Shown: in pieces, positions 1 through 64,000 of the stretch | How the letters are laid out: each line of letters begins with the position of its first letter | Numbering within the stretch: position 1 is the stretch's first letter | Source of the DNA: Natronolimnobius sp. AArcel1 | GTDB lineage: Archaea; Halobacteriota; Halobacteria; Halobacteriales; Natrialbaceae | Assembly: GCF_011043775.1 (NCBI RefSeq) | Contig: NZ_JAAKXY010000002.1 | Location: 186,001-250,000 of the forward strand | Length of the DNA stretch: 64,000 nucleotides | Direction of reading: 5' to 3' | Notes under the pieces: generated by a model | What the model was told of the DNA's origin: nothing | What the model saw: the letters and a program-made list of their open reading frames with translations, nothing else | The model's database searches: none | Position numbers and translations under genes: made by a program

Positions 1-611
1 GCAAGCGCAAGGAACGCGAGCGCGAGTCCGACGGTCGCGAGCAGGAAGGTCACGTAGGCGTCGAACCCCTGCAGGCCGAACTCGAGGAGCAGGAAGCCGC
101 CGGCGATCCCGAAGCCGATAATCGTCGCGCTCGCGAGGACGATAGCTCGTCCCAGTGACGCGCCGACGACGATCCAGGCGCGATCAACCGGCAGAGAGAA
201 CAGCGTCTGGAGCCAGCCGCTTTCCTCGCGGCCGACGACGACGTCGTAGCCGAACGCGAGCGCGACCAGCGGCACGAGGTAGACCGCCAGCACAGCGAGA
301 CTGGCGACGGTCCGCTCGAAGCCGGCCGGGCTCACACTTGCGCCACTGAAGGTCGTCAGCCCGAGTGCAAACGCGGCGAAGATGGCGATCAGTGCGACTG
401 CCCACCGGCTGCGAACTGCAAGGCGGTACTCCGTCTCGGCGACGACCAGCAACTGGCGGTACCAGACGCCGGACTCGCCCGACTCGCTCGAGTCGACGTC
501 GGTCGCTTCAATGGCCTCAGTTCCGACTGCGGCGCTGTAGCCGCCGTCCGGTCTCGGTTCAGGCGTGTCTTGGCCGTGTTCGGCGTCAGGCGGAGTCTCA
601 GGTGTAGTCAT
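1..611 (-). CDS. nosY: NosY-type ABC transporter permease (partial, 3' end outside window)
   Basis: This is the membrane subunit of the NosDFY system, which helps assemble the copper sites of nitrous-oxide reductase. The ATG (609-611) overlaps the nosF stop in an ATGA arrangement, so the two are translationally coupled. The first ~50 residues are an acidic cytoplasmic tail. Hydrophobic segments follow: one after YRLAVRSRWAVALIA, then a stretch with the ABC-2 feature GREESGWLQTLFSLPVDR (permease-ATPase coupling region), then further membrane spans. Translation stays open to base 1, so the C-terminus is missing. The assignment rests on ABC-2 permease character plus position after nosZ-nosD-nosF. 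Membrane topology beyond the third span cannot be seen. Confidence 0.85.
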   Translation of the reverse strand, partial: MTTPETPPDAEHGQDTPEPRPDGGYSAAVGTEAIEATDVDSSESGESGVWYRQLLVVAETEYRLAVRSRWAVALIAIFAAFALGLTTFSGASVSPAGFERTVASLAVLAVYLVPLVALAFGYDVVVGREESGWLQTLFSLPVDRAWIVVGASLGRAIVLASATIIGFGIAGGFLLLEFGLQGFDAYVTFLLATVGLALAFLAL

Positions 612-1585
612 GGTGCGCTCACCTCCGTGGCCGCGTCGGTGCTGTCGGTCGCTGTCGTTTCGCCCGCCTCAGTTGTTTCGCCCTCGCGAAGCGCCTCGTG
701 GAACGCCGCCTCGAGACCCGGCTCTGTCACTTCGAAGCGCTCGACGAGGTCGGACTCGATCGCACCACAGAGGGCGAATGCGGCGTCGCGCTCGCAGACG
801 ACCTCGAGTGACTCGCTCGTCTCCGTTACCGAGTCGTAGCCCTGGACGGCCTCGAGCAGGTCCGCGCGGTCGGCGTCGGCCGCCGGGGACAGCGACACGG
901 TGACGCGGCCGCCAGCGGTCTCTTCGCGCAGTTCCGACACGGAGCCGACCGCGCGCAGACTGCCGTTCTCGAGGATAGCGACCTCGTCACAGAGGCGTTC
1001 GACCTCGCTCAAGACGTGCGAGGAGAGGACGACGGTCGCATCGGTTTCGCGGCCGATCCGCTCAATCGTCTGGTGGAACGTGGCGACGCCACGCGGGTCG
1101 AGTCCGGCCGTCGGCTCGTCTAAGACGAGCACGGGCGGATCGGGAATGAGCGCCGCTGCGAGACCGAGTCGCCGGCCCATCCCGTTCGAGTAGCCCGAGA
1201 CCGCGCGGTCAGCCGCGTCGGCCAGGCCAACTGTCTCGAGGGCGTCCTCGATCCGTCGGTCGCGGCCCTCGAGCCCCCGGACGCGGGCGTGTACGTCGAG
1301 CACTTCCCGACCGGTCATCGCCGGCGGGAAGCCGGCGTGTTCGGGCAGGAAGGCAACGCGCTCGCGGACGCGATGTCCGGCTTCGGCGACGTCGATACCG
1401 CCGACTTCGATCCGCCCTGCATCGGGGCGGTCGTGACCGACCAGCAACCCGAACAGCGTCGTCTTTCCCGCTCCGTTCGTCCCGAGGACGCCGAACGTCG
1501 ACCCCGAGGGAATCTCGAACGAGGGCCCCTCGAGTGCGACGACGTCGCCGTAGCGCTTGTGAACGTCAGTGATTGTGATCTGCAT
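608..1585 (-). CDS. nosF: NosF-type ABC transporter ATP-binding protein
   Basis: This 325-residue ABC ATPase is expected to power NosY in copper-site maturation of NosZ. It shows Walker A GTNGAGKTT, signature SGYSNGMGRR (a variant of LSGGQ), Walker B PVLVLDEPTAGLD and switch His in VLSSHVLSE. The start MQITITDV at 1585 is chosen because an open frame continues upstream inside nosD without protein-like sequence. This start overlaps the nosD stop by 20 bp, and the stop overlaps the nosY ATG. The C-terminal ~100 residues form the accessory domain typical of such exporters, followed by a Thr/Glu-rich tail. Confidence 0.9.
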   Translation of the reverse strand: MQITITDVHKRYGDVVALEGPSFEIPSGSTFGVLGTNGAGKTTLFGLLVGHDRPDAGRIEVGGIDVAEAGHRVRERVAFLPEHAGFPPAMTGREVLDVHARVRGLEGRDRRIEDALETVGLADAADRAVSGYSNGMGRRLGLAAALIPDPPVLVLDEPTAGLDPRGVATFHQTIERIGRETDATVVLSSHVLSEVERLCDEVAILENGSLRAVGSVSELREETAGGRVTVSLSPAADADRADLLEAVQGYDSVTETSESLEVVCERDAAFALCGAIESDLVERFEVTEPGLEAAFHEALREGETTEAGETTATDSTDAATEVSAP

Positions 1586-2975
1586 AGTACTCTCTCCAGT
1601 TGTCGTGTGGTGGTTCGGCGAGCGGTCGGTGGTCGACGACGCCGGGCGACTCGAGGATCGGGAACGAACTCTCGGCCATGCGGACGGCGTCAAAGGCCGG
1701 GCTTTCGGCGAAGACGGCGGCCTGTGGCTGCTCGCGAACGAGTTGCTCGACGGTACCCGCAGGCTGGTGGCGGACCGCACTGGTGCCGTCACCGTCGAGG
1801 TCGCTCGCGCGGGCGTCCGACCAGTAGTTGCCGCCGTCGGTGTCGTTCCAGGCCAGTTGCGAGGTCGTCGAGGCGTAGGCCTGCTCGCCGTTTTCGATGA
1901 CACTGTTGCCGACGACGCGTTCGTTGGAGCTGCCGGCCGTGAAGTGGATCCCGACTGCGTTCTCGAGAACGAGGTTGTCGGCGATCTCGTTCCCGTGGGC
2001 GTTGTAGACGTAGAGCCCGTTGCGGTTGGCGACGACAGCGTTATCGCGAATCTCGGAGTTGTCGACATCCTTGACGAGGATGCCCTGCCCGCTTGGCCCG
2101 TCGTTGTTCACGACGACGTTATCGACGATCGTCAGGTCGCGCGAAACCATCAGCGCGAAGCCGACGTCGTTGTCGAAGGCGACGTTGCCCTCGAGATGGT
2201 TGTGGTCGGAGTACATGTAGTGGACGCCGTAGCGCAGGTCCCACAGGTGGTTGCCCTCGGCGTGGACGTCCTCTGACCACGAGAAGTAAATCCCGTCGCG
2301 GACGGTCGTAATCTCGTTGTCCAGGAGTTGTGCGCCATCGGCGCGGTCGAGGTGAATGCCGTTGCCACGTTGGGACTCGTCGATCCCCTCGCGGCCCGCG
2401 ATGGCGGCGTCTTCGACGGTGACGTTCGTCGACTCAGAGATCCAGATGCCGAACGTCGACTCGGTGATTCGGACGTCCGACAGCGTTGCATCCGAGCCGT
2501 TGACGTAGATGCCAGCGTCCTCGGTGCTTCGATCAGGGCCGGACTCGCGGACCCAGAGCCCGTCGACGGTGACGTTCGCTGCTGTCACCTCGAGAACGGT
2601 GCCCTCGCCACTCCCGTCGAGCAGCGCGGTTTCGGCATTGTCGTGCTCGGCAGCGCTGGTGGCCGCCTCGAGCGTGAGATCCGGCGTCTCGATTGTGACG
2701 TGTTCGTCGAACCGACCCTCGAGAGAGACTGTGTCGCCGGGTTCAGCATCGTCGACGGCAGCCTGGACGGAGTCGTACGCGTGGCCCTCGAGCGTTGCGA
2801 CGCCCGGGTCATCGGGTGGGGTTGCCTCGCGTGGGTCATCCACGTCAGGCGTCCAGCCCGCAATCGTCTTGTTGGCGTCGCTGCCGCCGCTATCGGCCGC
2901 GACGACGGCCGCCCCGAGGGCGACAACGAGGACCGCAACGGCGGCGACGAGGAGCCAGACTTCGCGGTCAGTCAT
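1566..2975 (-). CDS. nosD: NosD copper-assembly beta-helix protein
   Basis: This 469-residue exported protein belongs to the NosD family, which with NosFY is needed for copper-centre formation in nitrous-oxide reductase. The N-terminus is a hydrophobic segment (WLLVAAVAVLVVALGAAVVA) acting as a signal or membrane anchor. The central part (~residues 60-400) is a right-handed parallel beta-helix with repeated strands such as NVTVDGLWVRES, DVRITESTFGIW and NEIADNLVLENAVGIHF. It overlaps the preceding membrane protein by 8 bp and nosF by 20 bp, which indicates one operon. The copper-loading role is family knowledge. No single metal site is identifiable here. Confidence 0.9.
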   Translation of the reverse strand: MTDREVWLLVAAVAVLVVALGAAVVAADSGGSDANKTIAGWTPDVDDPREATPPDDPGVATLEGHAYDSVQAAVDDAEPGDTVSLEGRFDEHVTIETPDLTLEAATSAAEHDNAETALLDGSGEGTVLEVTAANVTVDGLWVRESGPDRSTEDAGIYVNGSDATLSDVRITESTFGIWISESTNVTVEDAAIAGREGIDESQRGNGIHLDRADGAQLLDNEITTVRDGIYFSWSEDVHAEGNHLWDLRYGVHYMYSDHNHLEGNVAFDNDVGFALMVSRDLTIVDNVVVNNDGPSGQGILVKDVDNSEIRDNAVVANRNGLYVYNAHGNEIADNLVLENAVGIHFTAGSSNERVVGNSVIENGEQAYASTTSQLAWNDTDGGNYWSDARASDLDGDGTSAVRHQPAGTVEQLVREQPQAAVFAESPAFDAVRMAESSFPILESPGVVDHRPLAEPPHDNWREYYADHNH

Positions 2976-3753
2976 CCCGGCTCACCTCCCGGTCAGCGGC
3001 TGTCGCGTCAGTTGACATCGTTGTCGGCTTGGGATCGGACCCGTCACTCGAGTCGCGTTCGGGTCGGATGCGTCCGATGAGTCGGTCAGTTCGGTCCCGC
3101 ACGAGGGCGGGAACGTCTCCAAGCGTCGCGTCCGAGTCACGAGATAGGAACGCGACTACCAGCAGGGCGAGCGCAACGATCGTGAGGTACCCACCGGGAC
3201 CGAACCAGGCGACTCCGCTGATATTGGCGATCTCGTAGCTCCCCAGCAGCGGTGGCGTAAAGCCGTCAATTCCCCGCATCGGTGCGTCGGGATCGAGCGA
3301 GTGGCCGGTCTGGTACAGTCGGTACTGGATCGCCGCGAACATCGTGACGAACACAGCAAACGTGCCCGCGAGTTGGCAGGTCAGGCCAAGCTTTAGCTTT
3401 CGGACGGTCGGTGCGAGCGCGACGAACACGCCAGCGGCAGCGACGGCGACGAACGCAATCGGCCCGACCGACCACTCAGGGACCGAAATCGCGTTCGGAT
3501 TGACGTCGTAGTTCGGGTCGAGATACACCGGATCTGGGTAGTAAAACCCGACGTACTGGTTGAGCGCCTGCGTTTCGGCAACGTCGCCCTCGAGGCGCGG
3601 ATAGGCGTACAGTTCGACGAACAGGCCATCGGGGTACTGCGGTGCCTCGAGCGTGATCCGCCACATCGGGAGCGCAATTGCGACGAGCAACAGCGCCGCC
3701 GCTGCGAGCGGGAGCGCGCGACGGAGTTCGGTCAGAGTGTTGAGTTTTGACAT
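2968..3753 (-). CDS. Membrane protein of the nos operon
   Basis: This 261-residue protein lies between nosZ and nosD. About four membrane spans are visible: ALPLAAAALLLVAIALPMW near the start, VGPIAFVAVAAAGVFVALA, LTCQLAGTFAVFVTMFA and YLTIVALALLVVAFLS. A large extracytoplasmic loop (~residues 35-95) follows the first span, and a charged cytoplasmic tail follows the last. The layout recalls small membrane proteins found next to nosZ in non-proteobacterial (clade II-like) nos clusters, which may help electron transfer or maturation, but I do not recognise a named family. It is separated from nosZ by 21 bp and overlaps nosD by 8 bp, so co-expression is near certain. Confidence 0.75.
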   Translation of the reverse strand: MSKLNTLTELRRALPLAAAALLLVAIALPMWRITLEAPQYPDGLFVELYAYPRLEGDVAETQALNQYVGFYYPDPVYLDPNYDVNPNAISVPEWSVGPIAFVAVAAAGVFVALAPTVRKLKLGLTCQLAGTFAVFVTMFAAIQYRLYQTGHSLDPDAPMRGIDGFTPPLLGSYEIANISGVAWFGPGGYLTIVALALLVVAFLSRDSDATLGDVPALVRDRTDRLIGRIRPERDSSDGSDPKPTTMSTDATAADREVSRDD

Positions 3754-3774
3754 GGCGGAAGAGGGAATGGGTGG

Positions 3775-5667
3775 TTAGTCAGCCGGTTCGACCAGCAGCC
3801 GCGAGCGCATCTCGAGGTGGAGTGCACTGCAGAAGTACGCACAGTACATCCAGTAGACGCCGGGCTTGTCGGCGGTAAACGTCACCTCGCGGGTCTCCTG
3901 GGGTGCCAACTTGACGTTGACGTCGTATTGGGGGATCGCCAGCGAGTGGATAATATCCTCTTCTTGCTCGATGTTTGTCGATCGGATCGTTACCTCATCG
4001 CCCTCTTGGACAAGAATGTCCTCGAATCCGAAGGTGTTGCGCGAGTTGTACATCTCGACGTGGACCTGGTCGCCGTCTCGCTCGACGAAGTTGTCCTCGT
4101 CATCAGCCGAAATGAAGTCCAACTCGAGGTCGTCAGGGTCGTAGACACTGGCAGGGTCGAGTCGGTCGGCACGGACGATCGAGGCGTCGTGTGGCTCGGG
4201 GTAGGCTGGCGTGTCCTTGACCAGTTCCATTCCGGCGTCGTCGTCGCCGATATAGAACAGCTGGTCGTTCTCGGGGAAGACCGGCCCGACAGGGAGGAAC
4301 CGATCCTTCGAAAGCTTGTTGAGGACGATCAGCCAGTCACCCTGTGGATCGCCGGTGTAGGATTCGGCGGCGATCAGGTGGCCAGGGCTGTAGTGAACGT
4401 CGTGTTTTTCGATGACCGGGCTCTCGGAGCCCATCTCCGCGTCGACAGCTGCTTCGATGTCCCACTTAACGACCTGAGAGTCGACGAACAGTGTCGTGTA
4501 AGCGTGTCCACGGTCGTCGTAGGCAGTGTGCAGCGGCCCGTTGCCAACGTTGACTCGACCCACGATAGCATCGTTGGGGTCGTCGACCTCGTTGAGCTGA
4601 TCGATCTCGATAATCGTACAGGTTGGATCGAGTTTCCCAGAGGCGATGGCATACTCGCCGTCAGGCGTGACACTCACGCCATGGGGGTTCGTCGGCACGT
4701 CAATGTACCGTACGAGCGGTTCGTCACCCTCGTTGAGCGGGCTGTCTTCGGTGCCGTCGACGACGGGAACGCCGTTGATTTCCTCGAACTCGCCGGCATC
4801 GACTGCATCCTCAATGCGCGGGATGTTGAACGCGACCACGTAATCCGTATCAGCCGCAGTCATCTCCGACTCCGTGACGCCTTCTTCGCTATTGTAGGTC
4901 GTCGTGAAGAACCACTCGCCGTTCTTTCCGGAGTCACCGTTATCGAGGTTACAGTCGACGCGAACGTCCCACTCGTGGTCGAACGGATCTGCCGACATCG
5001 CCGACAGCGTCGACCCGTACTCGCTCGGGTCCTCGAGGTCGCGACCATCGTTAGGGATCGGAACGCGCAGTTCACCGACGCCGAAGATGAGTCGCGTGTC
5101 GGGCATCAACGCGCACGCGCCGTGAGTCCCCTGCTGGTTCGGCAGGTCGATGATCGCGTCCGTTTCGAAGTACTCGAGGTCGATCCGGGCCATCCGGCCG
5201 TTTGCCTTATCGTTGACGAACAGCCACTCGCCGTCGTACTCGTTATCAGTCTGGCTTACACGCGGATGATGCGTGTCTCCCCAGGTGTAGCCGCCCGCGT
5301 CCTGGAGCATTTCGTGTGTTTCGTCGTCGAAGCCGTAGCCGCGTGCGCTCTCGACGTTGAAGACAGGAATGCGCATAATCTGGCGCATCGATGGCACGCC
5401 GTAGACGCGGATATCCCCGGAGTGTCCGCCCGACAGGAACGCGTAGTAGTCGTCGAGTTCGCCGGGTGGGACCGACGTGTCTACATCTGCGGCCGCCGTG
5501 GTGTCGCTCTCATCGAGCAGATTTGTACAGCCAGCGAGCGAACCGATCGCTCCGGCCGCTGCACCGGCTTTCATGAAGTCGCGTCGTGGGATTCGTGCGA
5601 ACAGCGGGTCGCGGTCGTCGGCGCTGCTAATCGATTGCCCCCCATCAGTGTTGTGAGTGTTTGTCAT
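3775..5667 (-). CDS. nosZ: Nitrous-oxide reductase NosZ
   Basis: This 630-residue multicopper enzyme reduces N2O to N2, the last step of denitrification, outside the membrane. The N-terminus carries a twin-arginine motif (IPRRDFMKAG) followed by a lipobox-like LAGC near residue 48, suggesting a Tat-exported lipid-anchored protein. The beta-propeller holds likely CuZ histidines in GDTHHPR, GTHG, NPHG, PLHTAYD, SPGHL and EPHD. The C-terminal cupredoxin domain ends with the CuA motif CAYFCSALHLEM (Cys609, Cys613, His617, Met620). It is the first gene of the operon. An AAGGA lies just before the ATG. No nosR or nosL is visible within the window. Confidence 0.97.
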   Translation of the reverse strand: MTNTHNTDGGQSISSADDRDPLFARIPRRDFMKAGAAAGAIGSLAGCTNLLDESDTTAAADVDTSVPPGELDDYYAFLSGGHSGDIRVYGVPSMRQIMRIPVFNVESARGYGFDDETHEMLQDAGGYTWGDTHHPRVSQTDNEYDGEWLFVNDKANGRMARIDLEYFETDAIIDLPNQQGTHGACALMPDTRLIFGVGELRVPIPNDGRDLEDPSEYGSTLSAMSADPFDHEWDVRVDCNLDNGDSGKNGEWFFTTTYNSEEGVTESEMTAADTDYVVAFNIPRIEDAVDAGEFEEINGVPVVDGTEDSPLNEGDEPLVRYIDVPTNPHGVSVTPDGEYAIASGKLDPTCTIIEIDQLNEVDDPNDAIVGRVNVGNGPLHTAYDDRGHAYTTLFVDSQVVKWDIEAAVDAEMGSESPVIEKHDVHYSPGHLIAAESYTGDPQGDWLIVLNKLSKDRFLPVGPVFPENDQLFYIGDDDAGMELVKDTPAYPEPHDASIVRADRLDPASVYDPDDLELDFISADDEDNFVERDGDQVHVEMYNSRNTFGFEDILVQEGDEVTIRSTNIEQEEDIIHSLAIPQYDVNVKLAPQETREVTFTADKPGVYWMYCAYFCSALHLEMRSRLLVEPAD

Positions 5668-5730
5668 TGTCCTTGGTCCGATATATTCGCTATCTCACCG
5701 TTCGACGTCCCGGTGATCGTTACAGGTGGG

Positions 5731-5753
5731 CATACCTAGGCTACCCTAATAGG
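5731..5753. promoter_or_regulatory. DtxR/IdeR-like box upstream of nosZ
   Basis: Bases 5737-5749 read TAGGCTACCCTAA on the plus strand. This matches 12 of 13 positions of one end of the consensus I recall for DtxR/IdeR metal-repressor boxes (TAGGCTAACCTAA). The other arm is degenerate, although the CCTAGG core is palindromic. The box lies 64-86 bp upstream of the nosZ ATG, a position compatible with control of the nos operon by an iron- or manganese-sensing DtxR-family protein, many of which occur in haloarchaea. No obvious TATA box sits at the canonical distance from the nosZ start, so the promoter itself is not mapped. The rest of 5668-5950 holds nothing I recognise. Confidence 0.35.
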
Positions 5754-5950
5754 AGCGGCTCAGATTCCCGAAGACCGGTAGATGCGCAGAACCAGTTCGG
5801 CCGATCCTTTATATGCCCTCTCGAGAGCGTCGGATATCAGAACACAGATAATTCTCTCATCTGACACGCGAACCTCACGTTTCGAATACGTATCTGATAC
5901 TCTCAGCCGGAAAAACGGCAGTCATTACACGCGATACTGGCCGACAGCAA

Positions 5951-6457
5951 CTAGGCTCGGAAAATACGGTATGCACCCTGGCCCGTCGCCACCTCGCGGA
6001 TGTCCCCGTCGGGCGACTCGCTTGTGACTGTTACCTCGCTCACGCCCACGCTTGAGCCCGCGCGGATCACGGTCGCCGTCGCCGTGAGGTCGCCTGTCGC
6101 CGGCCGGAGGTAGTTGACGTTCAGGTTGATCGTCGCGATACTCCCCTTGAGAGGTTGCTCGAGTTCGGTTCGGAGCGCGAGTCCACCGGCGGTGTCGATA
6201 AGCGTCGCGGCAATGCCACCGTGGATGTCCGCGCGCTGGTCGTCGTCGGCGCTCGGGCGCGCGTTAGTCAGTTTTTCGTCGTAGGGTGCCGAGAGCGTCA
6301 TCGTCCCGTCGTCAACGTCGTCGACGTGCGTGCCGATCCACGAGAGAAACTCCTGGTGTTCGTCGATGAAGTACTGGACGAATTCGGCGATGTCGTCGGC
6401 GGATTCTGGCCCAATACTATCAGTGGCGTTTCCAGCCCCGTCTGAATCGTCGGTCAT
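5951..6457 (-). CDS. PaaI-family thioesterase (hotdog fold)
   Basis: This 168-residue protein fits the PaaI branch of the hotdog thioesterases, which hydrolyse acyl- or aryl-CoA thioesters. The core is seen in DIHGGIAATLIDTAGGLALRT, where the HGG followed by an acidic residue a few positions later is the usual active-site helix. The strands SIATINLNVNYLRPA and LTATATVIRAGSSVGVSEVTV follow. The first ~30 residues are a disordered acidic tail typical of haloarchaea. It is transcribed away from the nos promoter region and ends 283 bp downstream of the nosZ start. No substrate can be inferred from the context. Confidence 0.85.
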   Translation of the reverse strand: MTDDSDGAGNATDSIGPESADDIAEFVQYFIDEHQEFLSWIGTHVDDVDDGTMTLSAPYDEKLTNARPSADDDQRADIHGGIAATLIDTAGGLALRTELEQPLKGSIATINLNVNYLRPATGDLTATATVIRAGSSVGVSEVTVTSESPDGDIREVATGQGAYRIFRA

Positions 6458-6561
6458 GCCCGTTCATCCACAGCGAGGCCCTTTATCTCTCTGTACACGG
6501 GGTCTCCGTTGTCGATGGTTTCAAGCACACGCTCAAAGAGCGATTTCACCCTACAGAAAGC

Positions 6562-6569
6562 GTTTATCA
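6562..6569 (+). promoter_or_regulatory. TATA-like box of the serpin gene
   Basis: The sequence GTTTATCA ends 21 nt before the serpin ATG at 6590 and is centred about 25 nt upstream, the spacing of a haloarchaeal leaderless promoter. No Shine-Dalgarno sequence precedes the ATG. Confidence 0.5.
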
Positions 6570-6589
6570 GTCGCTAGTAGAGCGTAGGT

Positions 6590-8005
6590 ATGCCATCTCA
6601 ACGACGGACCGTCCTCGCGCTCACTGGCGCGTTGCTGGCTGGCGCAGCCGGCTGTCTGAGCGACAACGGAAACGGAGATTCGGACGACGATGGAGAGAGT
6701 GGAAACGGAACCGACGCTGATGGCTCCGACGACCCGGCGAACGGCTCCAACGGCGACGACTTCCCGCAGGTCGACCCTGTCACTGACCCCGACATCGACA
6801 CCGGCGCGCTCGCACAGCAGGTTCGCGGTAACATCGACTTCTCGCTTGCCGTCCTTGAGCAGTTGCGCGAAGACGACCCCGAGTCGAACCTCTTTCTTTC
6901 ACCCTACAGCATCTCCGTCGCGCTGGCGATGACCTACGCCGGCGCGCGTGGCGAGACCGCCGCGGAGATGGCCGACGCATTGCGATACAATCTCGAGAGT
7001 GACGACCTGCATGCTGCCTTCGGCGCACTCGAGGCTGAGTTCGAGCGGCGAAATGAGGACGGCGCGGAGGTCGACGAACCCTATGGCATGGAAGGAGAGG
7101 CGAGCGAGGACGACCTCGGGTTCGAACTCTCGAGTGCGAATTCCGTCTGGGCAGAGGCGGACTTTCCGTTCGACGAAGACTACGTCGACCTGCTCGAGGC
7201 CTACTACGGGGCCGGTGAGCGACTCGTCGACTTCTCGGGGAGCCCCGACGAAGCGCGCGAAGAGATCAACGCGTGGGTCGAGGAGCAAACGAACGACCGG
7301 ATTGAAGAACTTTTACCGGAGGGGTCAGTCGATTCGTCCACCCGACTCGTGCTCACGAATGCAGTCTACTTCCTCGCGGCCTGGGAGCACGACTTCGACC
7401 CTGCCGAAACCGAGCCAGCGACGTTCACTGGACTGGACGGCAGCGAAACCGAACTCGAGCTGATGCACCAGTCCGAAGAGCTAGAGTACGCAGCGATGGA
7501 CGGCCACCAGCTCGTCGAACTTCCCTACGCGAACGGCGAAACGAGCATGGTCGTCATCCTCCCCGCCGACGGCGAGTTCGAGGCGTTCGAGGAGTCGCTT
7601 TCGACCGACCAACTCGGCGAATTGCTCGAGGAAACGTCTCGTCCGCAGGTTGACCTCGCGCTGCCGAAGTTCGGCCTCGAGTCCGAGTTTAGCCTCGTCG
7701 AAACGATGGACGCGCTGGGGATGGAACGCGCATTCGGCTCTGGGGCGGACTTCAGCGGCATGCTCGAGGGTGATGACGGCGGGCTGTTCATCAGCGAAAT
7801 CGTCCACCAGAGCTTCATCGAGGTCGACGAGGAAGGGACAGAAGCGGCGGCCGCGACGGCGGTCGCGATGGACGAGTCCGCGCCGGCGGACCACGTCGAG
7901 GTGACCGTCGACCGACCGTTCCTATTCTACATCCGTGACCTGCCCACAGAGACGCCGCTGTTCTGGGGGCGAGTCGTCGATGGCGAGACGTTGCAAGACG
8001 AATAA
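6590..8005 (+). CDS. Secreted lipoprotein serpin (serine protease inhibitor)
   Basis: This 471-residue protein joins a Tat-type lipoprotein signal (SQRRTVLALTGALL followed by GAAGC) and a ~50-residue acidic linker to a complete serpin domain. Serpin landmarks are SPYSISVALAMTYAGARG (helix B region), TNAVYFLAAWEHDF (strand 3A) and the C-terminal RPFLFYIRD with the following strand. The reactive-centre hinge EEGTEAAAAT (around 414-424) is of the small-residue inhibitory type. Counting from the hinge Gly (P15) places P1-P1' near Ser430-Ala431, but the loop is two residues longer than in antitrypsin, so P1 is uncertain. It would trap serine or cysteine proteases at the cell surface. It has its own promoter, and its neighbours are unrelated. 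Confidence 0.93.
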   Translation: MPSQRRTVLALTGALLAGAAGCLSDNGNGDSDDDGESGNGTDADGSDDPANGSNGDDFPQVDPVTDPDIDTGALAQQVRGNIDFSLAVLEQLREDDPESNLFLSPYSISVALAMTYAGARGETAAEMADALRYNLESDDLHAAFGALEAEFERRNEDGAEVDEPYGMEGEASEDDLGFELSSANSVWAEADFPFDEDYVDLLEAYYGAGERLVDFSGSPDEAREEINAWVEEQTNDRIEELLPEGSVDSSTRLVLTNAVYFLAAWEHDFDPAETEPATFTGLDGSETELELMHQSEELEYAAMDGHQLVELPYANGETSMVVILPADGEFEAFEESLSTDQLGELLEETSRPQVDLALPKFGLESEFSLVETMDALGMERAFGSGADFSGMLEGDDGGLFISEIVHQSFIEVDEEGTEAAAATAVAMDESAPADHVEVTVDRPFLFYIRDLPTETPLFWGRVVDGETLQDE

Positions 8006-8062
8006 TCGCCTGCGGAGCCATGGTGCGGACCACAGAACGCAAGCGGTGATGCTGGTACTCAC

Positions 8063-9145
8063 TCAGTGCGTTGTCGGCGCAATTGTCCCTTCGTTGCGTG
8101 TCAGAAGGTACAGCGCAAACGACGAGAGCCAGTGTGCGCCGGCATAGTCGTCGGTGAACGCATGAGACAGCCCCGATTGGGCGTGTTTTGCCGCACTTTG
8201 CTCGAGCGCCGGAACGTAGCGATGATCCTCGAGCGTCGAAGCGAGGCCGGCCAAACACCATGCCTTCGCGAGGTTTAGCCCGATCAGGTGGGTCGCAACT
8301 TCTTCGTCGGGTTCTGGGTCGGTTGCAACTGGCTCGAGAATCCCATTCGCTGGCGCGCTCGTCAGATCAGGAACGAAGCCATCGAACCAGGTGACGAACG
8401 CATCGCGGTCATAGATGCGACGCATAAGGTCTGCTTCGGTGAGTGCCGGCGAGAGAAAGTCCCAGCCGAGCGGTTCGTACGCGACGGGATAGTCCCGATC
8501 GTCGCCGAACCACTCGCGCGCCGTGTCAGTGACTGCCGATGCCAGGTCGTCGTCACCGGTCGTCCGTGCGTAGTCAAGAGCACAGTGCAGCGCGAACGCG
8601 GAGTTGCCATGCGTTCCAACCCTGAACGGCCGCTCCTGCGTGAGAAATTCCGACTCGAGCAACTGTGCAACGGTCCGCTCGAGCGGCTCGAGCGTCGAGC
8701 CCCATCGATCGGCTCGCGGGTCGTCCCATACCTCGAGTTCTGCCGCGAGGTGCAACAGCCACGCCCAGCCGTAGGGCTTCTCGAAGGATGGATTCTCCTC
8801 GAGGTGAGTCACTTCCTGGGCGACGTTCTCGGACGTGAGTCGGGAATCGATACTCTCCGTGATCTCGGCCGACAGCGGATGGTCGTCGACCAGCCGGAGT
8901 TGACGCACGAGCGCCCAGTGACTGTGCACCGCAGAATGCCAGTCGTAGCAGCCGTAAAACACCGGATGCGTGTCGCTCGGCCGGTCGACCCCCTCAGGTG
9001 AGTCAACCGACCAGACGTGGTGGGGGTACTCGGTTTCGATTGACTCGAGCGGATGGCGAGCGAGCCAGTTCGCTTCGTCCGCGCCGAGCCATTCGGCGGT
9101 ACCCGAGAGAACGCGCTCCGTTGGAGGCGTTGTGAGTGGATTCAT
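8063..9145 (-). CDS. DUF2891 family protein
   Basis: This protein of ~360 residues is rich in Trp, His and acidic residues. It looks like a helical alpha/alpha-barrel, as in unsaturated-glucuronyl or sugar-processing enzymes. Conserved-looking segments are HPVFYGCYDWHSAVHSHW near the start, FEKPYGWAWLLHLAAEL, GTHGNSAFALHCALDYAR and YEPLGWDFLSPALTEADLM. These match my memory of DUF2891, a family without firm biochemical function. I chose the internal Met at 9145 (MNPLTTPP) because it fits relatives better than Met 9166. Possible catalytic His/Asp pairs lie in the DWHS and WDFLSP motifs. It is convergent with the serpin gene, leaving 57 bp between them. Confidence 0.8.
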   Translation of the reverse strand: MNPLTTPPTERVLSGTAEWLGADEANWLARHPLESIETEYPHHVWSVDSPEGVDRPSDTHPVFYGCYDWHSAVHSHWALVRQLRLVDDHPLSAEITESIDSRLTSENVAQEVTHLEENPSFEKPYGWAWLLHLAAELEVWDDPRADRWGSTLEPLERTVAQLLESEFLTQERPFRVGTHGNSAFALHCALDYARTTGDDDLASAVTDTAREWFGDDRDYPVAYEPLGWDFLSPALTEADLMRRIYDRDAFVTWFDGFVPDLTSAPANGILEPVATDPEPDEEVATHLIGLNLAKAWCLAGLASTLEDHRYVPALEQSAAKHAQSGLSHAFTDDYAGAHWLSSFALYLLTRNEGTIAPTTH

Positions 9146-9224
9146 TGTTCGAGACGACTCGAGCATGCTGTATGAACCCTAGTAAGGATAGTTGACACGC
9201 CTCACGGCCACAATCAAATCTCTT

Positions 9225-10133
9225 TCATGGGCGGCGAATCCGCACCTTCACCGTCTCGCCCTCCACGAACGACGTTTCCGGGCAGATCAGTTTTGCACCG
9301 AAGTCGCCGTCTCGAGCACAGAAAAACGAGAGTCCGGTAATTGGCTCGCCGTTTGCGAGAACGGTCACGTCATCCCACGCAACTGTGCGGCCTGCAACGG
9401 AGCCGAGCCGGTCGCCGTTCAGCGCGACTGGAGTGGTGCTACCGGGTTGAGAGTGGGAACCGCCCAGCAGGCCGCCGCCGTCGTAGTGCGGGAGTCCACC
9501 GTCCAGAACATCGCCTGCGTCACTGGCGATACCCGCGAACTGCTCGCCGAGTGCAGGATGGACGGGCGCATCAAGGACGGCATAGGTGTCTCCAGTCGAA
9601 ACAACCCGTCCAGAGCCATCCCACTCGAGTGGCTCTACGTCGACGCCAACCTCGAGCGGGAGCGAGCCAGACGCACGGTAGGGATTCTGGCCGGAGCCGC
9701 GAACACCAACGTGGAGGTGGTTGTCAACCCACGGGGCGAAAAAGCCGGCGCGGACGAGACGCCCAAGCGAGTCGCCGCGTTCAACGGTGTCACCGGCCTC
9801 AACGGCGGGAGCGACGTGCAGAATGCGGACGATTAGATCCTCGAGTGCGCATTCGGCGGGTTCGGCATCGACGAAGTCCGCAGCGTCGGTCGGCTCGAGC
9901 AAGATGAGGTGATCGTGCGCGGGTGCATAGGGTTTCGACGGCGCGCGCACTGTTTTCGTCTCGCGGACGATTCCGGAGACGGGGCTGGGCGCGGCGGTCG
10001 TCCGCCCATCACGCAGCGTCCCGGGATAGAGGTCAATCGCACAGCCCGCATCGTGGGCGGGGTACGGCGAGTTATACAGCGAGAATCGCGCGTACTGCGA
10101 GAGCGCGGCCGCCGACAGCGTGATAGCACCCAT
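9225..10133 (-). CDS. M23/LytM-like (lysostaphin-fold) protein
   Basis: This 302-residue soluble protein has features of the duplicated hybrid motif seen in M23 peptidases. They are AHDAGCAIDLYP (a His and a downstream Asp), a lipoyl-like strand pair with ILHVAPAVEAGDTVERGDSLG, and DNHLHVGVR with the HxH motif. Together these residues could bind one zinc, though the spacing in the first motif is wider than the standard HxxxD. No signal peptide is visible, so an extracellular peptidoglycan-type role is unlikely, and haloarchaea have no murein anyway. The C-terminal ~130 residues are unassigned. It is divergent from the lipoate-ligase-like gene, with 58 bp between the starts. Confidence 0.6.
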   Translation of the reverse strand: MGAITLSAAALSQYARFSLYNSPYPAHDAGCAIDLYPGTLRDGRTTAAPSPVSGIVRETKTVRAPSKPYAPAHDHLILLEPTDAADFVDAEPAECALEDLIVRILHVAPAVEAGDTVERGDSLGRLVRAGFFAPWVDNHLHVGVRGSGQNPYRASGSLPLEVGVDVEPLEWDGSGRVVSTGDTYAVLDAPVHPALGEQFAGIASDAGDVLDGGLPHYDGGGLLGGSHSQPGSTTPVALNGDRLGSVAGRTVAWDDVTVLANGEPITGLSFFCARDGDFGAKLICPETSFVEGETVKVRIRRP

Positions 10134-10191
10134 CGGTTCGTTTGCGGATGCGCGGCGGGAGCGTTTAGGCGCATCGACCCGAAGAGAGCCT

Positions 10192-10920
10192 ATGGTTCGG
10201 GTGATCCGCGGGCGTGCGCCAACGATCGACGCCGACCGAGCGGCCAGCGAGTCCCTTCTCGAGATCGCCGCGGCCGGCGAGCCCGCGATTCGGGTCTGGA
10301 CGCCCCACCGGCAGGTCGCATTCGGCCGGCGAGATCGCCACTGTGCGGGCTACGAACGCGCTCGAGAGGCGGCACTCGAGGCAGGGTTCACACCCGTCGA
10401 GCGCGATGTCGGCGGGAGAGCAGTCGCCTACGACGGTGAGACCACGCTTGCGTTTGCCCGCGCCGAACCCGTTTCGGACTTTCGGCGGGGAACTGACGAG
10501 CGCTACGTGCGCACGACCGAAGCAGTCGTGCACGGACTCTCAGCGGTGGGCGTCACCCTCGAGCGCGGCGAACCTGACGACTCGTTCTGCCCAGGCGCGC
10601 ATTCGTTGTCAGTGCGGGTCCCAGCGGCTGGCGCAGCCACCACGCAGCAGAAAGTCGTCGGCATTGCCCAACGGGTGCGCACAGATGCTGCGATCACCGC
10701 TGGAATCGTCCTCGTTGATGGCCGCGAGACGATGAGTCACATCCTCGAGTCAATCTATGACGCGCTCGCGGTCCCGTTCGATCCTACGTCCGTCGGCACC
10801 GTCGCAGACGCCAGCTGTCCCACAGATCCAGAACGGGTTCGGACAGCGTTAGAGACGACACTCGTGGGCGATGCGGACGCAGTGACTGAATCCGTTCAAA
10901 CACTCATCGACGTGGATTGA
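10192..10920 (+). CDS. Lipoate-protein ligase A-like protein
   Basis: This 242-residue member of the BPL/LplA fold would transfer a lipoyl or octanoyl group to, or otherwise modify, a lipoyl domain protein. It begins MVRVIRGRAPTIDADRA, then has WTPHRQVAFGRRD, the GG-containing substrate loop ERDVGGRAVAYDGETTLAFA, and QQKVVGIAQRVR, whose Lys aligns with the lysine that contacts lipoyl-AMP. The reading frame is open upstream, but ATG 10192 aligns with family N-termini. Whether it is a true ligase or a divergent paralogue cannot be decided. No lipoyl-bearing dehydrogenase is encoded nearby. Confidence 0.8.
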   Translation: MVRVIRGRAPTIDADRAASESLLEIAAAGEPAIRVWTPHRQVAFGRRDRHCAGYERAREAALEAGFTPVERDVGGRAVAYDGETTLAFARAEPVSDFRRGTDERYVRTTEAVVHGLSAVGVTLERGEPDDSFCPGAHSLSVRVPAAGAATTQQKVVGIAQRVRTDAAITAGIVLVDGRETMSHILESIYDALAVPFDPTSVGTVADASCPTDPERVRTALETTLVGDADAVTESVQTLIDVD

Positions 10921-11035
10921 TACGGAACCACACCCAGCCATCCCGTGTCATCGACAGACAAGACAGGGTACTATTTTCGGGCTCGAGCGCGTCCGATGTG
11001 TGTATGAGTCGACAGTCCATCACGGAGGGTCGCTG

Positions 11036-11638
11036 ATGACGGACAATGCCCCGACCACCGATATGCGCTGGCCGGAACTGATCGAAGACGCAACGGCAAT
11101 CGCCGACGAGTACCGTGCAGACGGCTGGGATGCCGTCGTCCTCGAGCCAGTCTCTGTCTTTCCGAGCGAACGAGACGAACGGTTCGGGCTGGCCGTCCAG
11201 GTCTCACCGACGGAGTACGGACTGCTCGAGACGCTCATTGAAAACGATGACGTGACCTTCGATCAGGCCGAGGTGTATTATCGGTCGGCCGAGAACGCAG
11301 ACGACGACCGGCGGTTCGCGCTCGCGGTGGAACGGGATACAGCCGCCGAAACAGCGGTCTGTCTGCCCCTGACCTACTCGCTGTCTGCGGCACGCTCGAT
11401 GTTTGAAACAGCACTCGTTGATGGGACGTTACTCGTCCACGTCAGTGCTCGCGGCCCAACAGCCAATTCCAACGCTGTGGATGAGGCCGCCAGCAAGACC
11501 GATGCTGAAGGCGACTCGGACAGCGAAGCCAGCACCGAGGCGTCCGACGAAGCTGACGAGCGGTGGATTACCTTCTCACACGACGATCCGTCACTGTTCC
11601 TCGCAGAGGCGGATATCCGCACGGCGGCCGATGAGTAG
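11036..11638 (+). CDS. Uncharacterised haloarchaeal protein (DUF7529-like)
   Basis: This 200-residue acidic protein has an alpha/beta N-terminal part (WPELIEDATAIADEYRADGWDAVVLEPVSVFP) and ends in a Ser/Asp/Glu-rich linker before a short conserved tail (DERWITFSHDDPSLFLAEAD). A GGAGG lies 8 nt before ATG 11036, so that start is preferred over the GTG-type extension at 11000. I do not recognise a function. It resembles small haloarchaeal proteins I recall as DUF7529. It follows the lipoate-ligase-like gene on the same strand after 115 bp and probably has separate expression. Confidence 0.7.
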   Translation: MTDNAPTTDMRWPELIEDATAIADEYRADGWDAVVLEPVSVFPSERDERFGLAVQVSPTEYGLLETLIENDDVTFDQAEVYYRSAENADDDRRFALAVERDTAAETAVCLPLTYSLSAARSMFETALVDGTLLVHVSARGPTANSNAVDEAASKTDAEGDSDSEASTEASDEADERWITFSHDDPSLFLAEADIRTAADE

Positions 11639-11703
11639 CGTGCCCGCTCGAGTTTAGGACGCCACGGTAGCGCGACTGCGCTACACATTCTTTGTCCAGC
11701 CCA

Positions 11704-12681
11704 TCAACAGGCGTCGTACTCGAAGGTCCCGTTGAGCGCCATCGAGTGATCGTCGTAGTACGCATAGAGGTTCTGCGGTGCCTCATATTGCCCGCCGTAG
11801 TGGCCCACGGGTCCGGTCGTGTCGATGATATTGTCCGCGTGGTCCGTCGTGAACTGGATATCCTCGCGTTCGTACACGAGGTCGTCACCGAGCCAGTAGC
11901 GAACGATTCCGTCCTCGTTCGCCTCTCCGTCGGTTATCGTGTTCACGCAAACGTAATACTCGAACTCGTGCCACTGCCCAGGCTCGATAGTTGGCTGCGC
12001 GAGCGCGTACGGTTCGCCATCGAGAATGTAATCGTGATCGCCGACACCCTTGGCGTCGTCCATGTGGTACGTATTCGAGAGGAGGTGATACGGTCCGTCC
12101 GAGTCGGTCCCTCGAGTGGTGACGTACAGCCGGTTGCTCCAACCGTTGGTTCCGTCGGGAATCCCACCACCGGCGCTGCCCTCGCCCAGTGCGATTGCAC
12201 AGTTCCAGAGCCGGCAGTTCGCCGGCTGTCGGCCGTCCATCGCCCAGCCCGTGTCGAGTGCGAAACTGACCCGGCCGGTGAGTTCGAACAGCCCGTCCTC
12301 GAAGCCGTAGTGAGTGCTCGCGCCCCAGTGGCCGCCTTCCTGAATCCGGAGTTGGAGTGCACGCTCGCCGGAGTTGGTCGGACTCGAGACGAGGTCGAGG
12401 TTCTCGGGGTTCCCATTGGAGAGCCAGTAGACGTCGTCCCAGCTGTCGGCGTCGTCGTAGTCGAGGTGGACGACCTCGTCCGGTCGGTTGTCGCACGCTG
12501 CTGCGCGGTTGATTCCTGCGCCAACGAGGCCGAGTACACTGCCGGTGCCCACGAGTCCGCTCAGCTGTAATGTTCGTCGGCGACTCACACCAGAATCGGC
12601 CTGCCGCGTCGTGGCTGTTGTTTTGTCCTCGCTCGAGTGCTCTGCCGTCTGTCGATTACGGTCCGAATCGTTCGGTGACAT
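11704..12681 (-). CDS. Tat-exported polysaccharide-lyase-like protein
   Basis: This 325-residue protein has a Tat signal (SRRRTLQLSGLVGTGSVLG, ending in NRAAACDN) and a beta-jelly-roll type mature domain. The strands and aromatic patches GGHWGASTHYGFEDGLFEL, SNRLYVTTRG and WHEFEYYVCVNT resemble alginate/glucuronan lyase families PL14 or PL20, where a Tyr/His/Arg set does beta-elimination. Two conserved Cys (DNR-preceding and C-terminal) may form a disulfide. It probably degrades external uronic-acid polymers. Family level is by resemblance only; a lectin-like glucan-binding protein is the alternative. Convergent with the upstream gene. Confidence 0.65.
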   Translation of the reverse strand: MSPNDSDRNRQTAEHSSEDKTTATTRQADSGVSRRRTLQLSGLVGTGSVLGLVGAGINRAAACDNRPDEVVHLDYDDADSWDDVYWLSNGNPENLDLVSSPTNSGERALQLRIQEGGHWGASTHYGFEDGLFELTGRVSFALDTGWAMDGRQPANCRLWNCAIALGEGSAGGGIPDGTNGWSNRLYVTTRGTDSDGPYHLLSNTYHMDDAKGVGDHDYILDGEPYALAQPTIEPGQWHEFEYYVCVNTITDGEANEDGIVRYWLGDDLVYEREDIQFTTDHADNIIDTTGPVGHYGGQYEAPQNLYAYYDDHSMALNGTFEYDAC

Positions 12682-13037
12682 CCGGTAGACACTGCCAGAC
12701 AGCCAGTGATTGTATCAGTGCACCTACCCGAAACACCGGCGAGACGCGTCGATTTGTAGAGACACTTGCAGACATCGGACGATGGTAGTGATCGAGTTAC
12801 ACGTCTGTTCCGGTCATCAAACAATCCAACCTGCAATTACCCAGCAACTGGATAGAGCAACGAAGTGCATTGCTGCCCACCACAGCCGACTCCAGCATAC
12901 TCCCTGTGAGAATCACGACGGTATTCAGCCTTCCAACCGTTTTGGATGCGAAACAGTCGCAGGCACTGCGTATATTTATCGTGCGTTCGTCGCACCGGGG
13001 ACTCGAGTGCCGAGATGGCCCCTGAGGCTGAGAGCGC
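12682..13037. other. Intergenic region without a supported gene
   Basis: This 356 bp stretch is lower in GC than its flanks. It contains an AT-rich TATA-like patch at about 12968-12976 that reads similarly on both strands. Only short frames without protein-like composition follow. The promoter of the polysaccharide-lyase-like gene must lie at its left end. I see no tRNA or repeat. Confidence 0.6.
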
Positions 13038-13739
13038 TCACTCTTCGTCCTGTTCTCGCAGTTCCTCACTGGCCGCGCGCACCTCTCGCATCACACTCGA
13101 GATTCGCTCTTCGGCCTCGAGTTCGTCCTCGACGGAGAGGTCAACGCCTTCGACCTCGAGGAGGAATTTCGCGACCTCAGTCGACTCGTACATCACGTCG
13201 TCGAGTTCCTCGGCGGTGAAAAAGTCACACATCGCGCCGTAGAGGAAGGTTGCGCCTGCGGTTCGGACTTTGTCTTCGAAGGAGGAGCGGGCCTGATTGA
13301 CCGCCTGCGGCGTGTAGGTGTCGGTCATGAAGGGGACGAGTTCGGGCAGGTTCTCGCCGATTTTGGTCATCTCGACGCCGGTTTCGGTCCGGAAGTCGGC
13401 ACAGAGACGGGCGATTGCCCACTCGCGGGCGGTGATATAGGTCCGGTCGCGCAGAAACTCGTTAACGCGGTCGTACTGCGCGCCGTCCATCTTTGTGAAG
13501 CGAGCATACTTCTGGACATCGTCAGGCACGTCGGACTCTTCGGGTTCGGGGTCCGGCACGCCCGGCATCGCAGCCTCGTCTGTCGTCTCCTCACCCGCCA
13601 CAGCAGACGAGTCATCAGCACTCGTGTCGGCAGAATCAGTGGTCTCAGAGGCGTCAGTTGAACCGTCAAGGCCGGTTTCGGCCGGCGACTCGGCATCACG
13701 ATCAGAAGCGGGATCCGCGTTCAGTCCATCCTCGTCCAT
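13038..13739 (-). CDS. DUF5806-like conserved haloarchaeal protein
   Basis: This 233-residue protein has ~85 residues of acidic low-complexity N-terminus and a conserved helical domain starting at VPDDVQKYARFTKMDG. The conserved part contains YITAREWAIARLCADFRTETG and TYTPQAVNQARSSFEDKV, reminiscent of a helix-turn-helix or helical bundle. No catalytic residues stand out. It matches my recollection of DUF5806, a family of unknown function widespread in haloarchaea. It is divergent from the thiolase gene with a shared 128 bp promoter region. Confidence 0.75.
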   Translation of the reverse strand: MDEDGLNADPASDRDAESPAETGLDGSTDASETTDSADTSADDSSAVAGEETTDEAAMPGVPDPEPEESDVPDDVQKYARFTKMDGAQYDRVNEFLRDRTYITAREWAIARLCADFRTETGVEMTKIGENLPELVPFMTDTYTPQAVNQARSSFEDKVRTAGATFLYGAMCDFFTAEELDDVMYESTEVAKFLLEVEGVDLSVEDELEAEERISSVMREVRAASEELREQDEE

Positions 13740-13835
13740 GGCCGCCTATTCCAACACGCGCGAGATAAGGGTTGTTCTCGAGTCCGTCATCCGTCTGGGG
13801 CGTAAACTCCGCGTGCATCCGCTCGAGTTCTGCCG

Positions 13836-13843
13836 AATTTAAG
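13836..13843 (+). promoter_or_regulatory. TATA-like box of the thiolase gene
   Basis: AATTTAAG lies 25-32 nt before the thiolase ATG at 13868, fitting a leaderless haloarchaeal promoter. Confidence 0.5.
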
Positions 13844-13867
13844 TTCATGAAGGATGTGCGATAGAGT

Positions 13868-15049
13868 ATGACACAGACGCCAGTCGTCGTGAAAGCAGTG
13901 CGAACGCCACAAGGGAAAGAAGACGGCGTATTTGCAGACGTCCGCAGCGAGGATCTGTCGGTGCCGCTGATTGACGAGATCCTCGCGGAGACGGGCCTCT
14001 CTGGCGAGGAAATCGACGATCTGATGTGGGGCTGTGCCCAGCAACGTAGCGAGCAGGGTAACAACGTTGCCCGCGTCATCGCGCTGCTTTCGGAACTCGG
14101 CGAGCACGTGCCCGCGACGACGATCAACCGCTGGTGTGCGTCCTCGATGCAGTCCATCATGTCCGCCGCAGACGCTATTGCGGCCGGCAACCGAGATGCC
14201 ATCATCGCTGGCGGCGTCGAGAACATGAGCCGCGTCCAGATGGGCGACAACATGGGCAGTGTCCACCCCGGGATGGCCGACCTGTACAACGTCGGCGAAC
14301 TCCAGATGGGTATGACCGCCGAGAAGGTCGCCGAGGAGTACGATATCACACGCGAGCAACAAGATGAGTACGCCGCACAGAGCCAACAGCGCGCCGTCGA
14401 CGCCACCGAATCGGGCCGGTTCGACGACGAAATCGTCCCCATCGAAACCAACGTTGCGTCGGAGACGCAACGAGCAGACGGCGAAGCCGTCGACGAGGAT
14501 GGAACCGTCTCCGAAGACGAGGGACTCCGTCCCGGCACGACCGCCGACAAGCTCGGCGACCTCCCAGCCGTGTTTAAATCCGACGGCACTGTCACGCCCG
14601 GCAACGCCTCCCAGATTTCCGACGGCGCGTCCGCGCTCTTGGTGACGAGTGAGGCCTTCGCCGAGGAACACGACCTCGAGATTCTGGCCGAAGTCGGGAT
14701 GAACAACGTCGCCGGCGTCGACCCAACCGTAATGGGCGTCGGGCCGGTTCCGGCAACGCGTGGCCTGCTCGAGCGCAACGGGCGTGATATCGAGGAGTAC
14801 GACCTCGTCGAACTCAACGAGGCCTTCGCGAGCCAGGCGATCTACTCGCGGAACGAACTCGGTGTCGACCCCGAGACGTTCAACGTCAACGGCGGCGCAA
14901 TTGCGATTGGGCACCCACTGGGGGCCTCGGGCGCACGCCTGCCAGTAACGCTCATCCACGAACTCGCAAAACGCGGCGGCGGCCTCGGACTGGCGACACT
15001 GTGTGTTGGCTTTGGCCAAGGTGCAGCGATCGAGTTCGACGTCAACTAA
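13868..15049 (+). CDS. Thiolase (acetyl-CoA C-acyltransferase)
   Basis: This 393-residue thiolase either cleaves 3-ketoacyl-CoA in beta-oxidation or condenses acetyl-CoA. The acylated cysteine lies in TINRWCASSMQSI (around residue 89). The catalytic His is in NGGAIAIGHPLGASGAR, and the second Cys is in LATLCVGFGQGAAIEF. The last motif has Phe where most thiolases have Gly-Gly (CxGGGxG), a variation common in haloarchaeal paralogues. A complete set of thiolase motifs and normal length make it a functional enzyme. The long-chain acyl-CoA ligase about 5 kb downstream would suit a fatty-acid degradation role, but there is no operon linkage. Confidence 0.93.
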   Translation: MTQTPVVVKAVRTPQGKEDGVFADVRSEDLSVPLIDEILAETGLSGEEIDDLMWGCAQQRSEQGNNVARVIALLSELGEHVPATTINRWCASSMQSIMSAADAIAAGNRDAIIAGGVENMSRVQMGDNMGSVHPGMADLYNVGELQMGMTAEKVAEEYDITREQQDEYAAQSQQRAVDATESGRFDDEIVPIETNVASETQRADGEAVDEDGTVSEDEGLRPGTTADKLGDLPAVFKSDGTVTPGNASQISDGASALLVTSEAFAEEHDLEILAEVGMNNVAGVDPTVMGVGPVPATRGLLERNGRDIEEYDLVELNEAFASQAIYSRNELGVDPETFNVNGGAIAIGHPLGASGARLPVTLIHELAKRGGGLGLATLCVGFGQGAAIEFDVN

Positions 15050-15119
15050 AGCGATCTGGTGGGCGGGTATCACCCACTCATTGACCATCAATTTAGGAGG
15101 CTCGAGCCGTAGTATCAGT

Positions 15120-15467
15120 ATGAGCCGAATTCTCCTCGCGGCGATTATTGGGATACCGCTCGCCTGGCATCTCGGGTTGACGGCGTTCGTCTACTACGAT
15201 TCCGAGCGGGTAGGCCTCGAGCCGCGCATGAAGTGGACGGCGATTACGTTTTGCATCCCGTTGTTTGGCTTTTTCATCTATCTGTTCGAACGCAGCGAAC
15301 TGTCCTACAATCCGGACGAGGACCCGTATCGTGGAGACGCCGAGGACAGCGATGGGAACACCTTCGAAATCCACCCCTCACGCGCCAACGATACACGACT
15401 GGCATCGCAAGATGACGAGCAGGAGGCTCGGACTCGAGACGAACTCGAACGAGACCGTGATGAATGA
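15120..15467 (+). CDS. Small membrane protein, PLDc_N-like
   Basis: This 115-residue protein has two hydrophobic helices (ILLAAIIGIPLAWHLGLTAFVYY and WTAITFCIPLFGFFIYLFE) followed by a polar acidic tail. The second helix with its following RSEL resembles the PLDc_N two-helix domain of cardiolipin-synthase relatives and regulatory small proteins. A GGAGG sits about 20 nt before ATG 15120, which I prefer over the longer open frame starting inside the thiolase end. Function is unknown. Confidence 0.7.
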   Translation: MSRILLAAIIGIPLAWHLGLTAFVYYDSERVGLEPRMKWTAITFCIPLFGFFIYLFERSELSYNPDEDPYRGDAEDSDGNTFEIHPSRANDTRLASQDDEQEARTRDELERDRDE

Positions 15468-15566
15468 TGAGGGCGAATCCGTGATGGGATTGAACACTCA
15501 GAATACGATGAGTTAGATTCGTTGGCGACAGAACGTTTAAACCAATCAATCGCTTCCGGGTGTACA

Positions 15567-15977
15567 ATGGGGCTTCCAAAGCACGTAGACGAAATACTTT
15601 TAGTAGAGGACAATCCGGGTGACGTCCGACTCACGAAGGAACTCCTCAAGGAAGTCGAGATGGAGCCGACGCTGCACGTCGTCACGGACGGCGCTGACGC
15701 CCTCGATTTCTTGCACCAGCGTGGAGAGTACACCGACGCCCCGCGACCAGATCTGATCCTTCTTGATCTGCATCTGCGGCGAATGGATGGTGAGGAAGTA
15801 CTGGCCGCAATGGATGGAGACGTTCAAGAGATTCCCGTCATCGTTCTCTCTGGGTCACAGCAAGGCGCCGACCTCAAACTGACTGATGTCGAAGCGGATG
15901 TCGACGCCTGCATGGAAAAACCACTCGAGCCCGATGCCCTGTCGGACGTCACAGACTCGATCAACACGAAACAGTAA
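15567..15977 (+). CDS. Single-domain response regulator (Rcp1-like)
   Basis: This 136-residue CheY-like receiver has no output domain. The acidic pair is in ILLVEDNPGDVRL, the phosphoacceptor Asp in PDLILLDLHLRRMDG, the switch Ser in VIVLSGSQQ and the conserved Lys in CMEKPLEPD, all intact. The extended N-terminal part and RRMDGEE after the phosphorylation site are typical of the Rcp1/phytochrome-type regulators that pair with haloarchaeal histidine kinases. I chose ATG 15567 because the upstream open frame is not protein-like. The partner kinase is not adjacent; a histidine kinase lies 6.3 kb away. Confidence 0.9.
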   Translation: MGLPKHVDEILLVEDNPGDVRLTKELLKEVEMEPTLHVVTDGADALDFLHQRGEYTDAPRPDLILLDLHLRRMDGEEVLAAMDGDVQEIPVIVLSGSQQGADLKLTDVEADVDACMEKPLEPDALSDVTDSINTKQ

Positions 15978-16006
15978 CGTGTTGCTATCGACGAGTGGGA
16001 GTCCCC

Positions 16007-17704
16007 TTAGTCGTCTGCTGGCGTTCCGCCGGCATCACTCTCCTCGAGCAGCGATCGGGGAACCGTCCCGTCGGTGTTCCACCCGCGTTCGTCGTAGTAC
16101 GCCTCGAGTCCCTCCTCGAAGCCCGGAATCTGGTCCTCGTAGGGGAGCGTATCGTCGCTCCGGTCGAAGCCGCGCTGGTTGTTGAAGTGGCGCTCGAGCG
16201 AGACGATTTCGCTGCCAAGTGCGAGCAGGTCTGCGTAGTCAGCATCGAGCAACGTTTCGATGCGGTCGGGCGTGACGAAATCCCGTGAGAACTTACACAG
16301 GACGGCGCTGTCTTTGATCACATTTCCGTTCTCGAGGGTGACGATTTTGGGTGGTTTGCCCTCGAGGCCATCCTTCGGGAAGGCGTCGGCGGCGTCGACG
16401 AGCGGGTACTCGAAGGGGTAGAATTCGGCGTACATGTGGTCTGCGCCGCGATTGGATGTGGCGAAGGCGAGTCCCTGGCCGTTGAGTGTGCGACCGTCGT
16501 GAGCGGAGAATTCCATGCCCTTGACCGACCAGTTCTCGACGCCGAGGTCGTCGTGGAAGCGGTCGACGCCCTCCGCCAGTGTGTCGCCAATTCCCTCGCG
16601 ATAGGCGATTTTCTCGACCAGTTCGTGGATCAGGTCGGCGTTTCCGAACTCGTCCTCGCTGGCGAGATAGGCTGCAACGGAGTCGCCCGCCGAAATGGTG
16701 TCAAGGCCGAGTTCGTCACAGAGCTTGTTCGATTGCATCACGTCCACGATGTCGTCGACGCCCGAGTTCGGGCCGAAGGCCATCAGCGTCTCGTACTCGG
16801 GGCCTTCCGTCTCGAGGCCAGTCTCTTCGTCGCGGGTCGGCAGTTTGCATGCAAAGGCACACGCCGAGCAGGTGCCTTTCTGGTACTTTTTCTCCTCGAC
16901 GCGGTCGCCGCTGACGCCGTCGATGCCCTCGAATGAGAGCTCCGAGAAGTAGTGTGTCGGCAACGCCTCGACCTGATTCGCGTACTCGGCGACCGAGGAC
17001 GTCCCCTGGTCCCGCATGATGTGGTCGGACTGGGCGGCCTCGCGGTGGACATCCATCTGCAGCGGTGGAATCTCGATCTCTCTGGTCGAGTCGCCGTCGA
17101 ACGTGATCGCTTTGACGTTCTTCGACCCCAGAACCGCGCCCAGCCCGCCCCGGCCGAACGCGCGCTCTTTCGAGGTCATGATCGAGGCGTAGCGAACCTG
17201 ATTCTCACCCGCGGGGCCGACGACGACCGTGTGCTCGGCCTCGAGGCCGTGTTCGTCCGCGATGTAGTCACAGGTCTCCGAGACGAGGGCTTCCTCGAGG
17301 TCGGGGACGGGTTCGAACTCGACGCCCTCATCCGTGACATGCACAATGACCAACTCGTCGCTCGCGCCGGTGATCTCGACGGCGCTGTAGCCGGTCCCAG
17401 TGAAATTTCTCGAGAGGAACCCGCCCGCGTTCGAGGAGAGCAACCCATCGGTCAACGGCGAGACGCTGGTCGCGGACATTCGTCCGGTAAAGCTCATTGT
17501 CGAGTGCTGCAGCGGTCCCGTCGCGAAGTAGAGTCGGTTCTCGGGGCCGAGCGGGTCAACGTCAAAGGGGATTCGATCGTGGGCGAGTCGCGTTCCAAGT
17601 GCGCGCCCGCCAATCGACGACTCGAGGATGTCGTCGATAGCGTCCGTCTCGGCCGTCCGGTCGCCGACATCGATCGTACACAGCGGTCCGCGGACGTGTT
17701 TCAT
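16007..17704 (-). CDS. Aldehyde ferredoxin oxidoreductase (tungsten/molybdopterin enzyme)
   Basis: This 565-residue AOR-family enzyme oxidises aldehydes to acids with ferredoxin. The N-terminal domain has the pterin-binding GGRALGTRLAHD and GPLQHSTMSFTGRM segments. The 4Fe-4S ligands lie in GTCSACAFACK (CxxCxxxC) with the fourth Cys in VLCKFSRDF. GRGGLGAVLGSKNVKAI is a further family signature. It is slightly shorter than hyperthermophile AOR (~605). No ferredoxin or cofactor gene is adjacent. It is convergent with the response regulator gene, with 29 bp between the two stop codons. Which of tungsten or molybdenum is used cannot be told. Confidence 0.93.
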   Translation of the reverse strand: MKHVRGPLCTIDVGDRTAETDAIDDILESSIGGRALGTRLAHDRIPFDVDPLGPENRLYFATGPLQHSTMSFTGRMSATSVSPLTDGLLSSNAGGFLSRNFTGTGYSAVEITGASDELVIVHVTDEGVEFEPVPDLEEALVSETCDYIADEHGLEAEHTVVVGPAGENQVRYASIMTSKERAFGRGGLGAVLGSKNVKAITFDGDSTREIEIPPLQMDVHREAAQSDHIMRDQGTSSVAEYANQVEALPTHYFSELSFEGIDGVSGDRVEEKKYQKGTCSACAFACKLPTRDEETGLETEGPEYETLMAFGPNSGVDDIVDVMQSNKLCDELGLDTISAGDSVAAYLASEDEFGNADLIHELVEKIAYREGIGDTLAEGVDRFHDDLGVENWSVKGMEFSAHDGRTLNGQGLAFATSNRGADHMYAEFYPFEYPLVDAADAFPKDGLEGKPPKIVTLENGNVIKDSAVLCKFSRDFVTPDRIETLLDADYADLLALGSEIVSLERHFNNQRGFDRSDDTLPYEDQIPGFEEGLEAYYDERGWNTDGTVPRSLLEESDAGGTPADD

Positions 17705-17851
17705 GGTCGATAGTGTGAGACGAGGAGCGGCAAAACGCTACCGATTGAGAAAGTCACACCCGGAGACCGGGCAGTGGCGCGTCTCGGCCCCTCGGTCGGT
17801 CGAGTCGCTGTACAATGCTTCCACAAACCGACGTAATGAGCGAAAAACGGC

Positions 17852-17858
17852 TTTTAAA
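17852..17858 (+). promoter_or_regulatory. TATA-like box of the DUF2391 gene
   Basis: TTTTAAA lies 24-30 nt before ATG 17882, supporting that start and a leaderless transcript. Confidence 0.5.
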
Positions 17859-17881
17859 CAGATCAGTCAACGACGGTGCGT

Positions 17882-18454
17882 ATGGCGCAGTCAGGCGACC
17901 CTGACCGAGAGCGGGCAACGATTGAGGACCTGTACGAACAACTCGAGACCTTAGAGCAGACAGTCGACGACGCAGACGAACAACGGGAGGTTCGTCGAAC
18001 GAAGCGCCTTGCTGCGCGCCTCCCAGGTAACGGTACCGTCGGCCGAGTGATCACCGAATTTCGAGGCAAGGACAAGGCCGAAGCGTTCGTCGGCAGCGTC
18101 GTCATTGGGATGCCGTTGCTTGTCGAAGACGGAGTTCTCGAGATCGGCGAGTTTCTCGCGGCAACGCCAGCGTACTTCGGTGTGAACATCGCGCTCGCGG
18201 TTGCGCTGGTCGGTGGCATTCTCTACGTCGCCGACTTTCGCGACGTGCGGGTGACCAACCCCTACTTTGGCGTGATTCCGCGCCGTCCCGTCTGGGTGCT
18301 CGCTATTGCGTTCGTCACCGCAGCAGGGATGATGACGCTGTGGGGGCGTGTCACCTGGAGCGAGCCCTGGGTGGATCTCTGCCAGGTATCAGTGATCTTC
18401 ACCGCGATGGCAATCGGTGGTTCGCTCGGGGACATTCTTCCCGGCGAGCACTGA
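17882..18454 (+). CDS. DUF2391 (TIGR02587-like) integral membrane protein
   Basis: This 190-residue protein starts with a charged coiled-coil-like segment (RATIEDLYEQLETLEQTVDDADEQ) and then has about four membrane spans: AFVGSVVIGMPLLVEDG, NIALAVALVGGILYVADF, VWVLAIAFVTAAGMMTLW and the C-terminal VSVIFTAMAIGGSLGDIL. This matches the pattern I remember for DUF2391. Function is unknown. ATG 17882 is preferred over GTG 17876 because of the TATA spacing. It is divergent from the aldehyde ferredoxin oxidoreductase gene. Confidence 0.8.
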   Translation: MAQSGDPDRERATIEDLYEQLETLEQTVDDADEQREVRRTKRLAARLPGNGTVGRVITEFRGKDKAEAFVGSVVIGMPLLVEDGVLEIGEFLAATPAYFGVNIALAVALVGGILYVADFRDVRVTNPYFGVIPRRPVWVLAIAFVTAAGMMTLWGRVTWSEPWVDLCQVSVIFTAMAIGGSLGDILPGEH

Positions 18455-18467
18455 ATCGGCTTGGGCC

Positions 18468-18731
18468 TCACTCGAGGACAGCCCGCTCGTCGTCAGGGAC
18501 GTGACAGTCGTCGTCGAGGACGACCTCGAGGCGGTCGTCGTCGATCAGGTGGTCGATCTGGTCATGAGTAAAGCGGCCGTCACAATCGGGGCCGATGAAC
18601 GTCACGAATCGGTCGGTGCGTTCGACGACGGTTGCAAGTGAGTCACCAGTTCGGTAGTGATAGCGGACAGTCGTGCCAGGGAAGAGGGCAGCCTCGGTCG
18701 TCCGGGCATACGCAAAGCGGTGGCGGACCAT
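18468..18731 (-). CDS. Small conserved haloarchaeal protein, function unknown
   Basis: This 87-residue acidic protein starts at MVRHRFAYARTTEA. The strand-rich pattern TTVRYHYRTGDSLATVVERTDRFVTFIG suggests a small beta-barrel (SH3- or PRC-like), and it ends in VVLDDDCHVPDDE. I prefer the internal Met at 18731 over the longer frame to 18809 because the extra 26 residues are not protein-like. It is convergent with the DUF2391 gene (13 bp gap). No function is inferred. Confidence 0.55.
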   Translation of the reverse strand: MVRHRFAYARTTEAALFPGTTVRYHYRTGDSLATVVERTDRFVTFIGPDCDGRFTHDQIDHLIDDDRLEVVLDDDCHVPDDERAVLE

Positions 18732-18842
18732 AGCCGAGCACTCGCTGATGGCGGTATAGCTCTTGTGGAGACACCGCCTCGCCTCGAGACCCAAACTATG
18801 TGAACCCAACAGTCAACCGTGTCCCGGCCGGAGATGGACGTG

Positions 18843-19013
18843 ATGACAGACCCAGACCGACTCGATCCATCCGACGATGACGACCCAGTTGACTCGTTCG
18901 TCGAAGACACCGTCGGCGCTGACGATCTCGTCGAAGGGCTCGTCGAAGGCCCACTCGAGATTTCAGAGACGCTAACGCCGGGAGATGACGAGTCGGACGA
19001 GGAAACGCGATAG
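18843..19013 (+). CDS. Possible small acidic protein
   Basis: This 56-residue frame is extremely acidic (SDDDDPVDSFVED, GDDESDEET) with a short hydrophobic core (DDLVEGLVEGPLEISETL). Codon choice resembles neighbouring genes, and the frame fills the gap between two minus-strand genes. Haloarchaea encode many such short acidic proteins, but nothing beyond composition supports it. Confidence 0.4.
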   Translation: MTDPDRLDPSDDDDPVDSFVEDTVGADDLVEGLVEGPLEISETLTPGDDESDEETR

Positions 19014-19016
19014 TGC

Positions 19017-21053
19017 TTACCGGTCTTCGTCGTAAATGTGGTCGATTCGATCCGCGAATCGATCCATGATGACGCGCCGTTTCTTTTTCATCGTGGGCGT
19101 GAGCATCTCGTTTTCCTCGGTGAACTCCTGCGGCACGAGTTCAAAGCGCTTGATCTGCTCGTAGTCCTCGAAGTCCTCGTTCGCACGGTCGACTTCGTCG
19201 CGGACGTACTCGCGAACGCGCTCGTTGTCACACATCGCCTGTGGCTCGTCAGGCAGGTCGATGCCCTCGCTCTCGGCCCACGAGCGGATGTGGTCGGTGT
19301 TCGGTACGAGCAACGCGCCGACAAACTTCTCGTTGTCGCCGACGACCATCGCCTGCTCGATGATCTCGCTTGCGGCGAACTGATCCTCGAGCGGTGCGGG
19401 CGCGACGTTTTTGCCTGTCGAAAGGACGAGAATCTGTTTCGTCCGGTCGCGGAACTCGAGGTAGCCATCGGGTCGCTTGTGGACGATGTCGCCGGTTCGG
19501 AACCACTGGCCGGCAGTAGCGCCGTCGGCGTCCATCCGTTCGGTGGGTTCATCGCTGTCGGCGTCAGCGCCGGCATCGGTGGTCTCGGGGACGGTGTCGG
19601 TGAACGCCCGATCCGTCGCGCCGGGTTTGTTCCAGTAGCCGCGGGTCACGTTCGGTCCCTTCACGAGGAGTTCGCCCACTTCGCCGGCATCGTCTTCGAA
19701 CGCCGACTGATCGGCAGCGGTTTCGTCGATCGCGATATCGACGTCGACGACCGGCGGTCCAATCGTCCCGATTTTCGGCGCTTCGGGTGGGTTGACGGTA
19801 ATCACAGGGGCAGTTTCCGTCAGTCCGTAGCCCTCGTAGATCGGCAGTCCCATCGCGTGATAAAGTGCACAGAGTTCCGCCGAGAGGCTGCCGCCGCCGC
19901 TAATCAGCAGTTCAATTTCACCACCGAGTGCTTCCCGAACGGTCGAGAAGACGAGTTTGTCCGCGAGCGCGCGCTTGGCGTTCAAAATTGCACCCGGGTC
20001 ATCGGCCTGATGATGTTTGACGCCGACATCGGTTGCCCACTCGAAGATCCGCTGTTTGGCCCCTGACTCGCTTGCTTTCTCTCGAATTCCGTCGTAAATC
20101 TTCTCGTAAACCCGTGGCACGCTCGTCGCCGTCGATGGCTGGACGAGGCTGAAATCCTCCTGTAAGGTATCCGGGCTCTCGGCGTAAGCAACACAGCCTC
20201 CAGCCGCAAACATGACGAAATGCCCAGCCGTTCGCTCGAAGACGTGTGCCAGTGGCAGATACGACACCGACTGCGACGCTGCATCCAGAACCGGAACATC
20301 GTCGCTTCTGTCCGGTCGCGGGCCGAATCGCTTGCGGATTTGATTGACATTCGCCCGGAAGTTCCGATGAGTGAGCTGGACGCCCTTTGGCTTGCCCGTC
20401 GTCCCGCTCGTGTAGATCAGACTCGCCAGATCGTCCATCGCCGGCGCATCAACCCACGTCTGGTAGGTCTCGAGGTCGAACGTCTCCTCGCCACGGTCGT
20501 AGACCTCAGCGAGCGTCAGCACGTCCTCGCGGTCCGTAACCTCGCCCTCGAGCGTGTCCATCGAGACGATGAACTCGAGGTCGAGATCGTCTTCGACTTC
20601 GAGGACGGTCTCGAGGCGTTGCTGGTCTTCGACGATGACGGCCGAGGCGTTCGGGTCGTCGAGGAGATAGTCGACTTTCGAGGGAGACGAATCGGCGTAG
20701 ACCGTCGTCACGACCGCGCCAGCACTGAGTAACGCAAAGTCACAGTGGGCCCACTCCATGCGGGTGTTCGAAAAGATACCAACCCGATCACCGCGCTCGA
20801 TGCCGAGGTCGCGGAATCCGGCCGCGAGCATGCGGACGATATCGCGCATCTCGGCATACGAGAGCGGGCGAAACTCACCTGGCGCTGCGGCAGGGATAAC
20901 CGAATCGGTCAGTGACCGGTCCGAGACGCCGCCTTTGTACTTCTGGGCCGGACGGTTGGCGTGTCGCTCTGCAGTGTCCTCGAATAGCCGTCCGAGGGTC
21001 GTCTCGCCGATTACTTCGTCCTCGTACTCGCGTTCGGCGTCCAACCAGTTCAT
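19017..21053 (-). CDS. Long-chain fatty-acid-CoA ligase (AMP-binding)
   Basis: This 678-residue ANL-superfamily enzyme activates fatty acids to acyl-CoA via acyl-AMP. The P-loop motif is DDLASLIYTSGTTGKPKGVQLTH (A3). Further landmarks are YLPLAHVFERT, EGYGLTETAPVI, FRTGDIVHKRPDGYLEFRDR (A7/A8 hinge) and, near the C-terminus, a Lys in EFTEENEMLTPTMKKKRR. It is of the long subclass resembling bacterial and eukaryotic FAA1-type ligases. The listed frame extends to a TTG at 21068; Met 21053 (MNWLDAE) is the likelier start. Products would feed a thiolase such as the one at 13.9 kb. Confidence 0.92.
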   Translation of the reverse strand: MNWLDAEREYEDEVIGETTLGRLFEDTAERHANRPAQKYKGGVSDRSLTDSVIPAAAPGEFRPLSYAEMRDIVRMLAAGFRDLGIERGDRVGIFSNTRMEWAHCDFALLSAGAVVTTVYADSSPSKVDYLLDDPNASAVIVEDQQRLETVLEVEDDLDLEFIVSMDTLEGEVTDREDVLTLAEVYDRGEETFDLETYQTWVDAPAMDDLASLIYTSGTTGKPKGVQLTHRNFRANVNQIRKRFGPRPDRSDDVPVLDAASQSVSYLPLAHVFERTAGHFVMFAAGGCVAYAESPDTLQEDFSLVQPSTATSVPRVYEKIYDGIREKASESGAKQRIFEWATDVGVKHHQADDPGAILNAKRALADKLVFSTVREALGGEIELLISGGGSLSAELCALYHAMGLPIYEGYGLTETAPVITVNPPEAPKIGTIGPPVVDVDIAIDETAADQSAFEDDAGEVGELLVKGPNVTRGYWNKPGATDRAFTDTVPETTDAGADADSDEPTERMDADGATAGQWFRTGDIVHKRPDGYLEFRDRTKQILVLSTGKNVAPAPLEDQFAASEIIEQAMVVGDNEKFVGALLVPNTDHIRSWAESEGIDLPDEPQAMCDNERVREYVRDEVDRANEDFEDYEQIKRFELVPQEFTEENEMLTPTMKKKRRVIMDRFADRIDHIYDEDR

Positions 21054-21157
21054 ATGCGTGTGTGACAACCTCCCGTGCGATAAAACATGATGAAACTACA
21101 GTCATCGACGGACGTGTTTATTCGGGAGTGTCCAGAATGCATCGCTCAGCGTATCGC

Positions 21158-22081
21158 TTACTCCTCGAGTGCGTCGAGAACCCCACGCGCGTTCATTGTG
21201 GCTTCGGCGCGCGCTTTGCGTTCGCCCCAGACATCGATGAGGTCGGCGTCAGCCGAGTCAGCCGCATCTGCAATGACAGTCTCGTCCTCGAGTTCCTCGC
21301 GGGCATCACTGACTGACGCAACCCACGCAGTGAGGGTCTCCGCGTACGTCTTGAGGGCTTCCTCGAGAGTGTCGCTTACGTCGCGCGGGCCGAAGTGGGT
21401 GTAGAGCAAGACGTCAGGATCGATCTCGGCAATCGTCTCGAGGTCAGCCAGACAGCCCTCGAGGTCGAAATCGGAGGGTGGCGAGGTCTCGACGATCCGC
21501 TCGAGCGGAGGCACCCAGATCCCCGCGGCATCGCCCGTAAACACCGCGTTGTTTTCGGGGTCCTCGAAGACGACCTGATGGAACGCGTGACCAGGCGCCC
21601 TGTGGGCGCGCAGTTCGTGATTCCCAAGGTCGACCGTATCGCCGTCCTCGAGTTCGACGATTCGGTCTTCGTCGATCGGTTTGGGCTCGACGTAGAACTC
21701 CCACTGGTCGCCGACGGCGGCTTTCGTTCCGGCGACGAGACGACCAGGATCGGCCAGCAAACTCGCACCGGCTGCGGGGACGTAGACCGACGCGTGTGGA
21801 CACGCCTCGGCGAGAAAGCCAGCCCCACCGGCGTGATCCAAGTGGATGTGCGTGACGGCAATCGCCGCGAGTTCCTCACGGTCGATTCCGACCTCGGCGA
21901 GCGCCTCAAGGAGCAATTCGTGGTTAGTGCCGAGTCCAGTCTCGATGATTGCTGGCTGGTCGGCATCGAGGATGTACGCGGCCCCGTAGCCAGGCGTGTC
22001 GTACATTCCGGTATCGAGATAGTACAGGTCCGAACAGTCGCCGGTCGTGACTTTGCGGACGGTACCAACATCCATGTCCAT
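21158..22081 (-). CDS. Metallo-beta-lactamase fold hydrolase
   Basis: This 307-residue MBL-fold protein carries the di-zinc motif THIHLDHAGG, a further His in APGHAFHQ, an Asp in FTGDAAGIW and a final His in LLYTHFGPRD. The active site therefore looks complete. The N-terminal GYGAAYILDADQPAIIETG is typical of the glyoxalase-II-like/AIM-1-like branch. The substrate is unknown. I start at 22081 because upstream sequence in the same frame does not resemble protein. It is divergent from the histidine kinase gene. Confidence 0.88.
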   Translation of the reverse strand: MDMDVGTVRKVTTGDCSDLYYLDTGMYDTPGYGAAYILDADQPAIIETGLGTNHELLLEALAEVGIDREELAAIAVTHIHLDHAGGAGFLAEACPHASVYVPAAGASLLADPGRLVAGTKAAVGDQWEFYVEPKPIDEDRIVELEDGDTVDLGNHELRAHRAPGHAFHQVVFEDPENNAVFTGDAAGIWVPPLERIVETSPPSDFDLEGCLADLETIAEIDPDVLLYTHFGPRDVSDTLEEALKTYAETLTAWVASVSDAREELEDETVIADAADSADADLIDVWGERKARAEATMNARGVLDALEE

Positions 22082-22255
22082 ACGGCTAGGGCATCCTCGA
22101 ACCCGATAAAAACACCTGCCGCATGCGGTCATCGCCATAGCTGGCAGACATCCTCGAGTCAGACGGTCAGAATACTGTCGATAGCAACCCATGAAGATTT
22201 TTAGTCCCCCACTCCAGTTGTAGATTAGAACAGTCGCTGTGTGATCAACGTTCGC

Positions 22256-23509
22256 ATGAAACGCAAGATACGCCACTGGCTTCGAACACAGGCCCACTCG
22301 CCCCGAATCGTAATCGGGTTCAGTCTCCTTTCGGGGCTGGCGCTGATCGGCTGGTGGCTTCGCTTTCTCTCACCGGCAGACGTGCCGGCGCTTCTGTTAA
22401 CGCTTGGAACCGTTGGGATGCCGACGCTCGGACTCGCTTGGAGTGGCTACCGCCTCGAGCAAAGCGATATCGCGTCCGATCGCTACGTCCGCCCGGTCGC
22501 CTGGTGTCTTGGCGGGGCAGTCGGCTTACTTGCTGTTGCGCTCCCGACGATGCTCATTTTCCCCTGGCACGATCCCGTCGTCGCAATTGCCTGGACACAC
22601 TTTGCGGTCACTGCAGGCGCTATCGGCGGCTTTGCCGTTGGCTACGTCGAAGCACGCGCCGTCCAGCGCGAAGTCGACGCAACGGCCGCAGCGGTGCGGG
22701 CCGATCAACTGGCCGAGGAACGACAGGTGCTTGCGTATCTGAACGACCTGCTCCGACATGAGGTCTTAAACAGTGCGCAGATCATCGGCGGACACGCATC
22801 GCTGTTACTCGAAGAGCCACCGACACCGAGCCGAAAGCGCCGCCTTGAAACGATCGACAGCGAGACCGAGTCCCTGCAGGCTGTGATCGATGACGTTCGC
22901 GTGATGCTCGATGCGAACGCACGGACGAACCAGCCAGCCGTCGTCGATCTCTCAACATTGCTTGTCGAGACAGTGACGATGGTCCAGACAGAGTACACCG
23001 TCGACATCGACACGACGATTCCTGCCTCAATCACCGTCGACGGCAACGACGGGCTCAAACGCATCTTCATGAACGTCCTCGAGAACGCGATCGAACACAA
23101 CGACAACGAGTGCCCGCACGTCGAACTCACCGTCGAGACAACGTCCGAAACAGTCACTGTCACCATTGCTGATGATGGACCGGGCATCCCACAAGACGAG
23201 CGAGCAACACTGTTCGACCGAAAGTCAAGTAATCACGGCCTTGGTCTCTATCTCGTTCGCATTCTGGTGACCAGATACGGCGGCGCTGTCGATCTCGTCG
23301 AAACCGGACCCGAGGGGAGTGTCTTTGCGATTACGCTGCCTCGAGCCTCCTCACAGCGCCGCCAGGACACGAACGAGCGGGAAATAGGACCGACGGGACA
23401 GCACTCCTCAGAAAACGCGCGCGAACAGCGAGATTGCAGTCGAAATCGACACCACGGACCGACCCGCGAGTCTCCTTCATCCGTCGTCTCGACAGCCTCA
23501 CTTCAGTAG
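22256..23509 (+). CDS. Membrane-bound sensor histidine kinase
   Basis: This 417-residue kinase has four N-terminal membrane helices (~residues 15-140: IGFSLLSGLALIGWWLRFL; ALLLTLGTVGMPTLGLAW; WCLGGAVGLLAVALPTML; WTHFAVTAGAIGGFAVGYV). The DHp helix with the phospho-acceptor is LNDLLRHEVLNSAQIIGGHAS. The ATPase boxes are LENAIEHND (N), ADDGPGIP (G1), HGLGLYLV (G2) and EGSVFAITLP. There is no PAS domain, so the membrane part probably senses. A TATA-like ATTTTTAG lies at 22197-22204. GTG 22241 is an alternative start. The ~45-residue Ser/Arg-rich C-terminal tail is unusual. No partner regulator is adjacent. Confidence 0.9.
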   Translation: MKRKIRHWLRTQAHSPRIVIGFSLLSGLALIGWWLRFLSPADVPALLLTLGTVGMPTLGLAWSGYRLEQSDIASDRYVRPVAWCLGGAVGLLAVALPTMLIFPWHDPVVAIAWTHFAVTAGAIGGFAVGYVEARAVQREVDATAAAVRADQLAEERQVLAYLNDLLRHEVLNSAQIIGGHASLLLEEPPTPSRKRRLETIDSETESLQAVIDDVRVMLDANARTNQPAVVDLSTLLVETVTMVQTEYTVDIDTTIPASITVDGNDGLKRIFMNVLENAIEHNDNECPHVELTVETTSETVTVTIADDGPGIPQDERATLFDRKSSNHGLGLYLVRILVTRYGGAVDLVETGPEGSVFAITLPRASSQRRQDTNEREIGPTGQHSSENAREQRDCSRNRHHGPTRESPSSVVSTASLQ

Positions 23510-23545
23510 CGACGGCTCATGGACAGTCGTTTAGCAGAATTGTCG

Positions 23546-24448
23546 TTAGTCATCAGGCCGCTCTTTCCACTCGCCGATACCCGAGGGATCGAGATGGACG
23601 TGTGCGTCACCGACATCCTCGATCGCTCGCAATTGATCGACAAGGTCGGATTCGATATCGTGAGCCTGACGAAACGGCATGTTGCCATCGACTTCGACGT
23701 GGACTTCCACCTCGAGGACGGTGCCATCGTAGAAGACCGTCAGATCGTGAACACCCTCGACAGCAGGGTGATCGCGCAGGGTTCGGGTGATCTCCGTGCG
23801 CTTCTCGGAGCTCGCCGCAGCGCCGACGAGGTAGGTAACGTTCTCGCGGCCGATTTTGATGCCCTGATAGATGACGAGCAGACTGACGAGCCCGCCGGCA
23901 ATGGGGTCAAGTATCGGCACGTTCAGCAGGACGCCGAGGACGCCGACGGTGGCGGCGATCGAGGTGTAGATGTCGTTGAGACAGTCCGCCGCGAGCGCGG
24001 AGAGGGCAGTTGACCCGATATCGGCGTTGACGTACTCTGTGTATCGGTAAACGAGATACATATCGACTATCGCGAACGCCAGTGCGCCGAGCAAAAGCGG
24101 CGTCGCGTCAGGTGGATCGAGTTCGACGAGTCCCTGCAGGGATTCAACGAGCAGGATCAGTCCGAGGACAGCAATAACACTCCCGACAAACAGCGCCGTG
24201 AGGGGTTCGATCCGGTCGTGCCCGTGGGGGTGTGTATCATCCGGTTCGTCGAAGGAACTGCGACCCCAGACGAGGACGACAACGCTTGCGACCAGATCCG
24301 CAATCGAGTGCGCCGCGTCTGCGAGCAGGGCTACGCTGCCGAAGGCCAACCCCGCCGCCCCTTCGACGATAATCTTGACCGTATTCCCGAGGACATTCGC
24401 CCATGAAGCGCGAACAAACCCGCGTCTGCCGGTCGCCGAGTCGGCCAT
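23546..24448 (-). CDS. Cation diffusion facilitator (CDF) metal transporter
   Basis: This 300-residue CDF antiporter exports divalent metal in exchange for protons. Six helices and a C-terminal cytoplasmic domain (~residues 210-290, ending VGDAHVHLDPSG) are visible. TM2 carries the usual LADAAHSIAD with His and Asp. TM5 reads AADCLNDIYTS, where the family normally has HxxxD; here the positions are Asn and Thr, so the transport site is altered. A His-containing loop (DDTHPHGHDR) follows TM2. A perfect 19 bp palindrome begins 5 bp upstream of the start and probably binds a metal-responsive repressor. It is divergent from the crcB pair. Confidence 0.92.
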   Translation of the reverse strand: MADSATGRRGFVRASWANVLGNTVKIIVEGAAGLAFGSVALLADAAHSIADLVASVVVLVWGRSSFDEPDDTHPHGHDRIEPLTALFVGSVIAVLGLILLVESLQGLVELDPPDATPLLLGALAFAIVDMYLVYRYTEYVNADIGSTALSALAADCLNDIYTSIAATVGVLGVLLNVPILDPIAGGLVSLLVIYQGIKIGRENVTYLVGAAASSEKRTEITRTLRDHPAVEGVHDLTVFYDGTVLEVEVHVEVDGNMPFRQAHDIESDLVDQLRAIEDVGDAHVHLDPSGIGEWKERPDD

Positions 24449-24453
24449 ACCTG

Positions 24454-24472
24454 GTTTAGACCCAGTCTAAAC
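24454..24472. promoter_or_regulatory. Perfect inverted-repeat operator upstream of the CDF gene
   Basis: GTTTAGACCCAGTCTAAAC consists of 8 bp arms around a 3 bp spacer and lies 6-24 nt upstream of the CDF start codon. For a leaderless haloarchaeal transcript this region spans the initiation site, so a dimeric repressor bound here would block transcription. Haloarchaeal metal-responsive ArsR-, DtxR- or MarR-type regulators use such dyads. Which one acts here cannot be told from the sequence. Confidence 0.6.
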
Positions 24473-24575
24473 TTGGATCTTTCCCTCCGGCCGTCGTGTG
24501 TGAGTCGTCCACGCAGTTCGTCCCTCCTTCCGAAATTCTCATATGTCCACTCTGAGAACGCTCGAGCAGACTTAC

Positions 24576-24650
24576 GGGCGATGGGGCCCGCCTGACTCAA
24601 CTGCCGCTCTCGGCGACCGACACCCCTCGAGGGCGGCTGACGGTCCCTGC
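24576..24650 (+). promoter_or_regulatory. Fluoride riboswitch (crcB motif) before crcB
   Basis: The 5' part, GGGCGATGGGGCCCGCC (24576-24592), matches the Thermotoga petrophila fluoride aptamer except for one A-to-G change. The 3' part is GGCTGACGGTCCCTGC (24635-24650). The pseudoknot GGCG/CGCC is kept. The main stem GGGGCC/GGTCCC is kept with a compensatory A-U to G-C change, and the linchpin A and U after GGCTG and before GC are present. The hairpin is GCCGC/GCGGC with an enlarged loop. It lies immediately upstream of the crcB ATG (24660). A TATA-like CATATG (24540-24545) would place transcription start just before it. Confidence 0.85.
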
Positions 24651-24659
24651 CTCCAACCC

Positions 24660-25085
24660 ATGGCAGCATCCCCATCCCATCCACTCGTCCGACTCGAGAC
24701 GCTTGCACTGATCGCTATCGGCGGCTTCGTCGGGGCGAACCTCCGGTTTCTCGCACTCGGCGCGCTCTCGGATATACAGGCTGTCTTGCTCGTCAACGTC
24801 GTCGGCAGTTTCACACTCGGCCTGTTCGCCTACGAAGCCGAGTATGTCGACATCCTCTCGCGAAAATCGCGGCTCGTCTTTACGACCGGCGTTCTCTCCT
24901 CGCTGACGACCTACAGCACGTTTGCAATCCAGACTGCAATCGACGCCGGCCCCGCCGAGCCGCTGTTGCTCGTCGGCATCGTCGCCGGCAACTACGGACT
25001 CGGCTTTACCGGCGTTCTCGCGAGTCGAACAGTTGTTCGATGGCTCACCACGGGACCACACCCGACAGGCGGTGAGACTGCATGA
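24660..25085 (+). CDS. crcB: Fluoride efflux channel CrcB/Fluc, first subunit
   Basis: This 141-residue four-helix protein of the CrcB/Fluc family is a fluoride-selective channel that works as a dual-topology dimer. The signature region is GGFVGANLRFLALG with the Asn/Arg typical of the first helix. NVVGSFTLGLF contains the conserved Asn, and TGVLSSLTTYSTFAIQ is the Phe-box/TTYSTF track helix. ATG 24660 follows the riboswitch directly; a longer in-frame ATG at 24543 would translate the aptamer and is rejected. Its stop overlaps the next crcB start, so the two proteins probably form a heterodimer with opposite orientation. Confidence 0.93.
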   Translation: MAASPSHPLVRLETLALIAIGGFVGANLRFLALGALSDIQAVLLVNVVGSFTLGLFAYEAEYVDILSRKSRLVFTTGVLSSLTTYSTFAIQTAIDAGPAEPLLLVGIVAGNYGLGFTGVLASRTVVRWLTTGPHPTGGETA

Positions 25086-25483
25086 GTGGTCTCCTCGAGT
25101 CGGCCGCGACTCTCTTCATCGGATTCGAACTCGAGCCAGCCCACCTCGTCGGAATCGGGGGCGCAATTGGGGCCGTCTTGCGCCATCTGGTCTATCTGCA
25201 GGTCTCGAGTGAGCGGTTCCCGTGGCCGACGCTCGCGGTGAACGTGATCGGCAGTTTCGTCTTCGCGCTCGCGATTTTCGCTGGTGCGGGCGAGTCGACG
25301 ATTCAGTTAGTTGGGATCGGTGCCTGTGGTGCGTTTACGACGTTTTCATCGTTTTCCGTCGAAACGGTGCAACTCTGGGAGCGCGGTGATCGGCGGCTCG
25401 CTGTTGTAAACGCAGCCGGTAATTTGGGTCTCTCGCTCGTCGGGATTACCCTCGCGTGGGGACTGCTCGCGCTTGTCGGCTGA
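25082..25483 (+). CDS. crcB: Fluoride efflux channel CrcB/Fluc, second subunit
   Basis: This 133-residue CrcB paralogue has the four expected helices: GIGGAIGAVLRHLVYLQV, NVIGSFVFALAIFAG, GIGACGAFTTFSSFSVETVQL and NLGLSLVGITLAWGLLALVG. The conserved Asn (AVNVIGSF) and the TTFSSFS pore track are present. The ATGA overlap with the first crcB shows translational coupling, and both lie under the fluoride riboswitch. Paired crcB genes are the usual heterodimeric arrangement. Confidence 0.93.
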   Translation: MSGLLESAATLFIGFELEPAHLVGIGGAIGAVLRHLVYLQVSSERFPWPTLAVNVIGSFVFALAIFAGAGESTIQLVGIGACGAFTTFSSFSVETVQLWERGDRRLAVVNAAGNLGLSLVGITLAWGLLALVG

Positions 25484-25918
25484 TCATGCCTCGGGCCTAA
25501 CCACTGTGACCGGAACGGCCGACCGACGCACGACCGTCTCTGCAACACTACCAAGCAGGAATCGCGCGAGTCCGTCGCGGCCGTGGCTACCGATCACGAT
25601 CTGTGAACAGTCGTGGTCGTCCGCATACGAAACAATCGTCCGCGCCGGATCGCCTGCCTCGAGTGCCGTCTCGACGGTCACGCCGTCTGGTATCGACTCT
25701 GCGGTTGCCTCGAGGATGGCCTCACCGCGGTCGCGCTCGTTCGAGAACTCGTCATCGCCCGTGTAGCCCGGATAGGACTGCCGGCGGCTGTAATCGACCA
25801 TTGGATTCATCACGTACAGTAGCGTCAGCGTCACGTCTGGGAACTGCTCTCGGGCGTACTCGAGGGCGTGTTCTGCGGCCGGCGAGCCGTCGACTGGAAC
25901 GAGAACGGAATTGGACAT
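25484..25918 (-). CDS. Universal stress protein (UspA family)
   Basis: This 144-residue UspA-type protein has N-terminal VLVPVDGSPAAEHALEYA and the ATP-binding motif IGSHGRDGLARFLLGSVAETVVRRS (G-2x-G-9x-GS). It therefore probably binds ATP. The C-terminal strand is VPVTVVRP. It is a soluble stress-linked nucleotide-binding protein. Its stop codon is immediately adjacent to that of crcB. No specific stimulus is deducible, but it sits among ion-transport genes. Confidence 0.92.
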   Translation of the reverse strand: MSNSVLVPVDGSPAAEHALEYAREQFPDVTLTLLYVMNPMVDYSRRQSYPGYTGDDEFSNERDRGEAILEATAESIPDGVTVETALEAGDPARTIVSYADDHDCSQIVIGSHGRDGLARFLLGSVAETVVRRSAVPVTVVRPEA

Positions 25919-25971
25919 AGAGCTACCATCGTGTTCGACAGCAAAAAAGGATCACTGCGTTCGGCCTGTTG

Positions 25972-27012
25972 CTACAGCAACTCGCCCAGCAACACGGATG
26001 CGAGTCCGAAGTAGATCAACAGCGCCGTCACGTCTTTGACGGTCGTAATCAGTGGATCGGACGCCGCAGCAGGGTCGAAGCCGAGTTTGTTCATCACCCA
26101 CGGGATAACGTAGCCGACGACCGACGCGACGACACAGACGGCGACGAGGCCGACGAAGACGACGATTGCGAGTTCGGTCGCAAATGGCTCGTTCATCTGC
26201 CAGACGTAGGCGGCACCGGCACCAATCGAACCGATGATGAGACCGATCAGCAAGCCAATGAGTCCTTCGCGTGCGAAGTACTTCATCGCGTTTCGGTCGT
26301 CAATCTGGCCAAGCGCCAATCCACGGACGAAAATCGTCGACGCCTGCGTCCCGACGTTGCCGCCCATGTCCATGATCACTGGCACGAAAAAGGCGAGCGC
26401 GACGACGCCCTCGAGCGTTTCCTCGTGGAAGTCGATGACGCCACCGGCAAGTAACCCGCCCGCGAGGGCGACGATCAGCCACGGAAGCCTGAGTCTGAGA
26501 ATGCGCGGAATCGAGGACTCGAGGATTGCCGAACTGCGAGATTCCTCGACATCAGCAAACGAAAAGCCGGCGCTCTTGAGTATGTCTTCGGTGGCTTCTT
26601 CCTCGACAACGTCGATCATGTCGTCGGTTCGAAGCACACCGACGAGGTAGCCGTCGTCGTCAACGACCGGCAGTGCCGGGAAATCCCGATCAGCCATTTC
26701 GTTGGCCGCCAACTCGGGGTCGGCATCTGCGTTGATCGTGACGAGGTCGGTTATCATGTGATCCTCGACGACATCGTCCTCCGGCGCGTTGAGCAATTCC
26801 CGGAGAGACATGACACCGACGAGTCGGCCGGCGTTATCGGTGACGTACAGGTAATAAACAGTTGTTTCGTCGTCGAGCGGTTCGAACCGACGGAACTCGT
26901 CGATCGCCATCTCAACGAACGTATCTTGCGTGACCGCAACGTACTCGTCGTCAGTCACCTCGCCAACGCGATCCGCGTGAAACTCGAGGTCGCGGTCGCT
27001 AGCAGCCCCCAT
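25972..27012 (-). CDS. mgtE: MgtE magnesium transporter lacking the N domain
   Basis: This 346-residue protein has a tandem CBS pair (~residues 10-135; VGEVTDDEYVAVTQDT opens it, FPALPVVDDDGYLVGVL is in the second) and the MgtE membrane domain with about five helices. The Mg-site signature is in FFVPVIMDMGGNVGTQAST. Bacterial MgtE has ~100 extra N-terminal residues that sense Mg; here the protein begins at the CBS linker, so only CBS gating remains. ATG 27012 lies inside the 3' end of a small upstream ORF, indicating coupled translation. The open frame extends to 27051, but that is not preferred. Confidence 0.92.
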   Translation of the reverse strand: MGAASDRDLEFHADRVGEVTDDEYVAVTQDTFVEMAIDEFRRFEPLDDETTVYYLYVTDNAGRLVGVMSLRELLNAPEDDVVEDHMITDLVTINADADPELAANEMADRDFPALPVVDDDGYLVGVLRTDDMIDVVEEEATEDILKSAGFSFADVEESRSSAILESSIPRILRLRLPWLIVALAGGLLAGGVIDFHEETLEGVVALAFFVPVIMDMGGNVGTQASTIFVRGLALGQIDDRNAMKYFAREGLIGLLIGLIIGSIGAGAAYVWQMNEPFATELAIVVFVGLVAVCVVASVVGYVIPWVMNKLGFDPAAASDPLITTVKDVTALLIYFGLASVLLGELL

Positions 27013-27163
27013 ACACCTCACCCCGGCTGTGTGAGCGAATGACGCCGGCAAACTCGCCCTCGAGAAGATCGAGCACTACTTCCTCGAGCGTCGGCAATCG
27101 ATCGCGTGCGTCGTTGATGGTGGTATCGGTACGTAGTGGACTGCTGTGGTTAGTATTCAGCAT
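26999..27163 (-). CDS. Small leaderless ORF overlapping mgtE
   Basis: This 54-codon frame (start MLNTNHSSPLRTDTT, then LPTLEEVVLDLLEGEFAGVI, ending EVYGGC) lies directly before mgtE and overlaps its ATG by 14 bases. A TATA-like TATTTTTA lies 26 nt upstream of the ATG, so a leaderless mgtE mRNA would begin with this ORF, which argues that it is translated. The sequence has an amphipathic helix but no recognised domain, and it does not resemble the MgtE N domain. It could be a regulatory leader peptide whose translation controls mgtE, or an independent small protein. Confidence 0.6.
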   Translation of the reverse strand: MLNTNHSSPLRTDTTINDARDRLPTLEEVVLDLLEGEFAGVIRSHSRGEVYGGC

Positions 27164-27188
27164 ACACAGCGCAATGTTTAGCCCCTTC

Positions 27189-27196
27189 TAAAAATA
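27189..27196 (-). promoter_or_regulatory. TATA-like box of the mgtE transcript
   Basis: Read on the minus strand this is TATTTTTA, placed 26-33 nt upstream of the small ORF start at 27163, the spacing of a haloarchaeal leaderless promoter. Confidence 0.55.
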
Positions 27197-27353
27197 CTTC
27201 CCCTTTGGTACTAACAACGAATTTAATTGCCATGGGTGAGATAACCATGTCAAATTGAATCATGGTGAGTGCACAATGAAACCGAAAGACGACGACGCCG
27301 ATATCGGTGGACACGACCCATACGTTTAACAGGCAACTGAGTGATTCACTGGT

Positions 27354-27923
27354 ATGAGCGTTCGGGGCGACGTGTGGTCGATCTATCGTGAGGCACTCCC
27401 AGTGCTAGTGATCGCACTCGGGGGCGGACTGTTCGCTGGACTCGTCCTCGAGAGCATTCTCGAGAGCGTCGAACGGTTTCCGGGCTTACTCGTAATGGTG
27501 CCCGTTTTCCTTGCTACCCGGGGCAACGTCTATGGCGCACTCGGTGGTCGGATCTCGAGTGGGCTGCACCAGGGGTTGATCGAACCGCGATTTCAGCGGG
27601 ACGAACGACTGGTCAATGCCGTGGTAGCATCGTTTATCAACGGGATCGGGATCTCGATTGTCATCGGCGTCCTCACCTGGATTGCACTGCTCGCAATCGG
27701 CTGGGAAGTCGCTGCGCTGTATGAACTCGTCGGGATCATGCTCATCGCAGGGCTGCTCACCTCGGTGATCCTCATCTTTGGGCTGCTCGTCCTGATTTTC
27801 GCGGGCTACAAGCGCGGCTACGATCCGGACAATCTCGTTGGCCCTATCGTGACGACACTCGGTGACATCTTCGGCATGCTGTTCATGCTGTTCTCGATTG
27901 GCTTCGTGGAGGTGCTCGTCTAA
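27354..27923 (+). CDS. SLC41/MgtE-like half transporter, first half
   Basis: This 189-residue protein consists only of the integral membrane part of the MgtE/SLC41 superfamily, with about five helices. The signature segment is VPVFLATRGNVYGALGGRIS, which corresponds to the LKGN-type first repeat of eukaryotic SLC41 and lacks the acidic residue of MgtE. There is no CBS domain. A TATA-like TTTAA lies 25-29 nt before ATG 27354. The TAATG overlap with the following gene suggests a heterodimeric divalent-cation (probably Mg) transporter formed by the two half proteins. Confidence 0.85.
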   Translation: MSVRGDVWSIYREALPVLVIALGGGLFAGLVLESILESVERFPGLLVMVPVFLATRGNVYGALGGRISSGLHQGLIEPRFQRDERLVNAVVASFINGIGISIVIGVLTWIALLAIGWEVAALYELVGIMLIAGLLTSVILIFGLLVLIFAGYKRGYDPDNLVGPIVTTLGDIFGMLFMLFSIGFVEVLV

Positions 27924-28504
27924 TGGTCGTCCCACAGGGTTCGCTCGGGACGTGGAACTGGAAGTCAATCGTCGGCAATATGTTCCCACTGCTGGTCGTC
28001 CTCTCGATTATCGTCCTCTGGGCCGGCATCACGCTCGAGGACGCCGAAGAGATGTTAGAGGAGTTCGCGATTCTCGCCGTCATGGTGCCGACGATGGTCG
28101 ACATGGGCGGGAATCTGGGTGCGATTTTGAGTTCCCGGCTCTCGACTCGCTTCCACCTCGGGACCACGGAACTCGATCCGACGGATCGGGTGCTGTGGGC
28201 GAACGTCGTCGCCATCCTGGCGCTCGCGGCAACGATCTTCACCGCACTCGCTGTCGGCGCGTACACACTCGGCGTCGTGCTGTTCGATACCCCGATCGCG
28301 TTTGGCGAGTTGCTGCTCATCTCGCTCGTCAGCGGGATGTCTGTCGCCGTAATCGCGATCATCTTCAGTTTCGCAGCCACCTATGGCTCCTACCGCTTGG
28401 GGATCGACCCCGACGACACGACGATCCCAATCGTCACCAACGTCGTCGACGTCTTCGGGATGGTCATCTTCATCGGCGTCTCTGCAGCTGTCCTCAATTT
28501 CTGA
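27923..28504 (+). CDS. SLC41/MgtE-like half transporter, second half
   Basis: This 193-residue membrane protein is paralogous to the preceding gene, with about five helices. The signature is VPTMVDMGGNLGAILSSRLST, which keeps the Asp of the MgtE metal site and the GGN motif. This corresponds to the second repeat of SLC41. The start overlaps the preceding stop by one base (TAATG). The two proteins together would recreate the two-repeat SLC41 architecture. There is no cytoplasmic regulatory domain. Confidence 0.85.
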   Translation: MVVPQGSLGTWNWKSIVGNMFPLLVVLSIIVLWAGITLEDAEEMLEEFAILAVMVPTMVDMGGNLGAILSSRLSTRFHLGTTELDPTDRVLWANVVAILALAATIFTALAVGAYTLGVVLFDTPIAFGELLLISLVSGMSVAVIAIIFSFAATYGSYRLGIDPDDTTIPIVTNVVDVFGMVIFIGVSAAVLNF

Positions 28505-28664
28505 GATCGAGAGATTCGACGTCTGTGAGGTCACGTTGTGAGAGCGTCAGCGCCGCGTCTGTCGGGCGTCTGACTGAGTTTCAAGTACAATGGCGTGGCC
28601 GTCGTGATATGGTACGCATTCGGAATTGGCTTGCGACTCACTCCACCGGAACCCCCCACCGGCC

Positions 28665-28907
28665 ATGGCACGTATGGCAGGCACACCGATGACCGCAACA
28701 CTGACTATCGCCGTTTCGATGGCACTGACGCTCGTGCAACTTCGCCACAGTATCCGTATCGGCACTCGAGAACACGTCCCCGTGAGCGCACACGTTGGTG
28801 CTCGCGTGCGGATGCTCGTCCCGCTTTCGCTCGCCGTCATCATCGTTGCCCTTGCAACGGTTGGCTACCTCGAACTCGTTGGGACGTTGCTCGCTTTGCT
28901 CGAGTAA
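28665..28907 (+). CDS. Small two-helix membrane protein
   Basis: This 80-residue frame (start MARMAGTPMTATLTI) has two hydrophobic helices, TATLTIAVSMALTLVQL and MLVPLSLAVIIVALATVGYLELVGTLLALL, joined by a polar His/Arg loop. It does not match a family that I know. The longer open frame from 28626 looks artificial; ATG 28674 is another possible start. It follows the SLC41-like pair after 160 bp and is convergent with the PhoU/TrkA-C gene. Confidence 0.55.
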   Translation: MARMAGTPMTATLTIAVSMALTLVQLRHSIRIGTREHVPVSAHVGARVRMLVPLSLAVIIVALATVGYLELVGTLLALLE

Positions 28908-28944
28908 CCAACGAGAAGAACACAGGAACGCTACGTCTGACGGA

Positions 28945-30153
28945 CTACGCTTCCGAAAGGTCGGCAAACGCGGTCGCAGCCGTTCGTGTTCCCTTGGCGA
29001 TCAACACGTCACCACGTCGGATCTCGGCATTGGCATCGCCGACGAGTAACCAACCCTCCTCAGGACGTCGAATTGCGATCACCGACATCGTCGTCTCCGT
29101 ATCCGGAACGCCGCCAACAATCGCAGCGCCATCGAGATCGCTGTCCGGTTCGATTGCGACGCGCGTGATGATTTCGTCACTTTCCTCGACTGCCATCTGA
29201 ACGACTGGGTGAACATCGATTTCGCGCAGGACACCCTCGCTAATGTCGATTGCCGCATCGCTGATGACCTCCGTTGCACTGCCCAGGTGGATTAGTCCAC
29301 GGAGCACGACCGGGTCGGGCGCATCCGCCGCCGCTCGCAAGGTCCACGCCTCAAAACGCGACTCGAGGGCGTCCACTTCGACCTCGAGATTGCGAACTTC
29401 TTCAGCCAGTGGCTCGCTGTCGAACAGAACTGCGCTGTAGGCGAGGTCGACCGCCAGTTCCGAGAGATTCTTCATATGGACGATCGTATCGACCGCGCGC
29501 TCGAGGTCCTCGATATCCGGTGTCTCGACGGAGGGGGCCTCGTAGGGATCACCGGTCAGCGTCTCGTAGACCTCGCTGATCGAGACGTCCGGACCGCGAA
29601 GCAATGCCACGTCGTCCGTCCGAATCGCCGTCTCCGGACCGGGGTTTAACAGCCACTCATCGCCACGCCGCAAGGCGATAACGCGCACGCCAGTTTCTGA
29701 CTCGAGGTCAATCTCCGCAAGCGTTTGGTCGACGTATTCCGAATCACCCACGACGACCCCGCGGACGAGCGTCTCGACGGCTTCTGGCAGCGCTGCACGC
29801 ATCGCTTCGGGGAGACCGATATCCTCGAGAACGACTTTCGCAATATCCCCGGCCGCGTCGCTGATATCATCAGCAGCTGTAACGATTCCGAGGACCGGAG
29901 CGAGTTGCTCGGCGTCGTCCGGACTGCGCGTCGCCATCATCAGGCCCATCCGCGCGCGCATCTCGAGTTCGTCCATGCGCCCCTCGAGACGAAGCACCTC
30001 GCGAGCAATCTCCTCGCTCGAGTGCAACACAGCAGAGTACGACAGGTCAATCAACAACTCTGCCGTATCTTTCATCTCGACGAGCACGTCTTTGACGTTA
30101 ACGGGCTCGTACCTGATCGGTTCCGACGGTGCTTCGCCCTCGAGCGGGTCCAT
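28945..30153 (-). CDS. PhoU/TrkA-C duplicated regulatory protein (COG3273-like)
   Basis: This 402-residue soluble protein is an internal duplication. Each half has a PhoU-like helical bundle (KDTAELLIDLSYSAVLHSSE in the first, KNLSELAVDLAYSAVLFDSE in the second) followed by an RCK_C/TrkA-C domain (TGVRVIALRRGDEWLLNPGP and TTMSVIAIRRPEEGWLL). Such proteins control potassium or other cation channels by ligand binding. No channel subunit is adjacent, so it may act in trans. Met 30153 (MDPLEGE) is the start; the very long frame that continues upstream runs antisense to serS and is spurious. Confidence 0.85.
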   Translation of the reverse strand: MDPLEGEAPSEPIRYEPVNVKDVLVEMKDTAELLIDLSYSAVLHSSEEIAREVLRLEGRMDELEMRARMGLMMATRSPDDAEQLAPVLGIVTAADDISDAAGDIAKVVLEDIGLPEAMRAALPEAVETLVRGVVVGDSEYVDQTLAEIDLESETGVRVIALRRGDEWLLNPGPETAIRTDDVALLRGPDVSISEVYETLTGDPYEAPSVETPDIEDLERAVDTIVHMKNLSELAVDLAYSAVLFDSEPLAEEVRNLEVEVDALESRFEAWTLRAAADAPDPVVLRGLIHLGSATEVISDAAIDISEGVLREIDVHPVVQMAVEESDEIITRVAIEPDSDLDGAAIVGGVPDTETTMSVIAIRRPEEGWLLVGDANAEIRRGDVLIAKGTRTAATAFADLSEA

Positions 30154-30264
30154 ACGAACCACACTTTCCCCGACACGAAAAAACATTTCCTGCCACTGCC
30201 CCGTGCTTTCACTCGCAGTCACCTTCCGATACGGTTTTGGACGGCCGTACTGAAGCCTCGGGCA

Positions 30265-31644
30265 ATGCTTGATCGGACCTACGTACGCGAAAATGCCGAC
30301 GAGGTACGCGACGCACTGGACAATCGGGGTGCCGACGTCGACCTCGATGATCTTCTCGAGATCGACGAACGCTGGCGCGAGTTGAAAGCCCGTGGCGACG
30401 AACTGCGCCACGAGCGTAACGAAGTCACCAAACAAATCGGCACACTCGTCGCCGAAGGCAAACAAGAGGAAAAAGACGAAGCAATCGCCCAATCGCGCGA
30501 CCTGAAAGACGAGATCGAAGAAATCGAAGACGAAGCCGCCGAGCTTCAGGACGAACTCCAAGACCGCATGCTCGAGGTCCCACAGATCCCTCACGAGAGC
30601 GTCCCACTCGGCGTAGATGAGCGCCACAACGTCGAGGACCGACGCTGGGGCTTCGACGACCTGCGTGACGTGCCCAACGACGTAACGCCACACTACGAAC
30701 TCGGCGAGGAGATGGACATTATCGACGAAGAACGCGCCGCCAAGACCACCGGCTCCGGCTACTACTTCCTCAAAGGCGACGGCGCACGACTCGAGCACGC
30801 CCTCATCCAGTTCATGATGGATATTCACCGTGAGCAGGACTACGTTGATGTCTTCCCGCCAGTGCCCGTCAAAAGTGCCTCGATGCGAGGGACGGGCCAG
30901 TTCCCTAAGTTCGCTGACGACGCCTACCGCCTCGGTGGCAGCAACGACGAGGAGTTCGACGACGAGGACCTCTGGCTCTGCCCGACGGCAGAGGTGCCCG
31001 TCACCAACATGTACGCCAACGAGATTCTCCTCACAGACGACCTCCCACTCAAGCATCAAGCCTACACGCCAAACTTCCGGCGCGAGGCCGGCGAACACGG
31101 CACCGAAACACGGGGCATCGTCCGCGTCCACCAGTTCAACAAAGTCGAGTTGGTGAATTTCGTCGAACCCGACGAAAGCTACGACCGACTCGAGAGCCTG
31201 CTCGAGGAAGCCGAAGTCGTCCTGCAGGAACTCGGCCTTCCCTACCGCATTCTCGAACTCTGTACCGGCGACCTGACCTTTGCGTCGGCCAAAACCTACG
31301 ATATCGAGGTCTGGGCCCCCGGCGACGACATGGACGACGGTCCCGACGAAGGCGGGCGCTGGCTCGAGGTCTCCTCGGCGTCGAACTTTGAGGACTTCCA
31401 GGCGCGGCGTGCCGGCCTGCGCTACCGTCCGGAGCGCCACGAATCCGCAGAGTATCTGCACACCCTGAACGCATCGGGGCTTGCGATCCCGCGCGTGATG
31501 GTCGCCATCCTCGAGTACTACCAGAACGAAGATGGCACCGTCACCATCCCCGAAGCCCTCCAACCCTACATGGGCGACCAAGAGGTCATCGAGGGCCACG
31601 AGAAAGTCGGCGAAGCGGCACTGGGTGCAGGCGAACGCGAATAG
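30265..31644 (+). CDS. serS: Seryl-tRNA synthetase
   Basis: This 459-residue class II synthetase charges tRNA-Ser. The N-terminal ~110 residues form the tRNA-binding coiled coil (ELKARGDELRHERNEVTKQI, rich in Glu/Lys). Motif 2 is FRREAGEHGTETRGIVRVHQF, TAEVPVTN precedes it, and motif 3 is in NASGLAIPRVMVAILEYY. It is the standard bacterial/haloarchaeal form, not the methanogen type. The ATG at 30265 matches family N-termini (MLDRTYVRENADEVRDAL). It is divergent from the PhoU/TrkA-C gene. Confidence 0.97.
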   Translation: MLDRTYVRENADEVRDALDNRGADVDLDDLLEIDERWRELKARGDELRHERNEVTKQIGTLVAEGKQEEKDEAIAQSRDLKDEIEEIEDEAAELQDELQDRMLEVPQIPHESVPLGVDERHNVEDRRWGFDDLRDVPNDVTPHYELGEEMDIIDEERAAKTTGSGYYFLKGDGARLEHALIQFMMDIHREQDYVDVFPPVPVKSASMRGTGQFPKFADDAYRLGGSNDEEFDDEDLWLCPTAEVPVTNMYANEILLTDDLPLKHQAYTPNFRREAGEHGTETRGIVRVHQFNKVELVNFVEPDESYDRLESLLEEAEVVLQELGLPYRILELCTGDLTFASAKTYDIEVWAPGDDMDDGPDEGGRWLEVSSASNFEDFQARRAGLRYRPERHESAEYLHTLNASGLAIPRVMVAILEYYQNEDGTVTIPEALQPYMGDQEVIEGHEKVGEAALGAGERE

Positions 31645-32077
31645 CTACCTGACAGGTTTTGTAGACTGTCTGTTCTCGAGAACGACCACCGTTTTGCTCG
31701 GACGCATCGTCAGAGACGACTCGACTCATACTCGAGTAAAACACTCTCTCGAGTCCGTGAGTGTTAGCTCTTACAGATGGTCTCTTGAAGATGAGATACT
31801 GTGTGTACTGATAGTCGGGTTTCCTTCGGATAGCATTATGTGTCACAGTGGAATCAGTCAACCTGCAGGCCACGCGCCGGGGCTTGCAATACACGTGAAC
31901 GTATCGTCGATGGCTGACCTGATTCACCAGCCATTTTCGACTCGGCGGCGTATTGTCGCACCAGTATAGTAGTTTTGAGCAACAGCACTCGTTCGGCTCG
32001 CTCAAATAGCAACCGCTCAGCGGTGAGTTCAGTCGAAAGAGAAAAGCGATTCGTCGACGGCTCGAGGTGGTCGACGC
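31645..32077. other. Intergenic region without a supported gene
   Basis: This 433 bp stretch between convergent serS and aEF-2 has lower GC than its flanks. Open frames on either strand lack protein-like character. Around 31950-31975 the minus strand reads CTATACTGG followed closely by CAATAC, a faint echo of the repeat motif near 62.6 kb. It may be a decayed mobile-element remnant, but this is weak. Confidence 0.4.
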
Positions 32078-34264
32078 TTAGATGTACTGGATGCGCTCTG
32101 GCAGCTCGAGCTTCATGCCTTTGCGCTCGCGGATCTCCATGATCTTCTCACGCTGGAGCGAGTCGGACATGACCTCGAAGCCGGCGTTCTCCGTATTCCA
32201 GGAGGCACGGCCCTCGGTCGCAGAGCGAATGTCGCTTGCGAAGCCAATCAGTTCGTCGACGGGTGCGATACCCTCGACAACCATGAGGTCACCCTCCTGG
32301 TACATGTCGTCGACGCGGCCACGACGTCCCTGGATCTCGCCGGAGGCGGCACCCATGTGGTCGTTTGGCACGTCGATACGGACGTCCTGCATCGGCTCGA
32401 GCATCTTAATGCGACCCTCGATCAGGGCGTTGTGAAGCGCCTCACGCGTGGCGGGGATAACCTGTGCCGGACCACGGTGGATGGTGTCCTCGTGGAGTCG
32501 GGCGTCGTGCAGGCGGATGAGCGTCCCCTGGACTGGCTCGTTTGCGAGTGGGCCGTTGTCCAGTGCGTCCTCGAATCCCTCGATCACCAGCTCCATCGTC
32601 TCGTTCAGGTGCTGGATACCCTTCGTGTCGTCGATGAGGATGTTCGTCCCGTGGATGTGCTCGACGTTCTGGGACGTGTCCTTGTCCATGCCGGACTCTT
32701 GCAGGGCCTCACGGCGTTCCTGCTCTGGCATGTCCATCGAGGCTTCGCCGAGCTGGATAGTCTCGACGAGGTCCTTCGTCATCGGCTCGATCGTGATGTA
32801 GAAGCGGTTGTGGCGGTTCGGGGAAATTCCCTCGACTTCCGGGCTGGCTTCCTGGGGCTGCTCGCGGTAGACAACGATCGGCTCACCAGTGTTGACCGGA
32901 ATGCCCTGATTCTTCTCGATACGCTGGGTGATGACCTCGAGGTGAAGCTCACCCTGTCCGGAGATCAGGTGCTCGCCAGTATCCTCGTTAATGGTAATCT
33001 GGATCGTTGGGTCTTCTTTGGAGACCTGGCGCAGCGTCTCGATGAGCTTTGGCAGGTCGTCCATGTTCTGTGCCTCGACGGACTTCGTAATAACAGGCTC
33101 CGAGATGTGCTCGATGGACTCGAACGGCGTCATCTCGACGGAGGAGACGGTCGAGCCGGCGATTGCATCGCGCAGACCGGTGACGGCCGCGATGTTCCCC
33201 GCGGGAACCTCTTCGACTTCCTCGCGCTCGCCACCCATGTAAATCCCGACAGACTGGACGCGGTTCTTGCCCGCGGTCCCGGAGACGTACAGCTCCTGGC
33301 CCTTCTCGAGGGAGCCCGAGAAGACACGACCGGAGGCGATTTCGCCGGCGTGTGGGTCCATTCCGATGTCAGTGACCATGAAGACGACCTCGCCGTCTTC
33401 GTCGACGAGACGCATCGTGTCTGCGAGTTCGGACTCATCGTCACCACGCCAGACACGTGGGATACGACGTGGCTGTGCGTCGACTGGGTTCGGGAAGTGC
33501 TCACAGACCATGTCGAGCACAACATCCGACAGCGGCGTGCGGTCGTGGAGTTCCTGGCGCTTGTCCGCGCGCTCGAGTTCCATAATCTCGCCGAAGTCCA
33601 TGCCGGTGGCCTGCATCGACGGCATCGAGACGCCCCACTTATAGAGTGCAGAGCCAAAGCCGACGGTTCCGTCTTCGACGGAGACCGTCCAATCTTCGAC
33701 GTCGTCCATGTCCTCGGTCATGCCGCGGATGAGTTCGTTGACGTCGCCGATGACCGAGACGAGACGCTGTTGCATCTCCTCGGGACCTTCCTGGAGTTCC
33801 GAAATAAGGCGGTCGACCTTGTTGATGAACAGGGTCGGCTTGACGCCCTCGCGGAGTGCCTGGCGCAGGACCGTTTCGGTCTGTGGCATGGCACCCTCAA
33901 CAGCGTCGACAACAACGAGCGCACCGTCGACGGCACGCATCGCACGCGTCACGTCGCCACCGAAGTCGACGTGGCCCGGCGTGTCGATCAGGTTGATCAG
34001 GTGGTTGGTGTCTTCGTACTCGTGGGTCATCGAAACGTTTGCTGCGTCGATGGTGATCCCACGTTCCTGCTCGTCTTCTTCCGTGTCCATCGCGAGCTGT
34101 TCGCCGGCAGTCTCATCGGAGATCATGCCTGCACCCGCGAGGAGGTTGTCAGAAAGCGTCGTTTTCCCGTGGTCAACGTGAGCGGCGATGGCGATGTTCC
34201 GGATGTTCTCCGGTTCGTCCATCAACCGTTCACACTCTTGGACGATCTTCTTGCGTCGGCCCAT
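32078..34264 (-). CDS. Translation elongation factor aEF-2
   Basis: This 728-residue GTPase drives ribosomal translocation. G motifs are AHVDHGKTT (G1), RGITI (G2), DTPGH (G3) and NKVD (G4). The diphthamide site is in [17 protein letters not shown] near residue 600. Domain IV and V segments such as [20 protein letters not shown] complete it. The start [15 protein letters not shown] at 34264 is supported by a TATA-like box 26-32 nt upstream; the open frame to 34381 is not protein-like. In many archaea rps7 lies directly upstream in the str cluster. Here a 5 kb accessory segment separates them. Confidence 0.97.
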
Positions 34265-34289
34265 ATACACCCTGTTACCGGTAGCGGGG

Positions 34290-34296
34290 TCAAAAG
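34290..34296 (-). promoter_or_regulatory. TATA-like box of the aEF-2 gene
   Basis: On the minus strand CTTTTGA lies 26-32 nt upstream of ATG 34264, consistent with a leaderless transcript. Confidence 0.5.
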
Positions 34297-34486
34297 GGTA
34301 GTGTTTCGTCGCCGCCGAAACTGACACAGAATCCGGTTCAGGCGCTGGAATTTCCAGTTTGCGTGAGACAACACCACGCATAGAACAGAGCCAACTATTG
34401 GCCCAGACTCACTCGAGTTGTCACTCCCTCGTATGATGCAATCCGGCGAAAAAGACATACAGCCCCAACCCCTGGTAGGACTACCC

Positions 34487-35242
34487 ATGGATATCCGCGT
34501 GCAGGGTCCCGGGCCAACGACGCCATTTCTCAGCGCTCGAGATCTCTTCGAAACAGAACACGACCTTTCCCTCCCGGTCTACGTGCGCCTGCGCGATGAC
34601 CCAGACGAACGAACCTGGGCTGGCCACTACGACGACCGCCACGTCCTCAACATCTCACAACAGGCCGCCTCGAGCGCGATGGCCCGCGAACTCGCCCTCC
34701 ACGAGTTCGCACACATGGCTCGCTACGAGCAAGAACATCCCTCTCACACCCAATCCACCGAAGAGGTGCTGTATCTCGCACTCGCGGGCAAGAGCGTCGA
34801 ACGGCGCAAACTCTCTCACTGCTACCAGATCGCCAACCACATGAAAGACATCTACGCCGACGACATCACGCTCGCTGTCGGCCCCGGCGAAAAACTCCTC
34901 TCATATCTCGAGTCGAGTCTTGCAACCGCCCTCGCGGATCGACCAGATCCGGCTTCCCGCCCGAGCCTCGAGCGTCTCTCCGCAAGCGCCGACCCAGAGA
35001 TTACCGCCGTCAACGCCGCGTTCGCGCTTGCACTCGCCGAACGCCACGACCTTCTCGAGGACGACCATCGTCTCTACGACCTCGCACACGCGGCCGCGCT
35101 CGACGCGCCCGCCGTCGATTTTGAGGGGTTCAAACGCCGCTTCCGCGAACTCGCGCGCGAACCCGACTCGAGTAGCTACCGGCAGGTCCTCGTCGACGCA
35201 ACGCGCTCGTACGTCGGCGGCAATGGCGTCGCTGCCGACTGA
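34487..35242 (+). CDS. DUF5781-like protein with HExxH motif
   Basis: This 251-residue protein carries LALHEFAHMARYEQ, a HExxH zinc-protease motif. A second acidic ligand could be in the following TEEVLYLALAGKSVER. The remainder is largely helical, with acidic loops. No signal peptide or membrane span is seen, so it is cytoplasmic. It matches my memory of DUF5781, found beside aEF-2 in other haloarchaea, with unknown substrate. ATG 34487 (MDIRVQGPG) is chosen over the longer frame from 34418. It is divergent from aEF-2. Confidence 0.75.
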   Translation: MDIRVQGPGPTTPFLSARDLFETEHDLSLPVYVRLRDDPDERTWAGHYDDRHVLNISQQAASSAMARELALHEFAHMARYEQEHPSHTQSTEEVLYLALAGKSVERRKLSHCYQIANHMKDIYADDITLAVGPGEKLLSYLESSLATALADRPDPASRPSLERLSASADPEITAVNAAFALALAERHDLLEDDHRLYDLAHAAALDAPAVDFEGFKRRFRELAREPDSSSYRQVLVDATRSYVGGNGVAAD

Positions 35243-35396
35243 CGACGCTCTCGGCTGTAAACCCTGTTCACAGCCAGCAGACGGTCCGCTGTAAGCCACG
35301 TCCGGCGTAATCGCAGGATAGGGCGCGGGTGTACCGGCAAATCGAGACCGGAGACCGTGTCCGTCTCTGTCGTGAAACAGACCCGAACGTTTAATG

Positions 35397-35403
35397 TTTA
35401 TTA
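35397..35403 (+). promoter_or_regulatory. TATA-like box of the DUF7504-like gene
   Basis: TTTATTA lies 27-33 nt before ATG 35430 in an AT-rich patch (35389-35420). It indicates a leaderless promoter driving the DUF7504-like gene and probably the CHAT gene. Confidence 0.5.
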
Positions 35404-35429
35404 CGACATAATTTCCGATCATACAACTG

Positions 35430-36260
35430 ATGTTCTCGGGTCCAGACAGTAGCGGTACGGCGAGCGAGGGGACGTTCACGACGGAACTGCGCCAGTTGAA
35501 ACATGACGGCGCGAGCGTCCTCGTCGTCGGCTCGCTCCAGCCCGCCCACCGCCGAGACATCTGTCGTCGCCTCTTCGGAGACGAATCCGACGCCGACACG
35601 CCACGCCGGCGTATCGCCGTCTCAACTACCGGCCGCCCGGTCTGGCCCTCACTCGAGGCCGACTCGACGACCGCCACGTACCGACACATCACCTACGATG
35701 CCCCCGCACGCGGCAGTGTCGCCTCCCAGCCACCGTCGACCGCAGACAACACCGGATCCGACAGCCCAGCAACGCCGTCCGCACCCGACGGACCCGACGC
35801 ACCCAACGCATCCGAACCAGCCGGCTCGACGACGGCAACCGCCAACTCCTCGACCGTCGCCCCATCACGCGTCACCGTCGACACCCTCGCCGACCTCGGC
35901 ATCGCCATCTCGAGTGCAATCGAATACTTCGACACTGACGCAGGCGGCCTCGAGCCTGCCGAACTCCGCGTCGGCATCGACTCACTCCTTCCGCTGCTCG
36001 AGGCCACCGACCGGGAAACCGTCTTTACGTTCTTACATCTTACGACCGGGCGAGCGACCGCCGCCGACGGAATGGTCCACTGTCACCTGCCGGTCGAGCG
36101 CGATGCCACCGTTGTCTCAGTCTTTTCCTCACTGTTCGATATCGTGCTCGAGGTCCGAGCGCATCCCGAGGGATACGAGGAACGATGGCGGGTAACGGAC
36201 TCCGCTTGCGATGACACTCACCACAGCCACTGGATCACACGCAATCCACAAGAATCGTAA
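35430..36260 (+). CDS. DUF7504-like protein
   Basis: This 276-residue protein has an N-terminal ATPase-like strand (ASVLVVGSLQPAHRRDICRRLFG) but no Walker A motif. A ~60-residue Pro/Ser/Thr/Ala linker follows, and then a C-terminal domain (VTVDTLADLGIAISSAIEYFDT; LRVGIDSLLPLLEATDRETVFTFLHLTTGRATAADGMVHCHLPV). The latter resembles a degenerate KaiC/RecA-type fold. It agrees with my recollection of DUF7504, often encoded near HalX, DUF7503 and CHAT genes in haloarchaea. It probably forms an operon with the CHAT gene (69 bp gap). Function is unknown. Confidence 0.7.
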   Translation: MFSGPDSSGTASEGTFTTELRQLKHDGASVLVVGSLQPAHRRDICRRLFGDESDADTPRRRIAVSTTGRPVWPSLEADSTTATYRHITYDAPARGSVASQPPSTADNTGSDSPATPSAPDGPDAPNASEPAGSTTATANSSTVAPSRVTVDTLADLGIAISSAIEYFDTDAGGLEPAELRVGIDSLLPLLEATDRETVFTFLHLTTGRATAADGMVHCHLPVERDATVVSVFSSLFDIVLEVRAHPEGYEERWRVTDSACDDTHHSHWITRNPQES

Positions 36261-36329
36261 CGCCCCGTCTCTAACTCGGCTCGAATACCTACTGCGACCG
36301 GGCCGTTCCTCGCCATCTCTCACCATCAG

Positions 36330-38411
36330 ATGAAACCAACATTTGAAGCGACCTCTGCCGGACTCGAGATTATCGACCCCATCGAGCGACGGCGCTATCA
36401 ACTGCAGACGCCTCGAGCGGTGTCGCCGGAACCGGTTGAGGAACATGGGATTCCGTTTCCTGTTGGAACGGCGGCTCAAATCGTAACGCGCGAGATCGTC
36501 CTTCCAACAATGAATCGCGTTCTCGTTCGCAACGAAGAGGGGCTGATGAAGGCAGAAGTCCAATCAGACGATCACGCGTATTTTCCTCACGAAACCTACA
36601 ATCTCGACATCTCTGGCTCACTCAAAGTCTATGCACACATCACTAGTTCCGTCTATATTTATTCAGAGGATGAACAAACGCATATTTCATTCGATGGAGA
36701 GACACAGTGCCTGATTGGTGCACGATCATTTCATCGACGACCAGCAGACACGATTACGACAACGGCTGAGCCAACCGATGTGATGGAGGCAGTCTCGGCA
36801 TTTAGTTCTGCGTTAAAGACAACCTCTGCAGAACGGTCATATCCGACGCTCCGTGGTCACCCTCCGAAACTCGAGGTCGGCAACCAACTTGTAATTCCAG
36901 ACACGCTTACAGAATTAGAGACAGGTATCGAGATTGTTGTACCACCGGAATTACGGGACATATTTGTCGTCACACCACTTTCGTATTATTTGGGTGCAGC
37001 CATCCGATCTGGTTCCGAACCACAGATCGTGACTAAGTCTGGGTATACGTACTCGCTCTGTGGACCGGACGGCTTTGAGAACACTGTCAAACGCGTATTG
37101 AAACACATTTTCGTTCTCGATTGCGTCGTTCGAACTGAAGGACCGACGCCACTTCCGTTGTACAGACGTAAAGCAATCGAACCACTTCTCGAATTTGATC
37201 TCGAGGAGATGTATAGTCGCCCACTCCATGAGCAGGTTCAGGTTTATCTCGAGGTTGATTCAGCCACTATCGAAGAGTACTATCCCGATTGGCGACTCGA
37301 GGCACAGGTCAACCCAGTTGATGAAACCATTGAATTTCTCCCATTTTTAGCGGACGAACTTGCGATAATCAGTATTGACGATGGGACAGAGACACCAGAG
37401 CCAGCCAAAGAGACGGTTGAGGCAATTGATACATTTACTCGGGCTGATTTTGTCCGGAGTGCGAGTCCGGTCCGTGGCAATCAAGAAACACCCATAGCTG
37501 ATTCAAACAGTACCGAACATCCGCCACAACCAACGATTACGCAAGTCTGGCAGAGTATACACGGAACAAACATCAATAGTACGACGCCAATTTCGGCATA
37601 CTACAATCGGATTGGCCGAACGCCACGTCCAGATCCAATTGAAATAGAAGTTGTCTGTAATGACGCAGAGATGCAGGACGAGCTTGAGTCGGTAAATGGG
37701 TTCTATGGAACACACAACCGACTACCGTTTAATGTGTCCGTTCATTACGACCTCACAACAACCGAACTCGAGAACACACTTGCTACTGAGAGTGACTTTT
37801 TTCACTATATTGGACACATCGATGCGGAAGGATTCCAGTGTTCAGATGGGAAATTTGATGCATCAACTATGGATACAGTGGGTGTGGAGGCGTTTTTACT
37901 GAATGCGTGTCAATCCCACGACCAAGGCCTCCATCTCATTGAGGCAGGGGGTATTGGCGGAATTGTAACCCTAGGAGATGTTGTCAATAGTGGTGCAGTG
38001 AAGATGGGAAGTATCATTGCCCAATTGCTAAATGGCGGATTCCCTCTATACGCGGCACTTGACCTCGCAAGAGTTGAGAACATTATCGGACAACAGTATC
38101 TAATCGCTGGCGATGGTAGGGCAACAATCGCACAATCAGAAACAGCAATGCCAGATATTTGCTTAGTTAGGAAGGAGCAAGATGGGTATGAATTCAATAT
38201 TGTTGCATACGGCGAAGTGAGGTCATCAAATGGAGGCGTATTCACACCTGATATCGATTCTATCGAAAATTATTATACAATTCCATCAAAAACTGGTTGG
38301 TTTCCAACCGATCTGTCGCAACTACAAGAGTTTTTTAATGTAGGTAGATTTCCAATTCTATTTGAAAATCAGTTGTATTGGAGTGATGCGATAGCGGTGG
38401 ATGACCGATAA
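36330..38411 (+). CDS. CHAT-domain (caspase-like) protease
   Basis: This 693-residue protein has a C-terminal CHAT/caspase-like domain. The catalytic His is in FFHYIGHIDAEG (His496) and the Cys in AFLLNACQSHDQG (Cys527), followed by GGIGGIVTLGDVVNSGA and a helix (MGSIIAQLLNGGFPLYAALDLAR). The N-terminal ~450 residues are mainly beta and unassigned. They contain no repeats, transmembrane helices or signal peptide. From about residue 80 onward the base composition falls well below that of neighbours (roughly half AT), and codon use differs, suggesting acquisition. The DUF7504-like gene precedes it, and a tiny DUF7503-like gene faces it with a 1 bp gap. Confidence 0.85.
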   Translation: MKPTFEATSAGLEIIDPIERRRYQLQTPRAVSPEPVEEHGIPFPVGTAAQIVTREIVLPTMNRVLVRNEEGLMKAEVQSDDHAYFPHETYNLDISGSLKVYAHITSSVYIYSEDEQTHISFDGETQCLIGARSFHRRPADTITTTAEPTDVMEAVSAFSSALKTTSAERSYPTLRGHPPKLEVGNQLVIPDTLTELETGIEIVVPPELRDIFVVTPLSYYLGAAIRSGSEPQIVTKSGYTYSLCGPDGFENTVKRVLKHIFVLDCVVRTEGPTPLPLYRRKAIEPLLEFDLEEMYSRPLHEQVQVYLEVDSATIEEYYPDWRLEAQVNPVDETIEFLPFLADELAIISIDDGTETPEPAKETVEAIDTFTRADFVRSASPVRGNQETPIADSNSTEHPPQPTITQVWQSIHGTNINSTTPISAYYNRIGRTPRPDPIEIEVVCNDAEMQDELESVNGFYGTHNRLPFNVSVHYDLTTTELENTLATESDFFHYIGHIDAEGFQCSDGKFDASTMDTVGVEAFLLNACQSHDQGLHLIEAGGIGGIVTLGDVVNSGAVKMGSIIAQLLNGGFPLYAALDLARVENIIGQQYLIAGDGRATIAQSETAMPDICLVRKEQDGYEFNIVAYGEVRSSNGGVFTPDIDSIENYYTIPSKTGWFPTDLSQLQEFFNVGRFPILFENQLYWSDAIAVDDR

Positions 38412-38412
38412 T

Positions 38413-38538
38413 TCACGGTCCGTAATAGGCAGAAGCACTCGCTGCTGCGGTCCCTGCCTGTGACAACAAAACCATAATTGTAAACAGCACGCCAATCATT
38501 CGTGGGTGTTTCGTGAGGTACTCAGTCATGTCTTGCAT
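38413..38538 (-). CDS. DUF7503-like 41-residue exported peptide
   Basis: This small gene encodes a basic/polar start (MQDMTEYLTKHPRM), a hydrophobic helix (IGVLFTIMVLLSQAG) and a small-residue tail TAAASASAYYGP. The layout matches my memory of DUF7503 peptides of haloarchaea. It could be a single-span membrane peptide, or a signal peptide with Ala-X-Ala cleavage leaving only a few residues. A TATA-like box (38564-38569) supports the first Met at 38538; the second Met is at 38529. It is convergent with the CHAT gene and leaves 1 bp between the two stop codons. Confidence 0.8.
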   Translation of the reverse strand: MQDMTEYLTKHPRMIGVLFTIMVLLSQAGTAAASASAYYGP

Positions 38539-38563
38539 GGTACAACTGCAAAATGTGCCCGAT

Positions 38564-38569
38564 CTAAAA
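38564..38569 (-). promoter_or_regulatory. TATA-like box of the DUF7503-like gene
   Basis: TTTTAG on the minus strand lies 26-31 nt upstream of the ATG at 38538. The flanking 38560-38640 is strongly AT-rich. No gene is visible between 38539 and 38701. Confidence 0.55.
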
Positions 38570-38701
38570 TTAATCTATCTTAATATATCATAGGTTTTCG
38601 CAGTAATATTATATATAACGATAAATTGTCAAGTATGGTTGTCACTTCTGTGTGGGTGATTCACATGCCACGCTGCAAGATCAACTCGGTCCTCGAGTAG
38701 C

Positions 38702-39271
38702 TTACTCACTGAACAACTGCCGGAGCGTTTGGTCGAATGAGTCGCCGGACAGTTCCGCTCGGATCGATGCTGCGCGCTCACGACAATCCTGTAACTCTTG
38801 ACTCACTGACTGATAGCGCTCTGCAACGTCTACGTTCGACTCGAGTTCGGTCTCGAGGACAGCACGTTCGGTCGACAGACGGAATAGATCACTCATCGTT
38901 CGCTCGTAGGCACACTGGAGGAGCAAGCGCTCGAGGGTCGTTTCGAGGGTTGCGGGCGAAAGCGGCTCGACGAGGACTTCGTCGACGCCGCGGTCAACTG
39001 GATCATCATCGGGGACCTCGGTGGCAAGGGCGAGCACCCAACTGTCGGGTGCGACCTGGCGAAACGCATCGAGGACGCCACACGCGTCTGGAGACTCGAG
39101 GTACCAATCAAGAACGAGCAGATCGTAGCAGTCCGCGAGTTGCTCGAGGATCGAAATATCGAACGAAACCTGATCGATAGCAACTGGAAGAGAGAGGGCC
39201 TCAGGGTCGATGGCGGAGAGCGGTTGCTCGCGATGGACGACGAGTACCTGCTGTGTCGATTCCAACACCAC
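38702..39271 (-). CDS. HalX-domain protein with degenerate receiver
   Basis: This 189-residue protein combines a CheY-like receiver with a C-terminal HalX coiled helix (~residues 125-189, YERTMSDLFRLSTERAVLETELES). The phosphoacceptor Asp survives in YDLLVLDWYLESPD. The usual acidic pair is replaced by VVHREQP, and the conserved Lys is lost (LVEPLSP). Phosphorylation is therefore doubtful, and a pseudo-receiver is likely. Translation starts at a GTG (39271), and a TATA-like TTTAAT lies about 28-33 nt upstream. It may regulate the neighbouring CHAT/DUF7503 genes. Confidence 0.85.
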   Translation of the reverse strand: MVLESTQQVLVVHREQPLSAIDPEALSLPVAIDQVSFDISILEQLADCYDLLVLDWYLESPDACGVLDAFRQVAPDSWVLALATEVPDDDPVDRGVDEVLVEPLSPATLETTLERLLLQCAYERTMSDLFRLSTERAVLETELESNVDVAERYQSVSQELQDCRERAASIRAELSGDSFDQTLRQLFSE

Positions 39272-39350
39272 GTCTCTGTTAGTATCGGTTACCGCGGGGT
39301 ATTAAATGTAGGTAGATGGACGCCGTGGTGCGATTTATCTGTGTCAGTGT

Positions 39351-39426
39351 GTCAGCGGATGCGGTGGCGGGGGGACTCGAAGGGGTGGTGTCGAGAAGTA
39401 CCCCACCGTTGGCGGTGCTCACTGAC
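39351..39426 (+). ncRNA. Candidate structured RNA or stem-loop
   Basis: Nested complementary arms are visible: GTCAG (39351-39355) with CTGAC (39422-39426), GCGGTGG (39361-39367) with CCACCGT (39403-39409), and CTCGA (39376-39380) with TCGAG (39391-39395). A TATA-like GATTTATC lies at 39332-39339 on the plus strand, roughly 15 nt before the first arm. The reverse strand folds equally well, so orientation is open. It overlaps the end of a possible small minus-strand ORF. The rest of 39272-39676 holds no clear gene. Confidence 0.35.
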
Positions 39427-39547
39427 CGACCGCAGCAGCGTACAAGTTCTCGAGCAGGTCTCGCTCGAGTTTGATGTCAGTTATCCCGAACGGCAACGCA
39501 AAGAGTGCCTCGAGTGTCTCACGAGCGGCCTCTCGCGTACAGCACAC
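39419..39547 (-). CDS. Possible 42-residue ORF or gene remnant
   Basis: A GTG-started frame gives an amphipathic, protein-like sequence (TREAARETLEALFALPFGI then LERDLLENLYAAAVGQ). Codon use is like real genes here, and an in-frame stop bounds the start. It could be a small protein, or the end of a decayed longer gene between HalX and rps7. No family was recognised. Confidence 0.3.
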   Translation of the reverse strand: MCCTREAARETLEALFALPFGITDIKLERDLLENLYAAAVGQ

Positions 39548-39676
39548 AGTGAGTGTCGAGAACGCAGTCTACGCAGCGATTGCTAATCAGGCAACGACGC
39601 GGCCCTACAAGTCAGCGACACAACAGTCGCCACTACCGGGGACTCGAAAACAGATGAGAGAAAATCGACTCGAGCG

Positions 39677-40285
39677 TTAGCGTGCGGCTGCCGCGACGCG
39701 CTCTTTTTCTTCTTTCTGGCTGACGGCGTACGTCTGAACGTCGTAGTTGGCTGCGCCGGTCAGCTGGGAGGCAATAGCCTCAGGGACGGACGTTGGCGTC
39801 TTGAACGAGTCGTTGTAGACACCTTCGGCGATGAACTTGAGAGCCTGGTCGACACGTCGCTGTGGGGCGACGTCGACGGCTTTCGGGACCGAGATACCAC
39901 CGTATTTCAGGCGGACGGTCTCCTCACGCGGGGCCGAGTTCTCGACGGCGGTGACGAGAACCTGAATTGGGTTCTCCTCGGTGCGCTCGTGGATCAGCTC
40001 GAATGCCTCGCGGACGAAGCTGAGCGTCTGCTGTTTCTTGCCCGTGTTCTCTTCTGTCTGCATGAGGCGGTTGATGAACCGCTCGACGATGGAGATCTGG
40101 GACTTCTTGAACTGCTTGTTGGCGTGGCGACCGGCCGTGTGCGCGACGGGCGTCACGGTGATGTAGCGCTCAGTCGATGGGTCGGCGTACTCGATTTCGC
40201 CGATTTCCCACTCGCCAAAGAGTTGTGCCGAAACGTCTGCGCCGCCGGCTGGGGCGTCTGGGTCGGGTTGGTCTTCTGCAGCCAT
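39677..40285 (-). CDS. rps7: 30S ribosomal protein uS7
   Basis: This 202-residue uS7 is an assembly protein of the small-subunit head. The conserved core contains VAHTAGRHANKQFKKSQISIVERFINRLM, PREETVRLKYGGISVPKAVDVAPQRRVDQAL and the C-terminal part ending KEEKERVAAAAR. It has the haloarchaeal acidic N-terminal extension. It is separated by 2 bp from rps12 in the same operon. In many archaea aEF-2 follows; here an accessory island intervenes. Confidence 0.98.
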   Translation of the reverse strand: MAAEDQPDPDAPAGGADVSAQLFGEWEIGEIEYADPSTERYITVTPVAHTAGRHANKQFKKSQISIVERFINRLMQTEENTGKKQQTLSFVREAFELIHERTEENPIQVLVTAVENSAPREETVRLKYGGISVPKAVDVAPQRRVDQALKFIAEGVYNDSFKTPTSVPEAIASQLTGAANYDVQTYAVSQKEEKERVAAAAR

Positions 40286-40287
40286 GA

Positions 40288-40716
40288 TTATCGCACCGGT
40301 TTCTCTGCGTTTCCGCGAACGAGTTCTTTGATCGCGACGCCGTTGACCTTGTCAACCTTGTAGTTGACACCCGACAGGTCACCCATTGCACGACCCTTTG
40401 CACCACCGATACCAGCGATGGTGACCTCGTCGTGCTCGTCGATGAACGAAATTGCACCGTCACCGGGACAGAACGCGGTGACCTGCTTTCCGTTCTTGAT
40501 CAGCTGTACTCGAACACACTTTCGGATTGCCGAGTTCGGCTGCTTTGCTTCGATGCCGACCTTTTCGAGAACGATACCTCGACCCTGGGGCGCTCCCTCG
40601 AGCGGGTCGGACTTCTCGCGAAGTCCACGGGCTCGGCGCGCATAGTCCGAGTCGGACCACCGCTGGTCCTGGCGGTCCTTCTTGAGCTTGCGCGCGGCGT
40701 ATTTGCCGTTTGCCAT
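40288..40716 (-). CDS. rps12: 30S ribosomal protein uS12
   Basis: This 142-residue uS12 acts at the decoding centre. [29 protein letters not shown] carries the conserved Lys residues linked with accuracy and streptomycin response, and [20 protein letters not shown] follows. Met 40716 ([11 protein letters not shown]) is the start; the open frame upstream to 40941 is unrelated. A TATA-like CTTAAG lies 25-30 nt upstream, giving rps12-rps7 its own promoter. Confidence 0.98.
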
Positions 40717-40740
40717 AGGGGTCGCTATCCGTCGAAGCCA

Positions 40741-40746
40741 CTTAAG
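40741..40746 (-). promoter_or_regulatory. TATA-like box of rps12-rps7
   Basis: CTTAAG lies 25-30 nt upstream of the rps12 ATG within a 225 bp gap after nusA, which holds no further gene. It indicates a leaderless promoter internal to the cluster. Confidence 0.5.
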
Positions 40747-40941
40747 CGACCCGTTTCGAATTGGAGTTACGCCTCGAGAGCGCTCGAGGGGTACCGCTCG
40801 CTGAATCTGCGGGCGTTTCACGGAGTGTGCGACCAGTAGAGCGAGCAACGTCATTCTGGATTCTGAAAACGTGGTGTGGGGAGCGACTGCTATCGGAGAC
40901 AACAGAGCCGGACAGAAGACTGCAACCGGGAGCAGTGCCAA

Positions 40942-41445
40942 TCAGATCAATTGCACGTCGTCGACGCCGAAATGGCGCTTTGCGAGCCGTCGTGCGGCCT
41001 CGATCGTCCGGCCGTTTGAACCGATCGCAACACCGCGGTCTTCATCTGCGACTTCGACGTAGGCGACGGTATCGTCGTTTTCGCTGATTGTGACGTTGTA
41101 GACAGCCGCGGGCGCGAGCGTGTTTGCGACGAACGTCTCCGGGTCGGCAGCGTCCTCGACAAGCCGAACCGGCACGCCGACGCGATCCTCGAAGCGCGTG
41201 ACCGTCCGCCCACCTGGTCCGATTGCCTCGCCCATGTCGCCGCTCGAGACGACGACGATTAGTTGGTCGTCCGTTTCCGAGGCCGTCGTCATCGCGTTCT
41301 GCTCGGCCTCAGGTTCAGTATCGTCGGTGTCTGTATCGGTCTCGGTGACCGTTGACTGGACGATACAGTCGGTGCCGGAGACGCCGGTGGCGTCTTCGAA
41401 CGCGGCGAGATACTGTCGGGCCTCGTCGTCGAGGGTAACACCCAT
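40942..41445 (-). CDS. nusA: NusA-like transcription factor (KH domains)
   Basis: This 167-residue archaeal NusA-like protein binds RNA during transcription. It contains two KH-type motifs, GEAIGPGGRTVTRFEDRVG and GVAIGSNGRTIEAARRLAK, with their GxxG loops. An acidic insertion (~residues 30-58, TETDTDTDDTEPEAEQN) lies in the N-terminal part and is typical of haloarchaeal adaptation. It lacks the bacterial N-terminal and S1 domains. It follows rpoA2 after 3 bp. Confidence 0.92.
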   Translation of the reverse strand: MGVTLDDEARQYLAAFEDATGVSGTDCIVQSTVTETDTDTDDTEPEAEQNAMTTASETDDQLIVVVSSGDMGEAIGPGGRTVTRFEDRVGVPVRLVEDAADPETFVANTLAPAAVYNVTISENDDTVAYVEVADEDRGVAIGSNGRTIEAARRLAKRHFGVDDVQLI

Positions 41446-41448
41446 CGA

Positions 41449-42645
41449 TTAGTCGGCCTGACTGCCGCCACGTGTCGTCGAGCCCATCCGGAGGTCGACG
41501 TCACCGGTTCCAAGCTTGATTGGCTTACCGACGATGACGTTCTCGGTGACGCCCTGCAGGCTGTCGATTTCACCGTGAATCGCGGCATTGAGCAGGTGGT
41601 TGACCGTCACCTCGAACGCTGCACGAGCGAGCACGGAATCTTTCGAACCCGAGATGCCGTGGCGACCAATCGACTCGATCTCGCCGCGGTTGCTCATCAT
41701 ATCTGCGACGAGCATCAGGTGCCGAACGTTCACGTCGTCGAGACCCTGCTCGGCGAGCGTGTTGTTCGTCTCCTCGATGATGGCTTCACGGGCAGCCTCG
41801 ATACCGAGATTACGGTGGATTTCGTGGATGTTGTTACACGTCGTCCGGGAGGCATCAACGCCTTCGATCTCGAGGGCATCGCCGAAGGCCGATCCCTCGG
41901 TGTAGAGGACGAACTCTTCGCTTCCGTCGTCCATCTCTTCGCGGCGAATAACGACACGGGAAACCTCCTCGATACCCTTGAAGGTGATGTCACGCAGTTC
42001 TTCGACGAGTTGGAGCAGGTCGCGGTAGGACGGCTCCTCGGGGCCGAACTGAATTTCGGTGCCGTTTTGGACCGTACTGACCGCGAGATTGTCCTCGATG
42101 ATCTCGGCGACTTCCTCGGGCGTGATCATGCGCTCCTCGAGTGTGTCGCGGTTGAGCGAGATCTGGACGCGCATATCGGCGACGTTCGTCGAGACATCAC
42201 CGAGTGCAAGGATTTTCGTCGCCTCGATGTTCCAGACGACCTCGTGGGCCTTCTCGCGCTCGGTGGCGTACTCGTCCTCGAGATGGACGGTCATCATCGG
42301 CGTATCAGGCGTCTTTCGGGCATCGACCAGCTCAATGAGTCGGGGCAGCCCTTGAGTCACGTCGATCTCTGCGACACCCGCGTAGTGGAACGTGTTCATT
42401 GTCAGCTGCGTTCCGGGCTCACCGATCGATTGGGCCGAGACGGTCCCGACGGGGTCGAGCGGGTCGACACGGGTGTCGAGATAGCGAAGTTCGACGGCCT
42501 TTGCGAGGTCGTCTGCGTCTTCGACGGTTGCCCCATCACGGCTCTCGAGTTCCGCGTAGACGTTGTCTTTGAGTCGTCGTGGCAGGTCGGTGTCCTCGAC
42601 GACGGCGATCATATCATCGCTCACGGCGTACTCGACGTTAGTCAT
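41449..42645 (-). CDS. rpoA2: DNA-directed RNA polymerase subunit A''
   Basis: This 398-residue subunit is the C-terminal third of the largest RNA polymerase subunit, split from A' in archaea. It contains the trigger-loop/bridge-side region [32 protein letters not shown] and the jaw and clamp parts ending [12 protein letters not shown]. It starts 8 bp inside the end of rpoA1, so translation is coupled. It is complete and normal in size for haloarchaea. Confidence 0.98.
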
Positions 42646-45568
42646 CGGAGGTCACCTCCGGGCTGTCGACAGTCAGACGATCATCGGCGTGCTCGGAGAG
42701 GTTCGTCGTTCGGTCTTTCCGTCCGAGGAACTCCTCGCGGTCGCGCTCGGAGTCGAACTCCTCGTCGAGGACGCGGTCTGCAATGTTTGCGACGTCGATG
42801 GTGTTCTCATCACCCGAGGAGACTTTGACTGGCGAGGTGCCGTCCTCACCGAACTCGAACTGGACGATGGTGTCCGAAGTGTCTCGGACCGTCCCGTCGT
42901 ACTGCGTCTCGAGTTCCGAGAGTGCGTTAATGAGCCGGCGCTGCAGGTAGCCCGACTTCGAGGTACGGACTGCCGTATCGACAAGTCCCTCGCGGCCACC
43001 CATCGCGTGGAAGAAGAATTCCCGCGGAGTCAGACCGCTCGTATAGGAGTTCTCGACGAAGCCGTGTGCCTCTGCCGACAGGTCGTTCTCCTGATAGTGG
43101 CTAAGCGTTCGGTTCTCGTAGCCGCGGTTGATCCGTTCGCCTCGAACTGCCTGCTGGCCAACACAGCCAGCCATCTGGGTCAGATTCAGCATCGACCCAC
43201 GCGCACCCGAGGAGGCCATGACGACGGCCGGGTTGTCCTCGGTAAAGTGCTCGTCTGCAATGTTACCCGCATTGTCACGCGCACGCGAGAGCGTCTGCAT
43301 GATCTTCATTTCGAGCGTTTCGTCGATCGTTCGGCCTGGCAGGGACTCGAGGTCGCCTGCGTCGTAGGCCTCGATCAGCTCTTCGACGCGGTCGTTTGCG
43401 TCTTCGATGGTTTCGTCGATGCGCTGGCTGGCTTCCTCCGGAATCGTTTCGTCGTCGATCCCGATCGAGAACCCGAAGTGCATGATCGCACGCATCGCAA
43501 GCGTCGAAATCTCGTTGATGAAGATCCGCGAGCGGGTGTTGCCGTAAACCTTCGTGATCGTGTCGACGATTTCCCCGCCGAACTCGCCGACTTCGTCCTC
43601 GGCGATGGTCCCCTCGATGAGCTGGCCATCTTCAATGATGACGTCGTCGCCGACCGTACCCGTGAACTCGAGGTCGAGGTCGTCGGGCAGCAGTTCGGAG
43701 AAGACGTCGCGGCCGGTCCAGAACGGTTCGTCTTCGTCGTCGATACCGCTCGGTTCCGGCAACTCGTCGATCCGGGTGGCACGCAGGAGGTCGAGTGCCT
43801 GCGTCTCGTTGAATCGTGGGTTGTCGTGGGTCAGCAGATACGTCCCGCTGATGTGGTCCTGAATTGCGCCGATGATGTTCTCACCGAAGCGTGGCGAGAG
43901 AATCTGCTCCTGGACGCGCATGAGGACGCGAGCCTCGGCACGGGCCTCCTCGTTCTGGAGGGCGTGCATGTTCATCTCGTCGCCGTCGAAGTCGGCGTTG
44001 TACGGCGGACAGACAACCGTGTTCAGACGGAACGTCTTGTACGGCATGACCACGACCTCGTGGGCCATGATCGACATCCGGTGCAGCGACGGCTGGCGGT
44101 TGAAGATGATGATGTCGCCGTCGATGAGATGGCGGTTGACTTCCCAGCCGGGCTGGACTTTCTCTGCGAGTGCTTCGCAGTTCTTCTCGGTTACTTTCAG
44201 GCGACGACCGTCTGGCCGGCGGACGTAGTTCGCGCCAGGGTGGCCCTCGGGGCCGTTCGAGACGAACCGCTGGGCATCCTCGAGATTGCGCTCGGTGACG
44301 TTCATCGTCTGGGTCATCTCCTTTGCGACGCGGTCCGGGACGCCGACCTCGTTCAGCGAGAGGGTTGGGTCCGGCGAGATGACGGTACGTGCGGAGAAGT
44401 TGACACGCTTTCCGGACAGCGAGCCACGGAAGCGGCCTTCCTTCCCTTTAAGACGCTGGGAGAGCGTCTTGAGTGGGCGGCCGGAACGGTGTCGCGCTGG
44501 CGGCGTACCCGAAATCTCGTTGTCCATGAAGGTGGTGACGTGGTACTGCAGCAGTTCCCAAAGGTCCTCGATGATCAGCTGTGGCGCACCGGCCTCACGG
44601 TTCTCCATGAACCGCTGGTTGATCCGGATAATGTCGACCAGTTTGTGCGTGAGGTCGTCCTCGGAGCGCTGGCCGTTGTCGAGCGTAATCGATGGCCGTG
44701 CGGTAACCGGCGGCACCGGCAGGACAGTGAGGATCATCCATTCGGGCCGGGAGCGGTCCGAATCGATGCCGAGCACTTCGATATCCTCGTCCGGGATGTT
44801 CTCGAACCAGTCCCGGATATCGGAGGGCATCAGCTTGTTCGTGTCCTCCTCGGTCAGGTCGATATCGAGCGCCTTCTCGATGGCCTTGCGCTGACTCTCA
44901 CGCGGGCGGAACGAGCCCGAGAGAATCTCGTTGACGCGAGTGAGTTCGATCTCGGTTTCTTCGGCGAGTTCATCCGGCGTCGTCCGCTCGATGCCTTCTT
45001 CCTCGTCACCCTGCATCGCACCGGCGATGCGCTGGGAGAACTCGCTCGTCAGGACCTGCTGGACCTCGTAGTAGGTCGTTGGCTTCTCGTGGTCGATGTC
45101 GTACTGAACTTCGCCACAGTGTGGACACCGATCCTTCTTTCGGGCCTGTCGAATCGCCGCTTTCGTGACGTCGTTCAGGTCACGACCGAGTTTACGCGAT
45201 TCCGTGATATCGTCGCGGAACTCCTCGCGTTCGTCCTCCGTCAGTAGGAGACTCGAGCACTCTCGACAGGTGCCCCGAAGCAGTCGGCGGATGAGCTTCG
45301 TAAAGCCGACGTGGATGACCGGCGCAGCCAGTTCGATGTGGCCGAAGTGACCGTTACACGACCCGGAGTGTTGCCCGCAGGTCTTACACTCGAGGCCGGG
45401 GTCGATGACGCCGAGACGAGGGTCCATCAGCCCCATGTCGATGGGGAAGCCGTCGTCGTCGTAGGTGTCGGCGGTGATGATCTTCGTCGCGCTCATCTCC
45501 CGATACTCTTCGGGCTCCATCAGCCCGAAGTTGATCGATCCGATTTCTTTTGGTGTACTGTTTTGCAT
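42638..45568 (-). CDS. rpoA1: DNA-directed RNA polymerase subunit A'
   Basis: This 976-residue subunit carries the catalytic Mg-binding loop [13 protein letters not shown]. The clamp zinc site is in [24 protein letters not shown], and another Cys pair is in [29 protein letters not shown] and [23 protein letters not shown] are further hallmarks. An acidic insertion typical of haloarchaea lies before the bridge region. It lies in the rpoH-B2-B1-A1-A2 operon, 7 bp after rpoB1. Confidence 0.99.
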
Positions 45569-45575
45569 GTGCGGT

Positions 45576-47405
45576 TTAGACAGCGTCTTCGAGTTCCAGT
45601 CGCGGCGCGATACCCAGAGCCTTCATCTCATCTAACAGGAGCTTGAACGCGTAGCTCATCTCGATTTCGTGGATGTCCGTCTCCTCGTCACAGTTCGGAC
45701 AGTAGACGCGACGTTGTTCGACGTTCTCGACTGCGCTCATCCCACACTGTGCACAGATGTGGATGTACTCGCGGTCGGACTCATCGAGCAGTCGCTCTTT
45801 CAGCGTCATGGCCGCACCGTGACCGATGAACACGTCCCGTTCCATCTCACCGATACGCAGCCCACCCTCACGGGCACGTCCTTCCGTCGGCTGGCGGGTC
45901 AGCACCTGCACCGGCCCGCGCGAACGGGCGTGCAGTTTGTTCGAGACCATGTGGTACAGCTTCTGGTAGAAAATGACGCCGACGAAAATTTCGGCCTCAA
46001 TTTTCTCACCAGTCACACCGGAGTACATCGTCTCCTTGCCCGCAGAGTTGAACCCGTTGTCCTCGAGTCCGTCGCGGAGTTCGTCTTCGTCCTCGCCGAG
46101 GAACGGTGTGCCATCAACACGGCGGCCTTCCATTGCCCCGAGTTTCCCGCCGATCATCTCGAGGATGTGGCCGACGGTCATCCGGGATGGCAGTGCGTGT
46201 GGGTTCAAGACGAGGTCGGGCACGACGCCCTCCTCAGTGAACGGCATGTCCTCCTGTGGTGCGAGGTGGCCCACGACACCCTTCTGGCCGTGTCGGGATG
46301 CGAACTTGTCCCCGAGTTCGGGGATTCGCTCGTCACGCACGGAGACCTTTGAGAGCTTCGAGCCGTCCTCGCCCTCCATCAGCGTGACGGTGTCGACGAC
46401 GCCCGATTCGCCCGAGCGCATGGTCACGGAGGTCTCGCGTCGTTTCTGTGGCGAGAGTCCACCCATGTCGTCGGGTTCCTCGAGGAATCGTGGCGGACTC
46501 GTCTTCCCGAGCAGCACGGAGTTTTCGTCGACGCGCGTCTCGGGGTTGACGAGACCATCCTCGTCTAAGTGATTATAGGCTTCCTCACCGCGAGCGCCAC
46601 GGACGTCCTGGGACGGAATCTCGAAGCGATCTTCCTGTCCACCGGGGTAGCGTCGTTCCTCGCCCTCGTAGGTCCGGAAGAAATGCGAGCGAGCGAGTGC
46701 ACGCTCGACGCTGGCTTTGTTCATGACCAGCGCGTCCTCGATGTTGAACCCTTCGTAGCTCATGACGGCGACGACGAAGTTCTGTGCCGCCGGACGGTCG
46801 TCGAAGCCGATCTGTTCGGTCGTCTGGGTCTTGACCATCGACAGCTGCGGGTAGTGCAGCAGGTGCTGGCGCGTATCCGGCCGGATACGGTAGTTTGCAC
46901 TCGGGAGACCCAGCGACTGCTTGACCATCCCTGCCCCCATGGTAATACGCGGACTGGCGTTGTGCTCTGGGTACGGAATCATCCCCGCACCGATCCCGAA
47001 GATCAGTTGTGGGTCGATCTCGAGGTGGGTGTGGTCGTCGTTGAGATCGTCCTCGTCGACGGCGACGTAGATGTCCTCTTCTTCCTCGGCGTCGATGAAC
47101 TCGATGTAGCCGTGGTCGACTAAGTCCTCGAACTCGAGGTCGCCGTCTTTGAGCGCCTGAATCTCCTCGTCGGTGATTCGTGGCTCGCCGTTTTCGACGA
47201 CGAGCAGTGGGCGACGTGCGCGGCCAGCGTCGGCGTTGATGATGACTTCTCGCGTCCGGTCACGGACTGAGACGTTGACCATATCAGAGACGTCTCCGAT
47301 ACGTCGGGATTCGCGGATCTGTTCAGCTAGCTCGTGTGGATCGGGGTGTGTTCCCACCAGCGACCCGTTCACGTAGACTTTGGCTTCGCGTTGTTGGCTG
47401 CTCAT
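45576..47405 (-). CDS. rpoB1: DNA-directed RNA polymerase subunit B'
   Basis: This 609-residue subunit is the C-terminal half of the second-largest subunit. Landmarks are [34 protein letters not shown] (fork/wall region), [22 protein letters not shown] and the C-terminal zinc motif [22 protein letters not shown]. The downstream clamp part ends [18 protein letters not shown]. It follows rpoB2 after 3 bp. The split between B'' and B' is at the usual archaeal position. Confidence 0.99.
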
Positions 47406-47408
47406 GAG

Positions 47409-48986
47409 TTAGTCGTCTGCTGTCGTGGATCGTTCGATGCTGTCGATACCCGGAATGCCCTCGACCCCCATCGAGGCAAGTTCCCGTTTGAGTCCCTGCT
47501 CGTCCTCGATATTCTGGGAGAGTTCCATCGCCTGGGCGAAGTTCTTCACCAGCCCACAGTTTGGCCCCTCGGGTGTCTCGGAGGGACAGATACGACCCCA
47601 CTGGGTCGCGTGCAGGTCCCGTGCCTCGAAGTGTGGCTGCGAGCGCGACAGTGGGCTACGCAGGCGGCGCAGGTGCGAGAGAACTCCCATGAAGTCCGTC
47701 CGGTCGACCAGCTGGCTCACACCGGAGCGGCCACCGACCCAGTTCCCCGTCGCAATCGGATGCTCGAGACGTTCGGTCAGCACGTCAGACCGAACCACGG
47801 TCGACACCGAGAGATTCCGATTTCGCATGTTTGCACGCTCGAGCTGGTACTTCACGTCCCGTGCGAGCTTGTTGAGTGCAGTTCGGAACAGGTCTTTCAT
47901 CAGGTCGCCGCTGACCTTGAGGCGCTTGTTGGCGTAGTGGTCCTTGTCGTCGGAGTCGCGTCGACCGAGTGCGAGTTCGAAACAGGCTTCGGCCATCCGG
48001 CAGAGGTAGTGGGCCTTGTTGATGCGGACGTCCTCTTCCTCGACACCTTCCTCGTGAAGGTGTGGAAGGAGGTAGCGGTCGATGACGTAGTTCGCGCGCT
48101 TGAGCTGGTAGTTTTTGCCCTGGCCGGAGGCGACGCGTTTCCCGAGTGCCTCGATGGCTTCTTCCTCGGATTGGACCTCGGCTTCCTCCAGATTCTCGAG
48201 CATGTACTTGACGACCTCGGGGTCGTTCGAGACCTTGTGGACGATTTCCTCGTCGGACTCGAGGCCGAGTGCGCGTACGAGCGTGACGAAGTTGATCGAG
48301 CCCGATACGGATGGGAACGAGACCTCGAGCAGGCCGTCACGGGTGCGTTCACAGAGCACGAGTGCGCGGTAGCCACGGCGCTGGGAGAAGGTCTTTGCGA
48401 CCTGAATCTCGTCGCCGTATTTGGTGTCGTACTCGGCGAGGATCTTGTTCGGTGCGAGGTCCTCGCTGGTCATCAGCACGCGCTCGGAGCCGTTGACAAT
48501 GAAGTAGCCGCCGGGGTCAGCAGGGTCTTCTCCGATTTCGATGAGTTCCTCGTCGGAGAAGCCGGCGATATTACACTTATCGGAGCCGACCATGATCGGC
48601 ATGCGGCCGATTTTGGTTTCGGTGGAGTCGACGACGCGTTCGTCGCCTTCCTCGCCTTTGACAATGGACATCTCCATGAAGACGGGCGCGGAGTAGGTGA
48701 TGTTTCGCAGGCGAGCCTCCTGTGGGTACAGCAGTTCTTCGGACCCGTCTGCTTCGCGAACACGGGGCGTGACGACGCGGACGTCCCCAAGTTCGACGTG
48801 GACCGGCTCCTCGCCTTCTTTGTCCCCGATGTCCGTATCGATCGTCTCCTTTTCGTCGACGACCTGTTGCATCCCCCGGTTCAGGAAGGCGTTAAAGGAG
48901 CGGTAATGATGTTCTGCAAGCCGTTCCCGTGAGAAGTATTCGCGTGAAATTTCGCGGCGTTTGTCGCGGTTAAGTTCCATCGCCAT
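47409..48986 (-). CDS. rpoB2: DNA-directed RNA polymerase subunit B''
   Basis: This 525-residue subunit is the N-terminal half of the second-largest subunit (protrusion, lobe, fork). It ends with RLRSPLSRSQPHFEARDL followed by HATQWGRICPSETPEGPNCG, the fork/link segment near the active site. It directly abuts the rpoH stop codon. The N-terminus MAMELNRDKRREISREYF is typical of haloarchaeal B''. Confidence 0.99.
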   Translation of the reverse strand: MAMELNRDKRREISREYFSRERLAEHHYRSFNAFLNRGMQQVVDEKETIDTDIGDKEGEEPVHVELGDVRVVTPRVREADGSEELLYPQEARLRNITYSAPVFMEMSIVKGEEGDERVVDSTETKIGRMPIMVGSDKCNIAGFSDEELIEIGEDPADPGGYFIVNGSERVLMTSEDLAPNKILAEYDTKYGDEIQVAKTFSQRRGYRALVLCERTRDGLLEVSFPSVSGSINFVTLVRALGLESDEEIVHKVSNDPEVVKYMLENLEEAEVQSEEEAIEALGKRVASGQGKNYQLKRANYVIDRYLLPHLHEEGVEEEDVRINKAHYLCRMAEACFELALGRRDSDDKDHYANKRLKVSGDLMKDLFRTALNKLARDVKYQLERANMRNRNLSVSTVVRSDVLTERLEHPIATGNWVGGRSGVSQLVDRTDFMGVLSHLRRLRSPLSRSQPHFEARDLHATQWGRICPSETPEGPNCGLVKNFAQAMELSQNIEDEQGLKRELASMGVEGIPGIDSIERSTTADD

Positions 48987-49214
48987 TTATTCCACCACAA
49001 GTCGATATACGACTGCCTGGTCAGTTGTTCGTGAATTTCGGACGATTTTGATAACATCTCCAACCCCTGCATCATCGGGAAGCGCGGGGTCGTTGCGCTT
49101 GATTTTTGGTAAGTCTGTGCGATCGATGTCGTACTCGGAGAGAACCTCCTCGAGTGTGTCCTCATCGAGGATGGAGTGCTCCGGCACGAGTTCATGTTGG
49201 CTTACGTCTACCAT
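48987..49214 (-). CDS. rpoH: DNA-directed RNA polymerase subunit H
   Basis: This 75-residue subunit is homologous to the C-terminal domain of eukaryotic RPB5. Diagnostic segments are [19 protein letters not shown] and [25 protein letters not shown], ending VVYRLVVE. It is the first gene of the RNA polymerase operon and its stop abuts the rpoB2 start. Confidence 0.98.
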
Positions 49215-49296
49215 GTATTGGGTGAGTGGTGTGCGTGTGGGCTATTCGGAAAGAAGCGGCTGTCTCGAGATACTACAGATAGGTAGCGGCGGGAGG

Positions 49297-49304
49297 CATT
49301 TAAC
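49297..49304 (-). promoter_or_regulatory. TATA-like box of the RNA polymerase operon
   Basis: The minus strand reads GTTAAATG here, about 83-90 nt upstream of the rpoH ATG. If it is the promoter, the operon has a leader of about 58 nt, unlike most genes in this window. No gene is visible in 49215-49461. Confidence 0.35.
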
Positions 49305-49461
49305 GGTTACTAACTTGAATGAGAAGCGTCGCTACCGGGCCGCAAGGCGAACCTCACCGGAGTGGCCGATCACATCTGGGAGTAACTCAGTATCAGTTAA
49401 ATCCCTTGTGGGTCGTGTGACTATATGACATGGGTACGGGCGAAACGCGACTGCACATCGT

Positions 49462-50916
49462 CTAGAGATAGCCAAAGAGCGTCCCTATGAGTACCACCAG
49501 CCACATTGCCACGCCGACGAGGAGGAGACTATTGAACCGAGAGTCGCGTGTCCCACGCTGTGTCGCCCCAGCCGCGATCAGCCCGAGTGCAACCACGACG
49601 AGCATGCGTTGGACAACCACGTCGATGGGCAAGACATCGACACCGACGAGTGTGTAATCGAGCCAGATCGCCCCCGCAAGCGAGAGCGATGCAGCCATCG
49701 CCGCGTCAAGTCGACGCTCGAGGCCGTTTGCAATGATGTACGTCGCGACGGGAATGCCGACAGCGATGAACGGATAGAACATGCCGGCGATCATGTGTAC
49801 TGTGAATGCGCTGACGGTTCGATCGACCGCAATCCCCCCGATTCGGACGCCAAGGATGATAGTCACGATCGTCGCCCCAAGTATGAGATGGCGCGCATCG
49901 AGACGGTCGGATGCAGCCTGAATCCGCTCACGGTCCGCTGCAGTGAGTTCAACGCCGAGGGCAGAACCTGCCCGCTCGAGCAGGCCCTCATCGTCACGTT
50001 CGCGAACCCGTCCGGCGGCAAGGCCGAGCGCCAGCGGGACCGCCGCCATTGCGGTGAGTTCGACCTTCGTTGCCCAGCCGTTGGCATCTGATGGTCCCTC
50101 GTTACCGAGGTAGAACCGCTGGACATCCTCCTGTATATCAACGCTCGGGATCGCCATCAGGTCCCGCTCGAGGCGGGTCTGCGCTTCTTCGACGCCGTCA
50201 ACGCGATGGCGCAGCGTGAACCAATCGAAGTGCTCCGAGTGGGTCTGCATGACGATCCACTGATCGTCCGGGTTCGGGCTCTCGTAGGCCCGGATGTGGT
50301 AGCGATAGCCGTAGTACTCGCCATCCTCGAGTTGCATCGTTTCGGTCGTCCAGTAACTCTCCTCGTCCGGGCCGGGGTCGAGATAGGCGTATCGCGTTGC
50401 CCCATCAGCCTGTGACCAAGGGATGTCGGTCGGCGAGATCGGTTGGACCGCATCTGCCAGCGTATCGGCTGTGGTGTTTTCCGTGTCCTCGTGGTCGTCC
50501 TCGCTCGTTTCCCCGGTCGCGTCGCCGTTTTCAGTTTCGTGGTCGTCGTCAGTCGTCGCCGCAGTCTCGTTATCAGTCACACCGACGAGATCGGTCGCCT
50601 CGAAGTGGTCGTGGTCGGCTTCCTCCCAGTCGCCGTCACCGTGGGCGGCGAGCAAATCAACGACTTCTGTGGCATCACCGCGAACAACCACGTTGAGCGG
50701 ACTTCGCTTTTCGTGGGCCTCTTGGGCGTTAAGGTACGGCCAGAACTGACTCTCACTATCCGCGACAGCGATAAGTTCCGGCTCTTGCTGGCCTGCTTCG
50801 GTTTCGGTTTCTGGTGCGATCTCGTCGGTAGACGGCGAAAACAACAGCGATGGCCCGCCGACAAACAGAAACGCGACAGCCAGCAAGGCAATTCCAATAA
50901 CGAGCGAGCGACGCAT
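49462..50916 (-). CDS. Membrane protein with LssY_C-like domain
   Basis: This 484-residue protein has an N-terminal signal/anchor helix (SLVIGIALLAVAFLFVGG). An extracytoplasmic domain (~60-270) follows, with LNVVVRGDATEVVDLLAAHGDGDW and DDQWIVMQTHSEHFDWFTLRHRVDG, interrupted by an acidic insert. About five C-terminal helices complete it. The soluble part recalls the C-terminal domain of LssY-type proteins, of unknown activity. It is not adjacent to a PAP2 phosphatase, the usual fusion partner. Function is unknown. Confidence 0.65.
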   Translation of the reverse strand: MRRSLVIGIALLAVAFLFVGGPSLLFSPSTDEIAPETETEAGQQEPELIAVADSESQFWPYLNAQEAHEKRSPLNVVVRGDATEVVDLLAAHGDGDWEEADHDHFEATDLVGVTDNETAATTDDDHETENGDATGETSEDDHEDTENTTADTLADAVQPISPTDIPWSQADGATRYAYLDPGPDEESYWTTETMQLEDGEYYGYRYHIRAYESPNPDDQWIVMQTHSEHFDWFTLRHRVDGVEEAQTRLERDLMAIPSVDIQEDVQRFYLGNEGPSDANGWATKVELTAMAAVPLALGLAAGRVRERDDEGLLERAGSALGVELTAADRERIQAASDRLDARHLILGATIVTIILGVRIGGIAVDRTVSAFTVHMIAGMFYPFIAVGIPVATYIIANGLERRLDAAMAASLSLAGAIWLDYTLVGVDVLPIDVVVQRMLVVVALGLIAAGATQRGTRDSRFNSLLLVGVAMWLVVLIGTLFGYL

Positions 50917-50990
50917 TGACTCTGCATTGCAGACTGACCCACTATCAAAGTACCTGCTCGAGTCCCGAACACCGAGTTACAACCAACCGA

Positions 50991-51425
50991 TCAGGCGTCG
51001 GCGTCTGGCCCAACCGTCAACACGGGCACAGGCGCAGTGCGGACGACGCGCTGGGAGACGCTGCCGACGACGTTGTTCTCGTAGTCGTCGCCGCTCGTCC
51101 CCATCACGATCAGGTCGATATCGTTTGCCTCGGCGTACTCGACGATACACTCCGCCGGGTGGCCGGTATCGACTGCCGTTTCGACCGAGATGCCCTGCTC
51201 GCGCGCTCGTGTTGCCGCCTCGTCGGCCGCTGCCTGTGCGCTTTCCTCGAGATCGCCACGGACCTGCGCGACGCGCTCGTCGTCGAGCACGAGAAAGGCG
51301 CGGTCGTCGACGACCGACATGACGTGTACGTCTGCCTCGCGCGTCGTCGCGATATCGATTGCGTGGTCGGCTACCGTCCCCGCGTGATCGCTTCCGTCCG
51401 TGGGAAAGAGGATCGTCTCGTACAT
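50991..51425 (-). CDS. Universal stress protein (UspA family)
   Basis: This 144-residue UspA-type protein begins MYETILFPTDGSDHAGTVADHA. The nucleotide-binding loop is VMGTSGDDYENNVVGSVSQRVVR; the Gly/Ser spacing is kept, though the middle is more acidic than in the paralogue at 25.5 kb. The C-terminus is PVLTVGPDADA. It is probably ATP-binding. No co-transcribed partner is evident. Confidence 0.92.
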   Translation of the reverse strand: MYETILFPTDGSDHAGTVADHAIDIATTREADVHVMSVVDDRAFLVLDDERVAQVRGDLEESAQAAADEAATRAREQGISVETAVDTGHPAECIVEYAEANDIDLIVMGTSGDDYENNVVGSVSQRVVRTAPVPVLTVGPDADA

Positions 51426-51507
51426 CTAGTCGATCCTCGCTCGCTCGAGGGAAAATAGATTCGTTCTCGTTCTCTCCCGGTGGGAACACCGCCGAACCGA
51501 ACCGCGG

Positions 51508-51765
51508 TCACTCGGCGGCTTGCGGTTTCCAGTGCAACTCGAGTTGGATCGTCTCGTGATTGCCACGGAACATCGTGGATCGTTCGACCACGTCAATCGA
51601 GACGTCAACCGACTCCGGCGGGTGCAAGGAGACGGTCTTGTTCCCGACGTCGACGTTGAGCTGCTCGGTTCCTGTCTCGTCTTCGAACTCCGTTGCCAGA
51701 TGTCGCAGATACGCTGCGAGGTCGGCCCGTGACATGGTTTCGTCACTTGTCGTTCGTTCTGCCAT
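51508..51765 (-). CDS. amphi-Trp domain protein
   Basis: This 85-residue protein begins MAERTTSDETMSRADLAAYLRHLATEFE, the helical start of the amphi-Trp domain. Strands NKTVSLHPPESVDVSIDVV and HETIQLELHWKPQ follow and place the terminal Trp. These small haloarchaeal proteins have an amphipathic sheet and unknown function. Met 51765 is chosen because the extra nine residues to 51792 are not conserved-looking. Confidence 0.85.
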   Translation of the reverse strand: MAERTTSDETMSRADLAAYLRHLATEFEDETGTEQLNVDVGNKTVSLHPPESVDVSIDVVERSTMFRGNHETIQLELHWKPQAAE

Positions 51766-51871
51766 GGTCAGCACACACGGGGCTGCCCGCAAAAGTATGG
51801 ACCGCGAACAGGGCGAAAGAATTGATTACTGCGCAAACTCGAGACGGTGCGGATTGACTGTCTGGAGAGAC

Positions 51872-52996
51872 TCAGAACAAGTTGGCCTGCTGGTAGACCG
51901 AAATCCCATCGTCGGTGAGTTCGTAGGGTTTTTTCTCTCGAGAGTGATTCGCATCCCGAATCTTCTGAATCTCGATTGCCAGTCTCGTCTCTCGAAAATC
52001 ATCCGGCCGGACGTACTGCATGACGAACACGGCGTCAGTGAGATACTCGACGATGCCGTGGCGGGAGGCATACGGCGTGTCTTCTGCAGCCTCACTCGTC
52101 AGCAGGGTCGTGACGCCGGCCTCTTTGAGCGCTCTCGTGAAGTCGTAGATTTCGTTGCGCCGCTTGGCACGGTCGTCGTACATCATCTCGAGCAGCGAGA
52201 CGGAGTCAAGCACGAGCCGTGAGGCGTCAAAGTCCTCGATAAGTCGCGGCAGTTCGTTGCGAATCGAGGCCAGACTGTTCGTCATCTCGACGGGATCGAG
52301 GTCGACGATGGCAAGCCGATCCTCGGCGACGTACTCGTCGAACGGAAACCCTTTCTCGGTCGCGCTGTCGATCACGCGCTGGCGGCTCTCCTCTAACGTG
52401 ATGAACACCGCGCTCTCACCGTCCTCGAGTGCGTGATCGAGAAACTGGAGGCCGAACGTCGTCTTGCCGGTGCCGGCGCTGCCGATGGCGACCATCAGCG
52501 AGCGTTCCGGAACGCCACCCTGAATCATCCGGTCGAGTCCCTCGACCCCGAGGTCGATCCGCGAGAGCGCCGAATCCACGTCGGCGTCGTAATCGGGTTC
52601 GTCGGGAGCCTCGAGGTCGAAATCGACCGCGGAGAAGTGCTCTGGTGGGGTGGGGCCACTATCGCTGTCACCGGCGAGCGGTGTCTCGGTGGTAAACGGA
52701 TCGGCTGAGCCATCGGAATGGGAACCACTGGAATCGCCTTCAGTTCCCATCTCTGGAGCGGGAACGTTCTGCAACGCCTCCCCGAAACTCGTCTCGAACA
52801 GCGACCCCTCGCTCGAGTCTGCGTCATCCGACTCGGCGTCGACTGGCGAGTGCGCTTTCGCTTCACGTTCGTCGTCGTCCGACTCGCTGTGTGCGCGTTC
52901 GCGTTCATCTTCGTGTTTGCCTTCGCGCTCTGCTTCCGCCTCGGCTTTCGCAGCCTCGTCATCCTCGAGGGCGCGCTCGAACCAGTCGTCGCTCAT
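51872..52996 (-). CDS. KaiC-like RecA-family ATPase with acidic N-terminal extension
   Basis: This 374-residue protein has ~145 residues of Asp/Glu/Ser-rich N-terminal sequence and a single RecA/KaiC core. Walker A is VAIGSAGTGKTTFGLQFLD and Walker B is SRLVLDSVSLLEMMYDD; ITLEESRQRVIDSATEKGF and FTRALKEAGVTTLLTSE are typical of KaiC relatives (Rad55/GvpD group). It begins at Met 52996 (MSDDWFERAL); the further upstream frame is not protein-like. It may be a signalling ATPase acting with receiver proteins. The substrate is unknown. Confidence 0.88.
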   Translation of the reverse strand: MSDDWFERALEDDEAAKAEAEAEREGKHEDERERAHSESDDDEREAKAHSPVDAESDDADSSEGSLFETSFGEALQNVPAPEMGTEGDSSGSHSDGSADPFTTETPLAGDSDSGPTPPEHFSAVDFDLEAPDEPDYDADVDSALSRIDLGVEGLDRMIQGGVPERSLMVAIGSAGTGKTTFGLQFLDHALEDGESAVFITLEESRQRVIDSATEKGFPFDEYVAEDRLAIVDLDPVEMTNSLASIRNELPRLIEDFDASRLVLDSVSLLEMMYDDRAKRRNEIYDFTRALKEAGVTTLLTSEAAEDTPYASRHGIVEYLTDAVFVMQYVRPDDFRETRLAIEIQKIRDANHSREKKPYELTDDGISVYQQANLF

Positions 52997-53241
52997 GCTC
53001 GAGGCTGCACCCCCACGGTCGCAAGAGTCGAAGCGAGATGCTCGCGGTGACGGCAGCCAGCAATCACGAGAGCGAGAGAGACAACCATGCCAGAGACTGC
53101 GACGAACGTCGCGACTGTTATTCGTGTCGAACGAACCCATCCCCCTTAATCATAGTGCCGATGTTCCGAACGTCGGCGTGACTCCACCGCGACGGGACGC
53201 GAAGCATGGCTTTTTGATGACGGGGCCGGTAGCGGCCGACG

Positions 53242-54090
53242 ATGGACGTCGTCGTCGGAATCGTTGCCCAGCGGAACAATACCCGTGCACACGAACTCGC
53301 ACGCACCCTCGTCGACACCCTCGAGCGCGACTACGAGGGCGTCACAGCCGTCGTCGACGAGGCGACCGGCCACGCAGACAGATTTGACCGCGCGGGCGTG
53401 CCAGTCGCCGAGATGCGCGGTCACGACCTCGTGGTAAGCATCGGCGGCGACGGCACGCTCCTGTTCGTCGCCCGCGAAGTCGGCGGCACGCCAATTCTCG
53501 GCGTCAACCTCGGCGAAGTCGGCTTTCTCAACGCCGTCGCGCCCGACAACGCTCGAGACGTCGTCGTCGACCTCGTTGACCACCTCGAGGACACGGGCTC
53601 GCTCGAGGGCCGCGAACTCAACCGATTGCAAGCAACGAGCGTCGACGGCGAGTGGACGCTCGAGCCGGCGCTCAACGAGGTCGTCGTCCACGGTCCACGT
53701 CGTGGTCACGGCGGCGGCGCAACACTCGAGATTAGCGTCGACGGCCAGCAGTATGCGACGGGCCACGCCGATGGTGTGCTCGTGGCGACGCCAACCGGCT
53801 CGACGGCCTACAACCTGAGTGAGGGCGGCCCGCTGGTGCATCCAAACGCAAACTCGCTGATCCTCACGCAGATGGCAGCCGACGACGGCATGCGCCCGTT
53901 AGTCGTCGACACCGACACCGAAATCACGCTCACCGTCAGCGACGCCGAAACGGCCTACGCGATCAGCGACGGCCGCGACCGACGCCACCTCGAGCCACCG
54001 ACGACGGTCACGGTCACGGTCGCCGAGGAACCCGTCACACTGGTCGGCCCACAGGCGAACTTCTTCGATGGCCTCGAGAAGTTAGAGTGA
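53242..54090 (+). CDS. nadK: NAD kinase
   Basis: This 282-residue enzyme phosphorylates NAD to NADP. Diagnostic motifs are VVSIGGDGTLLFVAREV (GGDG), PALNEVVVHGPRRG (NE) and VATPTGSTAYNLSEGGPLVHP. The last, ending GGPLVHP, is the NAD-binding loop. It is of the archaeal length without the PPNK N-terminal extension. It is divergent from the KaiC-like gene, and its neighbours are unrelated. Confidence 0.96.
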   Translation: MDVVVGIVAQRNNTRAHELARTLVDTLERDYEGVTAVVDEATGHADRFDRAGVPVAEMRGHDLVVSIGGDGTLLFVAREVGGTPILGVNLGEVGFLNAVAPDNARDVVVDLVDHLEDTGSLEGRELNRLQATSVDGEWTLEPALNEVVVHGPRRGHGGGATLEISVDGQQYATGHADGVLVATPTGSTAYNLSEGGPLVHPNANSLILTQMAADDGMRPLVVDTDTEITLTVSDAETAYAISDGRDRRHLEPPTTVTVTVAEEPVTLVGPQANFFDGLEKLE

Positions 54091-54121
54091 GGCTGCTGGC
54101 GGCCCTCCTATAGAACGGTAT

Positions 54122-54373
54122 CTACTCGTCTTCGTCGTCGGTTTCGTCGGTGTCCTCATCATCCTCCATATCCTGTCCGTTCCCCGTCCCCTCCTCGGCG
54201 TCGGGTTCTTCTTCGCCTGCCGTCTCGTCGCCCTCTTCGGGGTCGATACCGTTCTCTTCGCCCTCCTCGCCGGGGCCACCACAGCCCGCCAACGCCATCG
54301 CAGAAATCGCTGCGCCGGTACGTGCGAGCGCACGACGGCGAGTCACACTGCGTTCATGCTGTTGCGTGGACAT
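54122..54373 (-). CDS. Small acidic Tat lipoprotein
   Basis: This 83-residue protein carries a twin-arginine signal (TRRRALARTGAAIS) and lipobox ALAGC, followed only by a very acidic Gly/Glu/Asp tail. The mature part (~50 residues) has no fold signature and would be a negatively charged surface peptide. It is convergent with nadK. Function is unknown. Confidence 0.7.
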   Translation of the reverse strand: MSTQQHERSVTRRRALARTGAAISAMALAGCGGPGEEGEENGIDPEEGDETAGEEEPDAEEGTGNGQDMEDDEDTDETDDEDE

Positions 54374-54493
54374 ACCTGCGCTGGGCCTTCGAGGCGCATA
54401 CGGTCACTGCAAGCACTCGCACGCCGGAAGATGGGCACGCACACAGCCCCCATCCACACCGACGTTTATGCTGATGGCTCACGACGCACCGAT

Positions 54494-54817
54494 ATGGACA
54501 TCGAGCTACGCTTTTTCGCCACCTTTCGCGACGCTGTCGGCGAGAAAGAACGGACGCGGACCGTCAACGACGACGCAACCGTCGGCGACGTGCTGGCCGA
54601 CCTCGAGGGCGCATACGACGGCCTCGAGGGGCAACTGCTCGCCGACGGCGCGATCAGAGACCACCTGAGCGTCCTGAAAAATGGGCGCGACGTGGTCCAC
54701 ATGGACGACAGCGAGACGACACTCGAGGATGGTGACGTCCTCTCCGTGTTCCCGCCCGTCGCTGGTGGTGCTGATGGCGCTGGTGGCACAGATGCACAAG
54801 ACTGCCACTCTGGGTAA
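54494..54817 (+). CDS. samp1: SAMP1/MoaD-like ubiquitin-like modifier
   Basis: This 107-residue beta-grasp protein begins MDIELRFFATFRDAVGEKE and shares LKNGRDVVHMDDSETTLEDGDVLSVFPPVAGG with haloarchaeal SAMP1 (small archaeal modifier/MoaD). SAMP1 normally ends at the diglycine, which is adenylated. Here VAGG is followed by 15 more residues, ADGAGGTDAQDCHSG, which contain a second GG, so activation would need trimming or a programmed change. The long frame starting at 54356 is rejected because ATG 54494 fits the fold. Confidence 0.85.
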   Translation: MDIELRFFATFRDAVGEKERTRTVNDDATVGDVLADLEGAYDGLEGQLLADGAIRDHLSVLKNGRDVVHMDDSETTLEDGDVLSVFPPVAGGADGAGGTDAQDCHSG

Positions 54818-54890
54818 GACAGCGCCGCACCTCGAGATGTGTTAGCGTTCCCCCGAGAACGTTTAGTCGCCGGTACACCGCACTACGAGT

Positions 54891-55739
54891 GTGGATGCCG
54901 ATGCAGACACGCGCCCCGTCGCGTCCGAATCAACTCGAGACGCAGACGACAGCGCTGCAACCGGATCGCCAGATTCTGAGAGCGACGAGCAGCGCCCGCT
55001 CGAGGCCGAGCCGACCGAAACCGAGACAGCCGGCGACCTCGAGCCAGCAGCAGAGTCAGTTTCGTTCACCTGGGCGGGCGTCCGAACTGGCTTTCTGACC
55101 TGTGTACCGGTCGCACTCGGCGTCGGCGGCTACGGCATCGCCTTCGGCGTTCTCGCCAATCAGGCGGGACTGAGCGTCGCGGAAGCGACACTCATGAGCG
55201 CGACCGTGCTGGCCGGGGCGGCCCAGATCGTCGCCGTTGAACTCTGGGCGGACCCGCTCCCGGTGGGGGCGATCATCGCAACCGTGTTCGCGATCAACCT
55301 CCGGTACTCGCTGATGGGCGCGGCGCTCCAGCCGTGGTTCAAACACCTCTCGCCGGCGAAAATCTACGGCAGCCTCTACATGATGGCCGACGAGAACTGG
55401 GCGTTGACCATGCGCGATCTCAAGTCCGGCAGCGGCCGCGGTGCCTTCTTGCTCGGCAGCGGCATCGCCATCTGGGTGTTCTGGGTCGGTGCGACAATCG
55501 TCGGCGCGCTCGCGGGCGGCGTGATCGGCGACCCTGCCCAGTACGGTGCCGATTTCATCCTCACCGCCGTCTTCGTCGCGCTCGCCGCCGAACTCTGGGA
55601 GGGCCACTCCTCTCTCGTCCCGTGGGTCGTCGCCCTCGGAACGGCCGTCCTCGCCGCCGAGTACCTCCCCGGGCGCTGGTACATCCTGCTCGGCGGCCTC
55701 GTCGCCGCCACTGTCGAGGTGATCCGCTATGACGACTGA
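54891..55739 (+). CDS. azlC: AzlC-like branched-chain amino acid exporter subunit
   Basis: This 282-residue protein has a ~65-residue acidic N-terminal tail and the AzlC membrane core with about six to seven helices: GFLTCVPVALGVGGYGIAFGVLANQAG, AQIVAVELWADPLPVGAIIATVFAINLRYSLM and LVPWVVALGTAVLAAEY. With AzlD it exports branched-chain amino acids or similar solutes. The start is GTG 54891, with a TATA-like TTTAG 25-29 nt upstream. It overlaps azlD by 11 bp. Confidence 0.9.
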   Translation: MDADADTRPVASESTRDADDSAATGSPDSESDEQRPLEAEPTETETAGDLEPAAESVSFTWAGVRTGFLTCVPVALGVGGYGIAFGVLANQAGLSVAEATLMSATVLAGAAQIVAVELWADPLPVGAIIATVFAINLRYSLMGAALQPWFKHLSPAKIYGSLYMMADENWALTMRDLKSGSGRGAFLLGSGIAIWVFWVGATIVGALAGGVIGDPAQYGADFILTAVFVALAAELWEGHSSLVPWVVALGTAVLAAEYLPGRWYILLGGLVAATVEVIRYDD

Positions 55740-56055
55740 CCTCCCCAGTGCGCTCTCGCTCGATCCATTCATCGTCGGCGTCATCCTCGCAATGGCCGCC
55801 GTCACCGTCCTGACGAAAGTCGGTGGCATCTGGCTCGTCCGCCGTGTCGACCTGAGCGAGCGCCTCGAGGCCGGACTCTCCGTGCTGCCGGGCGCAATCG
55901 TGATCGCAATCCTCGGCCCCGAACTCGCAGCCGGCGGGCCAGCCGAGTGGGGAGCAGCAGGACTGGTCCTACTGGTCATGTGGCGGACAGAAAACATTCT
56001 GCTGGCGCTGATTGCGGGCGTTGTCGGTGTCGTGGCGTTTCGAGCGGTCGTGTAG
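55729..56055 (+). CDS. azlD: AzlD-like exporter subunit
   Basis: This 108-residue protein has three to four helices (VGVILAMAAVTVLTKVGGIWL; LSVLPGAIVIAILGPELA; AAGLVLLVMWRTENILLALIAGVVGVVAFRAVV). The short polypeptide after azlC and their overlap identify the AzlCD pair. It is convergent with the ABC exporter genes; only 1 bp separates the stop codons. Confidence 0.9.
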   Translation: MTTDLPSALSLDPFIVGVILAMAAVTVLTKVGGIWLVRRVDLSERLEAGLSVLPGAIVIAILGPELAAGGPAEWGAAGLVLLVMWRTENILLALIAGVVGVVAFRAVV

Positions 56056-56056
56056 A

Positions 56057-57715
56057 CTACGTGTTGAGCGTCCGGTGTGTCAGCGACACACCGAGTGCAA
56101 GCAGGCCAATAGCACCGAACAGCAGCGGCGTCGTCGTCCCGGCGGTCTCGGTCGTCGCACCGGCAAAGTCGAGCACCGCGACGCCGTTGAGCACTCCGAC
56201 GTACCAGAGCACCAGATAACTGAGTTCAAACACCCGCTGTGTTCCACTCCAGAGGCCCAGTGCCTGTGCGACCGATGGGACGAACAGCACGGCACCCGCG
56301 AACACGACGACGCCAGAGAGACCCGCCTCGAGCACGGCCGGCCAGAGCGCTACGCCGAGAAACACCGCAGCTACGACGACGCCGGCACTCCACTCCGCGA
56401 GGAGTTGATGGGACGGCCTCCTCGAGGAGTGGATAAACGGCATGATTCGGTGCTGAACCGGCCGGTAGCCAAGTCCCGACCAGAGAAACAGTGGCCAGAT
56501 AGCCGCGGCTGGGACGATCACGTCGGTTGGGGCAGAGCCGCTGAGTCCGACAGCGATGATGACGGCTGCGCCGACATACCACCACCAAGCCCGGCCCCGG
56601 ATCAGGAGCCGACACTCCTGAAGGAGTAAGCGACTGAACCCGCCAGCCGAGCGATCCGTCACCGGCGTGAGCGAGACGTTCGTGGTGACAATCGAGTTGG
56701 CGTCGGATTCGTCGTTCGTCGTGTCAGCATGGTCTTCGCCGAAGAAGGGGACGAACTGGCCGACTCGAGCAGTGACGGTCCGATTCGGTGAGTCGTCGCC
56801 GCCGGCGTATCGGTCGTACGGCAGGGTCGCAGCGAGCGTCAGCCCGAGGCCACACAGCGCCAGTCCGGCGCGGTTCGCATAGAACCAGGTGGGCCAAGCC
56901 CCACCATCCCAGGTGAACAGCACGGTTTCAGCGGTGTCCGCACCGGCTCCGTAGTTGCCGACTGGTGGGCCATCGTACGACGGGGCGACGGCGAGCAACG
57001 CGTCAATGGTCATCTCACCGGCCGCAACAAGGCCAATCGAATCAATGGCTCGAATCCAGGGTGAAATCGACGCCGTCCCGCCACTGTCACTACTAAAAGC
57101 AGGGGCAATGCTCGTCACAATCATCATCGCACCGAAAAAGTAGAGCACGTTCCCGGCTGTCCCGCGCAGCCGATCGGTTGACTGGAAAACGAGCGTCACC
57201 CCGGCGACGAACGCGCCCATCGGAATGCCGATTAACAAGACAGCACCGACGATCCAGACAGGATCAGTCGTTCCAACGCCGTGGACGGCGTGATTGACGA
57301 GCGCAGCCACCGCCAGCGTCAACAGGAGTATCGTGGCGAGTGTAACGTGACTGAGCCACTTTCCGATAAGATACGTGCGGTCACTGGTCGGCGTGCTTGC
57401 GCGGAGTTCGTCAAACCCGGTTGATCGATCTCGTTTCAGTGAATTGCCGAGCATGTAGTACCCAAAAAACAACAGAATCGTTGCCCCCAGGAGTCCAGTC
57501 GTCAGACCAACGTACGGTGCGGTCGGCTCTCCGCGATAGTCGACCGTTTCGCCATCGACCGTATCCTGATACAACAGTTCGAACGTCCCAACGTTCAACT
57601 GATAGCCTACGTACGCGACAATCACTAAGACCACCAGCAATCGCCGAGACTGCGTCCGCTGGCGGAGATCAGCACGTGCAATGGCGACGACAGAAGACAG
57701 CCATCCCACGGCCAT
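56057..57715 (-). CDS. ABC-2 type transporter permease
   Basis: This 552-residue permease has about twelve helices in two bundles. It begins GWLSSVVAIARADLRQRTQSRRLLVVLVIVAYVGYQLN. A periplasmic loop of about 60 residues follows the first helix. Two stretches of polar loop (around residues 215-250 and 320-345) separate the bundles. It forms an exporter with the adjacent ATPase at 57716-58639 (no intergenic bases). The substrate is unknown. Confidence 0.85.
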   Translation of the reverse strand: MAVGWLSSVVAIARADLRQRTQSRRLLVVLVIVAYVGYQLNVGTFELLYQDTVDGETVDYRGEPTAPYVGLTTGLLGATILLFFGYYMLGNSLKRDRSTGFDELRASTPTSDRTYLIGKWLSHVTLATILLLTLAVAALVNHAVHGVGTTDPVWIVGAVLLIGIPMGAFVAGVTLVFQSTDRLRGTAGNVLYFFGAMMIVTSIAPAFSSDSGGTASISPWIRAIDSIGLVAAGEMTIDALLAVAPSYDGPPVGNYGAGADTAETVLFTWDGGAWPTWFYANRAGLALCGLGLTLAATLPYDRYAGGDDSPNRTVTARVGQFVPFFGEDHADTTNDESDANSIVTTNVSLTPVTDRSAGGFSRLLLQECRLLIRGRAWWWYVGAAVIIAVGLSGSAPTDVIVPAAAIWPLFLWSGLGYRPVQHRIMPFIHSSRRPSHQLLAEWSAGVVVAAVFLGVALWPAVLEAGLSGVVVFAGAVLFVPSVAQALGLWSGTQRVFELSYLVLWYVGVLNGVAVLDFAGATTETAGTTTPLLFGAIGLLALGVSLTHRTLNT

Positions 57716-58639
57716 CTACGTCACCCCGTCCGACTCCGAACCCATGGCTGTCGCTGTCCTGACAGCCATTTTCGACTGCGTTCCAATGTGATCGAGATAG
57801 GCGTCCTCGAGCGTCGGTGTCACCGATTCGGCCTCAGGAGCCGGGCGCTTGTCGGCGAGCAACCGGACCCGAACGCCGTCGGGCTGTTGGACAGTGCTCG
57901 AGACCTGATACTGTTCGCGGAGTGTCGAAAGTTCGTCACGCGGCGTCGTGTACTCGTAGACCCTTCCGTCGGTGTCGGCGACGAGCGACTCAGGATCGGT
58001 GTGTGCGAGCAGTTCGCCGTCTCGCAAGAGTGCGACCCGGTTTGCGGTCGCCTCGATATCGGGCACGATGTGTGTCGAGAGCAAGACAACGCGGTCGCTG
58101 GCGACCGACGAGAGGAGATTTCGGATCTGGACTCGCTTTTCGGGATCGAGGCCGACAGTCGGTTCGTCGACGACCAGCACGTCAGGATCGTTAAGCAGCG
58201 CCTGTGCAATGCCGACGCTCTGGCGCATTCCGCCGGAAAAGTCTCCGAGTCTGCGATCCGCTACCCCGTCGATACCCGTCAACGTGAGGAGTTCGTCGAT
58301 CCGAGCGGCTGCTGTCTCTCGATCAAGACCACGCAATGCAGCCATGTACTCGAGAAATTCTGTCGCGGTCAGGTCGGGATAGACGCCGAAATCCTGCGGG
58401 AGGTAGCCGAGGACGCGCCGAATCGTCTCCGGCGAGTCGGTGACGTCGGTTCCGTCCCAACGGATCGTCCCCGTCGTCGGCTTCGAGACCGTCGTGATCA
58501 GCCGCATCAGCGTCGACTTGCCGGCCCCGTTCGGCCCGAGTAGGCCATGAATTCCAGTCTCTAACTCGAGGTCGACGTTCCGGACGCCCCACAGATTCTC
58601 GCCGTAGCGTTTACCGACGCCGTCTAGCTGGAGAGCCAT
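57716..58639 (-). CDS. ABC transporter ATP-binding protein
   Basis: This 307-residue ATPase has Walker A GPNGAGKST, signature FSGGMRQSVGIAQALLNDP, Walker B DVLVVDEPTVGLDPEKR and an H-loop in LLSTHIVPDIE. It begins MALQLDGVGKRYGE and drives the ABC-2 permease encoded immediately downstream. The C-terminal ~75 residues after the nucleotide-binding core are variable. The transported substrate is unknown. Confidence 0.92.
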   Translation of the reverse strand: MALQLDGVGKRYGENLWGVRNVDLELETGIHGLLGPNGAGKSTLMRLITTVSKPTTGTIRWDGTDVTDSPETIRRVLGYLPQDFGVYPDLTATEFLEYMAALRGLDRETAAARIDELLTLTGIDGVADRRLGDFSGGMRQSVGIAQALLNDPDVLVVDEPTVGLDPEKRVQIRNLLSSVASDRVVLLSTHIVPDIEATANRVALLRDGELLAHTDPESLVADTDGRVYEYTTPRDELSTLREQYQVSSTVQQPDGVRVRLLADKRPAPEAESVTPTLEDAYLDHIGTQSKMAVRTATAMGSESDGVT

Positions 58640-58759
58640 TGGCCAGACATAGACATTCAGGAACTAAAATAATAGTGTTTGATTGATATTAACGGGTGAG
58701 GGATGAGCACGTCGAATAGTGTGCCGAACGAATATACCCACAGCGAGCCAACGAAACGT

Positions 58760-59020
58760 ATGATGACTCGTATCGAGCGGTCCTTTCGCGGCATCTCTGA
58801 ACGCCTCGCGAGACGATACCTGACAAATCTTGGGGGCGAGGAGATCGACGACGAGACCGTTGCAGGCGAGGACTGGGCGGCGACCATCTCCTCGGAGAGC
58901 GTCGGTATCGGCCCGACGCTGACGCTGACCGAAGTGACCGTTGTCTTCGAGGGCGAAGAGGCCGCCCTCGAGTCACTCGTCGAGGACTTTGCCCAGAAGG
59001 CGATGCGCGCGGGTGGGTAA
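58760..59020 (+). CDS. MoaD-related C-terminal domain protein (DUF1952-like)
   Basis: This 86-residue protein reads RSFRGISERLARRYLTNLGGEE, then LTLTEVTVVFEGEEAALESLVEDFAQKAMRAGG, a pattern I associate with the domain appended to some archaeal MoaD proteins (PF09189, DUF1952). It ends in Gly-Gly, the position that is adenylated in ubiquitin-like modifiers, although this domain has a different fold. A TAATG overlap joins it to the next gene. It probably has a role near molybdopterin or sulfur transfer, but this is inferred. Confidence 0.7.
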   Translation: MMTRIERSFRGISERLARRYLTNLGGEEIDDETVAGEDWAATISSESVGIGPTLTLTEVTVVFEGEEAALESLVEDFAQKAMRAGG

Positions 59021-59388
59021 TGATGAGCGGGCCGATTGACGGACAGGTGCTGTTGCTCACCGCTGCGAAGGCGAGCGTGGCGCCGAACAGATTGCCGACA
59101 CTGGTTGACCGAGCACAGACCGCCCTCGAGGCTGATCTCGAGCGCTATCGGCGCGAGTACGAGTGCGTGTACGCGAACGACGGCAGCTACGAGGCGTTTC
59201 TCGTCGAGTGGGGTCACTGGGACGAACTCGGCGAACAGGTAGGTCTCGAGACGCGCGAGTGTGCGGCCGTTCGACGCGCGCACGAAGAGCAACTATTACG
59301 CGCCGGTCGGCGAGCGGACCGCGAAGAGGAGTTCGAGACCGCCCTCGAGATTCGCGAGCCGGTTCTGATTGGCGTGGCCAGTGATTGA
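59020..59388 (+). CDS. Uncharacterised haloarchaeal protein
   Basis: This 122-residue acidic helical protein includes GQVLLLTAAKASVAPNRLPTL, YRREYECVYANDGSYEAFLVEWGHWDELGEQVGLETRE and AVRRAHEEQLLRAGRRADRE. It has no known catalytic motif. The start overlaps the stop of the MoaD-related gene (TAATG), so the pair is likely co-translated and may share a role in cofactor or sulfur chemistry. No family could be named. Confidence 0.7.
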   Translation: MMSGPIDGQVLLLTAAKASVAPNRLPTLVDRAQTALEADLERYRREYECVYANDGSYEAFLVEWGHWDELGEQVGLETRECAAVRRAHEEQLLRAGRRADREEEFETALEIREPVLIGVASD

Positions 59389-59481
59389 CGCTCGACTCGA
59401 GCGCGATGGCGGACAAACTGCTGACACGGCGGGGTCGCAACTATAAAGAGACTGTTTCTCCTTTGCTGGGACACTGAGACG

Positions 59482-59937
59482 ATGGCCATCGATACAGAGA
59501 CCGATATGACCGACGAGGAGATCGACACGTTCCTCGGCGGCCACGAGACGGGGGTGCTGTCGCTCGCACGTACCGACGATCCGTATGCGATCCCGATTTC
59601 GTACGGCTACGACGACGAGAATCGAGAGTTCTATATGCGACTGGTTTCGACACCGGACAGCGAAAAGCGAGAGTTTCTCCACTCGACGCCCGACGCGCGA
59701 CTGGTCGTCTACGATGAGGACGGAGACACCTATCGCAGCGTCATCGTAACGGGGACACTTGAGGAGATCGTTCCCGCAGATCTGACGCCTGACCAGATCG
59801 CACAGTACGGCGATGCAAAGCGACCGCTGTTCGAAATCTGGGCCGAGGGGAAGAAAGATCTCGATATCGAACTGTATCGATTCGTTCCGGAGACACTCAA
59901 CGGGCGGCGAACAGAAATCGACCGCAGCGACGACTGA
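59482..59937 (+). CDS. Pyridoxamine-5'-phosphate-oxidase-like flavin protein
   Basis: This 151-residue split-barrel protein belongs to the PPOX/FMN-binding family: FLGGHETGVLSLARTDDPYAIPISYGYDDENREFYMR, then KREFLHSTPDARLVVYDEDGD and YRSVIVTGTLEEIV. It probably binds FMN, F420 or heme. The physiological substrate is unknown. The spacing to the previous gene (93 bp) suggests separate expression. Confidence 0.85.
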   Translation: MAIDTETDMTDEEIDTFLGGHETGVLSLARTDDPYAIPISYGYDDENREFYMRLVSTPDSEKREFLHSTPDARLVVYDEDGDTYRSVIVTGTLEEIVPADLTPDQIAQYGDAKRPLFEIWAEGKKDLDIELYRFVPETLNGRRTEIDRSDD

Positions 59938-60070
59938 GGACGTACTATATGGAAACTGTCAGCATGTAAGACTGCCGGCCACGGACCGGTCAGCCGTCGG
60001 CTACGGCGACCAACTCACTTCTCGAGCGGCCACAGACACAGTGGAGACGAAACGATCACAGGAGAGACGA

Positions 60071-60220
60071 CTAGTTCGTCTGTTGTTCAGTCGCGAACGC
60101 CGATGGTGTGACGTCGGCGCCACAGACTGGACAGCCGTGGGCTAACGTAGCCTCACGCATCGACTCGTTGACCTCGATTTCTTGGCCGCACTCGGGGCAG
60201 CTAAATACGTATCTACTCAT
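60071..60220 (-). CDS. Small zinc-ribbon protein (DUF7560-like)
   Basis: This 49-residue protein reads MSRYVFSCPECGQEIEVNES, then LAHGCPVCGADVTPSAF, giving two CxxC knuckles for one zinc ion. It resembles the short haloarchaeal zinc-ribbon families (DUF7560 type) of unknown role, possibly nucleic-acid binding. A TATA-like TATATATA lies about 50-60 nt upstream on the minus strand. Nothing else is recognised in 59938-60070 or 60221-60337. Confidence 0.8.
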   Translation of the reverse strand: MSRYVFSCPECGQEIEVNESMREATLAHGCPVCGADVTPSAFATEQQTN

Positions 60221-60337
60221 GACGTCGGTCGGACTGTATACGATGTGAATCGGCTACGTTCATAGCTGTGTGTCCATTATATATAGGGTTGGGGTTCGTT
60301 TCTGCTCGGCAGTAGTTCCCGAAGCGTTCTAGTATGA

Positions 60338-61006
60338 TCATCGTTTGTGATCAAGAATCGCATCCAGCAGTTTCGTCTGTGCGGCCGAGAGGTGCTCTGT
60401 AAACGTCGTGCTCGTAATTCCGAGTTCCTCGGCGACTTCGCCCGCGTTCGCCTGCTTCGGATGATCGAAATATCCCATCTGGTGGGCTGTCTCGAGTACT
60501 TCCAACTGACGGTCGGTCAGTGTCGAGCGGTCGACAAAGACGAGGTTCTCTTCGGCGTGGTCTTGCTGAGACTGGAGCAAGCGCTGCACGTCGAGCGAGT
60601 CGTACTGGGTCTGTAACTCGCCGATAATCGCCTGTAGCCCCTGCATATCCGGTGCATGGAAAGTCAGATACAGCGACGCCCCGCGCGCGCGGACGTCAGT
60701 TACTGGAGAGTCGAACGACTCGATGACCTCGCAGGGACAGCCCGCACCAAGGTCGCGTTCGAACCGATACACCGAACTCGAGCCATAGGCGAACACCGAC
60801 GACAGCGTCGCGTCCACGTCGAACTCGTCGTCGTCGGGGTACTCCTCGGCTTCGAGCATGAACTCCTCTGTCACGCGCGTGGGCGCATCCGGATTGATAC
60901 TGGTCGTGACCGAGTTGACCGTTCCGCTGGTGGTCGCAGCCGCCTGCGTCACCACACAGTCGAGCGGGTCCTCGAGTCGAATCTCGGCGCGTATCCCCGA
61001 CGGCAT
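60338..61006 (-). CDS. Bat-type HTH transcriptional regulator
   Basis: This 222-residue regulator has a C-terminal helix-turn-helix of the bacterio-opsin-activator kind: LTDRQLEVLETAHQMGYFDHPKQANAGEVAEELGITSTTFTEHLSAAQ. The N-terminal ~150 residues form a sensory beta-rich domain. Met 61006 (MPSGIRAEIRL) is supported by a TATA-like CTTTAG 27-32 nt upstream; the open frame to 61099 is rejected. It is divergent from a second regulator gene, so the pair may control each other. Confidence 0.88.
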   Translation of the reverse strand: MPSGIRAEIRLEDPLDCVVTQAAATTSGTVNSVTTSINPDAPTRVTEEFMLEAEEYPDDDEFDVDATLSSVFAYGSSSVYRFERDLGAGCPCEVIESFDSPVTDVRARGASLYLTFHAPDMQGLQAIIGELQTQYDSLDVQRLLQSQQDHAEENLVFVDRSTLTDRQLEVLETAHQMGYFDHPKQANAGEVAEELGITSTTFTEHLSAAQTKLLDAILDHKR

Positions 61007-61032
61007 TACCGAGAGATGAGAGGCGGAGTATC

Positions 61033-61038
61033 CTAAAG
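61033..61038 (-). promoter_or_regulatory. TATA-like box of the Bat-type regulator
   Basis: CTTTAG on the minus strand lies 27-32 nt upstream of Met 61006, matching a leaderless promoter and deciding the start. Confidence 0.5.
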
Positions 61039-61162
61039 CCTGTGTCTCGCTAGCACCGAGCCGAACGAGCCACCGAGGCGCAGATATTCCCGACCCCATT
61101 TAAACACCCCTGTATTTAGTGGGACTCACTACGAGGTGGCCCGGTCACTACTACGAAGTACG

Positions 61163-61561
61163 ATGTCCGCTACGAACTCACCCAAAGCAGGATGGCTCAC
61201 CGATGACGAACCCGTCAACCCAGAACGTGTCCTCGCAGCACTCGAGGACGATGCCTGCCGAACGATTCTCGAGGCGACTAGCGACGATGCACTGACCGCA
61301 ACAGAGCTCTCAGAGCAGTGTGACATTCCGATGTCGACGGCCTACCGAAAAGTCGAGACACTCACCGAGGCTAGTCTCGTCGACGAACAGGTTCGGATCA
61401 ACACCTCCGGCAAGCATGCCACCGAGTACGTCCGCTGTTTCGACGACGTCGTAGTCTCCCTCAGCGAGGACACCGGCGTCGTGATTGAACTGACCCAGTC
61501 GGAGTCCGAGACGGCCGGAACCACCGCCGCGACCACCGGACACGCGGTCGCCGACGACTGA
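61163..61561 (+). CDS. Winged-helix transcriptional regulator (ArsR-like/DUF7342)
   Basis: This 132-residue protein has a winged-helix domain: PERVLAALEDDACRTILEATSDDALTATELSEQCDIPMSTAYRKVETLTEASLVDEQ, then a wing with VRINTSGKHATEYVRCF. This is the haloarchaeal ArsR-type layout. The C-terminal tail is Thr/Ala rich. ATG 61163 is preferred, with a TATA-like ATTTAG about 44-49 nt upstream. It is divergent from the Bat-type regulator. Confidence 0.85.
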   Translation: MSATNSPKAGWLTDDEPVNPERVLAALEDDACRTILEATSDDALTATELSEQCDIPMSTAYRKVETLTEASLVDEQVRINTSGKHATEYVRCFDDVVVSLSEDTGVVIELTQSESETAGTTAATTGHAVADD

Positions 61562-61695
61562 GCAACACACTCGAGACGTCAGTCGTGCCACCTGCCGGAC
61601 CCGTCCGGTGGTTGCGTCGTAGCGGACACCTCGAGTGCGGCCGATATTTCATTTTTGCCGTGGAACGAGACGAAGCCAGCCTCACCTCCTTGCAG

Positions 61696-62343
61696 TCAGT
61701 CCCGCTTCGAGCGCTCGGTCCTGGGCGCGCTGTCGCTACCGTTGGAGCGGACCCACTGTGGCAACACCGCCACGAGCCGTGCTGGTGCGCGTTCCAGCAG
61801 CCGACCGCCTGCGTCGACGAGAACCCGCCGGAGCGTGGTGTAGAAAATCGAAATGACGAGCATCGCGACGATGAGCGACTGGACGACACCGTCGAAGACA
61901 AATAGCGCGGGCAGTGCAAGCAGAGCCGCAAGTGCCAGATCGCCCGGCGAGCCGTCGTAGCCGACCCACTGGCGCGGCGCAATCCACCGACCGTGGTAGT
62001 GGCTGTAAACCGCCCTGTCGGTGGTCCGCTCCCAGGGGCGGGTCTCGAGGCCACCACCAACCACGTCAGTCACGGAGTGAAGCGCAGCGGCGAGTAGGAA
62101 GACGGCGAAGGCGACGGTCCACTGGGTTGGAACGGCGAGCGCAACGGCCGTCGCAGGAATCGCGACTATCCAGTAGTAGACCGGAAAGTGCAGCGTCCGT
62201 CGGTGCCCCGCAGGCAGGTCGAAGTCGGGAAAGAGTCCGCCGAGAAGACCTGCAATCGCGACGATGGCGGCAAATTCAGGCGCGACGAGGGCGACGCCGA
62301 CCGCGAGCGAGAGGCCCACAAACGCGTGTGTCGTCGCCATCAT
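61696..62343 (-). CDS. YdjM/LexA-binding type membrane hydrolase (DUF457)
   Basis: This 215-residue integral membrane protein is of the DUF457/YdjM metal-dependent hydrolase family. It begins MMATTHAFVGLSLAVGVAL and has the conserved His/Asp pattern in LLGGLFPDFDLP, AALHSVTDVVGGG and YSHYHGRWI. About five helices are visible. It is probably a membrane-associated hydrolase. The inverted repeat CCGGAC/GTCCGG in the 134 bp gap before its stop could be a transcription terminator shared with the facing regulator gene. Confidence 0.85.
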   Translation of the reverse strand: MMATTHAFVGLSLAVGVALVAPEFAAIVAIAGLLGGLFPDFDLPAGHRRTLHFPVYYWIVAIPATAVALAVPTQWTVAFAVFLLAAALHSVTDVVGGGLETRPWERTTDRAVYSHYHGRWIAPRQWVGYDGSPGDLALAALLALPALFVFDGVVQSLIVAMLVISIFYTTLRRVLVDAGGRLLERAPARLVAVLPQWVRSNGSDSAPRTERSKRD

Positions 62344-62439
62344 GGATAGCTGAACACTGTTCGGTTTGGCTATATGTCCGTTGGTTCGTTCGGACGGCTG
62401 AACCGTCCGGTGATCTCTCAGTGACTCAAGTTAGAGCCA

Positions 62440-62599
62440 CCACTGCAAGCCACTGCACACCTGTCGGACGGACGCGCGACTCGGAACGAATGGGAGCCGC
62501 GACAAAGCGAATAACGCGAGATCTGCGATCCCGCGAACCGTGCGAACGGGCACGCCGTGCCCGTGAGCTGTGCGAGCAGAGTGTATTGACTTGCAGTGG
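62440..62599. repeat. Candidate MITE-like element with degenerate terminal inverted repeats
   Basis: The left end (62440-62460) reads CCACTGCAAGCCACTGCAC. The right end (62581-62599), reverse-complemented, reads CCACTGCAAGTCAATACAC; 16 of 19 positions agree. Inside lies the perfect hairpin GGGCACGCCGTGCCC (62548-62562). A third related copy is at 62999-63020. No transposase frame lies between the ends. The spacing, palindromes and falling GC are consistent with a non-autonomous or decayed element. Confidence 0.45.
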
Positions 62600-62671
62600 C
62601 CACTATAGAGACCGCGAATGTCGTACAATGACAATTAAATCAGTCAGTGTAGGCGATAAGCAGGGAACCAA

Positions 62672-62830
62672 TCAAAATCCAATAATCACAAACACTAAAA
62701 TATATGATACCAAACCGAAGAGAGCGGTGGCACCCATCCAAGCAACAACTATTAGAACCGCTTGTTTTCCAGTCATATCCTCCCCGTCGAGGAGTGTGTT
62801 AAATTGAGATACTATGTCATCGAGACTCAT
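62672..62830 (-). CDS. Small membrane protein in AT-rich island
   Basis: This 52-residue protein begins MSLDDIVSQFNTLLDGEDMTGKQ. A single hydrophobic helix (AVLIVVAWMGATALFGLVSYILVFVIIGF) follows and ends the protein. It lies in a stretch of lower GC between two copies of the repeat motif. No family was recognised. The open frame to 62887 is not preferred, and Met 62776 is an alternative start. Confidence 0.55.
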   Translation of the reverse strand: MSLDDIVSQFNTLLDGEDMTGKQAVLIVVAWMGATALFGLVSYILVFVIIGF

Positions 62831-62998
62831 GATCTCATATTGACCTATAAACAGGAAAAGGTTGGTGGGTTGTTTCACCGAAGTCAATCGCTCAGTTCGC
62901 AGGTCGACCGAACGACTAGTTCACTGGCTTCAACACCCAAATTCTATAGTAACAACTGAAACTGTTTACACACCAATCGTATAGCCGTCATGCGATTG

Positions 62999-63020
62999 GG
63001 TGTGCACTGACTGTCAGTGG
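62999..63020. repeat. Third copy of the repeat motif, with internal palindrome
   Basis: The reverse complement matches 18 of 22 positions of the left end of the MITE-like element at 62440. It contains the perfect palindrome CACTGACTGTCAGTG (63005-63019). A TATA-like CTACTATATT follows. Together with the copy at 62440 it could bound a larger element that includes the small membrane protein gene. Confidence 0.4.
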
Positions 63021-63071
63021 CTACTATATTAGCCAGTGAGGATTTCAATAAGCCAGTTGGTACGATAGGGA

Positions 63072-64000
63072 TCAGGCCTCGAGTGACACGTCCTCTCGAG
63101 ACTCGTGTTGGTCGCGCTCGAGCGCAGCCAACGCCTCGAGTCGCTCTGCAGTCGGCGGGTGCGTTCGGAAGAGTCGCGCAGAGAGCCGACCGAGCGGTTT
63201 GCGAATCGACCAGAGAAACGGTTCAATATTGCCGTCAGGACCGAGTTTGACTGGTGTCACGGCCTCGGGACGCAACGGTAGAATCGAGAGCGAACTCACA
63301 CCTTCAGCCGCGCGCAAATCCTGCCGCGGTGCCTCCGCGATGTGCTCGTCGAGCGTCCGTAACGCGCTCGCAAGCGCGGCTGGTGAGCCGGTGACGTCCG
63401 CGGCCGCTCGGTCGGCAACGAGTTCGCGTTGGCGCGAGAGGACGGCGACGATGGTTCTGGCGAGCGCCCAGCCAAGCCCACCGACGAGAAGGAACGGGAA
63501 CATGAACACAATAAACGGGCTTTCGCCGCGAGTGATGGCTAACATTGCTCGCCCTTTGAGTCCGTCAGCGATGACGACAGGCGTCGAAATCGCGGTCATC
63601 ACCATCGCGTCGCGGTTTGCGAGGTGGGCAAGTTCGTGCGCCAGCACAGCCTCGAGTTCGTCGTCCGAAAGCGCCTCGAGCGTTCCCGCCGAGACGATGA
63701 GTCGGGCCGACTCCGGATGGAAGCCGACAAGCATCGCCTCGGGAACCTGGGTGTCCGATACCTCGAGTGTCGGCTGTGGGACATCCAGAATCGTCGCGAG
63801 CCGAGTCGTCGTCGCGTGGAGGTCGGGATAGTCCGCCGGCGAGATTTCGCGTGCGCCGCTCGAGCGCTCGATCGTTCGGCACTGCCAGAGCTCGAGAACG
63901 GCGATTGCGCCCAAGATGACGAGCGTCAGGACGGTTGCGACCGCGCCAGGGTTTCGGTCGCCAAGCAGTGCGAAGAGTGCATAGAACAGCCCCCAGACAG
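63072..64000 (-). CDS. HtpX-like M48 membrane metalloprotease (partial, 5' end outside window)
   Basis: This is a membrane-bound zinc protease of the M48/HtpX family that degrades misfolded membrane proteins. The catalytic motif is VLAHELAHLANRD, with the third ligand Glu in SRQRELVADRAA. At least three hydrophobic helices are visible: one near the window edge (VATVLTLVILGAIAVLELW), then two after the HExxH. The frame is open to base 64000, so the N-terminus is missing. It ends in the charged DQHESREDVSLEA. Confidence 0.92.
   Translation of the reverse strand, partial: VWGLFYALFALLGDRNPGAVATVLTLVILGAIAVLELWQCRTIERSSGAREISPADYPDLHATTTRLATILDVPQPTLEVSDTQVPEAMLVGFHPESARLIVSAGTLEALSDDELEAVLAHELAHLANRDAMVMTAISTPVVIADGLKGRAMLAITRGESPFIVFMFPFLLVGGLGWALARTIVAVLSRQRELVADRAAADVTGSPAALASALRTLDEHIAEAPRQDLRAAEGVSSLSILPLRPEAVTPVKLGPDGNIEPFLWSIRKPLGRLSARLFRTHPPTAERLEALAALERDQHESREDVSLEA

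Follow-up and report, generated by a model that had tools for sequence, protein, structure and literature searches.

A variant fluoride-type aptamer before the crcB genes of Natrialbaceae and its predicted role at a start codon without Shine-Dalgarno sequence

Introduction

Does the leader of a haloarchaeal crcB gene pair contain a fluoride riboswitch and, if so, at which step of gene expression could such an RNA act? This question is raised by a locus in a 64,000-nucleotide stretch of the Natronolimnobius sp. AArcel1 genome, referred to here as the window, for which a fluoride-type aptamer had been proposed (hereafter the original prediction). The crcB motif was reported from bacteria and archaea in 2010 (PMC2864571) and mechanistic work has settled the role of its pseudoknot and of the A40-U48 linchpin (PMC8752731, PMC11077080). 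In archaea, regulation by this RNA is indeed little studied, as the original prediction had remarked: as of 2021, Thermococcus kodakarensis provided the one natural archaeal riboswitch that had been shown experimentally (PMC8241225). Structured leaders had been regarded as untypical for haloarchaea (PMC4983044), and in the literature we searched we found no paper on a haloarchaeal crcB riboswitch.

The aptamer and its genes

Positions 24568-24656 of the window (plus strand) align end to end with the covariance model RF01734 (fluoride riboswitch) at 31.3 bits. The E-value is 3.5e-7 when the short segment alone is searched and 1.6e-6 across the 4.56-Mb genome, where the next best match stands at 0.6. 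The score narrowly misses the Rfam gathering score of 34 bits, an annotation cut-off rather than a biological feature, which the original prediction had chosen as its check; a scan of the whole window at gathering thresholds gave no match of any family.

The following structural features by which members are recognized are present in the window: the P1 and P2 helices, the pseudoknot between loop and 3' strand, and the nucleotides of the long-range A6-U38 and A40-U48 pairs (Table 1). The RF01734 alignment thus contains the core that had been predicted, including pseudoknot and linchpin, and the two quoted sequence strings lie where they had been placed (24576-24592 and 24635-24650). Positions are numbered after the T. 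petrophila sequence, and column correspondence was checked against the Rfam consensus, relative to which P2 of the window is expanded. The fold of the leader is not diagnostic by itself, being only slightly more stable than that of shuffled sequences (z = -1.3 to -1.4). Other weak matches in the segment (mir-9198, HgcF, reverse strand; 13-14 bits) were rejected as chance.

The aptamer occupies the 5' leader of crcB1, whose start codon is 24660-24662; the 9-nt gap to the ATG and the lack of a Shine-Dalgarno sequence, both noted earlier, are correct in the window. The two downstream genes overlap by 4 nt (ATGA) and score 55.4 (crcB1) and 84.1 bits (crcB2) against PF02537, compared to a curated cut-off of 32.9. 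The proposal of a haloarchaeal fluoride-type aptamer directly 5' of a crcB pair is well supported, and we consider the element very probably to be such an aptamer.

On the other side of the locus, a perfect inverted repeat, GTTTAGAC-CCA-GTCTAAAC, is found at 24454-24472, adjoining a divergent cation-efflux gene (23546-24448, minus strand). The repeat resembles the operator of a metalloregulator, and stretches similar to TTTAGAC or GTCTAAAC are also present in relatives.

Table 1. Features of the crcB locus in window coordinates
Feature	Position	Strand	Basis
BRE-like CGAAA (24531-24535) and TATA-like TCATAT (24539-24544)	24531-24544	+	fixed-distance signals in relatives
P1, 5' strand GGCG (partner 24589-24592)	24577-24580	+	RF01734 alignment, pair counts
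A6; U38; A40; linchpin U48	24581; 24638; 24640; 24648	+	sequence and RF01734 alignment
Pseudoknot, 5' strand GGGGCC (pairs with 24642-24647)	24583-24588	+	covariation in relatives
P1, 3' strand CGCC	24589-24592	+	RF01734 alignment
P2, 10-bp helix (24603-24612/24628-24637) with 15-nt loop	24603-24637	+	sequence, MFE fold, loop statistics
3' aptamer segment: A40, C41 (24641), pseudoknot 3' strand, linchpin U48	24640-24648	+	alignment, pair counts
Pseudoknot, 3' strand GGUCCC	24642-24647	+	6/6 pairs with 24583-24588, one G-U
Predicted helix B, 5' strand CUGCC (overlaps C47, U48, G49)	24647-24651	+	MFE and centroid of 24569-24700
crcB1 (CrcB/Fluc fluoride channel), 141 aa	24660-25085	+	PF02537 E = 8.8e-15; PDB CrcB match E = 5.6e-4
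Predicted helix B, 3' strand GGCAG (G of AUG, codon 2, first base of codon 3)	24662-24666	+	fold, codon-2 statistics
crcB2, 133 aa	25082-25483	+	PF02537 E = 9.6e-24; PDB CrcB 5a40 E = 1.5e-9

Conservation across haloarchaea

At E <= 0.01, RF01734 matched 54 of the 125 genomes of the window's family, and only 8 of these 54 reached the gathering score. The Rfam model misses most members in the Natrialbaceae, and the low scores are due mainly to their expanded P2; haloarchaeal members with a short P2 that score above 34 are very likely contained in the Rfam full set. Records with the same motif, where named, all belonged to Natrialbaceae (Natrinema, Natrialba, Natronococcus, Natronorubrum, Halopiger and others). 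RF01734 matches without the core and with weak E-values (L002-L008, L051, L052, L062-L064) were rejected as chance.

In an alignment of 42 aptamers, 99.8% of the pair cells were standard and four pairs were changed on both sides, a level reached by none of 500 shuffles; for this and the other statistics on related sequences, ancestry is only partly corrected for. At pseudoknot column 17/103, 40 rows have a G-C pair and 2 an A-U pair, so that the compensatory exchange between A-U and G-C that had been named for a position of this kind occurs within haloarchaea. A covariance model retrained on the 42 aptamers matched 108 of 391 haloarchaeal genomes and 40 of the 86 genera of the class; 69 of the matched genomes belong to the family of the window and 39 to seven other families. 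In nearly all of these matches the next open reading frame on the 3' side is crcB, the exceptions being a few weak matches (L193-L205) that were likewise rejected as chance. Outside the Natrialbaceae the pseudoknot has been rewritten yet remains paired, as GGAGUC/GACUCC, GGGGUC/GACUCC, GGGGCU/GGCUCC or GGCGUC/GACGCC.

About 20 core positions are invariant in dozens of species, whereas the P2 loop and the leader are scrambled. Loop lengths in Natrialbaceae span 3-96 nt, with a median of 43 as against 9 in the other families, and in three Natrialba loci (L137, L142, L153) the P2 insert reaches up to ~170 nt, partly as an 8-nt tandem repeat, despite which core and 3' arm are nearly intact.

These observations bear on the trivial explanation that the element is a chance match or an artefact of coding sequence. 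It could draw on the score below the gathering value and on an in-frame ORF (24543-25085) that spans the aptamer, but we regard its probability as negligible, given the genome-wide E-value and the comparative data, which already refute it. As the lengths of the P2 loop break the frame while the base pairs persist, the upstream ORF is not conserved, and given the conservation in relatives, the sub-threshold score does not denote a false positive.

The aptamer has also been lost or has decayed within the family. In Natrialbaceae loci L208-L213 crcB and its promoter are kept and the aptamer is lost; in L136, L140, L144, L151 and L156 promoter and crcB are retained next to a decayed aptamer.

Three further arrangements came to light in the searches. 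Genomes elsewhere in the phylum have up to seven RF01734 matches within ~13 kb, on both strands (G714:C3:201740-214613, G654:C16:70098-82052). One Natrialbaceae genome has a U41-type aptamer of 53.9 bits before an apparently frameshifted crcB (L010, 1501-1730). In two genomes of family f4 (L165, ~1509-1790, and the matching part of L168), a second fluoride-type aptamer is located immediately upstream of the aptamer-crcB1 unit and precedes a predicted membrane protein of 68-72 aa without Pfam assignment, a candidate for a fluoride-responsive small membrane protein.

A substitution at position 41

One deviation from the consensus had not been mentioned in the original prediction: position 41 of the window aptamer is C (24641) instead of U. 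In a survey of haloarchaeal and other archaeal sequences, 66 of the 68 aptamers from Natrialbaceae had C41, the remaining two being divergent copies, and U41 was present in all 30 aptamers of other haloarchaeal families as well as in the methanogen and related archaeal sequences that we read. Because it lacks the U41 of RF01734, we refer to the Natrialbaceae form as a variant.

U41 is highly conserved beside the linchpin, and its exchange for A makes the Bacillus cereus switch unresponsive (PMC11077080). With C41 so prevalent in the family, and with decayed or deleted aptamers in several of its members, the Natrialbaceae aptamer might have lost its fluoride response and now be a constitutive leader or respond to another ligand. 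We consider this very unlikely, as the ~20 invariant core positions and the constant association with crcB point to selection for function and, unlike U41A, the exchange of U for C retains a pyrimidine. Moreover, it is Mg2+ and phosphates that hold the fluoride, not the bases (PMC8752731), and it is expected that the phosphate of U41, rather than its base, coordinates Mg2+. With all other core positions unchanged beside a scrambled loop and leader, C41 appears to be tolerated or tuned rather than inactivating.

Promoter and transcript start

In 67 Natrialbaceae sequences anchored on the first base of P1, positions -42 to -38 read as a BRE-like CGnAA and positions -34 to -31 as a TATA-like TCAT; TA at -34/-33 is found in 27 sequences of other haloarchaeal families. 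The corresponding elements of the window are located 4 nt further upstream. Given the usual spacing of 26-27 nt between TATA element and start, transcription is predicted to begin ~5 nt 5' of P1 in the relatives. For the window the predicted start is ~24566-24570, about 7-11 nt ahead of P1. The fixed distance of these promoter-like signals across species supports the earlier notion that the mRNA begins at the aptamer, its leader thus consisting of the aptamer and ~11 nt.

About half of the Natrialbaceae crcB promoters also contain inverted half-sites, CTCA(T)...(T)GAGAA, over the TATA-like element with a usual spacing of 11 (24538-24558 in the window), which may belong to a second, transcriptional regulator.

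Start-codon surroundings and mode of control

Translational riboswitches of the masking type base-pair a Shine-Dalgarno sequence in one of two alternative structures; none of 66 Natrialbaceae leaders has such a sequence before the ATG. Instead, the five bases 5' of the AUG are conserved in this family with 1.05-1.41 bits each and the consensus CAGCC, the remaining leader being near random. CAGYY directly precedes the AUG in 48 of 65 Natrialbaceae aptamer leaders and in 1 of ~20 aptamer-less crcB genes. As a background, 166 ATG starts of this family were collected from the window and 40 Natrialbaceae loci of 8 kb, with starts inferred from ORFs; CAGC[CU] was found at 2 of them. RCAG is common right after the AUG, and alanine in codon 2 is encoded by GCA in 35 of 36 cases, compared to 10.9% in the background.

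Both flanks of the AUG are complementary to the aptamer. In helix A, GGCUG (35-39) would pair with the CAGCC before the AUG, consuming U38; in helix B, CUGYC (47-51) would pair with the G-RCAG at the AUG, consuming U48. Either helix would cover the AUG. In ViennaRNA folding, with molar KCl and the pseudoknot outside the model, helix A has a mean probability of 0.38 in the free ensemble, compared to 0.04 with shuffled leaders, and in Natrialbaceae, imposing the aptamer lowers start occlusion by more than it does in shuffles (p = 0.0007); in the other haloarchaeal families this effect is not significant (p = 0.18). Helix B is found in 9 of the 11 Natrialbaceae without helix A, two sequences having neither (Fisher p = 0.0019; the eleven come from few clades), and a tree-controlled test of the exchange between the helices comprises only 4 independent pairs and thus has no power. 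The window carries helix B only, and CUGCC/GGCAG alone amounts to -7.2 kcal/mol; that this specific hairpin (24647-24651/24662-24666) forms is a plausible, if tentative, prediction. In family f8, GGAG is located 6 nt 5' of the AUG and is complementary to the CUCC of the pseudoknot; judging by its sequence, this is the ordinary, Shine-Dalgarno-masking version of the same logic.

We propose the following model. Transcription would start just upstream of P1. At low fluoride, the 3' part of the aptamer would be unlocked and nucleotides of the pocket could pair with the surroundings of the start codon, in most relatives through helix A and in the others, as well as the window, through helix B, so that the AUG would be hidden. 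Fluoride and Mg2+ would lock the pseudoknot and A40-U48; as the locked state is incompatible with the masking helices, the AUG would be freed and the exporters made. That the crcB1-crcB2 mRNA begins with a fluoride riboswitch, and that its start codon is masked at low fluoride and freed by the ligand, seems reasonably probable, and a translational ON switch is the likely mode. Fluoride binding, switching and its direction are what we infer here. It is possible, though doubtful, that the Natrialbaceae form constitutes a distinct subclass, marked by C41, in which the pocket bases C37-U38-G39 or C47-U48-G49 pair with the flanks of the AUG, ligand binding and start masking compete, and neither terminator nor Shine-Dalgarno sequence is needed.

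The original prediction had suggested that initiation or early elongation, taken here as steps of transcription, could be the control point, which is not supported. We looked for an intrinsic terminator, a GC hairpin with a U-tract overlapping the 3' strand of the aptamer, and found none, and the context of the start codon is under constraint at the RNA level; together, these findings favor control of translation initiation. Transcriptional control, in which RNA polymerase stops after the aptamer when fluoride is absent, as in B. cereus, is the mode of most studied bacterial members (PMC11077080), but seems quite improbable here: U48 and the AUG are only ~11 nt apart, T-runs between the end of the aptamer and +60 do not exceed 2 nt in the window or 3 nt in Natrialbaceae, and the sole terminator-like match, at chance level, lies inside crcB1 (24858).

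A less remote alternative, though still an unlikely one, is that CAGCC-AUG-GCAG is a signal for initiation or mRNA stability in leaders without Shine-Dalgarno sequence, and that the aptamer acts otherwise, for example through the stability of P2 and pseudoknot against a landing ribosome. Leadered initiation without Shine-Dalgarno sequence is known in haloarchaea (Hering 2009, as relayed in PMC8241225), and the helix exchange, controlled for the tree, has only the few independent pairs given above. In addition, three of the decayed aptamers (L140, L151, L156) still hold CAGCC before the ATG; the motif therefore persists for some time once the aptamer decays, which is a caution against a purely anti-aptamer reading. 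Against this alternative stand the rarity of the motif in background genes and in crcB genes without aptamer, as well as its complementarity to the aptamer, with its last two positions often changed from C to U in a way that keeps G-U pairs. Masking of the start codon is the explanation we prefer.

Comparison with known systems

New in this locus are the variant features of the Natrialbaceae, C41 and the expanded P2, and the predicted start-codon platform that does without a Shine-Dalgarno sequence. Widespread crcB leaders in cultivable haloarchaea lend themselves to experiments on how riboswitches control such translation, the fixed C41 provides natural variation at a residue regarded as essential, and the natural losses of the aptamer with retained promoters are ready controls.

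With the crcB riboswitches of Thermotoga petrophila and B. cereus (RF01734), the Natrialbaceae form shares P1, P2, the pseudoknot, A6/U38, A40/U48 and the location in the 5' UTR of a fluoride exporter. It differs from this type in having C rather than U at position 41, a P2 expanded to 10 bp (with the long insert in Natrialba), G rather than A at position 49 in most members, neither terminator nor Shine-Dalgarno sequence, and a score below the gathering value.

The haloarchaeal families with a short P2 (e.g. L161-L188) have the same order of elements, the crcB context and a transcript that begins with the aptamer, but are distinguished by U41, a median P2 loop of 9 nt and other pseudoknots (GGAGUC/GACUCC, GGGGCU/GGCUCC, GGCGUC/GACGCC). 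Among them, family f8 has a Shine-Dalgarno sequence complementary to a pseudoknot strand.

Compared by description, the fluoride riboswitch of T. kodakarensis (Speed et al. 2018, as relayed in PMC8241225; transcript in PMC4247193) is likewise archaeal, presumed to control translation and part of the defence against fluoride. It belongs to another lineage, and its RNA precedes TK0513, next to crcB (PMC4247193).
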